Made by a program: the position numbers and the translations under genes. A stretch of 64,000 bases of DNA from Sneathiella sedimenti. GTDB lineage: Bacteria > Pseudomonadota > Alphaproteobacteria > Sneathiellales > Sneathiellaceae. Below are positions 1 through 64,000 of this stretch, piece by piece; position 1 is the stretch's first letter, and each line of letters begins with the position of its first letter. The notes beneath the pieces are model-generated. The model made no database searches and was not told the origin of the DNA. It saw nothing but the letters and a program-made list of their open reading frames with translations. Location: positions 372,001 through 436,000 of the forward strand of contig NZ_JAFLNC010000003.1 of the NCBI RefSeq assembly GCF_017313765.1, given 5' to 3'.

Positions 1-601
1 CTTGTTGAATGCGTTAAGAGGCAAGGAGTTAAAAGAGCTTCCCTGGAATTCCGACAGTCTTTCGCTCATTGAGCGCGTTAATTTCGCGAAATATAACGAC
101 CCGGATGGAGGGTGGCCAGACTTGTCACTTTCTGAACTGGAAAAAACGCTTGAAAACTGGCTTTTGCCCTACCTGGCGGGGTTAGGTTCTCTCGCGGATC
201 TGCAGCGTCTTAATCTATTGGATGTCTTGAAAAATCTAATGAGTTGGGAGCAGCAAACGCGTCTGGATACCTTTGCCCCCGCGACGATCACGGTGCCGAG
301 CGGGTCTCATATCCGCCTTGATTATTCAAACCCGGAGATGCCTGTTCTTGCCGTGCGCCTCCAGGAAATTTTTGGATTGGACAATGTTCCGAAGGTAGCA
401 GATGGGCGTGTTGCCGTGTCCGTTCATTTGCTTTCCCCGGCGCGACGACCGGTTCAGATCACTCAGGACTTGGCAAGTTTCTGGCGAAATACCTATACGG
501 ACGTGAAGAAGGACTTGAAAGGTCGCTATCCGAAGCACTACTGGCCGGACGATCCCATGCAGGCGGAGGCCACGCGTCGTGTGAAGCCCCGCAAGGGGTA
601 G
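1..601 (+). CDS. hrpB: ATP-dependent RNA helicase HrpB, C-terminal part (5' truncated by window edge)
   Basis: This is the last 200 codons of a DEAH-box helicase of the HrpB family; the reading frame is already open at the first base and the helicase core lies outside the window. The C-terminal HrpB signature is clear: a segment ending in the family-typical stretch KGRYPKHYWPDDP (around residues 173-185 of the visible part), preceded by the conserved RLQEIFGL and SPARRPVQIT(Q)DLASFW blocks. HrpB proteins are probable RNA helicases, but their substrate is poorly known. The gene ends 12 bp before the convergent cobV stop, with no terminator hairpin seen between them. Confidence 0.93.
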   Translation, partial: LLNALRGKELKELPWNSDSLSLIERVNFAKYNDPDGGWPDLSLSELEKTLENWLLPYLAGLGSLADLQRLNLLDVLKNLMSWEQQTRLDTFAPATITVPSGSHIRLDYSNPEMPVLAVRLQEIFGLDNVPKVADGRVAVSVHLLSPARRPVQITQDLASFWRNTYTDVKKDLKGRYPKHYWPDDPMQAEATRRVKPRKG

Positions 602-613
602 CGGCGCAGTTAG

Positions 614-1402
614 TCAGATAGCAGCGAGACAGGCGATCAGGATAAAGACTTCCGAAATCTGTTGAATGGCACCCAATACATCGCCCGTTTGCCCGCCGAT
701 CTGGCGTTTTGCAATCATTCCCATCAAACTGGCGCCGACTATCCCGGCCATAAGGGCGATTGCGCCGAGTTGAGGCCCGAGTATGAAGATGGCGACGAGA
801 ACGCAAATAACCGTTGAAGCCAGTGGGGCCATCATGTCCGGGCGGCCGGCGCCATGCCCCAGCCCATCTACGCGCGCCGCGGGCAGGAGATAGAGTGCCC
901 AGGTTATTAATCCTCGGCTGAGCGATGCCGCGACGACGATAAAGGCAAATCCGAGCAGCGGATCGGGCATGCTGCCTAGAACCGAAATTTTAAGGCCAAT
1001 AACCAGAATAAGAGCGACAACCGCATAGGTTCCAACACGGCTATCCCGCATAATGGCAAGCTTTTTCTGCTTGTCGGTACCGCCGCCGAAACCGTCAACA
1101 ACATCGCCAATCGCATCCTCATGAAGGGCGCCCGTCACTACTATCTGGGCGGCAATGGCAAGAATGGCAGAGACATGGAGCGGCAACCCCATATAGGCCG
1201 CAAGGAGATAAACCGTTCCTGTCACTCCGCCGACTATCAGGCCGATCAGCGCAAAGGCTCGGCAGGCAGACTTAAGCGCGGTCATATCGAAGGTGAAGCC
1301 CGGCTGTATAGGCAGACGCGTCAGAAAGATCAGACCTACCATAAAGTCCTGGATCCAGCCGCCTTTGTAAGCCGAGGGTTTGTTGGAGTGTGGGTCGGTC
1401 AT
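614..1402 (-). CDS. cobV: Adenosylcobinamide-GDP ribazoletransferase (cobalamin synthase, CobV/CobS)
   Basis: A 262-residue integral membrane enzyme that joins alpha-ribazole (or its phosphate) to adenosylcobinamide-GDP, the last step of nucleotide-loop assembly. The protein has several hydrophobic segments, an N-terminal block FLTRLPI and the family motif GALHEDAIGDVVDGFGGG with acidic residues for metal binding. Its length is normal for the family. It is the last gene of the minus-strand group cobA-cobB-cobP-cobV and starts 7 bp after cobP ends. I name it cobV (Pseudomonas/alphaproteobacterial naming); the enteric name is cobS. Confidence 0.95.
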   Translation of the reverse strand: MTDPHSNKPSAYKGGWIQDFMVGLIFLTRLPIQPGFTFDMTALKSACRAFALIGLIVGGVTGTVYLLAAYMGLPLHVSAILAIAAQIVVTGALHEDAIGDVVDGFGGGTDKQKKLAIMRDSRVGTYAVVALILVIGLKISVLGSMPDPLLGFAFIVVAASLSRGLITWALYLLPAARVDGLGHGAGRPDMMAPLASTVICVLVAIFILGPQLGAIALMAGIVGASLMGMIAKRQIGGQTGDVLGAIQQISEVFILIACLAAI

Positions 1403-1408
1403 TTATGT

Positions 1409-1921
1409 CTATTTCAATTTCTGCGGAATACCGGCGGTAATAAAATAAACCTCTTCTGCAATTTCCGCTACCTGTTGATGAAGGCGTCCCGCATGATCAC
1501 GGAAGGCCCGCGCAAGTGCATTGTCAGGGACGATACCTTGGCCAACCTCGTTTGAGACGAGTACCACTGGACCGGTAAGTTTTTGCAGTCTAGCGATCAG
1601 CTTCTTGAATTCCTCCTCGACGGGTTGGCCACTTGCCATGAGGTTGCTGAGCCAGAGGGTCAAACAGTCCACAAGGATAACCCGATCTTTTGCTGAATGC
1701 TTCGCCAACGCGTCACAGAGATTGAGAGGTTCCTCAATAGTCGTCCAACCGTTCCCCCGGTCTTCTTGATGTCGCGCAATGCGGTTTTCCATTTCGCTGT
1801 CGAAGGCCTGTGCCGTCGCCAGGTAAAGGCGCGGATATCCGGTTTCCTTTACCAGATTTTCTGCAAAGTGGCTTTTGCCTGATCGGGCGCCGCCAAGAAT
1901 AAGGGTGACTTTGCCGGACAT
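1409..1921 (-). CDS. cobP: Adenosylcobinamide kinase / adenosylcobinamide-phosphate guanylyltransferase
   Basis: A bifunctional enzyme that phosphorylates adenosylcobinamide and then transfers GMP to give adenosylcobinamide-GDP. The N-terminal P-loop GGARSGKS is visible directly after the start. I choose ATG at 1921 because GGAGG sits four bases upstream. An in-frame TTG 15 bp earlier would place this Shine-Dalgarno inside the coding sequence. The start follows the cobB stop almost immediately, so the two genes are probably translationally coupled. The length (170 residues) is typical of CobP/CobU. Confidence 0.95.
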   Translation of the reverse strand: MSGKVTLILGGARSGKSHFAENLVKETGYPRLYLATAQAFDSEMENRIARHQEDRGNGWTTIEEPLNLCDALAKHSAKDRVILVDCLTLWLSNLMASGQPVEEEFKKLIARLQKLTGPVVLVSNEVGQGIVPDNALARAFRDHAGRLHQQVAEIAEEVYFITAGIPQKLK

Positions 1922-1922
1922 G

Positions 1923-3236
1923 TTACCTCCGATCAATCAGATGAATGAACGACCCGGCGACAGAGCCAACAATCGCCCCAACGGAACCGAGATCTTTCCC
2001 ATTTGCGTCCGAGATACTGAATAGGGAAGGAGCCGCATCAGACCTTGTCAGGGTTGCGTAATGGAACTCATGTGCGGAGTAAGGTTCATTTATATTCCCA
2101 AGAATGCAATTATCGTTCAGCCGCGCGTTTCTGTATCCAAGATGTAGCTTCGGGTTCGCGAAAGACGTTTCAACAGGCAGCAAACCCAGCATTTTGCGGC
2201 ACTTTCCCCGCCGGTCGATGAGCGACTCACCAAGCACCATGAAGCCCCCACATTCGCCATAGACCGGCTTGCTTTTCGCCGCTGCCGCTTGTACGCCAGA
2301 ACTGTAGTTTTCTGACGCCGCGAGTGTTTCGCCATAAAGCTCGGGATAGCCGCCAGGCAGAAATATCGCGTCGGTATCCTGATCTGGTGCCTCATTCGCC
2401 AGCGGGGAGAAAAAGGTGATTTCCGCGCCGGAATTGCGCCAACCCTCCAATATATGCGGATAGGCAAACGCAAAGGCTTCGTCGTCCGCTATGGCAATCC
2501 GCTGGGCGAGCGGGGGAATAGTCTGGATTGGAGAAACGCGTTCCAACCCAGCCGGCTTTGCAATCTTACGCAGCTCGGCAAGATCGCAGCTGGTTTCAAT
2601 AATATCTGCGGCTTTTTCCAGAAATAGGTCAAGATCGGGCTTTTCGCGTGCCTGAACCAGACCAAGATGCCGGTGGTCGAGAGTGAGGCTCTCAGACTTT
2701 GGAATGAACCCGAGAGCCAGAATACCCGCCGCTGCCGCCGCGTCTTTCAGAATTTGCACATGGCCCCGACCGCCGACCTTGTTAAAAATCACGCCGGAGA
2801 GATACACATCATGTCGGTAATTATTAAAACCTTGCAGCAGGGCCGCCACGCTCGCGCCCTGGCCCTTCGCATCCACGACAAGAATAACAGGAATTCGCCA
2901 ATTGGCGGCAACATCGGCAGTTGAACCGGTACCATCCCGGGCGCCGTCGAACAGGCCCATCACGCCTTCCCCGATCAACAGATCATTGCCCGAGACAGCT
3001 TGCTCAAGAACCGCGGCCTGGCTCTCACGACGCATCGCCCAAGGGTCTAGATTAAGGCAGGGATTTCCACTGGCGTGGCTGTGAAAAACCGGATCGATAT
3101 AGTCCGGTCCAACCTTAAACGAGCCTATCCTGATGCCGTGTCGGCGAAATGCCCTTAAAAGAGCAAGGGTGACAGTCGTTTTCCCTGAGCCGGAGGACGG
3201 CGCAGCAATAAGCAGGGCAGGGGCTATCGCCGACAC
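1923..3236 (-). CDS. cobB: Hydrogenobyrinic/cobyrinic acid a,c-diamide synthase
   Basis: A glutamine-dependent amidotransferase that amidates the a and c side chains of the corrin ring. The N-terminal dethiobiotin-synthetase-like ATPase domain shows APSSGSGKTT near the start; the C-terminal class I glutaminase-like domain carries YGECGGFMVLG with the nucleophilic Cys. The open frame extends to a TTG at 3284 inside cobA. A GTG at 3236, five bases after the cobA stop and preceded by GCGGAAAC, is the more economical start, so the N-terminus is uncertain by 16 residues. It sits between cobA and cobP in one transcription unit. Confidence 0.94.
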   Translation of the reverse strand: MSAIAPALLIAAPSSGSGKTTVTLALLRAFRRHGIRIGSFKVGPDYIDPVFHSHASGNPCLNLDPWAMRRESQAAVLEQAVSGNDLLIGEGVMGLFDGARDGTGSTADVAANWRIPVILVVDAKGQGASVAALLQGFNNYRHDVYLSGVIFNKVGGRGHVQILKDAAAAAGILALGFIPKSESLTLDHRHLGLVQAREKPDLDLFLEKAADIIETSCDLAELRKIAKPAGLERVSPIQTIPPLAQRIAIADDEAFAFAYPHILEGWRNSGAEITFFSPLANEAPDQDTDAIFLPGGYPELYGETLAASENYSSGVQAAAAKSKPVYGECGGFMVLGESLIDRRGKCRKMLGLLPVETSFANPKLHLGYRNARLNDNCILGNINEPYSAHEFHYATLTRSDAAPSLFSISDANGKDLGSVGAIVGSVAGSFIHLIDRR

Positions 3237-3240
3237 CGCG

Positions 3241-4041
3241 TCAGTTTCCGCTGTTTTTGCCGAGGAAGCGGCTGTACCAGTCAAGCTCAGGCCGAAGGCT
3301 CACGACATCTCCCACGACAATCAGGGCCGGGGGTTTCAGCCCGCTTTTCTCAACATCCTCTGTGGCCTTTTCCAGCGTCGAAACGATAACTTCCTGATCG
3401 TCCGTCGTCGCCTTGAAAATCACGGCCACGGGCTCCTCTTTTGGTCGGCCGAAGCCAATCAATCGTTCTGTGATCGTCCCGATGTGCTTAAGTCCCATAT
3501 AGATAACAATCACGGGAGAACCCTTGGCTATATGTTCCCATTTGACGTTTGGCACTTCGCCGCTCGCGTCATGGCCGGTCAGGAAGGTAACGGCGGAATT
3601 GGTTTCCCTGTGGGTGAGGGGGATTCCCGCATAGGCAAGTCCGCCAACGCCCGACGATATGCCCGGAATTACCCTGAAAGGGATATTATGAGCCGCCAGC
3701 ATCAATGCTTCTTCTCCGCCGCGACCGAAGATATAGGGATCGCCCCCCTTCAGGCGCAGCACCTTCTTTCCTTCTCGTGCAAGAGTGATCAACCGCTCTG
3801 TAATATCCGTCTGTTTCGGCGACGGTTTACCACCGCGCTTGCCCGCATATTCAAGAATTGTATCCGGACCAGTCAGGCTCAAGATGTCTTGTCCGACCAG
3901 CGCGTCATAGACAAGTACGTCCGCTTGTCTCAGCGCTTCATATCCATATAAAGTCAGCAATCCGGCGTCACCGGGACCCGCGCCAACCAACCAGACAGAA
4001 CCCGGCTCAAAGGCGGGTAATTTGCTCAATATTTCTTCCAT
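3241..4041 (-). CDS. cobA: Uroporphyrinogen-III C-methyltransferase (SUMT)
   Basis: A SAM-dependent enzyme that methylates uroporphyrinogen III at C2 and C7 to give precorrin-2, the branch point from haem to corrinoids. The 266-residue protein has the N-terminal signature VWLVGAGPGDAGLLTL, the block LRLKGGDPYIFGRGGEE, and PLTHRE. It has no CysG-type dehydrogenase/ferrochelatase domain, so it only makes precorrin-2. The ATG is preceded by GAGGGTT. It is the first gene of a four-gene minus-strand group and diverges from cbiD across about 70 bp that must hold both promoters. Confidence 0.96.
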   Translation of the reverse strand: MEEILSKLPAFEPGSVWLVGAGPGDAGLLTLYGYEALRQADVLVYDALVGQDILSLTGPDTILEYAGKRGGKPSPKQTDITERLITLAREGKKVLRLKGGDPYIFGRGGEEALMLAAHNIPFRVIPGISSGVGGLAYAGIPLTHRETNSAVTFLTGHDASGEVPNVKWEHIAKGSPVIVIYMGLKHIGTITERLIGFGRPKEEPVAVIFKATTDDQEVIVSTLEKATEDVEKSGLKPPALIVVGDVVSLRPELDWYSRFLGKNSGN

Positions 4042-4110
4042 AACCCTCTTTTACACATCTATTCTCATGACGCCTAGCCATCAGTGAGGCCGAGCCCTAT
4101 AAATGTACTC

Positions 4111-5196
4111 ATGAAAGAAAAAACCGCAAAGGAGCTGCGCTATGGCTGGACCACAGGCGCTTGTGCAACCGCCGCAACGAAGGCGGCGCTGACCGCTCTT
4201 TTTGGCGCGGAATTTCCGGACCCGGTGACAATTACTCTGCCGCGAGGTCAGACGCCAGCATTTGCACTGGCAACGGAGGAAAAAGGAACAGATTTTGCGC
4301 GTGCCAGCATTATCAAGGACGCGGGCGATGATCCGGATGTCACGCATCTGGCGAGAGTTATTTCCACGGTTCGCCGAGGGGCTAAGGGCAGCGGGATACG
4401 CTTTCATGCGGGCGTGGGCGTGGGCATGGTAACAAAGGAAGGGCTTCCGATCTCCGTTGGTGAGGCTGCTATAAATCCTGTCCCACGGAAAATGATGACG
4501 GAGGTGGTGACAGAAATTGCCGGGAAGTTTGGCGAACCCGATGATATTGAGATTGAGATTGGCATTGAGAATGGCGAGGAACTGGCACGCCATACGATGA
4601 ACGGACGACTCGGCATTGTCGGAGGATTGTCAGTGCTGGGGACGACCGGCATCGTTGTGCCTTATTCCTGTGCTTCCTGGATCGCGTCAATTCACCGCGG
4701 CATTGACGTTGCGCGGGCAAACAACCTTACGCATCTCGCGGCGAGTACGGGGTCGACTTCCGAAAAGGCGGTTGCTGCGATCTATGACCTTCCCGAAACG
4801 GCTCTTCTGGATATGGGCGACTTTGCCGGTGGGGTGTTAAAGTATCTTAAAAAGCACCCTGTGCCGCAGCTGACAATTGCGGGCGGCTTCGCCAAGATCA
4901 CCAAGCTTGCGCAGGGACATATGGATCTTCATTCGGGGCGTAGCAGTGTAGATTTCAACTGGCTGGCCGATCAGCTGGGTGCCCTTGGGGCGGAAAAGAA
5001 ACTGGTTGAAATGACGATCGGGGCAAATACGGCAATGCAAGTGCTCCAAATTGCGGGAGAGGCGGAACTACCGCTTGCCGATCTTGTGGCATGCAAGGCC
5101 AAGGAGGTTGCATCTGATATCGCCAGTGGAGCCGTCACCATTAATGTATTGATTTTCGATAGATCCGGACATTTGGTGGGCCGAAGCGATGGCTGA
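4111..5196 (+). CDS. cbiD: Cobalt-precorrin-5B C1-methyltransferase CbiD
   Basis: The C1-methyltransferase of the early-cobalt ('anaerobic') route; it takes the place of CobF, which is absent here. Diagnostic blocks are LRYGWTTGACATAATKAAL near the N-terminus, GGLSVLGTTGIV and ASTGSTSE. The ATG at 4111 is chosen because homology begins just after it. A GTG at 4084 is also in frame and would add nine residues; neither has a strong Shine-Dalgarno. The gene overlaps cobK by 8 bp (ATGGCTGA), so the two are co-translated. Confidence 0.94.
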   Translation: MKEKTAKELRYGWTTGACATAATKAALTALFGAEFPDPVTITLPRGQTPAFALATEEKGTDFARASIIKDAGDDPDVTHLARVISTVRRGAKGSGIRFHAGVGVGMVTKEGLPISVGEAAINPVPRKMMTEVVTEIAGKFGEPDDIEIEIGIENGEELARHTMNGRLGIVGGLSVLGTTGIVVPYSCASWIASIHRGIDVARANNLTHLAASTGSTSEKAVAAIYDLPETALLDMGDFAGGVLKYLKKHPVPQLTIAGGFAKITKLAQGHMDLHSGRSSVDFNWLADQLGALGAEKKLVEMTIGANTAMQVLQIAGEAELPLADLVACKAKEVASDIASGAVTINVLIFDRSGHLVGRSDG

Positions 5197-5929
5197 GGTT
5201 AAGAACATTCTTTTACTCGGAGGGACGGAAGATGCGGTCAGGCTGAATCAAACCCTGGCGGGGCATCCCGGGGCAGTACTGACAACCTCTCTTGCCGGAC
5301 GCACGCGCAAGCCGGCTCATCTGTCGGGTGAAATTATTGTTGGTGGGTTTGGCGGGGAAGAGGGACTTCGACAGTTCATCACCGTCAATCATATCAACCT
5401 GGTCATTGATGCCAGCCATCCCTTCGCTGACAGAATTACCCGGAATGCCTTCAACGCCTGTGCCGCGGCCGACATCCATTTTCTAAGGCTGCAACGCCCC
5501 GAGTGGAAGCACCTGCCCGGTGATCACTGGATTTCTGTCGCCAGCGTAGAGGAAGCAGTAAAGAAGCTGAATGGCTTCAACCGCATCTTCCTGAGCGTCG
5601 GCCGGCAGGAACTGGCACCGTTCGAAAATTGCAGCAATAGATATTTTCTCGTTCGCAGCATCGAGAAAGCCGATTTTACGCCGCACGAAAGTGACGTAAC
5701 CTTCATCCAGTCGCGTGGACCGTTTTTGATAGAGGAAGAAATCAGGCTGCTGCGCGAGCAACGGATCGACCTCCTGGTCAGCAAGAACAGTGGCGGAAAG
5801 GCGACTTACGCAAAAATCGAGGCAGCGCGGGCTCTGGATATTCCCGTCCTCATGATAGAGCGTCCCGCACTCCCCGATTGCGTCACCTATTCAGAGATTG
5901 ATGACCTGGTTGCCGCGATTGGTTTTTAG
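5189..5929 (+). CDS. cobK: Precorrin-6A (cobalt-precorrin-6A) reductase
   Basis: An NADPH-dependent reductase of the CobK/CbiJ family that reduces the precorrin-6A macrocycle. The start is LLLGGTEDAVRLNQTL, the usual CobK dinucleotide-binding-like beginning, followed by the DASHPFADRITRNA block and, near the end, the LLVSKNSGGKATYAKIEAA segment typical of the family. It has 246 residues. It overlaps cbiD upstream and ends 9 bp before the convergent cobM stop. Whether the natural substrate carries cobalt depends on when the metal goes in. Confidence 0.94.
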   Translation: MAEVKNILLLGGTEDAVRLNQTLAGHPGAVLTTSLAGRTRKPAHLSGEIIVGGFGGEEGLRQFITVNHINLVIDASHPFADRITRNAFNACAAADIHFLRLQRPEWKHLPGDHWISVASVEEAVKKLNGFNRIFLSVGRQELAPFENCSNRYFLVRSIEKADFTPHESDVTFIQSRGPFLIEEEIRLLREQRIDLLVSKNSGGKATYAKIEAARALDIPVLMIERPALPDCVTYSEIDDLVAAIGF

Positions 5930-5938
5930 GCTGCAAGT

Positions 5939-6703
5939 TTATACGTTCCGCTTGGGCCGGAGGACATGCACATGATCGGCGTGATAAAGGGCGCTGTCCC
6001 GATAGCCTTTCGCGTCCAAAACACGGCCGACTATGATCAACGCCGTTCTGGTGATCTTCTCCGCGCGGACTTTCTCCCGGATATCTGAAAGTGTGCCCCG
6101 GATTATCTGTTCATCCGGCCAGCTAGCACGAAATACGACGGCAACCGGGCAATCCTCGCCATAATGCGGGATAAGGTCGGCCGTCACATTCCGGAGATTT
6201 CGAACGGACAGGTGAATGGCAAGAGTTGCGCCGGAGGCACCGAGGGTTTTCAAATCCTCCCGATTTGGCATGGCGGTCGCCTTCATGGAGGTCCGGGTGA
6301 GGATCACGGTCTGGCTCACTTCTGGCAGGGTAAATTCCGTCTTGAGCGCGGCCGCCGCGGCAGCAAATGCCGGTACGCCGGGGGTGATAGTGTAATCAAT
6401 GCCGAGATCATCAAGGCGACGCATCTGTTCGCCGATGGCGCCATACAGGCTGGGGTCTCCCGAATGCACCCGCGCAACATCGAGGCCTTGGTCATTTGCT
6501 TTGATCATTTCGTTGATGATCTCATCAAGGGTAAGCGGCGCGGTATCAATGATGAGCGCGTCATTTGGCGCATGGGTCAGAATTTCCTCCGGCACCAGCG
6601 ATCCCGCATAGAGGCAAACCGGGCAACTGGCAATCAGATCGCGGCCACGAAGTGTAATAAGGTCCGCGGCGCCCGGCCCGGCTCCAATAAAATGGATCGT
6701 CAT
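5939..6703 (-). CDS. cobM: Precorrin-4 C11-methyltransferase
   Basis: A tetrapyrrole SAM methyltransferase (CobM/CbiF). Motifs include [18 protein letters not shown], the [12 protein letters not shown] block typical of CobM and [16 protein letters not shown]. The length of 254 residues is normal. It is the last gene of the minus-strand operon starting at cbiX and overlaps the stop of the cbiG-cobJ fusion gene by four bases (ATGA type), which implies coupled translation. Confidence 0.96.
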
Positions 6704-8535
6704 TTCTCTGTACCTGCTTCTATCTTGCTGTCTGCATTTTTCCCGCTGTATCCACGGGGTGTATAAGCCCAGCTTTTTGCGCCGGAATTCGTTGTGGTGA
6801 GGCGGCTTTCACTGGACCCGACCATGACCAGCGTGAGCATATCAATCGCCTCCGGATCAAGATCACTTAACGTCACAAATGAAACGCTTTCTGTTTCTCT
6901 GCCCAGATTGCGCGCAATAATTACCGGTGTATCTGTCGGGCGGTGCTCAAGCAGAATTCTTTTTGCCGCGTGAAGCTGCGTCCGGCGTTTAAGGGAAACA
7001 GGATTATAAAATGAGATGACGAAATCCCCCTCCGCAGCGGCTTTAATACGTTTCTCGATCACCTCCCAGGGGGTAAGCAGGTCGGAGAGCGAGATGGTGC
7101 AGAAATCATGTCCCAAAGGGGCGCCCGCTCGGGCCGCCGCTGCCTGCAAGGCGGATATGCCGGGCGTCACCTGTATATCGAGGCGGCCCCAATCCGGGTT
7201 TTCCTCACGGTCAATAAGTTCGAACACGAGCGTGGCCATCGCGTAGATACCGATATCCCCCGACGAGATAAGCGCGACATTCTTGCCTTCTGCGGCCAGA
7301 TTCAATGCCGCGCGGACCCGCTTTTCTTCCTCACCGAGACCAAAGTCATGGCGCGTCTTTCCTTCAACGCTGTTTCCCAAGAGATCAAGGTAAAGGCCAT
7401 AAGCAACAAGATCCGTCGCGTCCTCTATCAGGCGGCTCGCCTCCGGGGTACGCCAGGGTTCCTGTCCGGGCCCAATTCCAATGACCGAGAGTTTGCCCTG
7501 TCGACGTCCGATACTGTCACTATCGATCGGGGTCGGGGATTCGGCGACGGCACAGGTCGCTCTTTGTGATTTTTCTTTTGGGATGATCAATTTTCCTTCT
7601 GGTCCGGCAGCGGCGAGCGCCGCCCCTTCACTGACGCCATAGCATCCAACCTCCTTTAAGACAATGTCAGAAGGTGTCGCGAGGCGCGGGGTTTCCGCCG
7701 CCAGTTCAGCAGCGGAGAAAAAACGCGGGTGTAGACCGAAATGAGCGGCGACTGCGTGAACCGCTGCTTCATCTGATTTCAGGTCGATCGAACAAACCGC
7801 GCCAACGGCAAGCGGGCTAAGGCCCACGGCTGTCAGCGTGCTTTTTGCAAGCCTGACAAGGTCGCCGGGCGGCGTATTCCGTTCACATCCCACACCAAGT
7901 GACAGCGTTTTCGGATGATATAGAAGTCGGTCTTCTCCGCCTTCGCCGGCCTTAGGTGTCACTTCAATTGTCAGCGTCCCGTCAGTCGCAAATGGCAGGT
8001 CCGAAGAGCTCAACCATTCGTGCGTACCCTCAAGACGAATTTTTTCACCTCCCAGAAGCCGGGCAATAAATCCTTTTATATGTTGGGGATTGGCGAGCGC
8101 CAGATCGCGCGGGGGCGCATCCAAGGCGATATTGAAATGAATGTCGCTGGCCGTTGTGATTGCCGCATGGGCACTGAGCTTGACCGCAATTTCCCGGGCC
8201 AGATTATTGGCGCCGTGATGGCCACCCAGCAAGGGTACGATATTGCTTCCGTCGTCCGCAACAGCAATCACCGGTGGCTCGGTCAGCTTGTTCCGCAAAA
8301 CCGGGGCAAGGCAGCGAATTAGGATCGCCGCGGCACAAATCCCGATAATTGGCGTCCCGGCCCGAAACAGCTCCTGCAGATGCGTCGCTGTTTGAGTGAA
8401 AGTGAGGTCGGTTTCCTCAGTGCGTCCGGCGAGTCCGTGAAGGAGCGCTTCCGGATATGCCCGTTGTAATTTCTCTGCCGTTTCACGGCCACTTTCATTC
8501 AGGAGAATTATGGCTATGGGGGAAGTCATTTCCAT
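6700..8535 (-). CDS. cobJ: Fused cobalt-precorrin-5A hydrolase CbiG / precorrin-3B C17-methyltransferase CobJ
   Basis: A 611-residue two-enzyme protein. Residues about 1-330 are CbiG: an N-terminal domain, the central GGHHGAN motif and a C-terminal CobE-like domain beginning [11 protein letters not shown]. CbiG opens the delta-lactone and releases the C20 fragment as acetaldehyde. Residues about 348-590 are CobJ/CbiH, starting [18 protein letters not shown] and containing [12 protein letters not shown] and ISFYNPVS. The fusion joins two steps that are close in the pathway and is known in other bacteria. It overlaps cobI by 10 bp and cobM by 4 bp. About 15 residues after the methyltransferase domain look like a disordered tail. 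Confidence 0.94.
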
Positions 8536-9230
8536 GCCTGCCCCCGTTTGTGAATGAGGATCATGGAAAAATAGGGCGCCGCATCGTCCGGGACGTCGGA
8601 GAGGGGAAGGATTCGTTCTGTCTGCATTGTCGCGCGCTCAATATACCGGGCGTTTTCTGCCAACCCGAGGTCGATGATGATATCGCGCACACGGGAGAAG
8701 TGCCGCCCGACTTTCATAATGGCTGCGCTATCGGTATCGCGGAGCCGGTCGCGCAATATTTCAGAGGGAAGTGGCGCGGGCAGCACGGTCAGGATATCAT
8801 TCCGCGCCGAAAGAGGCGATTGCAGCGCTGTCGCGCAGGCGGTTAGCGAGGAGACACCTGGAACCACTTCGACGGGATATTTCTCGGCAATACGTCCAAA
8901 TAAATACATGAAGGAGCCATAGAAAAAGGGATCCCCTTCACAAAGGACAACGACGTCCTCTCCATTTGCAAGATACTCGCCCAGCTCTTCGGCCGCATCA
9001 TCATATGCGGCCTGCGCGGGGGCACGTTCGACAGTCATCGGGATGCGCACGGCAATTTCTGTTTTCGGCTCCGTCAAGTGCGGCGCTATGATCGCCCGGG
9101 CAAGGCTGTCACCATCTTCAAGCGCCGGATAGGCAAGTACCTTTGTCGCCTGCAGCAGCTTCAGTGCTTTCAGGGTGATAAGGTCCGGATCGCCCGGGCC
9201 GATCCCGAGACCGTAGAGAGTGCCTGTCAT
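8526..9230 (-). CDS. cobI: Precorrin-2 C20-methyltransferase
   Basis: A SAM-dependent methyltransferase (CobI/CbiL) acting on precorrin-2 or cobalt-factor II. The N-terminus LYGLGIGPGDPDLITLKALK and the central VVLCEGDPFFYGSFMYLF block are characteristic. It has 234 residues, the usual size. The ATG lies within the end of cobL (4 bp overlap), and the gene in turn overlaps the start of the cbiG-cobJ fusion, so it is an internal member of the coupled operon. Confidence 0.95.
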   Translation of the reverse strand: MTGTLYGLGIGPGDPDLITLKALKLLQATKVLAYPALEDGDSLARAIIAPHLTEPKTEIAVRIPMTVERAPAQAAYDDAAEELGEYLANGEDVVVLCEGDPFFYGSFMYLFGRIAEKYPVEVVPGVSSLTACATALQSPLSARNDILTVLPAPLPSEILRDRLRDTDSAAIMKVGRHFSRVRDIIIDLGLAENARYIERATMQTERILPLSDVPDDAAPYFSMILIHKRGQAWK

Positions 9231-10432
9231 TCTTTTACCAATCGTATTTGGGTTACCTGGCGGAAGGGTTTCCAGCTTGTGAAACCACCAATTTTTTCCG
9301 CACGTGAAATGTTATGCCGGGTTAATGTCCCGCCGAAGCTGTTATGGATTTCAAAGAGGCGTAGTTCGCCTTCAATGGTGACGGCATTGGCTACCAGTCG
9401 GCCGCCCTGTTTGAGGGACGACCAGCAGGAGTCAAAAACGCCTTCATGGCTGAGGCCGCCGCCGACAAAGATGGCGTCCGGTGCGCTGAGGTTAGATAGG
9501 GCGTCTGGCGCTGTTCCCTTGATCAGTTTCACCTGAGGCACGCCCAGCTTCCGGCAGTTTGCCTCGATCAGAGCTTGGCGATCTTCCCGGGGCTCGATAG
9601 CATAGGCGCGGTTCGCCTGATGGCACCGCACCCATTCTATGGCGATGGATCCTGAGCCGGCACCAACGTCCCAGATAAGCTCTCCCGGAAACGGGGCAAG
9701 GGCGGATAGCGTTGCGGCGCGGATTTCCTGCTTGGTAATCTGGCCATCGTGATCGAAAGCGTCGTCGGGAAGGCCCGGCGTCCTCGAAAAGACTCGTGCT
9801 GCTGGCTCTTTCGGGCATTGAAGGGCGATTGTGTTGAGGTCGCGAAAAGTTTTGCCACGAAAGTCGCGGGCAATTCCATGATGTGTTTTCTCTGAAGGGC
9901 CGCCCATATGTTCCAATACGGACATTCCTGCCTCTCCAAGGCCGAGGGTTTGGAGATGCTGGGCAACATCAGAGGGGGTTTCGCCACTATCTGATAGAGC
10001 AAGAATCCGATTGCCGGGTGCGAGATGCGTAATGAGCAGGTCCAGCGGCCGGCCATGAAGGGTGATCTGCTCGGTCTGTGATAGATCCCATCCAAGACGG
10101 GCAGCGGCGAGGCTGAACGCGGAGACGGCGGGGAATATTGCCAGTTCCTCCGCCGGCAGTCTTTTCGCAAAGGTCACGCCGATGCCGTAATGCATCGGAT
10201 CACCCGTCGCGAGAATGCAGATATTTTCCCCGCGCCGCGCCAAGATTTCCTCAACCAGAATCATAAGCGGGCTTGGCCATGTTTTTCGTTCCCGTCCATC
10301 CTCGGGCAGCATGGCAAGATGCCGATCCCCGCCGACCAGCAGGGTCGCGTTCTCAATTGCCTGCCGGGCGGCAGGGGAAATATTCTCCAGCCCGTCTTCG
10401 CCAATACCGATTATGCTGAGCCAGGCCGTCAT
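9227..10432 (-). CDS. cobL: Precorrin-6Y C5,15-methyltransferase (decarboxylating)
   Basis: A fusion of the CbiE-type and CbiT-type domains in one 401-residue protein that methylates C5 and C15 and decarboxylates the C12 acetate. The N-terminal CbiE-like part starts LSIIGIGEDGLENI and contains LATGDPMHYGIG; the C-terminal Rossmann part has IWDVGAGSGSIAIEWVR for SAM binding and FVGGGLSHEGVF. Four-base overlaps with cobH upstream and cobI downstream place it in the cbiX operon. Confidence 0.96.
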   Translation of the reverse strand: MTAWLSIIGIGEDGLENISPAARQAIENATLLVGGDRHLAMLPEDGRERKTWPSPLMILVEEILARRGENICILATGDPMHYGIGVTFAKRLPAEELAIFPAVSAFSLAAARLGWDLSQTEQITLHGRPLDLLITHLAPGNRILALSDSGETPSDVAQHLQTLGLGEAGMSVLEHMGGPSEKTHHGIARDFRGKTFRDLNTIALQCPKEPAARVFSRTPGLPDDAFDHDGQITKQEIRAATLSALAPFPGELIWDVGAGSGSIAIEWVRCHQANRAYAIEPREDRQALIEANCRKLGVPQVKLIKGTAPDALSNLSAPDAIFVGGGLSHEGVFDSCWSSLKQGGRLVANAVTIEGELRLFEIHNSFGGTLTRHNISRAEKIGGFTSWKPFRQVTQIRLVKE

Positions 10433-11079
10433 TTGGATTTTCCTGCGAGGCTGGCGAGCGCATTGAGGGCGGCGGCGGCCATTGCACTTCCGCCTTTGCG
10501 GCCGCGCAAGGTGATGTAGGGGACATCGAGACGACTGTCGATCATGGCCTGCTTGGATTCGGCCGCGCCGACAAATCCGACTGGAAAGGCAAGGATCGCG
10601 GCCGGCTTTGGGGCGCCATTCTCTATTTGCTCAAGGAGGTGGAACAGGGCTGTCGGTGCATTGCCAAAAACAGCTACGGAATTCTCGACCCGATCGAGCC
10701 AGAGGTCGATCGCAGCGGCAGACCGGGTGGTTTTTTCCCGTGCGGCAATGTCAACTGTTTCCGAATTATTCAAGGTGCAAATGACGTCATTATCTGCGGG
10801 TAAAAAACGCCGGATTATCCCATGCGTAACCATTTCACAATCACAGAAAATGGGCGCGCCATTGCGCAGTGCCGCAATAGCGGAAGTGCAGATATCCCGG
10901 TGATAGGAAAGGTCAGGTAATATCTCCGGCATGCCGCAGGCGTGAATTATGCGGGTGGCTACCGCCTGCAGTGCCGCATCAAAGCCTGCGAAATCAGCTT
11001 CGCGCTCGATCGTCGCGAATGACTCTGCATAGATTGCGGCGGGGTCGCGAAGATAGTCATACATAGCGTCAGTTGCCAC
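10429..11079 (-). CDS. cobH: Precorrin-8X methylmutase
   Basis: It catalyses the 1,5-methyl shift from C11 to C12 that forms hydrogenobyrinic acid (or the cobalt form). The sequence contains YLRDPAAIYAESFATIE at the start, the VGFVGAAESKQAMI block and the C-terminal TLRGRKGGSAMAAAALNAL motif, all typical of CobH/CbiC. The frame starts with GTG at 11079, which overlaps the cbiX stop by 11 bp; an in-frame ATG at 11064 is an alternative start that would remove five residues. Confidence 0.95.
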   Translation of the reverse strand: MATDAMYDYLRDPAAIYAESFATIEREADFAGFDAALQAVATRIIHACGMPEILPDLSYHRDICTSAIAALRNGAPIFCDCEMVTHGIIRRFLPADNDVICTLNNSETVDIAAREKTTRSAAAIDLWLDRVENSVAVFGNAPTALFHLLEQIENGAPKPAAILAFPVGFVGAAESKQAMIDSRLDVPYITLRGRKGGSAMAAAALNALASLAGKSK

Positions 11080-12106
11080 TTTTCTTCATGCTCACCGGCC
11101 CCAGGGGATGATCCGCATGGGGATAGGGATGATGGTGATGATCGTGGTTATGGTCATGCGAATGGTCGTGGTCATTATCATGATGATGGCCATGGTTATG
11201 GTGATGATCGTGGGAATGGTCCGCTGTGCCCGTACCAATGCCCTCCACATGATGATGGTGGCTTTCCTGCTTGAGACCAACCTCATCCTCGAACCCGAGC
11301 GCCTGTTCCCGGTACTTGCACATGCCGCAGTTCATATTGTTTTGGCCCAGGAGAATTTCCTCGACCCGATCGGCGAAACAGTCGAGCACCAGCGGGTGAT
11401 CATTGAGATAGGGTGCCTTGATAAACTCGATATCCGGATGGGCTGCGGCGACCTTGTCCGTATAATCATAGATGCGATTGACGAGAACACCGGTAAACAG
11501 GAAATAGGGAAAAACCACAATCCGTTTATATCCAAGCCGGGCGGCATGCTCCAACCCCGGCTCCACGAGCGGGAAGGTCACGCCGGAATATACCGTCTCT
11601 CCCCAACCAAAGCCCAGCCCTTCCCATAGGAGGCGCATAACCTTTGTAACGTTGGAGTTGGCGTCCGGATCCGACGCACCACGCCCGACGACGACCAGCA
11701 TGGTTTCATGCATGGCTACATTATCTTGGGCACTTGCGAGCGCTTCCTTGATACGTTCTCCGGCCGCGCGGATCATCTTAAGGTCGATGCCCAGCTCGCG
11801 CCCGTAGGAAATAGTCAAGCCCTCATGCTCGGCCGCATACCGGTTGAGAACGGAGGGGATATCATTCTTTGCATGGCCCGCGGCGAAAAGCATGCCCGGA
11901 ACGGCAAGGATATGGTTATGACCACTCTCTCGAAGCTTGTCCAAGCCATCACGAATGATGGGCGTTGCAAATTCCAGGAAGCCCGATTCCACCTGATACT
12001 GGGGAAGGCGCGCCGCGATCCCTTCTGCGACGGAGGCGAATTCGCTGACCGCTCCCTTGTCGCGGCTACCGTGGCCACAGACCATTACGCCGTATTTTTC
12101 CGTCAT
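11069..12106 (-). CDS. cbiX: Sirohydrochlorin cobaltochelatase CbiX, long form with His-rich tail
   Basis: A class II chelatase that inserts cobalt into sirohydrochlorin. Two CbiX repeats fill about residues 5-250: the first has GHGSRDKG (His12) and FAAGHAKND (His78), while the second keeps VVVGRGASDPDANS but without the catalytic His. A CGMCKYREQ motif follows (Cys260, Cys263), then a tail in which residues 283-333 hold 24 histidines mixed with Asp, a probable metal-storage or delivery segment. It heads the minus-strand operon cbiX to cobM; the ATG is preceded by GGAGCTTGAT. Long CbiX forms with a His-rich region and CxxC are known. Its presence argues for early cobalt insertion. Confidence 0.93.
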   Translation of the reverse strand: MTEKYGVMVCGHGSRDKGAVSEFASVAEGIAARLPQYQVESGFLEFATPIIRDGLDKLRESGHNHILAVPGMLFAAGHAKNDIPSVLNRYAAEHEGLTISYGRELGIDLKMIRAAGERIKEALASAQDNVAMHETMLVVVGRGASDPDANSNVTKVMRLLWEGLGFGWGETVYSGVTFPLVEPGLEHAARLGYKRIVVFPYFLFTGVLVNRIYDYTDKVAAAHPDIEFIKAPYLNDHPLVLDCFADRVEEILLGQNNMNCGMCKYREQALGFEDEVGLKQESHHHHVEGIGTGTADHSHDHHHNHGHHHDNDHDHSHDHNHDHHHHPYPHADHPLGPVSMKKSGN

Positions 12107-12227
12107 ATCAAGCTCCAGTTTCTGCGCGCATCACGTTCCGCGCTGGTGTTAGTATTAGGGGGGCACATTGGCCTGGGTCAACAGATTCAGGATTGACGCA
12201 TCTGCTTCCCCATATCATGTTGAGCCG

Positions 12228-13235
12228 ATGTCCAGCATATTGTTCATCTCCAATACGGCTTTTTTCACGCCGCCACTGATTATCCTGCTGGCGATGATTA
12301 TCGATGCGCTGGTCGGTGATCCAAAGTGGCTCTACCGGGGTGTTCCGCATCCGGTCGTGTTGTTGGGCAAGCTGATTTCGGTGTTGGAGTCGGGCTTTAA
12401 CAAATCCATTGAAAGCAATAGGCGTCGATTTATTGCAGGGGTGCAGTCCAGCGCCATTGTCATTGCCGTTGCCGCAATTGCGGGATATGTCATCGCGGCT
12501 CTCTGCCAGATCATTCCGGCGGGTATGATCATTCTTGCTCTGCTGGCGAGTAGCCTGATCGCCTGGCGTGGGCTCTATGCGCATGTTCGCGATGTGATGG
12601 TCGGCCTGAATACCAGCCTTGAGGAAGGGCGAGAAGCCATTTCCCATATTGTCGGGCGGGACCCCGAGAGCCTTGATGAGAGTGCAATCTCGCGCGCCGC
12701 CATTGAGTCCCTTGCCGAGAATTTCTCCGATGGGACGGTGGCCCCGATCTTCTGGTTTGCGGTGTTGGGGTTGCCGGGACTTTGTGCCTACAAGGCGATC
12801 AATACACTCGATAGCATGATTGGGCATCGAAACGGGAGATATGAATATTTTGGCAAGGCCGCTGCGCGGATTGACGACGCGGTCAATTATATTCCTGCGC
12901 GGCTGACAGGTTTTTTGATCGTCATTGCTGCCTGCTTGGTAAGAGGGGCAAACGCGAAGAATGCCTTCAAGGCGATGTTCAGGGATGCGCCTCGTCACAG
13001 GAGCTTTAACGCCGGCTGGCCGGAGGCGGCAATGGCAGGTGCGCTTGGCATCGCGCTTGCCGGGCCGCGTATCTATGATGGTGTCGAAGTTCCGGATCAC
13101 TGGATGAACGAAGCGGGCGTACGAATGGCAGGGCCGGATGACATCTCTCGCGCCCTCCTTCTTTACCGGGTGGCAGGAGGCTTGATCATGGCGCTGCTTC
13201 TTGGTCTCGCCTTCGCGATATACAGCTTTAGCTGA
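12228..13235 (+). CDS. cobD: Adenosylcobinamide-phosphate synthase (CbiB/CobD)
   Basis: An integral membrane enzyme that attaches (R)-1-aminopropanol phosphate to adenosylcobyric acid. It starts with hydrophobic segments and the motif IDALVGDPKWLYRGVPHPVV, then has SRAAIESLAENFSDGTVAP and the KAINTLDSMIGHR block. I place the start at ATG 12228; a longer frame from 12168 adds 20 residues with no family similarity. The aminopropanol substrate would come from CobC at 20438. Its 3' end overlaps the convergent cobQ 3' end by 8 bp. It diverges from cbiX over 121 bp, which must hold both promoters; I found no riboswitch there. Confidence 0.94.
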   Translation: MSSILFISNTAFFTPPLIILLAMIIDALVGDPKWLYRGVPHPVVLLGKLISVLESGFNKSIESNRRRFIAGVQSSAIVIAVAAIAGYVIAALCQIIPAGMIILALLASSLIAWRGLYAHVRDVMVGLNTSLEEGREAISHIVGRDPESLDESAISRAAIESLAENFSDGTVAPIFWFAVLGLPGLCAYKAINTLDSMIGHRNGRYEYFGKAAARIDDAVNYIPARLTGFLIVIAACLVRGANAKNAFKAMFRDAPRHRSFNAGWPEAAMAGALGIALAGPRIYDGVEVPDHWMNEAGVRMAGPDDISRALLLYRVAGGLIMALLLGLAFAIYSFS

Positions 13236-14691
13236 CGCCATTGGCAACCTCCAGCAGGCCATCAAGGTCAAGATGATGTTCCAAATGATCTGCGAGTTTA
13301 TCTAAGGTATTCTCTACAAGATTCTCAAAATTATCAATTTTTTCGTTTCTATATTTAAACCGGTTAATAAATTTATTACGGAATTCATCACTTGCAAACA
13401 ATCCGTGCAGATAGCCGCCCATAATCCGGTTATCAGGCGAAATTGCCCCATCGGGACCGGAGGCAAGGGTCACGAATGGCCGGTCGAGAGCCGGACCGTC
13501 AGTGCGGCCGACATGCATATGATAGCCCCGGATCGGAGAGCCGGTCAGATGTTCTGTTCCATCCTCCTCGACCAGTTTTTTCTCCGCGGTTAGCGTGGTT
13601 TCGAAATCGAGTAAGCCGAGCCCGTCTATTGTTCGGGCGGGTCCTTCAATGCCTCCGGGATCAGACAGCTGGCGACCAAGCATCTGATAGCCGGCGCATA
13701 AACCGATGACCGTCCCGCCCTGCCGGACATGGGCCTGGATATCGATATCCCAGCCTTGCATCCGGATAAAATCCATATCCGCAAGAGTGGCCTTTGAGCC
13801 CGGCAGCAGAACTACATCCATGCCGGCGGGAATGGAAGTGCCGGGCCGCACCATATGTACTGTCACGCCAGGTTCCGCCATCAAGGGGTCCAGATCGTCG
13901 AAATTGGCAATGCGGGAAAAAACAGGGACGGCGATATTCACGGTGTCTTCGCGCGGGGCCTGCGACGTGATCGAGAAGGCATCTTCGGGGGGCAGGTGAT
14001 GTGCCTTTGTAAAAAAGGGCAGCACACCGAAGTTTTTATAGCCCGTTTTCTCAGTTATAATCTTCAGGCCATCGTCGAAGAGGGAAACATCTCCCCTAAA
14101 TTTGTTAATAATATAGCCCTTCGTTCGCTGCTGTTCAGACGGGGAGAGCAGCATATGCGTGCCGACAATCTGCGCGATGACTCCGCCGCGATCGATATCC
14201 CCGATCAGGATAACTGGCACATTGGCAGCTTCGGCAAATCCCATATTGGCAATATCATGGGCGCGGAGGTTGACTTCTGCGGGGCTGCCGGCGCCTTCTA
14301 CGAGCACGAGGTCGACGCCCTCACCAATCCGTTGGAAACTTTCCAGTACCTTACAGAGCAGTTCGGGCTTCATTTTTTGATAGTCGCGCGCGACAGCCGT
14401 GCCATACATTTTCCCCTGGACTATCACTTGCGCGCCAACATCGCTCTGAGGCTTCAAAAGTACCGGGTTCATGTCATTGCGGAGGGGCGTTCTTGCCGCC
14501 CGTGCCTGCAGGGCCTGTGCCCGCCCGATCTCGCCCCCTTCAATCGTGACGGCAGCATTATTCGACATATTTTGCGGCTTGAACGGCATGACTTTCATCC
14601 CCCGATTGCTGTAGGCGCGGGCCAGCCCGGCGACAAGCAGCGACTTGCCGACATCCGAACCCGTTCCTTGCAGCATGAGGGCAGCCGACAT
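13228..14691 (-). CDS. cobQ: Adenosylcobyric acid synthase (glutamine-hydrolysing)
   Basis: It amidates the b, d, e and g side chains of adenosylcobyrinic acid a,c-diamide. The 487-residue protein has an N-terminal ATPase domain with GTGSDVGKSLLVAGLARA and a C-terminal triad-type amidotransferase domain with GLCAGYQMLG (nucleophilic Cys) and GGYLHGLF near the end. It is the last gene of the riboswitch-preceded operon cobW-cobN-cobO-cobQ; its start coincides with the end of cobO. Confidence 0.96.
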   Translation of the reverse strand: MSAALMLQGTGSDVGKSLLVAGLARAYSNRGMKVMPFKPQNMSNNAAVTIEGGEIGRAQALQARAARTPLRNDMNPVLLKPQSDVGAQVIVQGKMYGTAVARDYQKMKPELLCKVLESFQRIGEGVDLVLVEGAGSPAEVNLRAHDIANMGFAEAANVPVILIGDIDRGGVIAQIVGTHMLLSPSEQQRTKGYIINKFRGDVSLFDDGLKIITEKTGYKNFGVLPFFTKAHHLPPEDAFSITSQAPREDTVNIAVPVFSRIANFDDLDPLMAEPGVTVHMVRPGTSIPAGMDVVLLPGSKATLADMDFIRMQGWDIDIQAHVRQGGTVIGLCAGYQMLGRQLSDPGGIEGPARTIDGLGLLDFETTLTAEKKLVEEDGTEHLTGSPIRGYHMHVGRTDGPALDRPFVTLASGPDGAISPDNRIMGGYLHGLFASDEFRNKFINRFKYRNEKIDNFENLVENTLDKLADHLEHHLDLDGLLEVANGVS

Positions 14692-15323
14692 CAGAATTCA
14701 ATCCCGACCTGTGCCTTGACGCCCGAGCGGAAGGGGTGCTTGATCTGCGTCATCTCAGTGACCAGATCGGCAACTTCGATCAATTCATCCTTGGCGTTCC
14801 GACCGGTGACGACAACATGAAGCTTCTCCGGTTTGTTTTTTAGAAACTCGATCACTTCAGCTAGCGGCAGGCTGTCATAGCGGAGCACAATATTCAGCTC
14901 ATCAAGGATAACCATGTCATAGGCGGGGTTATCGCCTCGGCTCGCCTCGATCATTTCCTTGGATTTCTCCCAAGCCTTTTCGGCGGCACGGATGTCGCGC
15001 TCCCTGTCCTGGGTTTCCCAGGTAAAGCCTTCGCCCATGGTGTGAATTTCGATCTGGTCGGGAAAGGCTTCCAGGACCTTCCGCTCTCCCGTTTCCCATT
15101 TTCCCTTCACATATTGTACGACGCCGACCTTCATGTCGTTTCCGATCGCGCGAGCCGCGAGGCCAAAGGCCGCCGTCGATTTTCCCTTGCCTTTGCCGGT
15201 ATGGACAATCAGCAAGCCTTTCTCGATTGTTTTTGTCGCCAGCATCTTGTCGCGAGCTGCTTTTTTCTTTGCCGCCTTTTCATTGGCGCGGGCGATTTCT
15301 TCCGGGGTCAGCTTGGTGGTCAT
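14691..15323 (-). CDS. cobO: Cob(I)yrinic acid a,c-diamide adenosyltransferase
   Basis: A CobA/CobO/BtuR-type adenosyltransferase that attaches 5'-deoxyadenosine to Co(I) corrinoids. The P-loop variant HTGKGKGKSTAAFGLAARA is near residue 40, followed by GVVQYVKGKWETGE and VILDELNIVLRY. It has 210 residues with a basic, helical N-terminal extension rich in Lys and Ala. It overlaps the cobN stop by four bases and is the third gene of the riboswitch operon. Confidence 0.95.
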   Translation of the reverse strand: MTTKLTPEEIARANEKAAKKKAARDKMLATKTIEKGLLIVHTGKGKGKSTAAFGLAARAIGNDMKVGVVQYVKGKWETGERKVLEAFPDQIEIHTMGEGFTWETQDRERDIRAAEKAWEKSKEMIEASRGDNPAYDMVILDELNIVLRYDSLPLAEVIEFLKNKPEKLHVVVTGRNAKDELIEVADLVTEMTQIKHPFRSGVKAQVGIEF

Positions 15324-18300
15324 CGGGTTCCCTCCCGTTTCAGCATTGCAAGGTCATCGTGAATAGTGTTGCGTCGGGGACGCCAAAGGTCGCGGTCAAG
15401 CGCTTCCTGAAACCGGTCAGCCATTTCGCTCAGGGCGTCAGGGTTATTCTCTTTCAGGAAGTCACGGACCCGGCCATCCATCAGATAGGCATCGAACACG
15501 GCATCGAAGTGGTGATCCTTCACCGCCTGGGCCGTTGCGGCAAAGGCGAACAGGTAATCGACGGTGGCCGCCATTTCAAACGCGCCCTTGTAGCCGTGGC
15601 GCATCACGCCCTCGATCCATTTCGGATTGGCGGCGCGGGCCCGGACAACGCGGCCCACTTCTTCCTCCAGCGTCCTGATTTTCGGGCTTTCAGGACGTGA
15701 ATGGTCATTATGATAGACAGTCGGTTGCGTGCCCTTGATATGCCGGACGGCGGCCGCTACGCCACCTTCAAACTGATAATAATCGTCACTGTCGAGGAGG
15801 TCATGCTCCCGATTATCCTGATTATGGATAACGGCCTCCACATGGCCGAGCCGCTGTTCGAACAAGGATTGCTCTGCCTTACCTTCTTCGCCTGCACGAT
15901 AGGCGTAGCCGCCCCAGGCGATGTAGGCGCGCGCAAGATCACCGGAATCAGTCCAGCCTTTTTCATCAATCAAGGCCTGTAATCCTGCCCCATAAGCGCC
16001 CGGCTTGCTGCCGAATAGTCGATATCCGGCGCGGTTCTGCGCCTCCTCTTGCGAAACGCCGGACTGGATAAGGGTTTCCGCATCTAACTTGACCCGAGCG
16101 GCGAGGGGGTTGGTTTTCTCGTCCTCATCCAATGCAGCGACGGCGCGAACGGCACTGTCAAAAAGCGCCATCTGTTGTGGGAAGGCATCGCGGAAAAATC
16201 CGGATATACGAAGGGTTACATCAACGCGGGGCCGATCCAGCAAGCTGGCGGGCATGATCTCAAATCCTGTCACCCGGTTTGAGGCTTTGTCCCAGGTCGG
16301 CCGGACGCCCATCAGCGCAAGCGCTTGCGCAATATCATCCCCGCCGGTCCGCATGTTGGACGTGCCCCAGGCGCTGAGGATCATGGTTTTCGGCCAGGCA
16401 CCATTTTCCTGCCGAAAGCGGTCGACAAGAAGTCCTGCGGACTTCCAGCCCAGCAACCAGGCTGTCGGGGTCGGGACCGCGCGACTATCGACAGAATAGA
16501 AATTCCGCCCCGTCGGAAGCACATCATTCCGGCCACGCGTCGGCGCACCGGACGGTCCGGGTTCGACAAATTGTCCGTTCAACCCTTTAAGAAGGCCGGT
16601 TAACTCCGCGTTGCCGCTGGTTTCGACGGTCGGCCGCAGATGATTCTCAAGGCTCTTCAGCACCGTCTTTGTCCGATGCCAACTTTCATCTGGTGTAGTT
16701 TCACCGGAAACAAGGGCCGCCGCAAGCAGTTCGATCCGCTCAACGGTATCGCCATTGGAACGCCAGGTTCCTTCAAAATCAAGGACCTCCGGTCGGATGC
16801 CTGTCCATTCTGCGCCCATCTCACAATCGAGCGGGTCGAAATCCTCCAGCAAATTGAGATCCAGCGCGATGCCGCGGATAAGGGAGGCATTCGCGCCGTC
16901 GCCATCTCCGCGTGGAATGCGTAGGAGCGCGACCAACAGATCGGTAAGCTGTCGCCCGGTAGGCGATCTTCCGAAAATATGAAGACCGTCACGGATTTGC
17001 AGTTCCTTCAATTCGCAAAGATAATTATCGAGCTTGGTGAGTCGTTCATCCTCCGGCTCATCTTGTGCGATCCCGCAGTCAATATCGATGCCCGACATCT
17101 CTGTCAGCTCAAGAATCTGCTCCCTGAGCAAGGCAATGCGGCGAGGGTCCACACCGGCGGCCTCATAATATTCATCGACAAGCCGTTCCAGGTCGGCAAG
17201 CGGGCCATAGCTTTCCGCACGGGTCATGGGTGGCGTCAGATGATCAATGATGACGGCGCTCGCGCGGCGCTTCGCCTGCGTTCCCTCGCCGGGATCATTC
17301 ACGATAAAGGGATAGAGATGCACTGTCGGGCCAAAAACAGCCTCTGGATAACATTCGCGGGAGAGTGCGACGGATTTTCCGGGCAGCCACTCCATGTTAC
17401 CGTGTTTCCCCATATGGACGACGGCGTGAACCTGTTCTTCCTCCCGAAGCCAGGCATAGAAGGCGAGGTAGCCGTGCGGGGGAACGAGGTCCGGGTCATG
17501 ATAGCTCGCTGTCGGGTCGATGTTATAGCCGCGTGCGGGCTGGATGCCGACGATCACATTGCCGAGTCGACGGGCTGCGAGGAGAAACTGCTCCCCTTCG
17601 ATGAACGGATCACTTTCCGGGTCGCCCCATCTCTCGGTGACGTCTCTTTGCAGTCTCTCCGGCAGTGTGTTGAAATACGCGCGATAACGGGAGAGGGGGT
17701 AAGCAATGCCGCTTTCCCTTTTTGCCTTCCCGCCCCGGTCATTCGTCGGGCCGTCCAGTAAATCCTTTATCAGGGCATTCCCATTCTCGGGAATGCTTGA
17801 GACCGAGTATCCTTCGGACTGCAACGCTTTCAGGACTTCGATGGAACTCGCCGGGGTATCAAGGCCAACGCCATTCCCAATCCGGCCGTTCTTGTTGGGA
17901 TAGTTCGCAAAGATCAGCGCGATTTTCCGGTTCGTTGCCTGCGTGTTGCGCAGCCGCGTCCAGTTCGCCGTAAGATCGGCAACGAAATCCACCCGGTCCT
18001 GCACAGGTTTATAGGCGATAATACTCGTTTGTGTCGCCTCGTCATATCCTCCATCAGTTTTGAACGAGACAGCACGGGATAGGATCCGCCCGTCAACTTC
18101 AGGCAACGCGACATTCATCGCTATATCCCGCGAGGACAGTCCGGTAACACCCTCTCTCCATTGGTCTTCATTGCCGCCGGAGAAAATCACCTGCAGAATT
18201 GGGCAATCGGCACTATCAAACGGGGTGCTCTTCCGTGTGGCGCCGGGGCTGGAAATCGCAAAGCCGGTGGCGTTGAGTAGAACGGATGGTGGCGCTTCCC

Positions 18301-19060
18301 GGAGCATATGCTCCACAATCTCAGCTGATACGGGATCCTTCAAGCTGGAGACAAAAATGGGAAGGGGATTAAGGCCGCGTCTAACCAGAGCATCGATCAG
18401 CGCATCCACCGGTGCAAGGTTATTGGCCTGATAAAGCGCCCGGTAAAATATAATGCCGGTAACCGGTGCGTCTTCTTTCCAGATTTTGCGGAGATCCGAG
18501 AGGCCCGGTTGCTTGCGGCCTGGCCAGTATAGACCGACTTTTAGCAAAGGTTTAGGTTCACGCCACTCTGTTGTCTGGTCCAGCAAGTAGGCGCAGTAAT
18601 CAAGAAAGCCCGCATAATTCTCCTGGCCGCCTTCCACCAGATATCGCCAGAGCCGGTGAGATGTATCGTGGGGTACTGTATTGAGGGCGGCGAGTTCTTC
18701 GTCCGGATTATCGTCACCCGGCAAAAACGCGAGCTTTATTCCTTTCGCACGACAGCAGTCCGTGATTTTTTCCACCGCATAGGGCCAGTAGCCGATTCCG
18801 CCCAACAGGCGGACAACCACCAGCTTTGCGTTGGCAATCATATCCTCAACATAGATATCGACGGAAAGATTGTGGGACAGTTGCATTGTATTGGCGAGCC
18901 GGAGGGATGGCGCGCCTGAGCGACCCTTCTGACTTAGAGCAAGGCTTGAAAGCTCTGTATCCGCCGCGGACAGAAAGATGATGTCGCCCGGTGCCTGCGC
19001 CAGGTCGACTGCTTCCGATCCATCGGCGATGCCGCCGGGTATGGCCGCGAGAAGATGCAT
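15320..19060 (-). CDS. cobN: Cobaltochelatase large subunit CobN
   Basis: The 1246-residue large subunit of the ATP-dependent cobaltochelatase, homologous to BchH/ChlH. Recognisable blocks are HAVVHMGKHGNMEWLPGK (around residue 555), VILSAWGTSNMRTGGDD-like sequence around residue 900 (here MILSAWGTSNMRTGGDDI), and FEGGVAAAVRH near the C-terminus. In the aerobic pathway it inserts cobalt into hydrogenobyrinic acid a,c-diamide together with CobS and CobT; neither subunit is encoded in this window. It starts 1 bp after cobW ends and overlaps cobO by 4 bp. Its coexistence with CbiX is discussed in the findings. Confidence 0.96.
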   Translation of the reverse strand: MHLLAAIPGGIADGSEAVDLAQAPGDIIFLSAADTELSSLALSQKGRSGAPSLRLANTMQLSHNLSVDIYVEDMIANAKLVVVRLLGGIGYWPYAVEKITDCCRAKGIKLAFLPGDDNPDEELAALNTVPHDTSHRLWRYLVEGGQENYAGFLDYCAYLLDQTTEWREPKPLLKVGLYWPGRKQPGLSDLRKIWKEDAPVTGIIFYRALYQANNLAPVDALIDALVRRGLNPLPIFVSSLKDPVSAEIVEHMLREAPPSVLLNATGFAISSPGATRKSTPFDSADCPILQVIFSGGNEDQWREGVTGLSSRDIAMNVALPEVDGRILSRAVSFKTDGGYDEATQTSIIAYKPVQDRVDFVADLTANWTRLRNTQATNRKIALIFANYPNKNGRIGNGVGLDTPASSIEVLKALQSEGYSVSSIPENGNALIKDLLDGPTNDRGGKAKRESGIAYPLSRYRAYFNTLPERLQRDVTERWGDPESDPFIEGEQFLLAARRLGNVIVGIQPARGYNIDPTASYHDPDLVPPHGYLAFYAWLREEEQVHAVVHMGKHGNMEWLPGKSVALSRECYPEAVFGPTVHLYPFIVNDPGEGTQAKRRASAVIIDHLTPPMTRAESYGPLADLERLVDEYYEAAGVDPRRIALLREQILELTEMSGIDIDCGIAQDEPEDERLTKLDNYLCELKELQIRDGLHIFGRSPTGRQLTDLLVALLRIPRGDGDGANASLIRGIALDLNLLEDFDPLDCEMGAEWTGIRPEVLDFEGTWRSNGDTVERIELLAAALVSGETTPDESWHRTKTVLKSLENHLRPTVETSGNAELTGLLKGLNGQFVEPGPSGAPTRGRNDVLPTGRNFYSVDSRAVPTPTAWLLGWKSAGLLVDRFRQENGAWPKTMILSAWGTSNMRTGGDDIAQALALMGVRPTWDKASNRVTGFEIMPASLLDRPRVDVTLRISGFFRDAFPQQMALFDSAVRAVAALDEDEKTNPLAARVKLDAETLIQSGVSQEEAQNRAGYRLFGSKPGAYGAGLQALIDEKGWTDSGDLARAYIAWGGYAYRAGEEGKAEQSLFEQRLGHVEAVIHNQDNREHDLLDSDDYYQFEGGVAAAVRHIKGTQPTVYHNDHSRPESPKIRTLEEEVGRVVRARAANPKWIEGVMRHGYKGAFEMAATVDYLFAFAATAQAVKDHHFDAVFDAYLMDGRVRDFLKENNPDALSEMADRFQEALDRDLWRPRRNTIHDDLAMLKREGTR

Positions 19061-19061
19061 G

Positions 19062-20090
19062 CTAGCCCAGAATTATCTTGGTGACGGCGGCCTGATCCAT
19101 ATCATGCTCACCAATTATCACGAGCTTGCTGACACGTTCCTCATCGGTGGCCCATTCCCGGTCAAAGTAATGCTGTAACCGGCTTCCGACACCCTGCAGA
19201 ACGAGCCTCATGTCCTTGTCCTTGACTGACAGGAAACCCTTCACTCTTAAAATACCTTCTGCTGCGATGGCATTTTCCAGCTTGGCAATCAGTGTCTCTG
19301 GCGATGTGATTTCCCCGACCTCCAGAACAAAACTGTCAAAGTCGTCATGCTCGTGTTCATCCGCATCGTCATGAACTGACGGACGGGCGTCGAGATCATC
19401 TTCCGCCGCCGCCCCAAGACCGAGCAGAACCCGGGCATCGATCTTGCCGTGGCTTGTCTGGAGCATCTTCACCTGTGGGCGGAGACGGTCTTTCAATTTA
19501 GCCGCTGCCGAGGACATTTCGGACGCAGCGATTAGGTCAGCCTTATTGAAAATGATCATATCCGCACAATTGAGCTGATCATCAAACAGTTCTTCGAGCG
19601 GGCTGTCATGGTCCAGCATCTCATCCGCTTCACGCTGCGCCTGCACCGCGTCAGGATTGGCGGCAAACAGGCCGTCACGATAGGCCGGCCCGTCGATCAC
19701 GGTCACTACGCCGTCCACCGTTACCTGCGTTCTTACTTCGGGCCATCCGAACGCCCGGACCAATGGTTTCGGAAGCGCAAGACCTGAGGTCTCGACGATA
19801 ATATGATCGGGACGATCTTTCCGGCTCAGAATTTTCTGTATGGTTGGGAGGAAGTCATCGGCAACCGTGCAGCAAATACAGCCGTTGGCAAGCTCGACAA
19901 TGTCTTCTTCCGTGCAATTTTCATTGCCGCATCCCTTGAGGAGTTCGCCGTCGACGCCGAGATCCCCGAATTCATTGATAATAAGTGCTAGTTTTCGGCC
20001 GTCCGCATTCTCGATCAGGTGGCGAATCAGGCTGGTCTTGCCCGCGCCAAGGAAACCGGTGATAACGGTTGCCGGTATTTTCTCACTCAT
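19062..20090 (-). CDS. cobW: CobW-type G3E GTPase / metallochaperone
   Basis: A G3E-family P-loop GTPase thought to deliver cobalt for corrinoid synthesis. Seen in the 342-residue sequence: Walker A GFLGAGKTSLIRHL near the start, the metal-binding GCICCTV motif, FNKAD for guanine recognition, and a His/Asp/Glu-rich stretch DDADEHEHDD around residues 240-250, followed by the CobW C-terminal domain. It is the first annotated enzyme gene behind the cobalamin riboswitch. Its ATG overlaps the stop of a 34-codon upstream frame (ATGA), so its translation may depend on that frame. cobN follows at once. Confidence 0.96.
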   Translation of the reverse strand: MSEKIPATVITGFLGAGKTSLIRHLIENADGRKLALIINEFGDLGVDGELLKGCGNENCTEEDIVELANGCICCTVADDFLPTIQKILSRKDRPDHIIVETSGLALPKPLVRAFGWPEVRTQVTVDGVVTVIDGPAYRDGLFAANPDAVQAQREADEMLDHDSPLEELFDDQLNCADMIIFNKADLIAASEMSSAAAKLKDRLRPQVKMLQTSHGKIDARVLLGLGAAAEDDLDARPSVHDDADEHEHDDFDSFVLEVGEITSPETLIAKLENAIAAEGILRVKGFLSVKDKDMRLVLQGVGSRLQHYFDREWATDEERVSKLVIIGEHDMDQAAVTKIILG

Positions 20091-20191
20091 ATCATTACTC
20101 CGGGGAAAGAAGTCGCGCAGGCCAATGGGTCGGCCGAGCAGGGGCGTTTGGAATTAGGGTGCGGATTTCGCAATGTCATTACGCTCATCAT
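20087..20191 (-). CDS. 34-codon leader ORF between riboswitch and cobW (hypothetical)
   Basis: A short frame starting ATGATG at 20191, with a strong Shine-Dalgarno GGAGG three bases before the first and six before the second ATG. It ends in TGA at 20089-20087, which overlaps the cobW ATG as ATGA. The peptide begins MMSVMTLRNPHPNSKRPCSA and has no signal peptide or transmembrane segment; two Cys are present. cobW itself has no comparable Shine-Dalgarno at its ATG (only CGGAGTAATGAT just upstream, inside this frame), so coupled translation is plausible. I do not recognise the peptide; it could be a leader that only regulates, or a small protein. The coding assignment is inference. Confidence 0.5.
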   Translation of the reverse strand: MMSVMTLRNPHPNSKRPCSADPLACATSFPGVMI

Positions 20192-20205
20192 GATCCTCCG
20201 TCATG
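20186..20205 (-). promoter_or_regulatory. Small hairpin presenting the leader-ORF Shine-Dalgarno in its loop
   Basis: On the minus strand CATGA-CGGAGGA-TCATG forms a five-base-pair stem with a seven-base loop that contains the whole GGAGG; the 3' arm includes the start ATG. It lies about 20 nt after the riboswitch P1 and could be part of the expression platform. The stem is short, and no computed folding supports it yet. Confidence 0.35.
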
Positions 20206-20225
20206 CAGCAGAAATTGATACAGTT

Positions 20226-20385
20226 GATGGCAGGTCTCCTGGCTTGCGAATGGCACCGGCACTTACCTTCCCGATTATCTCAGTGGTTTTATGTGCCGGC
20301 TAGTCGCATACAGTTGCGGGGACAGCCGCGGCCTTGATCCATGGATCGCACCGCATTCCCTTATAATCCCTGATTGGGAACCATC
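20226..20385 (-). promoter_or_regulatory. Cobalamin (AdoCbl) riboswitch aptamer upstream of cobW
   Basis: Read on the minus strand, the segment shows the cobalamin riboswitch landmarks in order: a 5' P1 arm GATGG (20385-20381), AAGGGAATGCGGTG, GCTGTCCCCGCAACTGT, GCCGGCACATAAAACCACTG and GTGCCGGTGCC, then the B12 box AGCCAGGAGACCTGCC at 20244-20229, and a 3' P1 arm CCATC (20230-20226) that pairs with GATGG. The aptamer lies 35 nt upstream of the leader frame and 136 nt upstream of cobW. High adenosylcobalamin would be expected to switch off cobW-cobN-cobO-cobQ. No strong rho-independent terminator follows, so control at translation is more likely. Confidence 0.93.
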
Positions 20386-20437
20386 GGCGGCGACGCTACG
20401 GCGGAATGCCGTTTCTGTCAATCCATTGGCGACGCTT

Positions 20438-21472
20438 TTATCGTTTTGCCCAGCTGTTAAGTCTTCCTTCCAGGCGAACCCAGTCGGTTTCTGTTCTAGG
20501 CAGCCCGAAACGAAGTCGTTCGGGATGATCCGGAAAGGTGCGAACCAGAATTGCGCCTTCGCAAAGATGTTGGAAAAGTGAGGGAGAATGGGGTGATTCT
20601 GTCAGGCAGAAAAGGTCGGTTCCGCCAATGATCTTGAGATTTGCAGCGCCCAGCAGGGCAGACAATCGCCTCGACGCCTTTTCCAACTGGTTGCGGGCGC
20701 TGGCGATCCAGGTGGTATCGGACAGGGCCTGTGTGCCAATTTCGAGCGCAACGCCACTGATCGCCCAAGGACCCACTTCCTGCTGGATAACGCGGATAAA
20801 GTCCGGCGGGCCAGCGAGGAAGCCGAGACGAAGACCCGCGAGACCGAAAAACTTCCCGAAGGATTTCAGGATTAATATGCCGTCATCAAGCAACTCAGGC
20901 ATGAGAGACAATTCCGGCATGACGTCCGAGAAGGCTTCATCAATAATAAGGCAGCCATTTCGCGAGGTGAGTGTTCTTGCTAAATCCCGCAGCGTCGATC
21001 TGTTGTAGGTGCGCCCATCAGGATTGTTCGGATGCACAAGAATGACGATGGTTGTCGTATCCGGTATCGCGGAAATGTCGTCGACTTCCCTGACGCGGTG
21101 TCCTGCGCGCCGCCAACAGGCTACATGTTCATTGTAAGTTGGTGTAAGGATGGCAACTTCTGTTAATGGTGTCAGCCGTGGCAGCATCTGAATGGCGGCC
21201 TGAGTGCCGGGAAAGGCACAAATATCGGCCTTTCCGGAAAGGTCATAATATTGGCGGGCGGCCTTAATCAACCTGGCCTCATTCTCAAATCCCGGTAACC
21301 GTCGCCAATGATCTTCTGCCAAAGGAGGAAGCGGATATGGCACCGGGTTAATTCCCGTGCTTAAATCCAGCCATTCCGACAGGTCGTGCCCGAACTTTGC
21401 CTGTACATGTCCAAGGTCGCCGCCATGAAACTGGCGCGTCTTCTCACTCTCTCGCGGAAAAGTCGGGATCAT
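20438..21472 (-). CDS. cobC: L-threonine-O-3-phosphate decarboxylase CobC
   Basis: A PLP-dependent class I/II aminotransferase-fold enzyme that makes (R)-1-aminopropan-2-yl phosphate for the nucleotide loop. Features are WLDLSTGINP near the N-terminus, LVHPNNPDGRTYNR, LIIDEAFSD and the PLP-lysine region SFGKFFGLAGLRLGF. I choose ATG at 21472, which has GGAGA upstream; an in-frame ATG at 21505 would add 11 residues. The gene ends 52 bp upstream of the riboswitch, so it is not controlled by that aptamer in cis unless by read-through. It diverges from the MlaF-like gene across about 75 bp. Confidence 0.92.
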   Translation of the reverse strand: MIPTFPRESEKTRQFHGGDLGHVQAKFGHDLSEWLDLSTGINPVPYPLPPLAEDHWRRLPGFENEARLIKAARQYYDLSGKADICAFPGTQAAIQMLPRLTPLTEVAILTPTYNEHVACWRRAGHRVREVDDISAIPDTTTIVILVHPNNPDGRTYNRSTLRDLARTLTSRNGCLIIDEAFSDVMPELSLMPELLDDGILILKSFGKFFGLAGLRLGFLAGPPDFIRVIQQEVGPWAISGVALEIGTQALSDTTWIASARNQLEKASRRLSALLGAANLKIIGGTDLFCLTESPHSPSLFQHLCEGAILVRTFPDHPERLRFGLPRTETDWVRLEGRLNSWAKR

Positions 21473-21547
21473 CTCGTCATCGTCTCCGTAAAACTGCCCC
21501 GTCATAGCAGAATGCAGTTTGTTTTCGCAATTTTATCCTGTAGTTTC

Positions 21548-22342
21548 ATGCCCATGACGGAGGCAGCAACACATAAAATTGTCGTTAGGGATCTGTATAA
21601 GAGCTTTGATGGCGTGCCGGTTCTGAACGGTATAAATCTTGAGGTGAAAGCTGGCGAGATTTTGACCCTGATCGGCCCTTCCGGTGCCGGCAAGACACTG
21701 ACGCTGAAATGCATACTCGGGTTGATCAAGCCCGATAGCGGCTCAATCCTTCTTGACGGGGAGGAAGTCAATGACATGCCGGAGAAGGACAGAATGGAAT
21801 TTTTTCGGAAGTTCGGCATTCTGTTTCAGCGTTCAGGATTGTTTGATGGATTGCGGGTGTGGGAAAACATCGGCTTTCGCCTGAGCCAGCAACCGGGCAT
21901 GAAGAAGCAGGATGTCAAGGCAATGGCAATCGAGAAGCTGCGTTCGGTTGGCCTGTCGGCGGATGTGGCGGATTTATTCCCGGCGGAACTCTCGGGCGGT
22001 ATGCAGAAACGGGTCGGGTTTGCCCGTGCCATCGCTGGAAATCCTCCGATCCTGTTCCTTGATGAACCAACGGCAGGCCTTGACCCGATCATGAGCAATG
22101 TCATCAATGACCAGATTTTCAATAATGTGCGGGAACTGGGCAGCACGGTTATGGCGATAACCAGCAATTTGCTGACAGCACGTATTATCTCGGACCGGAT
22201 CGCCATGCTGCATGAAGGACGGGTGGTGTGGTCTGGAGATGTTCGTGAAGCCGGGCACACTGATAATCCATATGTGACGCAATTCTGGAACAAGCGGAAA
22301 GACGGACCAATCCAGATGTCGGTTTCGACGGTTTCAGGCTGA
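21548..22342 (+). CDS. MlaF-like ABC transporter ATP-binding protein, orphan, with altered H-loop
   Basis: An ATPase of the MlaF/Mkl family, whose members power lipid transport with MlaE permease and MlaD MCE partners. Visible motifs are Walker A GPSGAGKT, Q-loop ILFQRSGLFDGL, signature LSGGMQKRVGFARA and Walker B ILFLDEPTAGLDP. The H-loop, normally THD, reads TSN (MAITSNLLTARI), so the catalytic switch histidine is missing. No mlaE or mlaD gene is nearby. Two ATGs (21548, 21554) are possible starts; the open frame extends to 21386, but that part overlaps cobC antisense and has no family similarity. The function is inferred from family only. Confidence 0.85.
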   Translation: MPMTEAATHKIVVRDLYKSFDGVPVLNGINLEVKAGEILTLIGPSGAGKTLTLKCILGLIKPDSGSILLDGEEVNDMPEKDRMEFFRKFGILFQRSGLFDGLRVWENIGFRLSQQPGMKKQDVKAMAIEKLRSVGLSADVADLFPAELSGGMQKRVGFARAIAGNPPILFLDEPTAGLDPIMSNVINDQIFNNVRELGSTVMAITSNLLTARIISDRIAMLHEGRVVWSGDVREAGHTDNPYVTQFWNKRKDGPIQMSVSTVSG

Positions 22343-22417
22343 TTTTCCGCCATTTTTTGATCACGCAAAGTATCTGATAAGCGTCTAGCTCGTGCCTTCT
22401 TAGATAGTCAATGTGAC

Positions 22418-23167
22418 ATGGTTCCCATGAATGATGGTGAAAGCGACAGCCTGGCAGCTTCTGATTTATTGACGCCAAGGGATAATCTTCCGTGGCGTAG
22501 TGAGGCGCCGACCCTGAAGGGATGGGCGCGTCCTTTCATAGTTGATAATCAGGTCACCCGGGCGCATAGAAAGTCTATTATCGAGCAAGAAAGGACGGAA
22601 CGGACAATCCTTCGTGATACGGTGGACAGCGAACTCGCGCGGTTATCGTCGACAAAGCGGCGTTTCTGGATTGCAGAGTATAAATTCCTTGAAAAGCAGC
22701 TGACATTCCGCCAGCTCGTCGCCTATGCACCATCTTTCCTGAGCCTTTCACGATTGATGCCCGAAAAACTGGTCTATTGTCGACGGATGGTTGTCCGGAA
22801 ATATCTGGAGCAAAACACCCTGCCAAAGTCCGCCTTTGTCGCGAAGTTATGTCGGCAATTCGTGCGTACCAGCGCGCTATTCTATCCGGCGGAAAAGCTG
22901 ATTGAGGCAGTCGAGAAATTCCTGTGTCTCGCGGCGAGGTCGGCGGATCAGTCGAAAGCGGTCAACCGGCACCGGGTTGCCATGGAGGTACGCGCCTTGC
23001 ATTTGATGAGCGATCGGGAAATTTGTGACCAGTTCAGATGTGAGGAAGAGTATTTGAATGAGCTTGAATTACTGACCCGGTATGCGCGTCATTATCGACT
23101 GACCATCGATGATATTTTCCGGATTTCGGCGGCTGAAATCCGTCGCTTCTGGAATATTGAGGGTTAA
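22418..23167 (+). CDS. Hypothetical protein, 249 aa, helical and Arg/Leu-rich
   Basis: I do not recognise this protein. It is soluble-looking, with no signal peptide or clear membrane segment. The charged N-terminal third (residues about 40-100, rich in Arg, Glu and Lys) looks helical or coiled-coil, and a C-terminal helical part ends in SAAEIRRFWNIEG. The C-terminal 50 residues, with REICDQFRCEEEYLNELELL, have a helix-turn-helix-like feel, but the match is too weak to name. It lies 75 bp after the MlaF-like gene on the same strand and about 110 bp before the antiporter. Codon use looks like its neighbours. Confidence 0.75.
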   Translation: MVPMNDGESDSLAASDLLTPRDNLPWRSEAPTLKGWARPFIVDNQVTRAHRKSIIEQERTERTILRDTVDSELARLSSTKRRFWIAEYKFLEKQLTFRQLVAYAPSFLSLSRLMPEKLVYCRRMVVRKYLEQNTLPKSAFVAKLCRQFVRTSALFYPAEKLIEAVEKFLCLAARSADQSKAVNRHRVAMEVRALHLMSDREICDQFRCEEEYLNELELLTRYARHYRLTIDDIFRISAAEIRRFWNIEG

Positions 23168-23280
23168 AAGCAGGTAACACCGCAAAAAATCACCCTCGAT
23201 TGAGTCCGCTTCTTGCGCTTTTTACCTCGTGATCGTACCCTTTCAGTATTACCGCTTTCAAGCAGGCTCCATAGCTCAAT

Positions 23281-24705
23281 ATGCATCAACTCACTGATAT
23301 AGCCATCATCGCGACGATTGCCCTGATTTTCGGGATGATTATGACACGTCTAAAGCAGCCGGCAATCGTCGGATATCTGCTTGCAGGGATGGTGCTTGGC
23401 CGTTCGGCTTTCGGGTTTGTAGAGAGCCGGGAAAATGTCGAGATACTGGCCGAACTTGGGGTTCTGATGCTTCTCTATTTGATAGGGATGGAACTCAATC
23501 TGAAATCATTTATGCGTATCTGGAAGACGGCCATCGGGGGTGTTATCCTCCAGGTGGCGGTTTCCTACGTCGTTGTGGGACTTATTGCGTTATTTCTGGA
23601 CTGGCCGTGGGAGTTGACGCTGCTTCTGGCGTTCAGCTTGTCGATCAGTTCGACCGCTGTCGCCGTTAAAATCCTTGAAGACATTGGGGAGCTGCATCAA
23701 AGGACAGGCAATATTGCCGTTGGGCTTCTGATTGCACAGGATCTTGCCGTCGTGCCCATGCTGCTTATTGTGGGCAGTCTTTCGGGGGAGTCGCTTAATA
23801 TTTCCGTTCTGGTTCTGACCCTTGGGCTAGCGGTCGCTTTCCTGATCGGACTTATTCTCTTTCTCAGTCGCAGGGAACGCATCCATCTGCCGTTTCTGAA
23901 AGTGATTTCGGGCCATGCGGACCTTACCCCGCTTTTCGGGATTGTATTCTGCCTCGGGCTTGCAGCGATCAGCGGCCTCCTCGGGATGTCCCCGGCGTTT
24001 GGGGCGTTTCTCGCGGGCCTCATCATCGGGAACAGCCAGGAACGGAAGGGTATCGTCGAAGCAACACAGCCGATCCAGTCGATCCTGCTGATGATTTTCT
24101 TCCTGTCCATTGGCTTGCTGATAGATGTGACCTATATCTGGCAGAATATTGGTCTTGTCCTCGTCATGCTGTTGATCGTAATTGTCGGGAAAACAGCCAT
24201 CAATATTGTGATTCTGCGGGTGACAGGCGTTGATTGGCGGTCCGCATTTATTGCCGGCACGGCACTGGGTCAAATCGGGGAATTCTCCTTTCTCCTTATG
24301 GCCACGGGCGGCGCCAGTGGATATGTATCGCGAGACATTTCGCAATTGATGATTACCGTGATTGCGTTGAGCCTGATGATCAGCCCGCTCTGGCTTTTAA
24401 CGGCGCGGCGGGCGCAAAGTGTCGCGGCCGGTCAGGCCAGCAATTTCCAGCTTTTCTGGAACAAGGCCTATGGTAAGGAAACTCTTGCCGTCGTTCGTGT
24501 TTTCAGGGCAACGACGGGATATGTCGGGTCGTTAATGGGTGGAGCCTCGTCACCGTCGCCGGCGTCAACCCAAGGAAATTCTGAAGAAATGGAGCATCCT
24601 TCTCGCGCAGAGGGTTCCGAAACCATCATCCAGAGCGAAGATGCCGCGTCCTATCAGGCGTTGCTTGAAAGCGAGCGCGGGAGCGATCACAAAGACGGAA
24701 ACTAG
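23281..24705 (+). CDS. Monovalent cation:proton antiporter, CPA2 family (KefB/C-like membrane part)
   Basis: A 474-residue inner-membrane protein with about 12 hydrophobic segments between residues 5 and 375. CPA2 hallmarks include GMIMTRLKQPAIVGYLLAGMVLG at the start (shown in part: LKQPAIVGYLLAGMVLG), LMLLYLIGMELNL, and SLSISSTAVAVKIL. No TrkA-N (RCK) domain follows; instead there is a 100-residue polar tail rich in Ser, Glu and Ala, which is likely cytoplasmic and disordered. It exchanges K+ or Na+ for H+ by family analogy. The gene appears to be transcribed alone. Confidence 0.88.
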   Translation: MHQLTDIAIIATIALIFGMIMTRLKQPAIVGYLLAGMVLGRSAFGFVESRENVEILAELGVLMLLYLIGMELNLKSFMRIWKTAIGGVILQVAVSYVVVGLIALFLDWPWELTLLLAFSLSISSTAVAVKILEDIGELHQRTGNIAVGLLIAQDLAVVPMLLIVGSLSGESLNISVLVLTLGLAVAFLIGLILFLSRRERIHLPFLKVISGHADLTPLFGIVFCLGLAAISGLLGMSPAFGAFLAGLIIGNSQERKGIVEATQPIQSILLMIFFLSIGLLIDVTYIWQNIGLVLVMLLIVIVGKTAINIVILRVTGVDWRSAFIAGTALGQIGEFSFLLMATGGASGYVSRDISQLMITVIALSLMISPLWLLTARRAQSVAAGQASNFQLFWNKAYGKETLAVVRVFRATTGYVGSLMGGASSPSPASTQGNSEEMEHPSRAEGSETIIQSEDAASYQALLESERGSDHKDGN

Positions 24706-24804
24706 GGCCGTCACCTTGTCACGGTAAGCGGCAATCTATAAGTTTCGCGAATGCGCAATAATTACTCGATGCGATCGATTAGCAAGAGTTGAGAGAGGAT
24801 ACCC

Positions 24805-25368
24805 ATGGACCGAATTCAGGAAATTCTCGATTTTTGGTTTTTACCAGAGAACCACGCGGACTACGGCAAACCACGGAAGGTCTGGTTTCAGAAGGATGCG
24901 GATTTTGACGCGGAAATTCGAAGCCGGTTCCTTGATGATTTCGAGAATGCAGAAGCTGGACGCTATCTTGACTGGGCAGAAAGCGCGCGCGGATCCCTTG
25001 CTTTAATTATCTTGTTTGACCAGTTTACACGCAACATGTTTCGGGTGTCACCCCGCGCCTTTGCGGCGGATGGTAAGGCGAGGGAGATTGCCCGGCATAT
25101 GCTGTCACGCGGGTTTTATGATGAACTCAATACGACGCAAAAGCAGTTTGCAGCTCTGCCGTTTGAGCATAGCGAGGATATTGAGGACCAGAAATTGTCG
25201 CTCCGTCTGTTCAAGCAACTTGGGTCGGATGAACTGGTTGATTATGCTGAAAGGCACTATGACATCATTGAAAAATTCGGAAGATTTCCGCATCGGAACA
25301 AGCAGCTGAACCGGCAAAGCACCAAAGAAGAAGAAGCGTTCTTAAAAAAACCCAATTCTTCATTTTAA
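24805..25368 (+). CDS. DUF924 family protein
   Basis: A 187-residue protein matching the DUF924 pattern: ILDFWFLPEN at the start, WFQKDADFDAEIRSRF, the conserved LILFDQFTRNMFR and the LPFEHSEDIEDQ block. The family has a TPR-like helical fold and unknown biochemical activity. The ATG has GAGAGAGGATACCC upstream. It is followed after 33 bp by the SDR gene on the same strand and may be co-transcribed with it. Confidence 0.9.
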   Translation: MDRIQEILDFWFLPENHADYGKPRKVWFQKDADFDAEIRSRFLDDFENAEAGRYLDWAESARGSLALIILFDQFTRNMFRVSPRAFAADGKAREIARHMLSRGFYDELNTTQKQFAALPFEHSEDIEDQKLSLRLFKQLGSDELVDYAERHYDIIEKFGRFPHRNKQLNRQSTKEEEAFLKKPNSSF

Positions 25369-25401
25369 ACATCAACCGTATTTAATCGAACGGGAAATTA
25401 A

Positions 25402-26166
25402 ATGAGTCAGTTATCAGATCAGGTTATAATTGTCACCGGAGCCAGCCGTGGGATCGGTGCGGCGGCCGCACTCGAACTCGCGAGGAACGGGGCGAAACTT
25501 TGCCTGAGTGCGCGTTCCGCCAGTTCCTGTAGCGGTATTCTTGAGCAGATTAAGAATGCCGGCGGTGAAGCATTTGCCGCAAGCTGCGATGTGTCCGACT
25601 ATGCCGCTGTAGAAAAAATGATAGCGGAAACGCTGGACCGCTATGGCCGGATTGATGCGTTGATCAACAACGCCGGGATAGTCGATCCGATTGGCGAGAT
25701 TGCAACGAGTGAACCGGAGGCCTGGGCCCGGAATATTTCAATCAATCTTGTCGGTGTTTACAACGGAACACGTGCAGTGCTGCCGCATTTCCTCAACCAG
25801 AATGCTGGTGTCATCATCAATATCAGTTCCGGTGCAGCCCATGGTCCCATGGAAGGATGGAGTGCTTATTGTTCCGGCAAGGCCGGCGTCTATATGATGA
25901 CCCGGGCGACGGCGCTGGAAACAGGTGAAAAGGGCGTTCGCGTCTATGGTTTTGCGCCGGGCGTCGTCGATACTGATATGCAGGGTACAATCCGCGCCTC
26001 CGGCATTAATGTCGTGAGCAAGATTCCACGTGAAGATCTTGCCCCTGCTGAAGATCCTGCGAAGGCTATTGCCTGGCTGTGTAGTGAGGACGCCAGCGAC
26101 CTGGCCGGGCAGGAGTTGTCAATACGGGACGAAACCCTTCGCAAAAGGATCGGGCTTTCCGTTTAA
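25402..26166 (+). CDS. SDR family NAD(P)-dependent oxidoreductase
   Basis: A classical short-chain dehydrogenase of 254 residues. It has the dinucleotide-binding motif TGASRGIGAAAALEL, NNAGIV, a catalytic Ser in NISSGAAH and the YCSGKAGVYMM motif with Tyr and Lys. The segment after the active site, FAPGVVDTDMQGTIR, is typical. The substrate cannot be told from sequence. It is followed by the secreted protease gene with 10 bp between them. Confidence 0.92.
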   Translation: MSQLSDQVIIVTGASRGIGAAAALELARNGAKLCLSARSASSCSGILEQIKNAGGEAFAASCDVSDYAAVEKMIAETLDRYGRIDALINNAGIVDPIGEIATSEPEAWARNISINLVGVYNGTRAVLPHFLNQNAGVIINISSGAAHGPMEGWSAYCSGKAGVYMMTRATALETGEKGVRVYGFAPGVVDTDMQGTIRASGINVVSKIPREDLAPAEDPAKAIAWLCSEDASDLAGQELSIRDETLRKRIGLSV

Positions 26167-26176
26167 GGATGCATTG

Positions 26177-27013
26177 ATGAAGCCATTTCTTGGGTATGTA
26201 GGGGATTGGCTTTCAACAGTAATGCGCCTTTGCGTTCTTCTCCCTCTTGCTGTGCTCCTTACTCCAGATGTTGCCCGTGCCGATATGGCGGTTCCGGCAA
26301 AAGTACTGAAGGTTCCCGGAATCAAGGGGGAAGACAATCGCGTGCGGGTCAGGATCACGGATTATCCGTGGCGCATGATCGGGCGGTTAAACCGCAATGG
26401 CAGTCATTGCACGGGTATTCTTGTCGGGCCGTCATCGGTGCTGACGGCGGCCCATTGCTTCTGGGACAAGCGGCAAAACAAGTGGTCAATCCCAAGTGCA
26501 TTTCATTTTGTTGTTGGCTATGAGAAGGGCGAGGTGAAGGCGCATACAAAAATTGCGAGCTTCGAACTGGCGAATGGCCGGCCACCCACGGTGACAACGA
26601 AAAAGCCGGTCCTGGAAAATGATTGGGCGATTGCGCAGCTGGAAAAGCCATTGGGAAAGCAATTCGGGTTTGCAGCGGTAGAAGACATAAATCTTCTCAA
26701 GATAAGGGAAATTCTCTCCACAGGCTCCGTTATTGTCCAGGCTGGTTATAGCAGGGATATTGCGCATATATTGACGGCGGATGAAGACTGTAAAATCAGT
26801 GGAATCCAACAGAGCAAAATGGGCTTTCTTTTGCGGCACCAGTGCGACGCAACCCAGGGGGATTCAGGCTCCCCTCTCTTTTTATATGATGGCAAAAATT
26901 ATTCCCTCATAGGCATTCACGTCGCCACATTTTCAAGCTCGAATGGGGTAACAGAGGGAATAGCTGTTTCTCTTGATATGTTTGGTGATCGTGTTTCTCA
27001 ACTGCCAAAGTAG
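26177..27013 (+). CDS. Secreted trypsin-like (S1 family) serine protease
   Basis: The protein starts MKPFLGYVGDWL and has a hydrophobic segment LCVLLPLAVLLTPDVARA that looks like a Sec signal peptide with cleavage after ARA; an in-frame ATG at 26222 would give a more compact signal. The S1 catalytic triad is present: VLTAAHCFW (His), ENDWAIAQLEKPL (Asp) and ATQGDSGSPLF (Ser), with Cys pairs CTG...HC and CDATQGDSG. It should act in the periplasm or outside. It precedes the acidic 105-residue protein and the Lap-type locus, but any functional link is inference. Confidence 0.88.
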   Translation: MKPFLGYVGDWLSTVMRLCVLLPLAVLLTPDVARADMAVPAKVLKVPGIKGEDNRVRVRITDYPWRMIGRLNRNGSHCTGILVGPSSVLTAAHCFWDKRQNKWSIPSAFHFVVGYEKGEVKAHTKIASFELANGRPPTVTTKKPVLENDWAIAQLEKPLGKQFGFAAVEDINLLKIREILSTGSVIVQAGYSRDIAHILTADEDCKISGIQQSKMGFLLRHQCDATQGDSGSPLFLYDGKNYSLIGIHVATFSSSNGVTEGIAVSLDMFGDRVSQLPK

Positions 27014-27165
27014 CAAAAAAAATAAAATTTTATGAAAATACGGCGAAATTTATTGTAATCTACCTCAAATGGGGGATGAATCACGTCTTACCAATGGATA
27101 GAGTAGCTGGGAAATAACCAAGGAATACAATATCCAGCCTTGGGGACGCAGGGGTTGTAGCGATC

Positions 27166-27483
27166 ATGAGTGACAAACAAACAGATGAAATCCAGCTGGT
27201 CGAAGATGATCAGGCTGTGTCCGAAAATAGCGAGACAGCGGATCTGGCGTTTCTAGAGCTGGACGAAAGTGGCGTTGTCGACCTTGATGCTTTGTTTGAT
27301 GCATTGAATATCGCGGCAGAAGAGAATAGCGGCTCTATGGACTTTGTCGAAGGCGGTGGCGGAGATTTCGGGACTCTGAAAATCTCAGGCACCGACCTAA
27401 TCCTAGGCAATGCCGCATCCGATGATTTGCCGGATGCGACTGATTTACTCTTGAAAAGCAATATTGTCTCTGACGAGTCGTAA
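27166..27483 (+). CDS. Small acidic hypothetical protein (105 aa)
   Basis: I do not recognise this protein. It is strongly acidic, with no Arg and only three Lys, many Asp/Glu, a central Gly run (VEGGGGDFG) and two LD-rich segments (AFLELDESGVVDLDALFDAL). It has no signal peptide or membrane segment. It lies 150 bp after the serine protease gene and ends 6 bp before the convergent HD-GYP gene of the Lap-type locus. An acidic, Lys/Arg-poor composition ending in a polar tail is compatible with a type I secretion substrate or a small partner, but nothing proves this. A possible dyad CCAAGG/CCTTGG lies just upstream (around 27119-27142). Confidence 0.65.
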   Translation: MSDKQTDEIQLVEDDQAVSENSETADLAFLELDESGVVDLDALFDALNIAAEENSGSMDFVEGGGGDFGTLKISGTDLILGNAASDDLPDATDLLLKSNIVSDES

Positions 27484-27489
27484 AGTCGT

Positions 27490-29553
27490 TTAAGTCTTTT
27501 TGCTTTTCTCGATATTGGCCTTGAAATTGGCACCTATTTCCGTCTCGAAAAAGCGCAACATAGCGTCAACAACCTCCGGATCGTATTTTTCCGGATTGTT
27601 TTTGAACACGCGAAGTGCCTCGTCGACGCTGATGGAATCACGATAGGACCGAGGCGAAATGCGGGCAATCAGGATATCCGCCATCCCGAGAATGCGGGCC
27701 GGCATATCTATTTCATCTCCTGTCAGGCCTCTTGGATAGCCGCTTCCGTCAAGATGCTCGTTAATCTGCGTGACGGCATCAAGGACTTCCTGCTCCACAT
27801 CCGCGTTCGCCAAAATCTTTTCAGCGATCAGAACATGTTTCTGCATCACCTTCTGTTCTTTCTCGGTCAGCCGCACTTCCTTTTCCCTGATTTCACGGGG
27901 AATGGAAATTTTGCCGATCTGTGAAAGATGTGCGCCGGTGTTGATTATTTTAATCACTTCCGGCGGCAGTCCCATCTCTACCGATATGTGATTGCTAAGC
28001 TGTGCCATTCGGACGGAATGATCCGAAAGATAAGGGTCATTAGCCTCCAGCATCTGGGAAAGAACCGTCATGGCTTTACGGTCCATCTCCTCTTTACGGC
28101 GCTGGAACTTCACATAGTCAGTAATGTCACTGCTGACAGTGACAATGCCCAAAAATGCGCCGTCCTCATTGACGAAACGGGATTTGGCAACCCGCAAGAT
28201 CCGTATGCCATCGACCGTTTCAATCTCAACAAAAGCGTTAACCGTCTGCTCCGTTGCAATGGCCTTGCGATCATGCTCGGCAAGTTCACGGGCGGCCTTA
28301 TCGCCGAACAGGTCGCGATCGGTCTTGCCGGGAATTGCCCGAAGCGGATAATCCGCAATACGGGCGAGGGACGGGTTGGCATAGATATATCGTCCCTCGG
28401 GATCGGTCAGGCCGATAAGTTCATCGATCGTATTGTTGATGCTGCCCAGGAGCCGCCGTTGCGCGTTTATCTGGGCGGCAAATTCCTTGTACTGATGGGC
28501 GAGCGCGCGGGCGTTTTGACCTTTAAGGATCAGCCAGATTACTACGAGTATGGTGAAAACAATAATCAGGAAACTGACGGCCAGACCGATCACAAACAGT
28601 GCGTAAGTCCGTAACGGCGCCAGAGCTTCCGAACTTGAAATTTGCTGAAAGACGACGAAGCTCGTGTTCGGGACCAGGGCACCGGATGAGTACAGGCTTT
28701 CCCCATTCTCTCTGGATATTTCCTGAAAGCCGATTGCACCCGGCATAAGCTGCGACTCTTCCTTGGCTGCAATATAGGGAGGCTTCAGAGGAAAAAGCTC
28801 ATAAAATTTGCCGTCTACTTTCTGATATAGCCGTGTCATATCGGGTTGGTTGTTGTAGAGGGGCGCATTCAGCAGCTCAGCAAGGGGTTCTGACGCCGGC
28901 ACAGTGACAAGTAAGACACCAACAGTATCTAATTTGCTACTTCCGGGATCACTTTGGGCCGCGTGAATAGGTAAGATAAAATCAAAAACGAGGCCGGTTT
29001 CGCTTGCCCGGAGCGGCGAGAAGGTGATTTCCGTCTTTTCATATTGCGCCTGAGCAGTCGAACGCTGAGCGTCCGTCAGGGCCGGGGCGTCACCCGAAGC
29101 CAGATAGGCGCGACCATCCTTGCCAATGAGATAGGCCCCGATAAGGCCGGTCTGGTTCACAAAATTCGAAAATGCATTCTGCATATACGGGAGCTGTTCG
29201 CTTAACGACGCTGGTAGCTTCCCACCTCCAACAAGATTAATTTCCGTAGTGAAAAGCTGGAAAAGATCATTGTCCGCAATCCGGTTGGCATTCTCGATTT
29301 CCCCGGCGAGCCAGGTTCCCATCACTTGTGCTTTCCCGGAGGCACTGACGTCCAGCCGCTTTTGTAGCTCTCCAACCATCTCCAGTTTCCGGGACTGGAT
29401 TGCATAATCACAAAGGAAGTATCCCAGGATTGCGAAGACAGCGAGAAAAAGCGCGGCAATTTTCCACGGCGCTTTCACGATTAATCCGCTGTCATTGGGG
29501 GCGCCGTCGGAGAGAAATGTATTAAGGTCGAGCTTTGCCGTCGTGTCAGTCAT
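27490..29553 (-). CDS. Membrane Cache-PAS-HD-GYP protein with degenerate HD site (paired with the Ser-type LapG)
   Basis: A 687-residue membrane signalling protein. A transmembrane segment at about 29-50, a periplasmic Cache-like region 51-320, a second transmembrane segment 323-347, a PAS domain about 370-480 (NTIDELIGLTDPEGRYIYAN) and a C-terminal HD-GYP domain 500-680 can be seen. The HD pair is replaced (HLSQIGK, Ser544-Gln545) and the HHE motif reads INE (597-599), but the GYP triplet (605-607) is kept. Phosphodiesterase activity is therefore doubtful; nucleotide sensing remains possible. The ATG at 29553 has GGGAG upstream and overlaps the stop of the LapG-like gene by 8 bp, so the two are co-translated. 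Confidence 0.88.
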   Translation of the reverse strand: MTDTTAKLDLNTFLSDGAPNDSGLIVKAPWKIAALFLAVFAILGYFLCDYAIQSRKLEMVGELQKRLDVSASGKAQVMGTWLAGEIENANRIADNDLFQLFTTEINLVGGGKLPASLSEQLPYMQNAFSNFVNQTGLIGAYLIGKDGRAYLASGDAPALTDAQRSTAQAQYEKTEITFSPLRASETGLVFDFILPIHAAQSDPGSSKLDTVGVLLVTVPASEPLAELLNAPLYNNQPDMTRLYQKVDGKFYELFPLKPPYIAAKEESQLMPGAIGFQEISRENGESLYSSGALVPNTSFVVFQQISSSEALAPLRTYALFVIGLAVSFLIIVFTILVVIWLILKGQNARALAHQYKEFAAQINAQRRLLGSINNTIDELIGLTDPEGRYIYANPSLARIADYPLRAIPGKTDRDLFGDKAARELAEHDRKAIATEQTVNAFVEIETVDGIRILRVAKSRFVNEDGAFLGIVTVSSDITDYVKFQRRKEEMDRKAMTVLSQMLEANDPYLSDHSVRMAQLSNHISVEMGLPPEVIKIINTGAHLSQIGKISIPREIREKEVRLTEKEQKVMQKHVLIAEKILANADVEQEVLDAVTQINEHLDGSGYPRGLTGDEIDMPARILGMADILIARISPRSYRDSISVDEALRVFKNNPEKYDPEVVDAMLRFFETEIGANFKANIEKSKKT

Positions 29554-30262
29554 TAGTATTACTCCCTGCGGCATCTTGGGCGGTCAGGAAATCAATCGGT
29601 ATATGCGCCCATCTCGTGTTCTCGTTTACGGAATAGAGAGGGACATAATAATTCACGAAGCGTTCTTCCAGAATTGTGTCGTTCAGGCTGTCGAGAACAT
29701 AACGTTTTCCTTGCTGTGAAACACTTAACACCGCATGTACTTTATTGCGCAGCACATCATTCGCAATAACGATCCGCATGGAGTCCGGGTCAAACCCAAG
29801 CTCTTTAAGGCTTATGTATTTCATAACGGCGAAATCCTTTGATCCGCCACCGTTAGACAGAAATTCAAGGGGCGACGCCCAAGGACTTCCGGGGCTGGCT
29901 TCCACGTCGTCGGGAATGTATTTCCAGCCATTGAGGAAGCGGTTAATCTCCTGCATCTGAATACGCTTGGGCGAGCGTTGCAATTCGGCGATCTTTGTGC
30001 GCCACAGGGTCATCTGCTGCGACTGACAATCCTCGATCCGGTCATCACATTTGGACGCTGCATTCGCGAGCAATGGAAAGCTTGCCTTGACCTTGAGCCA
30101 GTGAGGGAGTGCGGCAAGATTATCCGACGAGATTTCGACGAGGCCGAAAAGTCCCTTCTCGGTGACTTCCGCGCGGGCGGAGATGGCGGTCGCCGGGCCA
30201 AGCAGAAAAAGCCCCGCCAGCAAGAGGGCCGTTGTACGCCTGAATATCAACAGTTGTTTCAT
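29546..30262 (-). CDS. LapG-type transglutaminase-like protease homologue with catalytic Cys replaced by Ser
   Basis: A 238-residue periplasmic protein of the bacterial transglutaminase-like cysteine proteinase (BTLCP) family. It has a signal peptide (residues 1-31, ending ISARA). The active-site block reads GGGSKDFAVMKY where the second copy in this window has GDCEDYAIVKY, so the nucleophile is Ser141, not Cys. His176 (VHAVL) and Asp191 (VLDSL) of the triad are kept. It may be a pseudoprotease, a binding partner or an altered hydrolase. It starts within the stop of the HlyD gene and overlaps the HD-GYP gene, forming one operon with the exporter. Confidence 0.88.
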   Translation of the reverse strand: MKQLLIFRRTTALLLAGLFLLGPATAISARAEVTEKGLFGLVEISSDNLAALPHWLKVKASFPLLANAASKCDDRIEDCQSQQMTLWRTKIAELQRSPKRIQMQEINRFLNGWKYIPDDVEASPGSPWASPLEFLSNGGGSKDFAVMKYISLKELGFDPDSMRIVIANDVLRNKVHAVLSVSQQGKRYVLDSLNDTILEERFVNYYVPLYSVNENTRWAHIPIDFLTAQDAAGSNTND

Positions 30263-31590
30263 CAGCGTTCCCTCAAGGCTGTATCCCGCGTTTTCAGAAT
30301 AGGTTTCAGAATATAATCGAGCACCGTTTTCTGTCCTGTCAGGATATCGACAGAGGCAACCATACCCGGAATTATCGGGTATGAATTCTCCCCGCGTTTC
30401 AGGAAGTTCTGATCCGTACGGACAATAATCTGGTAGTAGCTTTCGCCGGTTTTTTCATCGACGATCGTATCCGCGCTGATCCGCTCCAGCCGGGCCGGTA
30501 ATCCGCCATATATAGAATAGTCATAGGCCGTGATCTTGACCGTCGCTTCCTGACCAGGCCTTAGAAAGGCTATGTCAGCGGGGCGGATATTTGCTTCCAC
30601 CAGGAGCGAGTCATCGATAGGCACGATTTCAATAATATCCTGACCCGGCTTGACGACGCCGCCAATGGTCTGAATTTTCACGTCCTTCACTTCGCCGGTT
30701 ACGGGAGATCGGACATCCGTACGGGCAACGCGGTCCTTGACCCCCAAAATCGCCTGTCGGGCGGCCTCATATTCCGCGCGAGTCTGGCTGAGCTCCTGTG
30801 ATGCCATGCTTTTGAAGCTGAGTATTTTTTCCTCAATTCTCTGATTGGCTTCCTTAAGGGCGCCTTCAACACGTGGCTTGGAAAGCTCCGAGGCGGAAAT
30901 CTGCCCTCTCAGTTCATTGATTTCACGACGCAATTTAAGGGAATCGACTTTTGGGACGATCCCTTTTTTGACGAGCGGTGCCGTGATTTCCATTTCCTCG
31001 TTGGCCAGGTCAAGGCTTGCGCGCAATTGCCGTAGCCGCCCGTTAATCTCTGCAATTTCCTGGCTGCGCTGCTGTGCCTGCTGACGCAGGATCTGGATCT
31101 GTGATTGCAGTTCCGCCTGACGGGCGTTGAACAGATTTTGCTCGCGGACGGAAATGTCTTTACGCTCCGCCAGAAGCTCGGCGGGGAAGGTAAGCGGCTC
31201 TCCTGTCGCCTCGGCCTCGAGCCGGGAAATGCGCCCCATCAGGTTAAGATAATTTGATTCAATTTCACCGGCGCGCGAGGCGTACCCGGTATCATCAATC
31301 CGCAGCAGGACCTGGCCCTTTTCGACAATATCGCCTTCATGGACCAGCAATTCCCGCAAAATACCACCTTCTAGGTTCTGGATTATCTGCACCTGGCTGG
31401 AGGGGATAACCTTTCCGTCGCCGCGGGTAACTTCATCGAGAACGGCGTTTTTCGCCCAGATGAACCCAACAACGAAAAAGGCGATAATACCAAATAGTAA
31501 CAGGAAAGAACGCGGATGAGGGCCCTGCACCTTGGCCGCCACGACATCCGACGCAAAATCCGTGTCATCCCATTTCAAGTTTGTTGTCAT
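30262..31590 (-). CDS. Type I secretion HlyD-family periplasmic adaptor (LapC-like)
   Basis: A 442-residue membrane-fusion protein with a short cytoplasmic N-terminus, one transmembrane segment at about residues 28-48, a biotinyl-lipoyl-like domain (VIPSSQVQIIQNLEGGILRE region), a long coiled coil (about 90-280, rich in Gln, Arg and Glu) and a C-terminal beta-domain containing RSPVTGEVKDVKIQTIGGVV. It connects the ABC exporter to TolC. GGGAG lies upstream of the ATG. It follows the exporter gene by 2 bp and is followed by the Ser-type LapG gene with one base of overlap. Confidence 0.93.
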   Translation of the reverse strand: MTTNLKWDDTDFASDVVAAKVQGPHPRSFLLLFGIIAFFVVGFIWAKNAVLDEVTRGDGKVIPSSQVQIIQNLEGGILRELLVHEGDIVEKGQVLLRIDDTGYASRAGEIESNYLNLMGRISRLEAEATGEPLTFPAELLAERKDISVREQNLFNARQAELQSQIQILRQQAQQRSQEIAEINGRLRQLRASLDLANEEMEITAPLVKKGIVPKVDSLKLRREINELRGQISASELSKPRVEGALKEANQRIEEKILSFKSMASQELSQTRAEYEAARQAILGVKDRVARTDVRSPVTGEVKDVKIQTIGGVVKPGQDIIEIVPIDDSLLVEANIRPADIAFLRPGQEATVKITAYDYSIYGGLPARLERISADTIVDEKTGESYYQIIVRTDQNFLKRGENSYPIIPGMVASVDILTGQKTVLDYILKPILKTRDTALRER

Positions 31591-31592
31591 TG

Positions 31593-33977
31593 TCAGTCTC
31601 CCGGTCCGTTCCGCTGCGGCTTCGAAACACTTGCCGAGACTGTTTTAGAGGACGAATTTCCGGTCTGCCCCAGTTTCAGAATTTCATCCCGCGGTCCATC
31701 GGCTGCGATCCTGCCATTGCCGAGAACAATGATCCGGTCCACCAGTGAGAAGAGGGAGGTGCGGTGCGTCACAAGAAGTACGGTCTTTCCCTGTATATAG
31801 TCTTGTAGGCGGCTTATCAGACGACGTTCGGAATTGATGTCCATTGCGCTGGTCGGTTCATCAAGCATCAGGATGGGCGGATTGGGAAGGAACGCCCGCG
31901 CGAGACCTATAGTCTGCCGTTGCCCACCGGACATGGTTGCTCCCTTTTCGCCGACATGCAGGTCATATCCATGTGGGTGCGTTGATATGAAATCATGAAC
32001 GCCGGAGAGCTTCGCAGCGTTCAGGATCATCTCATCATCAGCTTGCGGATGGCCCATTGTGATATTCTGGCGAACGGTGGCCTGAAACAGGGTGATGTCC
32101 TGCATGACACTGCCAATACTCCGGCGGATATCAGACGGATCGATCTGCCGGATATCCGTGCCATCAATAAGAACGGCTCCTTCATCCGGTTCATATAGAT
32201 TTATGAGCAGCCGTGAAATCGTTGTCTTTCCTGATCCGACAGGCCCGATTATTCCGACCTTTTCGCCGGCCCGGATCTTGAAGGACACATTATTGAGGGC
32301 GGGGATGTCCGTTCCCGGATACTTGAAGGTGACATCCTTGAACTCGATGTCCCCCTGGATATTCGGGCGGCTGAGTTGGCGCTTTTCCGCGCCCCGTTCG
32401 ACCGGTAGGGACATGATGTGATTAAGTCCCTTCAGGGCGACCATGGCTTGATTGAGGCGGGTAAGCAGGCCGGCAATCTGGCCAAGCGGCGCCATAGTCC
32501 GACCGGTCAGAATGGTGCAGGCAATCAGGGCGCCAACCGTAATGGTCGAATCCGGCTCACCCATCAGAATGACGCCATAGACAACGACACCAACGGTTAC
32601 AAGCTGCATGGCAGCTGCGGAAAGATTGATGCCAAGACCGGCAAAGAAACGGGCAGCTACACTTGTTTGCGCGGTCTTTCCGACAAAGCGTTCCCATTCC
32701 TTCTGCATATGTCCCTCAATTCCCATGCTTTTAACGGTATCGAGGGCAGAAATAGTTTCAACGATAACCCCGTGCTTCTGAGCCGCCTCTTCTGAGGTTT
32801 TTGAAACGGCGCGACGCATGGGCCACTGGAGGAACAGGCCAATAAGCAGGACGACCGGTACGGCAACCGCGGGAATGATAAAGAGCGGACCGCCAATCAG
32901 GTATATGATGAACAGGAAAATCGCGAGAAAGGGCAGGTCAACGAGAGCCGTCACCGTCACGGAGGTAAAGAAATCCCGTAGGGTTTCGAATTCGCGCAGA
33001 TGATTGGCAAATGCACCCGCGGAGGCGGGGCGTGCCTTTACCTGCAAATTAAGTACCTGCTCGAATATACGGCTCGAGAGGAGAACATCCGCCCGTTTGC
33101 CCGCATTGTCGACGAAATAGGCCCGCAATGATTTGAGTATCAGGTCAAAGGCAATCACGGTAATGACGCCTATTGCCAGCACCCACAATGTCTCAATCGC
33201 GCGGTTGGGGACAACCCGGTCATAGACATTCATAATGAAAAGTGGGCTTGCCAGCGCGAAACTGTTGATCAGAAACGCAGCGATTATGACCTGAAGATAG
33301 GTCGGCCAGAACTGCCACATTGTCCCCCAAAACCAGGAGCCGGGCCGGTCCATCAGTTTTTCGTCTTTATCTACCCGGTACTTAAAACTTGGGCGGGTCA
33401 GGATGGCGTAACCCGCGTAGGCAGCTTCCAGATCCGATAATGGCAGGCTGTCGGAGCCTTCCCCGGTTTCCGGGAAAATGACCTTCGCATTTCCGCCTTC
33501 CCGTGACAGTAGAATGCAGGCCCGTCGATCATTCAACAGAATGACGCAGGGCAGAACAACATCGGGTATCTTATCAAGCTTGCGGTTTGTGATGCGTGCA
33601 CTGATACCAACACGTTCCGCCGCCCGAATAAACAGTGATGGTGTCAGCTTGTTATCTTCCAGGGGAAGTCCATAAATCAATGCATCCGGGGTTCGCGGAT
33701 CATCGAAAAGCTTTGTCAGGGCTGATAGACAACCAAGAAGGGGGTCCTGATCGGCACGGGTGATTTCAGAAAGACTGACTTGCCAGTTTCCTTTGCTTTC
33801 AGCTTTCGCCCGGGCGACAGGCTCAGGGTTGTCACTCAGGTTTGCAGTAGCAGGTTTAGCTTGTATGTCTGTTTTCAAATTAGTGTCTCTTGTCTTTTGA
33901 TCACCACTGTTGGTGACGAATAGGTCGTCCGCCGCCTTGGTCGTGAGTGGTAAGGGATTGCGTGACTTCTCACTCAC
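31593..33977 (-). CDS. Type I secretion ABC transporter, permease/ATPase with C39-like domain (LapB-like)
   Basis: A 794-residue exporter. Residues 1-85 are polar; a C39-peptidase-like domain follows (around 90-210, DPLLGCLSAL), probably non-proteolytic as in LapB/HlyB-type exporters. A membrane domain with about six segments spans 225-500. The nucleotide-binding domain has GPVGSGKTTISRLL, MSGGQRQTIGLARA, ILMLDEPTSAMD and H-loop LLVTHRTSL. The frame begins with GTG at 33977, preceded by AGGACAGG. It heads the operon exporter-HlyD-LapG homologue-HD-GYP. No obvious large adhesin substrate is encoded in the window. Confidence 0.94.
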   Translation of the reverse strand: MSEKSRNPLPLTTKAADDLFVTNSGDQKTRDTNLKTDIQAKPATANLSDNPEPVARAKAESKGNWQVSLSEITRADQDPLLGCLSALTKLFDDPRTPDALIYGLPLEDNKLTPSLFIRAAERVGISARITNRKLDKIPDVVLPCVILLNDRRACILLSREGGNAKVIFPETGEGSDSLPLSDLEAAYAGYAILTRPSFKYRVDKDEKLMDRPGSWFWGTMWQFWPTYLQVIIAAFLINSFALASPLFIMNVYDRVVPNRAIETLWVLAIGVITVIAFDLILKSLRAYFVDNAGKRADVLLSSRIFEQVLNLQVKARPASAGAFANHLREFETLRDFFTSVTVTALVDLPFLAIFLFIIYLIGGPLFIIPAVAVPVVLLIGLFLQWPMRRAVSKTSEEAAQKHGVIVETISALDTVKSMGIEGHMQKEWERFVGKTAQTSVAARFFAGLGINLSAAAMQLVTVGVVVYGVILMGEPDSTITVGALIACTILTGRTMAPLGQIAGLLTRLNQAMVALKGLNHIMSLPVERGAEKRQLSRPNIQGDIEFKDVTFKYPGTDIPALNNVSFKIRAGEKVGIIGPVGSGKTTISRLLINLYEPDEGAVLIDGTDIRQIDPSDIRRSIGSVMQDITLFQATVRQNITMGHPQADDEMILNAAKLSGVHDFISTHPHGYDLHVGEKGATMSGGQRQTIGLARAFLPNPPILMLDEPTSAMDINSERRLISRLQDYIQGKTVLLVTHRTSLFSLVDRIIVLGNGRIAADGPRDEILKLGQTGNSSSKTVSASVSKPQRNGPGD

Positions 33978-34770
33978 CGACCTGTCCTCATCATTTGTCT
34001 ATTTCCAGCCGGACCAATAAGTTTATTGTGTCTGGGGCATCTATCTCTCGTCCGGGAAACGGGACTGCAGCGTTCCCATTTGTTTTTAACCATTACCATA
34101 TCCACGCTTTCCCGTTTGACTTTCGCCCGCAATTTCGGCGATTTCATGTTGCGATCGGGAATTGATTGCAGCCGAGCAGCATTCCCCTGATTTTCGTCAC
34201 ACTACTTGTTTAGTGCATTCGCACGTTTGATTGCGCTAGACGGATCAATTGCCTAATCTGCTATTCAACGCTTATTTTGTGAAAATGCGGTTAACATATT
34301 GGCTAAAAAGTAGTTCTCAAAAGTAAGTAAGTCTGGCTTGTTTGCGTGATTCAACAATTTGTTACTCCCCAAGGCTGAAAGCAGCGCTGCGCCAAATATA
34401 TAAGTATAATTGCGGGGTTTCTGCCGAATATTCAACAAAAATTAACCATAAATGGCGGAGAACTCAGGATATCGATGTGTCTTGCATATTTTGCAGCTTA
34501 GGGCACTTGCGTTCGTGAGGGGGGTTAATAGTGGCCGCTAACGGGGGGAATGCGCGCTGTCGGCTTGTTGTAATTATAACACAGGCTGTTGTGCCGCCCG
34601 CGAAATTTTAAGTGTTCTCATCTATATAGAGTTGATTGTCAACTGGAAGAGAGCTTAGATTACCAGCATATTAAAAAGAGTTTTGGATGGATGTTTTGCT
34701 CTGGCATTACGCAATCAGGCGGGTTCAAAGTTTTCGTCGAAATGCAAAACAGACACAGTGGGAGAGGGGC
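33978..34770 (-). other. Long AT-rich intergenic region between divergent exporter and TolC genes
   Basis: This 793-bp gap has no frame with coding character on either strand. It must contain promoters for the minus-strand exporter operon and the plus-strand TolC gene. The middle and right part is AT-rich with several runs (e.g. around 34390-34460), has an AAGTAAGTAAGT repeat near 34322 and two adjacent palindromes at 34621-34643. I see no riboswitch or RNA gene pattern. Its size suggests complex regulation. The feature applies to both strands. Confidence 0.5.
34621..34643. promoter_or_regulatory. Adjacent palindromes upstream of TolC gene, candidate operator
   Basis: TCTATATAGA (34621-34630) is a perfect 10-bp palindrome and is directly followed by GTTGA-TTG-TCAAC (34631-34643), a perfect inverted repeat with a 3-bp spacer. 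They lie about 130 bp before the TolC start in the long divergent intergenic region. The cognate regulator is unknown; the LuxR-type protein at 39177 is a candidate by proximity only. Confidence 0.3.
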
Positions 34771-36114
34771 ATGAAGCTTAGAAACAGTGCTGGAAAGTCA
34801 ATGAATGTGCTTTCCGCCAGTATTCTAACGGCTGTTTTCGGAAGTTTTCTCGCGGTGGGGGCCGCACAAGCCGAAACATTAACGGAAGCTGTTCAACAGA
34901 CAGTTTCGACCTATCCAGAAATTGCCGAGGCATCGGCCAATCGCCGTGCAATCGATCAGGAATTGAAGCAGGCCGAGGGACTTTATCTCCCGTCGCTCGA
35001 TCTTGAAGCCGGGATCGGTTACGAATGGACTGACACGGTCACCATTGATAACGAGGATTTGCGGCGCACGGAATCGAGCCTTCTGCTGGTGCAGACACTT
35101 TATGATGGCGGGTTTCGGAGTGCAGAAGTAGATAGGCAGGGCAGCCGGGTTGACAGTGCCGCTTATCGGGTGCGGGAACGTGCTGAGGCCATTGCCCTTG
35201 ACGCGGTGCGTTCGTATCTTGATACACTCCGCAGCCTCGAGATTGTTGAACTGGCGAAGGAAAATGTTGAAAAGCATCGCCGGACCCTTAACGAAATACA
35301 GGATCGGGTGAGAGCCGGGCAAAGCGGTATCGGCGATGACCAACAGGCACTTGCGCGTCTAGCTGCGGCAGAAGATACGCTTGTCGAAACCATGCGGGCG
35401 CTGGACGATGCGGAAATCACGTATCAGAGAGTTGTGGGGGTACAGCCCACCAATCTGGTTCTTCCTGAATTCAGCGATGGCGTTCTTCCGGACAATATCG
35501 ACGACATCGTCGCAATTGCACTTGATAGCAATCCCGATATCAAATTCGCTTCTTCAGATATAAAGACGTCTGACGCGGAAATCCGGGCAACACAGGCCAG
35601 CTATTATCCGACGGTCAATCTTGAAGTCGGCGCCTCAGCGGATAATAATCTCGACGGCGTTGAAGGTCATAATGACGATTTCCTCGCGATGGTTCGGTTG
35701 CGCTACAACCTTTACAGAGGGGGTATCGACGAGGGCCGTGAGAAGGAAGCTGTCGCGCGCAAAGCAGAAACAGAACAACGCAAGCGCCGGTTCGAACGGC
35801 TTGTAGAAGAAGAGGTTCGCCGCAGTTGGAGCTCTCTGGCCCGTTCAGAGGCTCGTGCGGAAGTCCTCGCAGCGGCTGTTGTCGCCAACACCGAGGTTGC
35901 ATCGACTTACAAACAGGAATTTGAAATCGGTCAACGGGATTTGCTGGACCTGCTCGATGCGGACAATGAGCTTTTTAATTCGCGCACGTCGCTGGTGACA
36001 GTCCAGTATTCTGTCAGATTTGCAAAATATCGCCTGCTCGCCACCATGGGCCGACTGAATTCGACGCTAGGTATAGACCTTCCGGCAGAAGCTACGCCAA
36101 TGGAAAAAGGCTGA
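34771..36114 (+). CDS. TolC-family outer membrane efflux protein (LapE-like)
   Basis: A 447-residue outer-membrane channel of type I secretion. The ATG at 34771 has GGAGAGGGGC upstream and is followed by a signal peptide ending VGAAQA; the longer frame from 34687 lacks such signals. The protein shows the TolC pattern of two repeats, with TLTEAVQQTVSTYPEIAEA at the mature N-terminus, LVQTLYDGGFRSAEVDRQ, and in the second half VRLRYNLYRGGIDEGREKEA and a final GQRDLLDLLDADNELFNSR. It is divergent from the exporter operon and ends in a strong terminator. Confidence 0.94.
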   Translation: MKLRNSAGKSMNVLSASILTAVFGSFLAVGAAQAETLTEAVQQTVSTYPEIAEASANRRAIDQELKQAEGLYLPSLDLEAGIGYEWTDTVTIDNEDLRRTESSLLLVQTLYDGGFRSAEVDRQGSRVDSAAYRVRERAEAIALDAVRSYLDTLRSLEIVELAKENVEKHRRTLNEIQDRVRAGQSGIGDDQQALARLAAAEDTLVETMRALDDAEITYQRVVGVQPTNLVLPEFSDGVLPDNIDDIVAIALDSNPDIKFASSDIKTSDAEIRATQASYYPTVNLEVGASADNNLDGVEGHNDDFLAMVRLRYNLYRGGIDEGREKEAVARKAETEQRKRRFERLVEEEVRRSWSSLARSEARAEVLAAAVVANTEVASTYKQEFEIGQRDLLDLLDADNELFNSRTSLVTVQYSVRFAKYRLLATMGRLNSTLGIDLPAEATPMEKG

Positions 36115-36136
36115 CACCTCTTTAAGAATTAAATGA

Positions 36137-36170
36137 AAGCCGCGCCTGAAGCCAGAGCGCGGCTTTTTTA
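36137..36170 (+). terminator. Rho-independent terminator after TolC gene
   Basis: The inverted repeat GCCGCGC (36139-36145) / GCGCGGC (36157-36163), extended by AA/TT to nine pairs, has an 11-base loop and is followed by seven T, with five to seven A on the left side. It ends the TolC transcript and may also stop the convergent LapG transcript. Confidence 0.9.
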
Positions 36171-36181
36171 TTCTTGCAGGG

Positions 36182-36844
36182 TTATCGCTTGTGACGCCAC
36201 CAGCCCATTTCGTTGACAGAATAGATTGGACGGTAGTGGCGAATGCGGGTTGCTTCGACAACCTGGCCAATCTGGTTGTCGAGCACTAGGTTCCGGCCTT
36301 CGTACTTTACGACCAGTATGGCATGTGCGACGCCGAGATTAATGTCCTGCAATACAACAATTTTCATATCTTCGGCGGGCCATCCGAGAGCGCGCAACGT
36401 AAAGTATTTGACGATCGCGTAGTCTTCGCAATCACCAAATCGGGCGAAAAACTCTTTCGGGATTTCCCAGTAATCGCGGACACCCCAATTGACTGGATCG
36501 AGAATATAGCGGAAGAGGTTCATATGCCGGTTGACTTTTTCAAGCTGCTCTTCTTTCGGCAGGAGGCGCCATTCCTCGATCAGGGCGAGCCATTTTTGAT
36601 GAGCGCATCGATTATATTTTCCTGACACGCAATCGCCTGGTCTGTCCTTGTAGGTTGCAAGAACCTTTCGCCATTTGGGAAAGGGCTTGAGCCCGGAATA
36701 GGGGGTTGCTTTATAGCCGAACAGGTCGCCTGCCTTTGCCTCTGCGAAAGAAGGCATTGCAACAACGGAGCAGGCAAGAATAAGCGCCACGAAAATCGCG
36801 GTAAATCGGGATCTTGCTCCAGTCATCGGGTTGGTTTTTGTCAT
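36182..36844 (-). CDS. LapG-type periplasmic transglutaminase-like cysteine protease
   Basis: A 220-residue BTLCP protein with a signal peptide (about 1-36, ending in SFAEA). The intact triad is visible: Cys139 in GDCEDYAIVKY, His174 in VAHAILVV and Asp189 in LVLDNQ; Cys72 and Cys80 could form a disulfide. LapG proteases cut the N-terminal retention region of giant type I-secreted adhesins and are inhibited through the c-di-GMP receptor LapD. Here no LapD gene is present; instead the gene is divergent (185 bp) from a degenerate HD-GYP membrane protein gene. It converges with TolC. Confidence 0.92.
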   Translation of the reverse strand: MTKTNPMTGARSRFTAIFVALILACSVVAMPSFAEAKAGDLFGYKATPYSGLKPFPKWRKVLATYKDRPGDCVSGKYNRCAHQKWLALIEEWRLLPKEEQLEKVNRHMNLFRYILDPVNWGVRDYWEIPKEFFARFGDCEDYAIVKYFTLRALGWPAEDMKIVVLQDINLGVAHAILVVKYEGRNLVLDNQIGQVVEATRIRHYRPIYSVNEMGWWRHKR

Positions 36845-37029
36845 CTATTCTAAAAGCTTCCTGCGAAGGGTGACATTATGGACAATAAATCGTTAACAAA
36901 GACTGAGCAGGACATCTAATGTCGTTGCACAGTTGTGTCATTTTTGCGTAAGTTTAAGTCGGTGATTTACCTATCTTAAAGAGTTTCCAGGCATTCTGCC
37001 TCTAAGTGGAATATATAACCGGGGCATTT

Positions 37030-39165
37030 ATGTCGGATAATCAAATAGACGGTTCAGGAAAAAAAAGCACTTACAAAGCGCTATCAATTGGCGTGCTGCT
37101 GCTTGTCGCCGTCATGATTGTCGGCATTTGGGGAACCTTTAAGTTCGTTGAGGAGCAGCGGTTGCGGGACCTCCGGAACTGGGAGGTTCGTCTCGGCATT
37201 GTTGCTGATAGCCGCGCGGCAAGCGTAGACGACTGGTTGCGCAAGCAGGAACAGGCAATCGGAACTCTCGCCACGAATGCATCCTTGCAGGTATATCTGA
37301 CCCAGCTGGTTATCGAGACCGCGGAAAATGGCAATTCCATCGCGGAGGTGCCCGAGGCGGGTTACCTTATCAACTTGCTGAATAACCAGGCTGTTATCAG
37401 CGGATTCTGGGAACCGGAAGAGCCCCAAATCCGGGCGAATGTGGCGCGACCGGGCCGGGCTGGCATAGGATTGACGGACGCAACCGGGAAACTTCTGGTT
37501 TCTAGCGGCAACATGCCCCCGATGAACCCGACAATACGGGCCGCTATGGCGAAGGCCGGGGATGGTGAGCCGGCACTTGTTGACTTGTACGAGGGAATAA
37601 ATGGTGACCCGACAATGGGGTTTGTCTGGCCGATATATGCCGTACAGGATGAAGGTAGCCCCAAGGACATAATCGGATATGTCATTGGCCTCAGGACGGT
37701 GGAAACATCCCTGTTCCCCCTTTTATTCCAGCCGGGTGATACCTTGCAGTCCGCTGAAAATTATCTTGTCCGCCGGGATGGCAATCTTGTGCAGTATATT
37801 TCCCCGCTTGCGGACGGCACCCTGGCGCTCGCGCGCAAGTTAAGTGCGCAGAACGACCTGGCGGCGGCATTCGTGATCGAGAATCCGGGCGGATTTGCAA
37901 TTGCATCTAATTATCTCGGAAGCAGGGTTCTGGTGACAGGTCGTGCGCTGACGACCGCGCCCTGGTTCCTTGTTCGGACGGTTTCGGAGAAGGAAGCGTT
38001 GGCCGAGACGGATCAGCGTCTTTCAACGATGCTCGGGATCTTCTTGTTATTGATATTTGCGGTTGCGGGAACGGTCGTTGCTGTATGGCGGCATGGCACG
38101 TCCATTCGTGCTGCTGAACTCGCCGTGCGTTATCGGGAAATGGCGGAACAGTTAAAAGAGCGAAGTGAATTTCTTAAAATCGTGACGGATCAGCAACCGA
38201 CGTCCATTGCGGTTTTCGATGCAGAAGACAAATACACCTTCGCCAACAGTGTTGCCGCAGAGGGCCTGGAAATATCGCAAGATGAGATGATTGGAAAGAA
38301 GGCAGCGAGCGTTCTGGGGCCGGAGCAGGCCAGGGAAATCATCGAAATGACGAACCTTGTACGCCTTGATTATGAGCCGCGTTCGTCAATTAGCCGCCTG
38401 AAGGCCTCTGATGCGGGAGAGGCCGACCGGGTGATTAAATCTGATTTTGTCCCATTGCGGTCAACGCGGGTGAACAGCAAGGAAGTTCTCACTGTTTTCC
38501 AGGATATTTCTGAAGTCGTGATCGCGCAGGAACGCCGCGAGGCTGTGTTGCGGGATCTGGTTTCCACACTGGTGGCCTTTGTTGACCGCCGCGATCCGTA
38601 TTCGGCTGACCAGTCCCGCCGGGTTGCGATAGTCGCGGCGGCAATCGCCCAGGAAATGGGCGCATCGGAAGATCTGGTGCGGACAGTCGATATCGCGGGC
38701 AATCTCATGAACATCGGCAAGATACTCGTTCCACCGGAGCTTCTGACCAAGACGAAAAACCTGACCAAGAAAGAGATGGAGATTATCCGCAACAGCCTGT
38801 TTGCCAGTGCGGACCTGTTGGAAGATGTTGAGTTTGACCTGCCGGTTGCAAACACACTCCGTCAATTGCAGGAAAATTTTGATGGGAGCGGTCAGCCAAA
38901 CGGCTTGGTAGGCACGGAGATCAGTGAGTCAGCCCGGATTATCGCTGTGGCAAACGCCTTCGTTGGAATGGTTAGCCCGCGTGCTTACAGGAGTGCCCTC
39001 AGCTTCAGCGCGGCGGTAAAATACTTGCTGGAAGATGCCGATGTGCGGTTTGACCGGCGTATGGTGAGCGCGCTGATTAATTATCTGGAAAACCGCGGCG
39101 GACGCGAAAACTGGAAATATTTCTCTGAATACAAAGATGCGGATCCCGAGGAAAGCGGGACGTAA
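37030..39165 (+). CDS. Membrane Cache-PAS-HD-GYP protein with fully degenerate HD-GYP domain (paired with the Cys-type LapG)
   Basis: A 711-residue paralogue of the protein at 27490-29553. A transmembrane segment at about 20-42, a periplasmic Cache-like region to about 330, a second transmembrane segment around 335-355, a PAS domain about 385-490 and a C-terminal HD-GYP-like domain are seen. All expected metal ligands are lost: the first His reads Gln (DQSRRVA), HD reads MN (560-561), HH reads LQ (613-614), GYP reads GQP (621-623) and the last Asp is Asn (VANAF). It cannot be a normal c-di-GMP phosphodiesterase and is more likely a receptor or scaffold. The ATG at 37030 has GGGG upstream and lies divergent from the LapG gene. 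Confidence 0.88.
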   Translation: MSDNQIDGSGKKSTYKALSIGVLLLVAVMIVGIWGTFKFVEEQRLRDLRNWEVRLGIVADSRAASVDDWLRKQEQAIGTLATNASLQVYLTQLVIETAENGNSIAEVPEAGYLINLLNNQAVISGFWEPEEPQIRANVARPGRAGIGLTDATGKLLVSSGNMPPMNPTIRAAMAKAGDGEPALVDLYEGINGDPTMGFVWPIYAVQDEGSPKDIIGYVIGLRTVETSLFPLLFQPGDTLQSAENYLVRRDGNLVQYISPLADGTLALARKLSAQNDLAAAFVIENPGGFAIASNYLGSRVLVTGRALTTAPWFLVRTVSEKEALAETDQRLSTMLGIFLLLIFAVAGTVVAVWRHGTSIRAAELAVRYREMAEQLKERSEFLKIVTDQQPTSIAVFDAEDKYTFANSVAAEGLEISQDEMIGKKAASVLGPEQAREIIEMTNLVRLDYEPRSSISRLKASDAGEADRVIKSDFVPLRSTRVNSKEVLTVFQDISEVVIAQERREAVLRDLVSTLVAFVDRRDPYSADQSRRVAIVAAAIAQEMGASEDLVRTVDIAGNLMNIGKILVPPELLTKTKNLTKKEMEIIRNSLFASADLLEDVEFDLPVANTLRQLQENFDGSGQPNGLVGTEISESARIIAVANAFVGMVSPRAYRSALSFSAAVKYLLEDADVRFDRRMVSALINYLENRGGRENWKYFSEYKDADPEESGT

Positions 39166-39176
39166 ACCCAAATTCC

Positions 39177-40241
39177 CTAAAGGAGGCTGGTCGCCTGAAG
39201 GGCCGCGGGGCCGGTCAGGATGAGCTTAACGACTTCGCTTTGCCGGCTGGTGTCGGTTTTTCTGAATATTTGACGGAGTTGGGAGCGAACCGTATGCATG
39301 CTGACCCCCCATTCTTCAGCGAGGTCATCCAGCTTGTAGCCATTTGTCAGCCCGAGAGCCAGCCGCCCTTCTGCCGGTGTCAGTCCATAAAGTTTGCAAA
39401 TTGAGTCAACGGACAGGTCAACCGGTTCGGCGGGATCGGACACGAAAAGAACCGCCCCCTTGCCTGCCACACCGGTCCCGATTGGGGCGACCATGACATT
39501 TAACGGGTAGTCACTTTCCATCCGGGTCAGTGAAATTGCAAAATCACCTTCCGATTTATTCTCGTCACTTGGGGACAGGGTGTCGGCCAACAGCTTGGCG
39601 AGGGCCCGGCTTTCGCCCGGCAGCGTTGCACGGCATACCCGATCAGAGCCAACCACCAGACCATCACCCTGTTCGAGATAACGTTTCGCCTTGCCATTGA
39701 AAAACAGGATTTTTGAATCGGCGGTTACCAGAATGACACCAATGGGAAGCCGGTTCAGCACCGCGGTCGCTGAATCGAGAAGTGGTGCGGTTTCCGCGCT
39801 TCGCTGGTGCCCCTGATGACGTTGTATGGCGTTGAGCAGGCTTCGCGAAATACCATCAGTCGTGAGCTGACTTTTAATGAGATAGTCTTGGGCTCCCAGA
39901 CGAATGGCATCACGACCTACCTTTTCGTCGTCGCCGGTAAGTACGACAACCGGTATCAGCGGAATTTTCTCACCGAGGAGGGACACCGCATTGATCCGGT
40001 CTTCCGTGCTTTCTGTCAGATCGAGGATAATCACCTCGCCTTGCTGGTCACGGCCAGTGTTTACAAAGCTGTCAAGGCAGGCGACATGCTCGAATGAAAA
40101 CTGTGCATTCGACGCGTTGGACAACAGCCAACTTAGCTGTTGGGCATCCTCTTCCTTTTGTCCGATAAAGCGAACAGTGGCGGTAGAATTTTCGTCCATC
40201 GAATACGGTTTTCCGACTTGATTGGTTGGTTTCCTTGACAT
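39177..40241 (-). CDS. LuxR-family regulator with receiver and PAS-like domains
   Basis: A protein of about 354 residues. The N-terminal part is receiver-like, with an Asp in VIILDLTEST, a Thr in VVLTGDDEK and a Lys in YLIKSQL, matching the phosphoacceptor and switch positions. A PAS-like middle part (LPIGVILVTADSKILFFNG) and a C-terminal LuxR helix-turn-helix (LTPAEGRLALGLTNGYKLDDLAEEWGVS, then TVRSQLRQIFRKT; the first is given in part) follow. ATG 40241 is a reasonable start; ATG 40199 is also possible and would begin just before the receiver domain. It is convergent to the HD-GYP gene (12 bp apart), so it may belong functionally to the Lap-type locus. Confidence 0.82.
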   Translation of the reverse strand: MSRKPTNQVGKPYSMDENSTATVRFIGQKEEDAQQLSWLLSNASNAQFSFEHVACLDSFVNTGRDQQGEVIILDLTESTEDRINAVSLLGEKIPLIPVVVLTGDDEKVGRDAIRLGAQDYLIKSQLTTDGISRSLLNAIQRHQGHQRSAETAPLLDSATAVLNRLPIGVILVTADSKILFFNGKAKRYLEQGDGLVVGSDRVCRATLPGESRALAKLLADTLSPSDENKSEGDFAISLTRMESDYPLNVMVAPIGTGVAGKGAVLFVSDPAEPVDLSVDSICKLYGLTPAEGRLALGLTNGYKLDDLAEEWGVSMHTVRSQLRQIFRKTDTSRQSEVVKLILTGPAALQATSLL

Positions 40242-40372
40242 GGGTGTCGAAGATACGACATGTAGGATCGCCAAAATTACCTAAAATTTTGATAATCTGT
40301 CAAAATATATGCAATTGAACCTACAGTAGCTTTTGTACGTCAGACAACTTTTAATCCGGTTCCCTAAATCAA

Positions 40373-40927
40373 ATGCCAAGATATATCGCTTTTTACAAGC
40401 CCTACGGTGTGCTCAGTCAATTTACGGGTGAGAAAGATCAGAGAACCCTGGCCGAATTTTCGTTGCCGGAAAAGGTATATGCCGCGGGTCGTCTCGATAA
40501 GGACAGCGAGGGATTGCTTTTGCTTAGTGATGACGGACCCTTTATCAAAAAGCTTTTGGATCCTGAAAATGGTCACGAGAGGGTATACTGGGCGGAGGTG
40601 GAGGGAGTCCCTGACAAATCAGCCCTTGCCGAGCTGGCCGGCGGCGTGGTGTTCAAGGGTTATCGGTCAAAGCCCTGCCTTGTATCGCGTATTACACCGC
40701 AGCCCGACGTTGTACCACGCGATCCACCGGTTCGTTTTCGAAAGGCGATTCCAACCTGCTGGATTGAATTAACGCTGACGGAGGGCAAGAACAGGCAAGT
40801 CAGGCGGATGACCGCGGCCATTGGTCATCCGACACTGCGACTAATCCGGAAAAGGATCGGCAAGCTTGCTCTTGCCGATCTTGCGCCCGGTATGTGGCAG
40901 GATGTGCAGAAAAGAGATATATTCTGA
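40373..40927 (+). CDS. rluE: 23S rRNA pseudouridine synthase, RluE type
   Basis: A 184-residue pseudouridine synthase without an S4 domain, as in RluE, which modifies U2457 of 23S rRNA. Motifs are YIAFYKPYGVLSQF at the start, the catalytic Asp in AAGRLDKDSEGLLLLS, and LTEGKNRQVRRMTAAIGHPTL-like sequence near the C-terminus. The gene stands alone between two minus-strand genes. Confidence 0.93.
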   Translation: MPRYIAFYKPYGVLSQFTGEKDQRTLAEFSLPEKVYAAGRLDKDSEGLLLLSDDGPFIKKLLDPENGHERVYWAEVEGVPDKSALAELAGGVVFKGYRSKPCLVSRITPQPDVVPRDPPVRFRKAIPTCWIELTLTEGKNRQVRRMTAAIGHPTLRLIRKRIGKLALADLAPGMWQDVQKRDIF

Positions 40928-40953
40928 CCTCGATTCATCCAATAGCTGTACGT

Positions 40954-41778
40954 CTAGTGTGCGAACAGGACCGGGGCCGTCATATGTTCAAGAACAGTCT
41001 TGGTCACGCCGCCCAGAATCATTTCACGTAGCCGACTGTGCCCATAGGCCCCAAGAACCAGCATGTTTCCGCTGTAATCGACAAGGGAGTCCAAAATGGC
41101 ATCCCCAACGCCAATGTCGGGCCAATGGCCAGATTTGAAGTCGGCTTTGATGCCATGACGGCCGAGATGAGCAACAACATGTTCCGCTTCATAAGTTTCA
41201 TCCTCGGTCGCATTGACACGCAGCAGGGTGACTTTTTCCGCCTTTTTCAGAAATGGAAGGGACTCATGCAGCGCGATGGAGGATTCACGGGTGTTGTTCC
41301 AGCCAACGATAACATGGGTTCCGAAGTTGCTGTAATTCCCGGCAAACGGAATAATCAGCACGGGGCGAGGGGAACTGACAACAATCTCCTCGGCGATATA
41401 GCGAGTTTGCGCATTATTCTCCGCTTCCGGATCTCCTTGCCCTACCACGACAAGGTCGACGGAAAGGGCATGCTCATTGAGCAGGTCCGGCGCATATCCT
41501 TCCTCTATAACGACCTCGACCGACCGTTTGACTTTAGCAGCCTGGCTTTCGAACCTGGCTTTTGCTTCGGCCGCATTTTTCTCGTCGACCTTGCGGGATT
41601 GCTCGATGAATTCCGGTGGAACGTATCCCATAAATGAGGTCGGGACAGTTACCTGGGCAATCGTATATAACCCGATTACATGAGCGTCATGTTCGACAGC
41701 CAGACCGAGAGCGACCTCTATCCGGGCATCCAGTTGCGAATCATTATTTAAATGTAGCAATATTGTTTTGATAGACAT
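40954..41778 (-). CDS. Universal stress protein with two UspA domains
   Basis: A 274-residue protein made of two UspA-like halves (about 1-145 and 150-274). The C-terminal half has an ATP-binding-like pattern LGAYGHSRLREMILGGVTK (G-2X-G-9X-G-type). The start is ATG 41778, with GGGAG six bases upstream; the frame remains open to 41955, but that part is not similar to Usp. Two-domain Usp proteins are common in alphaproteobacteria. The specific stress is unknown. Confidence 0.9.
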   Translation of the reverse strand: MSIKTILLHLNNDSQLDARIEVALGLAVEHDAHVIGLYTIAQVTVPTSFMGYVPPEFIEQSRKVDEKNAAEAKARFESQAAKVKRSVEVVIEEGYAPDLLNEHALSVDLVVVGQGDPEAENNAQTRYIAEEIVVSSPRPVLIIPFAGNYSNFGTHVIVGWNNTRESSIALHESLPFLKKAEKVTLLRVNATEDETYEAEHVVAHLGRHGIKADFKSGHWPDIGVGDAILDSLVDYSGNMLVLGAYGHSRLREMILGGVTKTVLEHMTAPVLFAH

Positions 41779-42029
41779 TGCGCTCTCCCTTTCCTTTGTT
41801 CTGAACGAATTTTCGTTATTGTGGTCGGCTTTTTGTTTAGCGGCATTGATTTGAGACAAACCGGAATCCTCGCCGTCTCTAACTATAAGAACCGTATATG
41901 ATAGATAATGTATGAACAGTTGTGGTGGATAACAACCGGTTAAATCATACGGCATAGGCAGGTCGTATGTTCTCTGTTATGAATGACAGCCGAATTATAG
42001 TTACGACCAGATATAAGGAATTTCGTTAT

Positions 42030-42587
42030 ATGGATGCCATAGAAGCATTGGTAACGCGTAAATCCTCGGCGAAGCTGACGACACCGGCGCCGGGAAAGGA
42101 AGACCTCAAGATCATGATGCAGGCAGCCGTTCGCGCGCCTGATCATTGCCGACTCCGCCCGTGGCGCTTTATCGTGGTCGAAGGCGACGCGCGGGAAAAG
42201 CTCGGGGGCATTTTTGAGGAAGCCCTCAAGGCGCGTGACCCCGACGCAACGGAAGCGATGCTTCAAAAGGAGAGGGGGAAGCCTTTACGGGCACCAATGG
42301 TCATCGTCGTGATTGCCAGGATAGAGGAGCATCCCAAGGTGCCGAAGGTGGAACAGATACTCTCTGCGGGGGCAGCCGCGCAGAATATTATGCTCGCGGC
42401 GCATGCGCTGGGATATGCGGGCATCTGGCGAACCGGCAAGACTTGTTTCGATCCAAAGGTTAATGCCGCCCTTGGTGCGTCGGAAACAGATCAGATCGTC
42501 GGCTTTCTATATTTGGGGACAGCGGAACGGATGCCAATTCTGCCAGATGAGTCGGTTGATGAGTATGTCGAAATCTGGGACGGGTAA
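42030..42587 (+). CDS. Nitroreductase family protein (YdjA-like)
   Basis: A flavoenzyme of about 185 residues similar to the short YdjA type. Features are MDAIEALVTRKSSAKLTTP at the start, AVRAPDHCRLRPWRFIVV for FMN contact, and LAAHALGYAGIWRTG. The start at 42030 has AAGGAA upstream; the frame is open from 41967. The substrate is unknown. It is followed 55 bp later by the GST-like gene on the same strand. Confidence 0.9.
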   Translation: MDAIEALVTRKSSAKLTTPAPGKEDLKIMMQAAVRAPDHCRLRPWRFIVVEGDAREKLGGIFEEALKARDPDATEAMLQKERGKPLRAPMVIVVIARIEEHPKVPKVEQILSAGAAAQNIMLAAHALGYAGIWRTGKTCFDPKVNAALGASETDQIVGFLYLGTAERMPILPDESVDEYVEIWDG

Positions 42588-42642
42588 GTGTTAAACGATT
42601 ACCTGAACGATAAAGACAGCATAACAATGGGAGGAAAATAAA

Positions 42643-43551
42643 ATGTCGGACCTGATTTTTCATCACTATGATGCATCGCCCTTTGCCGAGAAAGTCAGGA
42701 CGATATTGGGCTTTAAGGGGCTGAGCTGGCAGTCTGTTCAAATCCCGCGCATGATGCCGAAACCGGAACTCACGCCGCTTACCGGTGGCTATAGAAAGAC
42801 GCCGGTTATGCAATTTGGCGCCCATATCTACTGCGATACGCAAATCATCATACGTGAATTGGAAAACCGGTTCCCGTCCCCCACGTTATTTCCGGGCGAC
42901 AGCCAGTTCCTCGGCTGGGGCACGAGTTTCTGGACAGACAAACTGCTGTTCGGGACAGCGGCTGCGATAGTTTTCGGGACCTTTGGCGAGCAAATGCCGG
43001 CGGAATTTGTCCAGGACAGAGTGGAATATTCTGGCGGGAGCATAAACATTGAAAAGATGAAAGCGGCGTTGCCCGTTTCTCTTCAGCAGTTCGCGGCGAT
43101 GATGGATTGGGCGGAACAGGGACTGGCTGACGGGAGAGATTACTTGCTCGGCCAGGACGCGAGCCTTGTCGATTTCAATCTTTACTATACGATTTGGTTT
43201 GCAGGCCGTGCACCGGCGGCCAAGGAAATTCTGACCGAATTTCCGAACCTTAACGCATGGGCGGGGAGAATTGTAGCGTTCGGCAAAGGCTATCCTTCGG
43301 AGATGAGCGCCGCAGATGCATTGGTAATTGCGCAGAAGGATAATGTTTCTGCGTATAGTGGTAGTATTGGGGTAAATGAGGATAAAAAGGCAGGAGAGCA
43401 AGTGACCGTGATGCCAAATGACACCGGGCGGACACCTGTTACAGGCGAGTTGGTTACACTCAATCGTCGTGAGATCGCCATTCGCCACAAAAATGAGACG
43501 GTAGACGAGGTAATTATACATTTCCCACGCGCAGGATTTATCGTGAGATAA
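42643..43551 (+). CDS. Glutathione S-transferase-like protein with C-terminal extension
   Basis: A 302-residue protein. Residues 1-80 form a thioredoxin-like GST N-terminal domain (FHHYDASPFAEKVRTILGFK, then RKTPVMQFGAHIYCDTQII with the cis-Pro), and residues 100-220 form an all-helical GST C-terminal domain with DYLLGQDASLVDFNLYYTIW. Residues about 225-302 are extra: a charged, beta-rich segment ending IHFPRAGFIVR. GGGAGG precedes the ATG. The partner or substrate is unknown. A terminator follows directly. Confidence 0.88.
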   Translation: MSDLIFHHYDASPFAEKVRTILGFKGLSWQSVQIPRMMPKPELTPLTGGYRKTPVMQFGAHIYCDTQIIIRELENRFPSPTLFPGDSQFLGWGTSFWTDKLLFGTAAAIVFGTFGEQMPAEFVQDRVEYSGGSINIEKMKAALPVSLQQFAAMMDWAEQGLADGRDYLLGQDASLVDFNLYYTIWFAGRAPAAKEILTEFPNLNAWAGRIVAFGKGYPSEMSAADALVIAQKDNVSAYSGSIGVNEDKKAGEQVTVMPNDTGRTPVTGELVTLNRREIAIRHKNETVDEVIIHFPRAGFIVR

Positions 43552-43564
43552 GGATTATGGAAAT

Positions 43565-43589
43565 GGCAAAATCACAGTTTTGCCTTTTT
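43565..43589 (+). terminator. Rho-independent terminator after GST-like gene
   Basis: GGCAAAA (43565-43571) and TTTTGCC (43578-43584) form a seven-base-pair stem with a six-base loop, followed by five T. It closes the nitroreductase/GST unit. Confidence 0.85.
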
Positions 43590-43702
43590 CCCTGCTTATT
43601 TCCCGTATTCTGAGTATATGATCTGGTCATGACGGTTCTGGATTTATTTAACCGGCAATGTTATGAAGCAGAAGTGAAATCCCCATTTTTCCGGAGAGAC
43701 CA

Positions 43703-44311
43703 TTGACAAAAATAATTCGGGCGTTTGCTATTGGGCTTGTTTTTTCCGCTGTTGCTTTGACGCAGAATTTGCAAGGGCCAACTCTAGCGTATGCTCAAGC
43801 CAAAATACCGGAAGCGGTCGTTGCCATTGTGGATATCAATCAAATCCTGCAGGCGTCGGAACCCTCCAAGAAAGCTGAGGAAAATGTCAAAGCTCTTCTT
43901 AAAGCCAGGGTGGATGAACTGAACAAACGCGGTGACGCACTTCTCGCCGAGAAAGAGGCCCTTGATAAGCAGCGGGCCATCCTGTCGCCGGACGCGTACC
44001 AGAAAAAACTATCGGAACTGAATGTCCAGCGGCAAAATCTGCAACGCGAGTTTCAGGTCATTAACGGAAAAATGAACGAAGTGCTTGTCGGCATTCGTTT
44101 GCGATTTCGTGAGATCATTGTCCGAATTGCTGCGGATGTGAGTAAGGAAAAGGGCGTCAATCTCGGCATTGATAGAGCCAAGACAGTTTTCTTCAATCCG
44201 GGCATGGACATCACAGAAGAGGTCCTGAAAAGGTTTAACAAGGCGGATCCGAAAGTCGACATCAAGCTTGATGATGCGGCGCAGGGCGCGGCACCCGCGA
44301 AGAAGAACTGA
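43703..44311 (+). CDS. OmpH/Skp family periplasmic protein
   Basis: A 202-residue secreted protein with a signal peptide ending TLAYAQA and a mature part starting IVDINQILQASEPSKKAEENV, which matches the OmpH/Skp opening. A long helical, Lys/Glu-rich coiled coil covers about residues 55-140, as in the tentacles of the Skp trimer. It starts with TTG at 43703, preceded by GGAGAG. Skp proteins escort unfolded outer-membrane proteins. It is not next to bamA, where the canonical gene usually lies, so it may be a paralogue; I leave the symbol blank. Confidence 0.82.
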   Translation: MTKIIRAFAIGLVFSAVALTQNLQGPTLAYAQAKIPEAVVAIVDINQILQASEPSKKAEENVKALLKARVDELNKRGDALLAEKEALDKQRAILSPDAYQKKLSELNVQRQNLQREFQVINGKMNEVLVGIRLRFREIIVRIAADVSKEKGVNLGIDRAKTVFFNPGMDITEEVLKRFNKADPKVDIKLDDAAQGAAPAKKN

Positions 44312-44313
44312 GT

Positions 44314-45279
44314 CTAGATTTTTGCGAGCAGTTCTTCTTTCAGTGCATCGTCGCAGAAGGCGGCGCGAATTGCATTTCGGGTAATATTCTCAAGATCTGT
44401 ATCGGATAAGCGGTAATTTCGGGCCGCTTCATCATATTCGTGGCCGATAGAAGTCGCGAAGTATGGCGGGTCATCCGAATTAAGCGTCACGATACAACCC
44501 GCCTCCATCAGGGCTTTAAACGGGTGCGCGCGCCTGTCCTTGTAAAGGCCCGTCGCGATATTGCTTCCGGGGCTCAGTTCCAGTGGTATGCCCCGATCCG
44601 CAAGTTCTGTCATTAAGGCAGAGTCTTCGATCGCCCGCACGCCATGCCCTAATCGGCTGACGGGTAAGTTTTCCAGGCTGGCGCGTATGCTCTCCGGTCC
44701 ACCGAATTCCCCGGCGTGGTTTGTTGTCTTGTATCCCGCTTCGCTCGCAAGATTAAAGGCCGGCGCGAAGTCTTTCGGGTGGAACTGTGCCTCATCGCCG
44801 CCCATGCCAAACCCTACGACATAAGGATGAGGGGTGGCGACGAACTGCTGCGCGACATTCAGGGCGCGTTCAGGCCCGAAGTGCCGGACACAAGTGACAA
44901 TAATCCGCCCGACAATACCAAATTCCTTCTTCGCGTCATCGATTCCGGCGGCAATTCCGCCCAGATGTTCCACATAACTCATCCCGACGTCGGCGGCATG
45001 ATCGGGAGAGGAAAACATCTCGACGTAAATCGCCTCCTCCTGCGCGCATCGTGCAAGATAGTCATAGGTGACCAGCCGGTAATCGTCCTTGGTCAGGATC
45101 GTGGCGGCGGCCTTGTCATAGCATCTAAGAAAATCCCAGAAATCAGTCCAGGCGAATTCGCCGTCCGACTTGAACGTCTTCGGATCCAGGGGCGCACCAT
45201 TCTGTGCCGCCATTTTGCGTACCAGAGCGGGGGTTGCCGTCCCCTCCAGATGCACATGCAGTTCCGCTTTTTTGACCAT
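44314..45279 (-). CDS. add: Adenosine deaminase
   Basis: A zinc hydrolase that deaminates (deoxy)adenosine to (deoxy)inosine, feeding the purine nucleoside phosphorylase of the same operon. It has 321 residues, with the metal-binding start KAELHVHLEGT, TNHAGEFGGPESI with the catalytic Glu, RLGHGVRAIED, and VTLNSDDPPYF with the Asp pair. It is the last gene of the nucleoside operon, 2 bp after deoB. Confidence 0.93.
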   Translation of the reverse strand: MVKKAELHVHLEGTATPALVRKMAAQNGAPLDPKTFKSDGEFAWTDFWDFLRCYDKAAATILTKDDYRLVTYDYLARCAQEEAIYVEMFSSPDHAADVGMSYVEHLGGIAAGIDDAKKEFGIVGRIIVTCVRHFGPERALNVAQQFVATPHPYVVGFGMGGDEAQFHPKDFAPAFNLASEAGYKTTNHAGEFGGPESIRASLENLPVSRLGHGVRAIEDSALMTELADRGIPLELSPGSNIATGLYKDRRAHPFKALMEAGCIVTLNSDDPPYFATSIGHEYDEAARNYRLSDTDLENITRNAIRAAFCDDALKEELLAKI

Positions 45280-45281
45280 GA

Positions 45282-46484
45282 CTAATTGAGAAAGCCGGTG
45301 CCGTTGTCGAGCGGCGTGAGGCCGAGATGCTCGGCAATGCTTTGGCCGATATCGGCGAATGTCTCACGCTCCCCGATCGGGCCAGCAGGAATTTCCGGTC
45401 CGAAGGCAATTATCGGCACGACTTCACGGGTGTGATCTGTTCCCGGCCATGTCGGATCGCAGCCATGATCCGCCGTAAGGATGACAAGGTCGCCGCGCTT
45501 CAAGGACGCGCGTAACTCCGGCAGGCGGGCGTCGAATTCCTCCAGTGCCTGGGCATATCCCGCAATATTTCTCCGGTGCCCGAACGACTGATCGAAATCC
45601 ACAAGATTGGTAAAGATCAGGCTGCCGTCCTCCGCGCGTTTCATCGCCTCAAGTGTTGCATCCATCAACGCCATATTCCCGGCGGCCTTCACAATTTCAC
45701 CGGTGCCCTGATGTGCAAAGATGTCTCCAATTTTCCCGATAGAGATCACCTGGTGCCCCGACTTCGAGAGTTTGTCCAGCAACGTCAGGGAAGGAGGGAG
45801 GACGGCAAGATCCTTGCGGTTCGAGGTCCTCGTAAATTCTCCATTATCGCCGACAAAGGGCCGGGCGATGACGCGGCCAATACCCAGCGGGTCAACTAGT
45901 TCCCGGGCGATATCGCACAAGGCATAGAGGCGGTCGAGGCCGAACGTTTCTTCATGCGCGGCAATCTGAAAAACGCTGTCGGCAGACGTATAAATAATTG
46001 GTTTGCCGGTTTTCATATGCTCATCGCCCAGTCGCTCGATTATCTCGGTGCCCGAGGCGTGACAACTCCCCAGAATGCCGGGCAGATTCCCGCGATCAAT
46101 CAGGGCGTCTGTCAGGTCTTTCGGGAAACACGGAACGGTTTTCGGGAAATATCCCCAGTCGAACAACACCGGTACACCCGCCATTTCCCAATGGCCGGAC
46201 GGTGTGTCCTTGCCCTTGCTCAGCTCTTGCGCGACACCGTAGAGCCCCTCGAACTTGCCACCCTCACTGGGCTGACCGGCATAATCGCCATGTGCCGCAA
46301 ACAATCCGAGCTTTGTAAGATTGGGCAGATTGAGCGGACCCGACCGTTCGGGTGAGTCGGCGCGCCCTGCTGCCGCCGCCTCGATAATATGGCCGAAAGT
46401 ATCGGCACCCACATCCCCAAAGGCCTCCGCGTCACGGGCGGCGCCCAGTCCAAAGCTATCCAGAACGATCAGAACGGCGCGCAT
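45282..46484 (-). CDS. deoB: Phosphopentomutase
   Basis: It interconverts (deoxy)ribose-1-phosphate and (deoxy)ribose-5-phosphate. The 400-residue protein belongs to the alkaline phosphatase superfamily: the metal-binding start [23 protein letters not shown]-type phosphoacceptor context [11 protein letters not shown], and [20 protein letters not shown] near the end. AAGGAGG lies before the ATG, inside the end of deoA. It supplies deoxyribose-5-phosphate for DeoC. Confidence 0.95.
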
Positions 46485-47831
46485 CTACAAATCCTCCTTA
46501 GTGAGACGAGTACGCACAGCGGCGGATACTGCGGGTGGCTCCTCGCTGAGGGTGATGGCATTTAAAATCCGCTTTTCCGCCCGCGCCGCATCCGCATCAT
46601 TGCGGGCGATAATTGTCGCGATCGGGTTTCGTGGGCCCAGCTTCGCACCCAGCCTGGCAATATTGGTGAGACCAACGCCATAGTCGATCTTGTCCGACGC
46701 CTTATGCCGCCCACCACCGAGGTCCATGACGGCAACGCCCATTTCCCGGACATTCAGGGCACCTAAATATCCGCGTTTTGGAGCGATCACATCCCGCCGG
46801 ATCGGCGCGAGCGGGAGATGGTCGTCCATATTCGTCATCAGATCCTTCGGCCCGCCAAGCGCCACGATCATCTGCGCGAATTTTTCGGCGGCCGTGCCGC
46901 TCCCGAGGGCGCCTTTTACGGCATGCGGTGCCGTGGCTTCATCAGCGATCCCGGCGATGACCAGCATTTCAGTTGCCAGTGCCGTCACTACATCCAGAAG
47001 CCTTTGATCCACATTCCGACCCATCAGAAAATCAATGGTTTCCCGGACCTCAATCGCATTTCCCGCCGTTTTTCCAAGCACCTCATTCATATCGGTCAGC
47101 ACTGCCGATGTCGGCATGCCGGCGCCATTGGCGACCGTGACAATGCTCCGGGCGAGATCCACAGCGTCATCGAAATCCTCCTTGAATGCACCCGAGCCGA
47201 ATTTGACATCCATCACCAGGGCATCCAGCCCTGCCGCCAGCTTTTTGGAAAGAATGGAGGCTGTGATTAGGGGAATGGATTCCACTGTCGCCGTAACATC
47301 GCGGATCGCATATAATCGCTTATCTGCGGGGGCTAGGTCGTCCGTCTGGCCGATAATCGCGCAACCTATATGCCGGACGGTCCTGGTGAGCAGCTCCGGA
47401 TCGGGCGCAGTATTGTATCCCGGCACGCTATCAAGCTTATCGAGAGTGCCACCCGTATGGCCGAGACCGCGGCCGGAAATCATAGGGACAGCGCCGCCAC
47501 AGGCCGCAACGATTGGCGCGAGCATCAGGCTTACCTTGTCACCGACGCCACCCGTGGAATGCTTGTCAACCACCGGGCGGCCAAGGTCTGCCGTCGACCA
47601 GTCCATCACATGGCCCGAATGAACCATCGCACGGGTCAGCGCCACGCGCTCGTCCATGGTCATGCCCTGAAAGAAGATGGCCATGGCGAAGGCCGCAATT
47701 TGGCCTTCCGAGATCGACTGATCCGTAAGGCCTCGCACCATAAAGAGTATTTCCGCGTCGGTCAGAACCGCCCCGTCGCGTTTCCGGCGGATGATTTCCT
47801 GCGGAAAGAATTCTGCCGTTCTATTCGCCAT
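46485..47831 (-). CDS. deoA: Thymidine phosphorylase
   Basis: It phosphorolyses thymidine and deoxyuridine to the base plus deoxyribose-1-phosphate. The start [20 protein letters not shown] is chosen at 47831, where the ATG overlaps the end of the aldehyde dehydrogenase gene by 11 bp; the frame stays open further upstream. Family motifs include [37 protein letters not shown] and [12 protein letters not shown]. Uracil from deoxyuridine could be salvaged by Upp, encoded divergently. Confidence 0.95.
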
Positions 47832-50205
47832 AAGGGATCCAGATATTCTTGATTTGTGTTGCGTGATGCAGAAATTCCCGGCCCTCACCTTCGGTGATAT
47901 TGAACCAGTCCCGCACCTTGCCGTTATTGACCCAGGTTCGCTTCATATTCCCGGTCGAGGCGGCTTCAACAAGCTTGCTGCCGTCAAGGGGGCCGAAATA
48001 CCAGACGGATTTCACGTCATCATGCTCGGCAAGGGTTTTCGCCAGACTGTCACGCGGACCCGTAATAATATTCATTGCGCCTGCGGGCACGTCGGATGTT
48101 TCCAGAACCTGATAAAAATCGGTGGCCGCGAGAGGGTGCCGCTCCGACGCGATAAGAACAATACGGTTGCCCATGGCAAGGGCAGGGGCCGCGAGCGAAA
48201 TCATGGAGAGAAGCGGCGCTTCATCCGGGCAGACAATGCCGAGAGTTCCAATCGGTTCCTTCATGGCGAGCGTTACCCCGCGCATAGGTGGGGAATGCAC
48301 CGCGCTTTCATATTTGTCCGTCCAGGCACCATAGGAAAACAGCCGCTGGATCGTGGCGTCAACTTCCGCTTGCGCCTTCTTTGCACTGACGCCGGTCATG
48401 ATTTTGAGGCGATCCGCAAACTCAGCTTTCCGGATGTCCAGATTTTCTGCGAGATAATAAAGCACCTGCGCGCGGTTATGGCTGCTCGCCTTGGACCAGC
48501 CGGTCGCCTTGCGCGCGGCTTCTACTGCATTTCGGATATCCTTGCGATTGCCTTCCCCTACGTCGCCGATTTTTTCGCCCTTTGCGGAAAAGGCCGGCAT
48601 GCTGTAACCGGAATCCGGTCTCGCCTGCTTGCCGCCGATATAGAGCTTTGGTGTTCGGTCGAGGTTGGCAAGTGAGGCGCTGCTCCCATAGTCTTTGTGC
48701 ATTGACGCTTTTGTTTCTTTATATGGCGGCAATTTCGAGAGGAATTTCGGCTTCAAGACCTCCTTCATGCCTTCATGGCCACCTTCACGCCCATAGCCGG
48801 ACTCGCGATTGCCACCAAAGCCGCAGGCCGCATCGAACTGGTTGGTGGTATTCACCCAGACAACACCGCAATCGAGCTTTGGCGCTACATCCAGCGCGAG
48901 GTTGATATTCTCGCTCCAGACCGACGCCGCGAGCCCATAGCGGGTGTTATTGGCAATGGCGACGGCCTCATCCGGGGTACGGAACGTCATGGAGACGATG
49001 ACGGGCCCGAAAATTTCCTCCTGCGCGACCGTTGATGCAGGGGCAACATCGCTAATCAGGGTTGGTGGATAGAAGCAACCGCCTTCCGGTAGGTCGCATT
49101 TCGGTTGCCAGACAGTGCCCCCCTCTGCCGCCCCCTTCTTGACCAGATTTTTAATGGTAGCGAGCTGTGTGGGATCGACAATCGCGCCCATATCGATGGA
49201 TTTATCGAGCGGGTCGCCAATCCTTAAAGCCTCCATCCTCTTCTGGAGCTTTGCCGTCATTCTCTCGGCAATGCCTTCCTGTAACAACAGGCGCGATCCG
49301 GCGCAGCAGACCTGCCCCTGATTGAACCAGATGGCATCCACGACACCTTCCACCGTGCTGTCGATATCTGCATCGTCGAACACGATAAAGGGAGACTTGC
49401 CGCCAAGTTCCAGCGTGAGATGTTTGCCGCTGCCGGCGGTTGCCTTGCGGATCAGACGGCCAACTTCCGTCGACCCGGTGAAGGCGATCTTGTCGATATC
49501 GGGATGCTTGACCAGCGCCTCGCCGGTTGCGCCGTCTCCTGTCACGATATTGACGACGCCGTCCGGCAGGCCGACGTCTTTACAGATTTCGGCAAAGCAA
49601 AGCGCGGTGAGTGATGTATATTCCGCAGGTTTCAGGATAACCGTGTTCCCGGCGGCAATCGCCGGGGCAATTTTCCAGGCAAGCATCAGGAGGGGGAAGT
49701 TCCAGGGGATAATCTGGCCGATCACGCCCATGGGCTCGAAATCACCGAATTCCTGATCCTGCAATTGTGCCCATCCGGCATGATGATAGAAATGACGCGC
49801 GACGAGCGGCATGTCGATATCCCGGGTCTCTCGCACCGGCTTGCCATTATCGAGCGTTTCAAGGACAGCAAGCAAGCGGGAATTACGCTGGATCGCGCGG
49901 GCGAGGGCATAGAGATATCTCGCGCGGGCGGGACCTCCGAGTGTACTCCATCCTTTTTGGGCCGCACGGGCCGCCGAAACGGCTGCATCGATATCCTTCG
50001 CATTGCCCGCCGCGATTTTGGCAAGCGCCTTGCCAGTTGCAGGGTTGCGGCTTTCGAACCAGTTTTTCGATTTTGGCTTGATCCAGTCGCCATTTATAAA
50101 AAGGTCAAACTTACCCTTGCGCTCCGCAATCCATTGAAGAGCGGCGGCGTTGCTTTCCGGCGCTGGCCCGTAGTCCATATTGTCGAATATTTCTGCAATG
50201 CTCAT
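47821..50205 (-). CDS. Two-domain aldehyde dehydrogenase, ALDH16 type
   Basis: A 794-residue protein with two ALDH domains. The first (about 30-500) is complete: [37 protein letters not shown] with the catalytic Glu, and [13 protein letters not shown] with the catalytic Cys. The second (about 525-790) resembles an ALDH NAD-binding part ([16 protein letters not shown]) but ends without a catalytic Cys motif, which is the ALDH16 arrangement. It sits in the deo operon between deoC and deoA, so acetaldehyde made by DeoC is a likely substrate. GAGGTAG precedes the ATG. Confidence 0.9.
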
Positions 50206-50214
50206 GGTTCTACC

Positions 50215-51201
50215 TCAGGCCATTGGGTGGCGGAAATCGGCCGAATAGCGACCGGTGACGAAATGCTCCAGCTGGCGTTCAATATCCCCAAGCAGGCTTG
50301 AGGCGCCTATGCGGAAGAGGTCAGGTTCCAGCCAGTCATTCCCGAGTTCTTCTTTCATCATAATAAAATAATTCAGCACATCTTTTGCGGTGCTGATTCC
50401 CCCGGCGGGCTTATAGCCGACCTTGTAGCCTGTCATTTCAAGATACTCGCGGATCATTCTTACCATGACAAGGGTGACAGGCAGGGTCGCATTCACGCTT
50501 TCCTTTCCCGTCGAGGTCTTGATGAAATCCGCGCCTGCCATCATGGCAACCATGCTGGCCTTGGCGACGTTGCGAAGTGTTGTGATATCGCCGGTCCCAA
50601 GGATCGCCTTCATATGTGCGTCTCCAGACGCGGCGCGGAAGCTTTTGACTTCATCATAGAGCGCCTGCCAGTTGCCGGTCAGCACATGTCCGCGGGTGAT
50701 CACGATATCGATTTCCTTTGCGCCCGCCGAGACGGAAGCCTCAATCTCCTTTACGCGAAGATCGAACGGGCTTAGTCCGGCGGGAAACCCGGTAGAGACG
50801 GCGGCAACGGGGATGTTCGTCCCTTTTAACGCCACTACCGCCGTTTCCACCATGCTGTGATAGACACAAACGGCACCCGTCGTGATCTTACGCTCGTCCA
50901 TTCCCAGCGCGTTCAGCACATCGGGTCGGACAGGTTGACGCGCCTTGGCACAGAGGCGTTTGACACGGCCTGCTGTATCATCCCCGCTCAAGGTTGTGAG
51001 ATCGATACAGGTCACGGCCTTCAGAAGCCAGGCAGCCTGATGCTCCTTCTTGACGGTGCGCCGGCCGGGCAGGGTGGTGGCCCGGCGCTCGACCGCGCTT
51101 AAATTCACACGGATTCTGTCCAGCACATCAAGGTCTAGCGGCATGCCGGGATTGCGTGCATGACCCTCGGCGGCCGGTTTCAAGGGGCTAATCGATGCCA
51201 T
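50215..51201 (-). CDS. deoC: Deoxyribose-phosphate aldolase
   Basis: A class I aldolase that splits 2-deoxyribose-5-phosphate into acetaldehyde and glyceraldehyde-3-phosphate. The 328-residue protein has the Schiff-base Lys region ADFIKTSTGKESVNATL and GYKVGYKPAGGISTAKD with the second conserved Lys; an N-terminal extension of about 60 residues precedes the TIM barrel. GGAGCACGG before the ATG lies within the upstream PNP gene (14 bp overlap). Confidence 0.95.
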   Translation of the reverse strand: MASISPLKPAAEGHARNPGMPLDLDVLDRIRVNLSAVERRATTLPGRRTVKKEHQAAWLLKAVTCIDLTTLSGDDTAGRVKRLCAKARQPVRPDVLNALGMDERKITTGAVCVYHSMVETAVVALKGTNIPVAAVSTGFPAGLSPFDLRVKEIEASVSAGAKEIDIVITRGHVLTGNWQALYDEVKSFRAASGDAHMKAILGTGDITTLRNVAKASMVAMMAGADFIKTSTGKESVNATLPVTLVMVRMIREYLEMTGYKVGYKPAGGISTAKDVLNYFIMMKEELGNDWLEPDLFRIGASSLLGDIERQLEHFVTGRYSADFRHPMA

Positions 51202-52054
51202 TTTCCGTGCTCCGAATATGAACTTTCAAAAGTTCCCGCTTCAGGGTTTCCAAAAAGACAATGACCAGACTTTCAAGATCCGCCGCGGCAATTTTTGCGC
51301 ATTCGAGTGTTTGTTCGTGGCTGAGCTGGGTCTTGCTCATTCCGGCGGCAAGATTGGTAATGTTTGAAATTGCCGCAACACGCAGGCCGCAGTGGCGGGC
51401 GACGAGTACTTCCGGGGTTGTCGACATGCCCACCGCATCGGGGCCGAGCGTCTTGAAGGCCTGTATTTCAGCCGGGGTCTCAAAATTGGGTCCGAGGTAA
51501 TGCAGATAGACGCCTTCATGAAGAGTGATCCCCAATTCCTTCGCGACTGCAGACAGATGCTTGCGAAGGGTTGGATCGTAGGCATTTTCCATCGAGAAAA
51601 ACCGTGGCCCGAATTCATCATCGTTCGGACCCACCAACGGGTTGAGGCCCGTGAAATTGATATGATCCTTGATCATCATCAGACTGCCCGGTCCCATTTT
51701 CTTGCGAAAGCTCCCCGCCGCGTTGGTGAGCAGCAGTATCTCGACACCGAGCAGTTTTAGCATCCGGACGGGAAGAGCCAGATCGGGTGGATTGACACCT
51801 TCATAATAGTGGACGCGCCCCTGCATGCAGGCAACCGGCATCCCGCCAAGGCGTCCCAGAATAAGACGCCCTGCATGGCCTTCCACCGAGGAAATCGGGA
51901 AATCCGGGATACTCTCGTAATCAATGGTTGCGATCGTTTCTATCTTCTCCGCGAGGCCACCGAGACCGGAGCCGAGGACAATGCCGACACGAGGGGCGAA
52001 GCCCGGCGCGGAGTTCTTAACGAAGTCAGCGGCTTTATGCGGGTCAAGCGTCAT
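51188..52054 (-). CDS. Purine nucleoside phosphorylase (trimeric, inosine/guanosine type)
   Basis: A 288-residue family-2 phosphorylase. It shows the phosphate-binding GIVLGSGLGGLAEKI, MQGRVHYYEG, LTNAAGSFRKKMGPGSLM and VGMSTTPEVLVARHCGLR, followed by ISNITNLAAG, whose Asn is the residue linked to 6-oxopurine preference. It would split inosine, guanosine and the deoxy forms, taking deoxyinosine from the adenosine deaminase. It overlaps the permease gene by one base and deoC by 14 bp. Confidence 0.93.
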   Translation of the reverse strand: MTLDPHKAADFVKNSAPGFAPRVGIVLGSGLGGLAEKIETIATIDYESIPDFPISSVEGHAGRLILGRLGGMPVACMQGRVHYYEGVNPPDLALPVRMLKLLGVEILLLTNAAGSFRKKMGPGSLMMIKDHINFTGLNPLVGPNDDEFGPRFFSMENAYDPTLRKHLSAVAKELGITLHEGVYLHYLGPNFETPAEIQAFKTLGPDAVGMSTTPEVLVARHCGLRVAAISNITNLAAGMSKTQLSHEQTLECAKIAAADLESLVIVFLETLKRELLKVHIRSTENGID

Positions 52055-53025
52055 TATCTTTCCTTAATATAGGGTTCACCAATTGCTTTCGGCGGATGAG
52101 CCTTGCCCACAAATCCCGCGAGCAGCAATACAGTGAGTATATAGGGGAGTGCCTGGATAAACTGAACAGGAATAACGCCAATCAGGGGAAGGTCGACCCC
52201 TTGCAGCCGTGCCTGAACCGCATCGGTAAAGGCAAAAAGCAGACAGGCGAACAAGGTGGGGACCGGTCGCCACTTGCCAAAAATAAGGGCGGCAAGCGCG
52301 AGGTATCCCTTTCCGGCGGTCATGTCACGGATAAAGCCGGCACCATGGGCGGTAGAGAGGTAGGACCCGGCAATACCGCACAGAAACCCGGTCATTATCA
52401 GCGCTTTATAACGGAGCCAGTCGACGGAAATTCCGGCAGTATCCACCGCATGAGGGTTTTCACCTACGGCCCGCACGCGGAGGCCGAAACGGGTTTTATA
52501 GAGGATCCAGGCGCAAATCGGCACCGCCGCCGCCGCCAGATAGACAATGATATTGTGATTCGAGATCAATTCCACATAGAGGTATCCGAAAATCGGGATA
52601 TCCCGTGATGATTCCGCAAAGGGGAGAATGATTGACTTGAATCGTGCATCGCCGCTCAGGGACGGTGTCTGTCCGCCCATGCTGAACCAGGCGTAGCCGA
52701 GTGTCGGCGTCAGGCCGGCCACGACGATATTGATGGCCATGCCCGAGACTACCTGGTTTCCTTTGTGGGTGACGCAGGCATAGGCATGCAGCATCGACAG
52801 CGCAATCGACGTAAGAATGCCGGCCCCGAGCCCAACCCAGGCGGATCCCGAAACGGCCGCCACGGCGGCGGCGGCGAAGGCCGCACCCAACATCTTGCCT
52901 TCAAGGCCGATATCGACGACGCCCGCCCGCTCCGAGAACATACCGGCGAGCGCGGCCAGCACGAGTGGGGTGGCCACCCGGAAGGTGGCATCGAGCAGAA
53001 GGACGATGATCTGGAATGTCTCCAT
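52054..53025 (-). CDS. Nucleoside-type ABC transporter permease (second permease)
   Basis: A 323-residue inner-membrane protein with about eight to nine hydrophobic segments and the typical second-permease opening LLDATFRVATPLVLAALAGM and FSERAGVVDIGLEGKMLG. It also has GENPHAVDTAGI in the cytoplasmic coupling loop. It pairs with the permease encoded just upstream (touching by one base) in a BMP/purine-nucleoside type importer. Confidence 0.93.
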   Translation of the reverse strand: METFQIIVLLLDATFRVATPLVLAALAGMFSERAGVVDIGLEGKMLGAAFAAAAVAAVSGSAWVGLGAGILTSIALSMLHAYACVTHKGNQVVSGMAINIVVAGLTPTLGYAWFSMGGQTPSLSGDARFKSIILPFAESSRDIPIFGYLYVELISNHNIIVYLAAAAVPICAWILYKTRFGLRVRAVGENPHAVDTAGISVDWLRYKALIMTGFLCGIAGSYLSTAHGAGFIRDMTAGKGYLALAALIFGKWRPVPTLFACLLFAFTDAVQARLQGVDLPLIGVIPVQFIQALPYILTVLLLAGFVGKAHPPKAIGEPYIKER

Positions 53026-54149
53026 CAGCGAGCCTCCACCGGTCGGGCCGGGGCGAAGCGGCGATAGATGGCCTCTATCTTCGGCCGGAACATATGTTCA
53101 AGTGCCCCCGAGAAGAGAATGATCAGCCCCTGAATGACGATGACCATTTCCTTGTTTATGGACTTCATCTCAAACGCAAGTTCCGATCCGCCCTGATACA
53201 GCGCGCCGAAGAGGAGGGCGGCCAGAAATATTCCTATAGGGTGGTTGCGCCCCATCAAGGCCACGGCTATTCCGGCAAAGCCGTATCCACCTGTAAAATC
53301 AAGGATCAGCCGATGGTGGACGCCCTGAATCTCATTAACGCCCACAAAGCCGGCGAGGGCGCCGGAAATCATCATGGCGAGTATGATGTTTTTTGAGGGC
53401 GATATACCGGCATATCGAGCGGCGGTCTCGTTCTGACCAACGACGCGGATCTCATATCCCCATCTCGTGTGCCAGACCAGAAAGTAAAATCCGGCACTCA
53501 ATATCAGGGCATAGACAAAGGAAAGGTTGAGCGGAGTCTTCGGCATGCTCACGACTTCATGGATATAGGGAAGCCAGGTTGTTTCGATAATGGGGCGGCT
53601 TTCCGGAGACTGCCCATTTGGATCGATCAGCACCTCCACGAGTAGATATGTCATGAGCGAGGCGGCTATGAAATTGAACATAATCGTCGTGATCACGATG
53701 TGGCTGCCACGCTTTGCCTGAAGATAGGCCGGGATATAGGCCCAGGCTGCGCCGAAAATAGCCGCGGCCCCCATCGCAAAAGGAATGATCATCCAAAGCG
53801 GCATCCAGTCCATATAGAGACAGACGAGGCCAACGCCTATCCCGCCAAGGGCCGCCTGACCTTCCGCACCAATGTTGAACAGGCCGCAATGAAAGGCGAT
53901 CGCCACCGCCAGGCCGGTAAATATGAAGTTGGTCGTATAGTAAAGGGTATAGCCGACCGCCTCCGGGTAGCCGAAGGCGCCATAGATCAATACCTTTAGC
54001 GCCTCGATGGGGTTGTCCCCGATAATCAGGATGACAACTCCTGAAATCAGGAGTGCCGCAATGAGATTAACCAGCGGGATTAACGCATAGTTCACCCATC
54101 CGGGAATTTTGAGAGGCGCACCGAATTTGACTTTTTCCTCTGCCATCAA
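53025..54149 (-). CDS. Nucleoside-type ABC transporter permease (first permease)
   Basis: A 374-residue permease of the same family, with an N-terminal segment LKIPGWVNYALIPLVNLIAA, FNIGAEGQAALGGIG, VVGQNETAARYAGI in the coupling loop, and GGYGFAGIAVALMGRNHPIG. The spacing of about nine membrane segments matches BMP-type importers. It overlaps the ATPase gene by 4 bp and the next permease by one base. Confidence 0.93.
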   Translation of the reverse strand: MMAEEKVKFGAPLKIPGWVNYALIPLVNLIAALLISGVVILIIGDNPIEALKVLIYGAFGYPEAVGYTLYYTTNFIFTGLAVAIAFHCGLFNIGAEGQAALGGIGVGLVCLYMDWMPLWMIIPFAMGAAAIFGAAWAYIPAYLQAKRGSHIVITTIMFNFIAASLMTYLLVEVLIDPNGQSPESRPIIETTWLPYIHEVVSMPKTPLNLSFVYALILSAGFYFLVWHTRWGYEIRVVGQNETAARYAGISPSKNIILAMMISGALAGFVGVNEIQGVHHRLILDFTGGYGFAGIAVALMGRNHPIGIFLAALLFGALYQGGSELAFEMKSINKEMVIVIQGLIILFSGALEHMFRPKIEAIYRRFAPARPVEAR

Positions 54150-55699
54150 ACCGCTGCCTTTGCGCCGGAAGACGCATCCCTGACACCTGCCATCATCAGA
54201 CCGAGTTGGGCTTCCGTCGCCTCTGAAGCGGCAAGCTCCCCGACGATTCCCCCGTCGAACATCACCGCGATCCGGTCGGCGAGGGACATGACCTCTTCGA
54301 TTTCAACGGAAACAACAAGGATGGCCTTTCCCGCATCGCGCATCTTGATGAGCTGCTTATGGATAAATTCGATGGCGCCAATATCGACGCCCCGTGTCGG
54401 CTGGCCGACCAGCAGGACATCCGGATTTTGCTCCATCTCCCGCGCGAGAACGAGTTTTTGCTGATTGCCGCCAGAGAATCCCGATGCTTTAAGGTAAGGA
54501 TCCGGCGGACGCACGTCATATTTCTCGATATAGGTCTGGCAGGTTTCGACCATTGCCCTGCGATCAAGGCGCAGTCCCCGATTATATTCGGGTTTGTCAT
54601 GATAGCCGAGAACGGTGCATTCATTTGCGCTGAAAGACAGAACAAGGCCGGACCGGTGGCGATCCTCGGGCACATGCCCGAACCCGATTTTCCTTAAATT
54701 CCGGGCCGCGAACGCCTTGCTCCCGACGAGTTCTTTTCCCTCAAACCGAATGCTGCCCGAAGTGGGGGTGAGCATGCCCCCAAGAACTTCCAGCAGCTCT
54801 GACTGACCATTGCCGGAGACCCCGGCGATTCCAAGAATTTCACCGGCCTTGAGGTCAAGATTTATATCTTTAAGGCGTGGAACATCGTCTGCATCAATAT
54901 AAGTGAGGTTACGGACAGCGACGAGGGTATCCTTGGGGCGGGCGGGTTCCTTCTCTACCTGCAAGAGGACCGAGCGGCCGACCATTAATTCCGCGAGGGC
55001 GGCTTTGCTTGTTTCACTTGTCTTCACATGGGCGACCATCTCTCCGCGCCGCATAACCGAAACATTGTCGGTGATCGCCATGATTTCCCTGAGCTTGTGG
55101 GTAATCAGGATTACCGTCTTTCCCTGGTCGCGAAGCGTATCGAGAATTCGGAATAGATGATCAGCCTCCTGCGGGGTCAAGACGCCGGTCGGTTCATCGA
55201 GAATAAGGATCTCCGCCCCGCGGTACAGCGCTTTCAGGATCTCGACACGCTGGCGGAGGCCGACCGGCAAATCGCCGACCGTTGCATCGACATTGACTTC
55301 GAGGGCATATTCCTTTTCGAGGCGGATCAGCTCTTTCCGGGCAGATGCAAGTCCCGCTGACAGCCGGTAACCCCCTTCAACCCCGAGGACAATATTTTCA
55401 AGGACGGTGAAGGTATCCACGAGCATGAAATGCTGATGAACCATGCCAATCCCGGCTTCAATCGAGCTTTGCGGATTCTCAATATGACAGTTTTGGCCAT
55501 TTACACAAATGTCACCGCTATCGGCCTGGTAAAAGCCGTAAACAATGCTCATCAATGTTGATTTTCCGGCACCATTTTCGCCGACAATACCGTGGATGCT
55601 GCCCCGATCCACCGACAGGGAAATATCCTTGTTCGCGTGGACCGGGCCAAAGCTTTTGTTGATACGGCGTAATTCCAACGCCGGACTTTGTTCTGACAT
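54146..55699 (-). CDS. Nucleoside-type ABC transporter ATP-binding protein (two NBDs)
   Basis: A 517-residue protein with two ATPase domains in tandem. The first has GENGAGKSTLMSIVYG, and LDEPTGVLTPQEADHLF as Walker B; the second has a weaker Walker A GVSGNGQSELLEVLGG, as usual in the sugar/nucleoside (CUT2-like) group, and SGGNQQKLVLAREM. It starts 11 bp after the SBP gene stop, and its ATG is partly within a hairpin (55692-55709). Confidence 0.94.
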   Translation of the reverse strand: MSEQSPALELRRINKSFGPVHANKDISLSVDRGSIHGIVGENGAGKSTLMSIVYGFYQADSGDICVNGQNCHIENPQSSIEAGIGMVHQHFMLVDTFTVLENIVLGVEGGYRLSAGLASARKELIRLEKEYALEVNVDATVGDLPVGLRQRVEILKALYRGAEILILDEPTGVLTPQEADHLFRILDTLRDQGKTVILITHKLREIMAITDNVSVMRRGEMVAHVKTSETSKAALAELMVGRSVLLQVEKEPARPKDTLVAVRNLTYIDADDVPRLKDINLDLKAGEILGIAGVSGNGQSELLEVLGGMLTPTSGSIRFEGKELVGSKAFAARNLRKIGFGHVPEDRHRSGLVLSFSANECTVLGYHDKPEYNRGLRLDRRAMVETCQTYIEKYDVRPPDPYLKASGFSGGNQQKLVLAREMEQNPDVLLVGQPTRGVDIGAIEFIHKQLIKMRDAGKAILVVSVEIEEVMSLADRIAVMFDGGIVGELAASEATEAQLGLMMAGVRDASSGAKAAV

Positions 55700-55709
55700 G
55701 ACAGTCAGA
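55692..55709 (-). promoter_or_regulatory. Inverted repeat across the ATPase start codon
   Basis: TCTGAC-tgtcat-GTCAGA is a perfect six-base-pair hairpin between the substrate-binding-protein gene and the ATPase gene; the ATPase ATG (55699-55697) sits at the loop/3' arm junction. No Shine-Dalgarno is visible before this ATG. It may lower ATPase translation relative to the binding protein, or protect the upstream mRNA end. Confidence 0.4.
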
Positions 55710-55710
55710 C

Positions 55711-56697
55711 TTATTTATCCATATAATTCGTGACTTTGATCTTGCCGGCGATGATGTCAGCCTTTGCCTTGTTCATGGCAGCAATCATGTCTTCCGTCAG
55801 AACTCCCTTGTTCCATTCATCAACAGAGAAACCGACGCCATCTTCTTCAAGTCCAAGCACCTGTACGCCGGGCTTCCAGGTTCCGTCCTTTGCAGACATC
55901 ATTGTGTTATAGACAGCGACATCAACGCGTTTGAGCATGGATGTCAGCATCGTTCCCGGGTGCAAATGGTCCTGATTGCTGTCGACACCAATCGCCAGCT
56001 TTTTCTCGTCGGCTGCGGATTGCAGAACGCCAAGACCGGTTCCCCCAGCGGCCGCAAAGACGACATCTGCATTACGGTCAAACTGGCTCTTCGCGAGCTC
56101 GCTACCTTTTGTCGGGTCGTTCCAGGCGGCAGGGGTCGTGCCCGTCATGTTCTCAATGACTTCCGCATTCGGGTTCGCATAGAGGACGCCCTCTTTATAA
56201 CCCAGGGCGAATTTCCGGATTAGCGGAATATCCATGCCGCCAATAAAGCCGACGGTTCCGGTCTTGCTTGCCATTGCTGCGGCGATGCCCACCAGGAAGG
56301 ATCCCTGTTCTTCCCGAAACACAATGGATTGGACGTTGGGTAGATCAACGACCATGTCGATGATGGTGAATTTTGTATCCGGATATGCCTTGGCGGCTTT
56401 TTCAACGGCTGCGGCCTGGGCGAAACCGATCGCGACAACAATATCCGCCCCTTTGCGGGCCATGCGCTCGGTTGCCTGTTCTCGCTCGGATACCTTGGTG
56501 ACTTCGTACTCCAGATAATCGATGCCTGTATCGGATTTGAATTTTTCCACGCCGTTAAAGGCCGCCTCATTGAAGGATTTGTCAGACTTGCCGCCCATGT
56601 CAAAAACGATCGCGGGTTTGAAGTCTTCGGCCGTTGCCAGGCCGCTTATCGTCAGAGCGGCAGTCGCAATAAGCCCAAGGGCAATCTTTTTCATCAT
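55711..56697 (-). CDS. BMP-family ABC transporter substrate-binding protein (nucleoside uptake)
   Basis: A periplasmic binding protein of 328 residues of the BMP/PnrA (basic membrane protein) family, which binds purine nucleosides. A signal peptide MMKKIALGLIATAALTISGL ends near ATAE. Mature features are IVFDMGGKSDKSFNEAAFNG, GFAQAAAVEKAAKAYPDTKF and FIGGMDIPLIRKF. Two adjacent ATGs (56697, 56694) follow GGGAGTGACGAT; the first is taken. It heads the ten-gene nucleoside operon. Confidence 0.94.
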   Translation of the reverse strand: MMKKIALGLIATAALTISGLATAEDFKPAIVFDMGGKSDKSFNEAAFNGVEKFKSDTGIDYLEYEVTKVSEREQATERMARKGADIVVAIGFAQAAAVEKAAKAYPDTKFTIIDMVVDLPNVQSIVFREEQGSFLVGIAAAMASKTGTVGFIGGMDIPLIRKFALGYKEGVLYANPNAEVIENMTGTTPAAWNDPTKGSELAKSQFDRNADVVFAAAGGTGLGVLQSAADEKKLAIGVDSNQDHLHPGTMLTSMLKRVDVAVYNTMMSAKDGTWKPGVQVLGLEEDGVGFSVDEWNKGVLTEDMIAAMNKAKADIIAGKIKVTNYMDK

Positions 56698-56769
56698 ATC
56701 GTCACTCCCTATCAAAAGCCCTCCCATTCCGGTTGCAGGAACAAGGGGCGACCTTAAATCCAAAATAGT

Positions 56770-56789
56770 ATTAGACCTTTTAGTCTAAT
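56770..56789. promoter_or_regulatory. Perfect 20-bp inverted repeat, candidate operator of the nucleoside operon
   Basis: ATTAGAC-ctttta-GTCTAAT lies 73 bp upstream of the binding-protein start, in the 243-bp region shared with the divergent upp gene. The half-site GTCTAAT recurs at 56860-56866 inside an 8-bp palindrome CTAATTAG. This is a plausible site for a dimeric repressor; none is encoded nearby. Confidence 0.5.
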
Positions 56790-56940
56790 CTTAAGGCCTC
56801 ATTTCACGAAGTATAGGAAGTAAATTTTCTGATCGCTATAAATTATCGCTATTTTAGGCGTCTAATTAGTGATTTTAAAAGTGGAGTCGGATATTGTCTG
56901 GCGTTAAACTCACAGTAATAAAGGAAGGTACCGCTAACTC

Positions 56941-57591
56941 ATGGCCTATGATCCGCGATTTCCGAATCTTCACATACTCGATCATCCGCTTATTGAGCAT
57001 AAGCTCAGCCATATGCGGAACAAGAACACATCAACGAAAACCTTCCGGCAGCTGCTCAAGGAGATTGCGTTGTTGATGGGATATGAAATTACGCGCCATC
57101 TGCCAACAACACTTGAGACAATTGAAACCCCGATTTGCCCGATGGATGCGCCAGTTCTCGCCGGAAAGAAATCCGCGATTGTGCCGATATTACGCGCCGG
57201 TCTTGGCATGGCTGACGGGTTGCTTGAGCTGATGCCGTCCGCGCGTGTCGGGCATATTGGTATGTACCGCGATCCGAAAACGAAACGACCTGTCGAGTAT
57301 TTGCGGAAACTGCCAACAGCGGAAGACCGGACCTTCATACTTGTGGATCCGATGTTGGCGACCGGCTACTCCGCGGCGGCGGGCGTCGACGTGTTGCTGG
57401 ACCACCAGGTTGAATCGCAAAATATTCACTTCATGGCGCTGGTTGCCGCACCGGAGGGAGTGCAGGTTATGCTCGACCAGCATCCCGATGTGACAGTCTA
57501 TGTTGCGGCTTTGGATGAAAAGCTGAACGAGAAAGCCTACATTGTTCCGGGTCTCGGTGACGCCGGGGATCGACTCTACGGGACGTTGTAA
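56941..57591 (+). CDS. upp: Uracil phosphoribosyltransferase
   Basis: It salvages uracil to UMP with PRPP. The 216-residue protein has [20 protein letters not shown] at the start, [19 protein letters not shown], the PRPP-binding [18 protein letters not shown] and the C-terminal [16 protein letters not shown], all standard for Upp. AAGGAAGG lies about 12 bases before the ATG. It is divergent from the nucleoside operon and would use uracil released by DeoA. Confidence 0.97.
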
Positions 57592-57718
57592 GAACGTTTC
57601 ATTCACCATGTTTTTGTGCAGCGCGGTAATAATTGGTAACAATGTTTGATTTGTGTGTACGGGCCGCCTTTCGTACATTCAGCCTGCGAATTTGTGGTAG
57701 TAACAAAAGTGGCGGAAA

Positions 57719-58654
57719 ATGGTCGTTTTTCAGAAGACATTACGTAATAGTATCAGCTGTACCGGCGTCGGCTTGCATGGCGGCAACCTGATCAATATGA
57801 AATTGACTCCGGCGCCCGTGAACAGCGGTATTGTTTTCAAGCGCACCGATGTTGATCCTGCTATTGCGGAAATTCCTGCGCAGTATAATACAGTATCCGA
57901 TCTCATGATGTGCACCACTGTCGAAAACGAGGCGCATACCAAGGTGGCGACCGTTGAGCATTTGATGGCGGCTTTGTCTGGCTGCGGTATCGATAACGTG
58001 ATCGTGGAGCTGGATGGCCCCGAAGTTCCGGTAATGGATGGTTCATCCGCGCCTTTTGTTTTCCTTATTGAATGCGCCGATGTCGTCGAGCAGGAAGCGC
58101 CGCGCCGTTATATCAAGGTGTTGAAAGAAGTGGAAGTGAGCGAGGGAGCTGCGAAAGCTAGCCTTTCCCCGGCGGACAATATTTCCATTGCCTTTGAGAT
58201 CGATTTTGAAAATCCGCGCATCGGCAAGCAAAATTGCCGTTTCAGCCTGCGCAACGGCACGTTCAAGAATGAGCTTTCCCGCGCCCGGACCTTCGGTTTT
58301 CTGGGAGAGTTTGAGCAACTCAAAAAACTCGGGTTGGCGAAGGGCGGTTCCCTAGAAAACGCAATTGTCCTTAGCGGTCCGGATATCCTGAATGAAGAAG
58401 GCTTGCGTTATGACGACGAGTTTGTCCGTCATAAAGCCCTCGATGCGATTGGCGATCTTTATCTTGCCGGCGCGCCGATCATTGGGGAGTTTTACGGTTT
58501 CCGGTCAGGGCATGCGTTGAATAACAAACTGTTACATGCATTCCTCTCAGATAGGGATGCCTGGTGCTATACGACAGAAGCTCCTGTTCGTATTGGTAAT
58601 GTAGGCGGCGCGCACTGGCCTACTCAGAAAGCTGCGGCGCCTGCCACTGACTGA
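57719..58654 (+). CDS. lpxC: UDP-3-O-acyl-N-acetylglucosamine deacetylase
   Basis: The zinc enzyme of the committed step in lipid A synthesis. Its 311 residues include NSISCTGVGLHGG, TVEHLMAALSGCGIDN with zinc His, ELDGPEVPVMDGSSAPFV, and RHKALDAIGDLYLAGAPI with a second zinc ligand and catalytic Asp, plus SGHALNNKLL. GGCGGAAA precedes the ATG. Downstream order lpxC-(XRE)-bamD-recN-ligA matches many alphaproteobacteria, except that ftsZ is not upstream here. Confidence 0.97.
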   Translation: MVVFQKTLRNSISCTGVGLHGGNLINMKLTPAPVNSGIVFKRTDVDPAIAEIPAQYNTVSDLMMCTTVENEAHTKVATVEHLMAALSGCGIDNVIVELDGPEVPVMDGSSAPFVFLIECADVVEQEAPRRYIKVLKEVEVSEGAAKASLSPADNISIAFEIDFENPRIGKQNCRFSLRNGTFKNELSRARTFGFLGEFEQLKKLGLAKGGSLENAIVLSGPDILNEEGLRYDDEFVRHKALDAIGDLYLAGAPIIGEFYGFRSGHALNNKLLHAFLSDRDAWCYTTEAPVRIGNVGGAHWPTQKAAAPATD

Positions 58655-58700
58655 TTTTTCGGGTCACAATCTCACGCTGATTTGTAACATTCGAACATAG

Positions 58701-58728
58701 AAAAAGGCGCGGACAATGATTCCGCGCC
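58701..58728 (-). terminator. Bidirectional hairpin terminator between lpxC and XRE gene
   Basis: GGCGCGGA (58706-58713) and TCCGCGCC (58721-58728) form a perfect eight-base-pair stem with a seven-base loop. On the minus strand it is followed by five T, so it best serves the XRE regulator; on the plus strand the T run is weak (TATATTT), but it may also end lpxC. Confidence 0.85.
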
Positions 58729-58751
58729 TATATTTGGTTGGTAAAGTATGA

Positions 58752-59138
58752 TCAAGCGGACTTGCGCCGTCTTTCCTTACCCGCTAAACTTTTAATCAAG
58801 CCGCTGACTGCCGATCTCACCGCCGGTTCATCAATCTCGCTATAATTGCGTACAAGTTCAATGGTTGAGCGATTCTTGCCGCCATGTTCCAAGGGAATGC
58901 TTGTCGTTGATGGTTCGAGATTCTCGAAAAAATAGGCAACGTCTACTTCCAGCCGTTTGGCTATCTCATACAGTCTGCCTGCGCTTACACGGTTGGCGCC
59001 CGTTTCGTATTTCTGAACTTGCTGATATGAAATATCCAGCGCCTTCGCCAGATGTTCCTGGGTCAATCCCATCATAGTCCTTCTTTCACGAATCCGTTCG
59101 CCGACATGATCGTCGACTCTTTTCGCGACTTTTCCCAT
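58752..59138 (-). CDS. XRE-family helix-turn-helix transcriptional regulator
   Basis: A 128-residue DNA-binding protein with a cro/C1-type HTH at residues about 13-67 (IRERRTMMGLTQEHLAKALD, then ISYQQVQKYETGANRVSAGR). A typical alphaproteobacterial tail follows, with the DVAYFFENLEPS link and a basic C-terminus KERRRKSA. Similar short XRE regulators are widespread in alphaproteobacteria; its targets are unknown. It stands between lpxC and bamD on the opposite strand. Confidence 0.9.
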   Translation of the reverse strand: MGKVAKRVDDHVGERIRERRTMMGLTQEHLAKALDISYQQVQKYETGANRVSAGRLYEIAKRLEVDVAYFFENLEPSTTSIPLEHGGKNRSTIELVRNYSEIDEPAVRSAVSGLIKSLAGKERRRKSA

Positions 59139-59547
59139 TGTCGTTTGGTACCTTTCTAAGTCATCAAATTATTTTATTAGTTGTATTGCAGCCGAGGGTG
59201 GCGCCAACCATTCGATGAAATTATTATATTATTATAGGAGAAAATCGAACAGTCGTTCCACCCTTATAAGTAATGTATCACATGACAATGAAAAAAGAAA
59301 ATACATAAAATCTAACAATAATTAGATAAAATAATTTTATCGGTGCGAAATTTGTTACTGCTATTTATTTCGGGTAGAAAATATACAATTCGGAAGTTGC
59401 CAAATTCACAATATTCAAACTATCGTATTTCGAGATTGGCCGACTGGGCATGGAAGAAATCTGAAACCATAACTTCCCCTAAGCGAGCTGTTTGGATAAA
59501 ATGCTCCGGCATCCGAATATAGTCGGCGTTGAACCAAGAGGGACAAG
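59139..59547. other. AT-rich 409-bp intergenic region between XRE regulator and bamD
   Basis: No coding frame of note is present on either strand. The left half is strongly AT-rich (ATTATTTTATTAG, GAAATTATTATATTATTATAG) and likely carries the XRE promoter and possible autoregulatory sites; the right part leads into bamD. No RNA gene pattern was recognised. Confidence 0.5.
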
Positions 59548-60372
59548 TTGCAATATCATTTCAATTCAAGCGTTGGCAGAGCGCTGAGCGGTCTCCTGCT
59601 TTTAATACTGGTTGCCGGCTGCAGTTCAAATGAACCGGAAGCCTATGTGGAGCGACCGGTGGAAGAGCTGTACAACCAGGCGCTCGCGGACCTGAATAGT
59701 GAAAACTATTTCGAGGCAGCAAAAGGCTTTGACGAGGTGGAGCGACAGCATCCTTATTCCGTCTGGTCGACCAAGGCCCAGATTATGTCTGCCTTTGCCT
59801 ATTATCAAAGCAACGAATATGATCAAGCGATATTGGCCGCCGAGCGATTTATTGAATTGCACCCCGGCAACAAGGATGTCGCCTACGCCTATTATCTTGT
59901 CGCTATCTCCTATTATGAGCAAATCACCGGGGTAGAGCGCGACCAGAAGGTGACCCGACAGGCATTGGATGCGTTGCAGAACCTTGTGCGGCGCTTTCCC
60001 AATACGGAATATGCACAGGATGCCCGGCTCAAGATAGACCTGACCCGGGACCATCTGGCCGGCAAGGAAATGGCGATTGGCCGTTATTATCTTGGACAAA
60101 AATACATGATCGGGGCGATCAACCGTTTTCGTATCGTCGTCGAGCAATACCAAACTACCACCCATGTCCCGGAGGCGCTTCACCGTTTGACAGAAGCATA
60201 CCTAACGTTGGGTATCACGGAGGAAGCCCAAACGGCCGCCGCCGTCCTTGGATATAACTTCCCGGGCAGTGAATGGTATCAGGATTCCTATGCCCTTCTC
60301 GATCAGAATTATCTGAAGCCGGTAGCGAATGAAGATTCCTGGATCGTGAAGGCCTGGAAATCTGTCTTTTAA
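59548..60372 (+). CDS. bamD: Outer membrane assembly lipoprotein BamD
   Basis: A lipoprotein of the BAM complex that folds outer-membrane proteins. The 274-residue sequence has a signal peptide with lipobox LVAGC (Cys near residue 25), then TPR repeats: PVEELYNQALADLNSENYFE, FDEVERQHPYSVWSTKAQIM and LHPGNKDVAYAYYLVAISYYEQ-like segments, ending GSEWYQDSYALL. It starts with TTG at 59548, preceded by GAGGG. recN follows after 13 bp. Confidence 0.95.
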   Translation: MQYHFNSSVGRALSGLLLLILVAGCSSNEPEAYVERPVEELYNQALADLNSENYFEAAKGFDEVERQHPYSVWSTKAQIMSAFAYYQSNEYDQAILAAERFIELHPGNKDVAYAYYLVAISYYEQITGVERDQKVTRQALDALQNLVRRFPNTEYAQDARLKIDLTRDHLAGKEMAIGRYYLGQKYMIGAINRFRIVVEQYQTTTHVPEALHRLTEAYLTLGITEEAQTAAAVLGYNFPGSEWYQDSYALLDQNYLKPVANEDSWIVKAWKSVF

Positions 60373-60385
60373 CCGTCGGTCAGGC

Positions 60386-64000
<3,615 letters not shown>

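Follow-up and report, generated by a model that had tools for sequence, protein, structure and literature searches.

A locus in a 64,000-nucleotide stretch of the Sneathiella sedimenti genome (the window) appears, on balance, to encode a doubled adhesin-release system of the DvhDG type. Judged from the sequences, receptor B and LapG-B would form a cutting switch, and receptor A and LapG-A a non-cutting arm. The receptor architecture and the control of a LapG-type protease by c-di-GMP are already known from Desulfovibrio (PMC13090378). Added here are the doubled pairs and LapG-A, a LapG protein without nucleophile. The locus would contain a natural pseudoenzyme within an adhesin-release switch. 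A LapG protein predicted to bind without cutting could serve as a handle on how a DvhD-type receptor restrains LapG, which in the case of DvhG is ascribed to a ‘hitherto unknown mechanism’ (PMC13090378).

Gene order and receptor types

The host is a marine bacterium of the genus Sneathiella (Alphaproteobacteria). All genes listed in an earlier note on this DNA were found at the locus, and the gene order is identical in the three congeners first fetched (3/3). The gene for receptor A (27490..29553, minus strand) overlaps that for LapG-A (29546..30262, minus strand) by eight bases, as had been claimed, with the second ATG at 29553 as receptor start; this start is inferred, as the longest open reading frame is 27490-29574(-). 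LapG-B (36182..36844, minus strand) and receptor B (37030..39165, plus strand) are divergent. Between the two pairs lie, in agreement with the earlier note, genes for an HlyD-type membrane fusion protein (30262..31590, minus strand; Pfam HlyD_3, 2e-20), a type I secretion ABC exporter (31593..33977, minus strand; ABC_tran, 2.6e-32) and a TolC-type outer membrane channel (34687..36114, plus strand; OEP, 3.2e-46). The match of the exporter to a C39-like N-terminal domain is weak (Peptidase_C39, 4.6e-4, below cut-off). A receptor gene beside LapG and a type I exporter is found in the window, in the congeners and in further loci of the class.

That both receptors are DvhD-type proteins with a degenerate HD-GYP domain is supported by sequence and model data. 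Their proposed Cache-PAS-degenerate HD-GYP architecture is borne out by the Pfam matches for PAS and HD-GYP, the matches to DvhD and the lost metal ligands. Both match HD_5 and PAS_4; for Cache, receptors A and B reach 21.6 and 26.6 bits by sequence, short of Pfam's threshold of 45. The best solved match by sequence is DvhD in each case, in the PAS/HD-GYP part. The receptor A sequence matches the PAS/HD-GYP structure 9rc0 (1.4e-46) and also the dCache chain 9rc2 (1.3e-17). For receptor B the solved dCache chain of DvhD is not matched by sequence; its model aligns with 9rc2 (Z 21.1, rmsd 3.3, 246 aligned) and with 9rc0 (Z 27.0, rmsd 3.7, 296 aligned), DvhD being the top solved match for the HD-GYP, PAS/HD-GYP and dCache parts. 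The HD-GYP metal ligands are lost in both receptors: HD is changed to SQ in receptor A and to MN in receptor B, and the second histidine motif is likewise replaced. DvhD has SQ like receptor A, while receptor B belongs to a separate clade. In a receptor tree (PAS/HD-GYP part, 46 hand-picked rows), the B clade (100/100) excludes DvhD, whose nearest neighbours are A-type rows; the tree is unrooted, the best A-type neighbour of DvhD (L048) reaches 42%, and a canonical HD-GYP row is on the same side. A LapG tree (40 hand-picked rows) splits into A and B groups in the same way.

The DvhD/DvhG system of Desulfovibrio (Nitratidesulfovibrio) vulgaris (PMC13090378; PDB 9RBZ, 9RC0, 9RC2) also has a dCache-PAS-HD-GYP receptor with a dead metal site, and the control of the LapG-type protease DvhG by this receptor depends on c-di-GMP. 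The receptor gene adjoins those of the protease and of a type I exporter, as in the Sneathiella locus. That system, too, has two adhesins; the two adhesin-like proteins of Sneathiella are encoded elsewhere in the genome. The ‘distinct inside-out architecture’ put forward as new has therefore already been published. Sneathiella differs in having two receptor–LapG pairs, a LapG-A without nucleophile, and receptors in which the c-di-GMP contacts of DvhD are kept only in part. Y523, P567, L577, R650 and Y652 are present in both window receptors, together with Y621 in receptor A and M646 in receptor B; R569, K582 and E668 are lost in both. Among 24 A and 112 B receptor rows (24 and 101 distinct; ORFs of up to 500 aa excluded), Lys582 and the base-reading Glu668 are mostly not retained in either group, Met646 is changed to Arg in 20/24 A rows, and Tyr621 is retained in only 7/112 B rows. 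As several contact residues are mostly not kept, something other than c-di-GMP may be the ligand. The receptors might bind another nucleotide, or sense a periplasmic small molecule via dCache and signal inward, LapG then not being under c-di-GMP control. We consider this unlikely: the partly retained contacts and the common ligand binding of dCache domains (PMC13090378) are in line with it, but DvhD, the closest solved relative, switches in response to c-di-GMP and is reported to control DvhG (PMC13090378), and the dead HD-GYP is the sole output domain found by Pfam in either receptor.

The locus shares with the LapD/LapG/LapA system of Pseudomonas the LapG fold, the triad (in LapG-B), a type I exporter and candidate retention-type adhesins. 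Unlike Pseudomonas, it has no detectable LapD, and its receptors are unrelated to LapD in domains (no GGDEF, EAL or LapD_MoxY_N match by Pfam). The reported lack of a GGDEF-EAL gene extends to the whole contig of the window, on which neither domain was matched. A LapD homologue elsewhere in the genome, which the earlier note had named as evidence against its own idea, was not found. LapD_MoxY_N (PF16448) has no match over cut-off in the genome (sole match E 0.655); 0/14 controls exceeded the cut-off in this search, its sensitivity being shown only by the search of 289 genomes of the class, 4 of which pass the cut-off. Three GGDEF-EAL proteins of the genome have no predicted membrane segment (hydropathy window), and a fourth EAL protein lacks a GGDEF match and shows two N-terminal membrane segments separated by only about 16 residues. 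On the strength of these searches, with the sub-cut-off PF16448 match, the GGDEF-EAL proteins without predicted membrane segment and the features of the fourth EAL protein, a LapD elsewhere in this genome was rejected.

Pairing of receptors with LapG in Alphaproteobacteria

The genome-context check suggested for LapG/HD-GYP pairs was run and revealed that they are recurrent in Alphaproteobacteria. In the 289 genomes, 38 of the 48 listed receptor matches of at least 350 bits are accompanied by a LapG gene at a distance of up to 5 kb, compared with 1/79 listed control matches of 90–150 bits, which are mostly the HD-GYP domain alone. This excludes chance proximity of receptor and LapG. For matches of 200–350 and 150–200 bits, the listed numbers are 1/6 and 3/15. 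With up to four candidates scored per genome, receptor counts are lower bounds (the 79 controls are listed rows), and there are at least 38 pairs in 33/289 genomes. Such pairs are thus frequent in the sampled Alphaproteobacteria, where LapD_MoxY_N is rare (5/289 genomes) and the LapG family is not (80/289 genomes). The five genomes with LapD_MoxY_N include none of the 42 in which a receptor match of at least 350 bits is listed. By a second count, made on the 80 best of 142 relatives, 65 of these named loci show the pairing; of the 15 that do not, 11 start no more than 1 kb from where the stretch ends.

Ten of the 48 listed matches of at least 350 bits have no LapG within 5 kb. At one locus (L083) the LapG beside an unpaired receptor has a broken frame. 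In another genome (G301, L159) no LapG is detectable by Pfam, and a 33-bit ORF beside the receptor lacks the motif; the Pfam check for LapG covered 19 of 20 loci (all but L116). One genome (L056) has a LapG-like gene adjoining a canonical HD-GYP gene with intact HD motif. In the stretches fetched around many B-type pairs elsewhere, no exporter is present.

The proposal that HD-GYP proteins take the place of LapD is supported in part, by the degenerate DvhD-type receptors, the failure to find LapD and the recurrent pairing with LapG; its novelty is lost to DvhD/DvhG. Among the open-licence titles listed, none couples LapG to HD-GYP for Alphaproteobacteria; the class may already be covered by PMC13090378, which contains a figure of the distribution by class and a supplementary table built on 78 homologues.

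LapG-A, a predicted pseudoprotease

Both LapG proteins match Pfam Peptidase_C93 (LapG-A 37.4 bits, LapG-B 68.7 bits, cut-off 27) and have signal-like N-termini. To call them ‘two LapG-type proteases’ was nevertheless too strong, because LapG-A has no catalytic Cys. In LapG-B the Cys-His-Asp triad and the DxE calcium motif are complete. In LapG-A neither is, although His and Asp are kept: the active-site stretch is GGSKDFA in place of GDCEDYA in LapG-B, and Gly-Ser-Lys corresponds to the essential Asp-Cys-Glu of DvhG, whose variants C317A and D316A/E318A are inactive (PMC13090378). On sequence grounds LapG-A is probably no protease.

A profile search identified the LapG-A ORF in 16 Sneathiellales loci, one being cut by the contig end. 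All 16 sequences are distinct, all have Ser for the catalytic Cys, and an intact LapG-B is present in the same locus in each case. LapG-A is under purifying selection, with a median dN/dS of 0.088 versus 0.080 for LapG-B (six genomes, pairs limited to a dS of 0 to 3). Its fold model (pLDDT 88.3) matches LapG 4fgq (E 1.4e-12, TM 0.74 by target length). That the protein has lost its nucleophile yet is retained across the species group points to a regulatory dead enzyme. As the fold is kept and selected but the nucleophile is lost, LapG-A most likely acts by binding, as also indicated by the loss of the calcium ligands in the window's subclade.

The active-site loss is graded: the motif is DSED in part of the genus and GSKD or GSRD in the window's subclade, and in two Rhodospira genomes the active site of the exporter-linked LapG is erased, an intact LapG being located elsewhere. 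Such a series could be expected if LapG-A came from an earlier exporter-linked pair that LapG-B has replaced, and were now decaying without a function of its own. This is very improbable in view of the ORF retained in the 16 loci, a dN/dS close to that of LapG-B and the conserved gene order. Improbable, too, is that LapG-A is still an enzyme, with Ser as nucleophile of a Ser-His-Asp triad and possibly a new substrate. His is retained in 14/15 and Asp in 15/15 readable Ser-type rows, so that weak activity is conceivable, and purifying selection would fit; however, the C192S variant of HvyA, the Caulobacter relative, is non-functional (PMC4241560), the calcium-motif residues needed by DvhG are missing in the window's subclade, and one species (L097) has Gln for His.

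We compared 122 LapG ORFs from two overlapping sets (112 distinct). By parsimony on the LapG tree one change from active to inactive suffices; 19/36 inner branches are open, however, and a branch of length 5.22 carries the Rhodospira rows, so we make no claim of independent losses. The residue in place of Cys does differ, being Ser in Sneathiellales, Asp in one genome (G180) and erased in Rhodospira. G180 has two A-group LapG proteins, one with Asp and the other with Cys (L051, L052). Another genome (G148) has intact Cys in both LapG-A and LapG-B (L048, L049); a second pair therefore does not force the loss. No report of LapG together with a pseudoprotease was found in the open-licence literature.

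Candidate adhesins and proposed model

Two large adhesin-like proteins encoded elsewhere in the genome contain candidate LapG sites, share the C-terminal ending IVxDES, and are likely substrates of LapG. P[EQ]AG occurs in both, and adhesin 2 has an additional PAAG further on. The candidate site conserved in adhesins of the subclade is I[NS]P[EQ][AS]G, in contrast to the established LapG consensus [T/A/P]AAG. The true position of the cut is uncertain because the conserved site is off-consensus and the PAAG of adhesin 2 is not kept in all relatives. The retention_LapA profile matched one adhesin only, with 40 bits (cut-off 50); several fetched adhesins lack the N-terminus.

Alphaproteobacterial BTLCPs can work outside adhesin release: HvyA of Caulobacter, which has the Cys-His-Asp triad, acts on the capsule and not on a LapD-controlled adhesin (PMC4241560). 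LapG-B might likewise cut a different envelope component, the adhesins not being substrates. The deviating adhesin site would agree with this, but the pair adjoins a type I exporter in the genus, and the site region has PxAG...GGGAxF in common with two Sneathiellales adhesins bearing PAAG there; we give this alternative little weight. Unlike the Sneathiella LapG proteins, HvyA belongs to a locus for capsule export, its abundance in the cell cycle being the main means of control (PMC4241560); HD-GYP is absent from the main text of that paper.

In the proposed two-arm system, receptor B would bind a cyclic dinucleotide, most likely c-di-GMP, in the cytoplasm and, with ligand bound, would hold LapG-B back on the periplasmic side. 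A drop in ligand would allow LapG-B to cleave the adhesins behind the N-terminal retention part, so releasing them. Receptor A and LapG-A would constitute the second, non-cutting arm tied to the exporter, in which LapG-A could shield the adhesin from LapG-B or compete for a receptor, under the control of receptor A. Only tentatively do we suggest that LapG-A is a conserved pseudoprotease acting as a nucleotide-gated shield, held or released by receptor A in response to c-di-GMP or a related nucleotide and, when free, blocking LapG-B on the adhesin retention part or on the exporter-anchored adhesin. If so, adhesin release would be set by two opposed receptor–LapG pairs, one cutting and one protecting.

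Beside receptor A, a gene for a 105-aa protein ending in IVSDES (27166..27483, plus strand) appears to encode a stand-alone relative of the adhesin C-terminal region. The DNA pattern for IVxDE[S] plus stop occurs at three places in the genome, this gene and the two adhesins (reversed control 0). A looser ending pattern, with 55 matches in 14 genomes, served solely as a source of candidates, since the reversed control also gives matches (0 to 4 per genome and strand). From these, 18 stretches were chosen by eye, two further matches of the own genome being excluded; one of the 18 (L222, from the own genome) is not adhesin-like in appearance and does not enter the C-terminus profile. All homologues of the 105-aa protein (14/14) score 23.5–38.1 bits against this profile of 19 adhesin C-termini, the best of 2798 scored shuffles reaching 14.4 bits. 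The ending itself is partly selected, as 17/19 C-termini were chosen for a DES-like ending; the L.ALFD.L.IA stretch, common to both groups, is free of this selection.

A trypsin-like serine protease with signal-like N-terminus (26177..27013, plus strand; Pfam Trypsin, 4.2e-16) is encoded beside the locus in 3/3 congeners. On the other side, a response-regulator-like gene with a weak LuxR-type helix-turn-helix match (39177..40241, minus strand; Pfam matches below cut-off) adjoins receptor B in 3/3 congeners and in named Sneathiella loci.

Composition of the locus and kinship of its receptors

The locus comprises genes for a trypsin-like protease (26177–27013, plus strand), a 105-aa protein (27166–27483, plus), receptor A (27490–29553, minus), LapG-A (29546–30262, minus), HlyD (30262–31590, minus), an ABC exporter (31593–33977, minus), TolC (34687–36114, plus), LapG-B (36182–36844, minus), receptor B (37030–39165, plus) and a response-regulator-like protein (39177–40241, minus). 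The two LapG-type genes, two HD-GYP genes, exporter, HlyD and TolC reported in the earlier note were thus all found. Gene order of the whole locus is identical in all three congeners (other Sneathiella genomes), and in named Sneathiella loci with a long enough stretch it is kept up to the regulator gene, starting at either the 105-aa gene or receptor A. The closest named records are from Sneathiella (receptor B, 91% identity over the full length). The trypsin-like serine protease is kept beside the locus, and a relative adjoins exporter–LapG–receptor genes in another locus, L047.

DvhD, the receptor of Desulfovibrio vulgaris (9rc0), is the top solved-structure match of receptor A (1.4e-46) and of receptor B (1.6e-43), with HD-GYP phosphodiesterases ranking below in both cases. 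The sequence of receptor A also matched the dCache chain of DvhD (1.3e-17); receptor B gave no match to this chain in the sequence search of solved structures. In the predicted model of receptor B (pLDDT 84.1; pTM 0.48, so that the domains are usable and their arrangement is not), DvhD was the best match for the HD-GYP domain (Z 27.8), the PAS/HD-GYP unit (Z 27.0) and the dCache domain (Z 21.1; next dCache entries at most 18.8). Receptor A has SQ in place of the HD motif, a replacement shared with DvhD; receptor B has MN there. A 100/100 branch separates the B sequences in an unrooted tree of 46 hand-picked PAS/HD-GYP sequences; DvhD lies outside them, closest to the A-type sequences, with a canonical HD-GYP sequence on the same side.

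The principle, which had been proposed as a distinct architecture, is already known from DvhD/DvhG, as described in the accessible text of PMC13090378. As far as our searches of open-licence literature go, what is new is that the locus is doubled, that a second receptor clade exists and that a LapG predicted to be non-catalytic is conserved. By analogy with DvhD, the dead HD-GYP domain would read a cyclic dinucleotide, the signal would then cross the membrane to the dCache domain, and this domain would restrain LapG. DvhD contacts Y523, P567, L577, R650 and Y652 are retained in both receptors, together with Y621 in receptor A and M646 in receptor B. Since R569, K582 and E668, the base-reading residue of DvhD (PMC13090378, accessible text), are gone from both, the ligand may be other than c-di-GMP. 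GGDEF matches in the genome number 10, nine of them over the cut-off.

Pairing of receptor and LapG across the class

A LapG-family match is present in 80 of 289 genomes of the class. The genome-context check suggested earlier, for LapG beside HD-GYP genes in genomes without LapD, bore out the pairing: among the matches listed, 38 of 48 receptor matches of at least 350 bits have a LapG gene within 5 kb (33 genomes), compared with one of 79 listed control matches of 90–150 bits. Such receptor matches number at least 48, in at least 42 genomes. LapD_MoxY_N was found in five of the 289 genomes and in none of these 42. Among the best 80 of 142 relatives found with receptor B, 65 named loci contain an ORF matching the LapG profile; in 11 of the other 15 the receptor lies less than 1 kb from the stretch end.

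Two layouts prevail: exporter–HlyD–LapG–receptor, all in the same direction (A-type), and LapG divergent from the receptor (B-type). Exceptions are two pairs called convergent and some tandem pairs with no exporter in the stretch. A tree of 40 hand-picked LapG sequences gives the same A/B split, a 100/97 branch bounding A. Genome G167 provides a case beyond the degenerate receptor family: in L056 a LapG-like gene directly adjoins an HD-GYP gene that retains its HD motif.

LapG-A: lost catalytic cysteine, kept gene

Only part of the description of both LapG proteins as proteases could be upheld: LapG-B has the intact motif GDCEDYA, with His and Asp, whereas LapG-A reads GGSKDFA at the same place, without Cys. 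DvhG C317A and D316A/E318A are inactive, these residues being required (PMC13090378, accessible text), and HvyA C192S is reported as non-functional in the accessible part of PMC4241560. We compared 122 LapG ORFs (112 distinct). Cys is present in 93 of the 97 nearest to the B profile; the remaining four comprise a broken gene counted as two pieces, one gene cut by a contig end and one weak match without the motif. The 25 nearest to the A profile have Ser (16), Cys (6), Asp (1) or another residue (2, Rhodospira). All 16 Ser sequences are distinct and from Sneathiellales, and every one of their loci also has an intact LapG-B. The calcium motif DSE is retained in part of this Ser group and altered in the window's relatives (GSK, GSR, RSR, SSV).

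Median dN/dS is 0.088 for LapG-A (nine of 15 pairs usable) and 0.080 for LapG-B (11 of 15). Judged from these sequences, LapG-A is under selection despite its lost catalytic cysteine, and its predicted model retains the LapG fold. Rhodospira trueperi and an uncultured Rhodospira have an exporter-linked LapG without active site (L131, L150) and one intact LapG elsewhere (L201, L202); near the former lies a receptor B with no LapG of its own within the stretch. Genome G180 carries two A-group LapG–receptor pairs (L051, L052), with the catalytic Cys replaced by Asp in one LapG and the other intact. The LapG gene beside the B-type receptor of L083 (G067) is divided between two frames, with Arg where the Cys would stand; it may have decayed, or the assembly may be in error.

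Candidate substrates and cut site

The pattern IVxDE[S] followed by a stop occurs three times in the genome (reversed control, none): in adhesin-like proteins of 1373 and 880 aa, and in the 105-aa protein encoded in the locus. This small protein, present in 14 Sneathiellales loci, resembles the C-terminal region of the genome's adhesins standing by itself; it and its 13 homologues scored 23.5–38.1 bits against a profile built from 19 adhesin C-termini, of which 17 had been chosen for their ending (best of 2798 scored shuffles, 14.4). Probably, the protein is either a small substrate for type I secretion or a free-standing secretion signal.

LapG sites known so far read [T/A/P]AAG (PMC13090378, accessible text). 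Within the window's subclade, 11 adhesins could be followed to their N-terminus, two being the genome's own; in all 11, the N-terminal domain is followed by I[NS]P[EQ][AS]G and then GGGAxF. The cut site is unsure because adhesin 2 of this genome, and that of two relatives, also has a PAAG about 80 residues downstream. Adhesins of the subclade (L205, L207–L214) have PEAG, PQAG or PESG, whereas the corresponding place reads PAAG in adhesins of two other Sneathiellales; the subclade with the changed adhesin site also has the LapG-A calcium motif changed.
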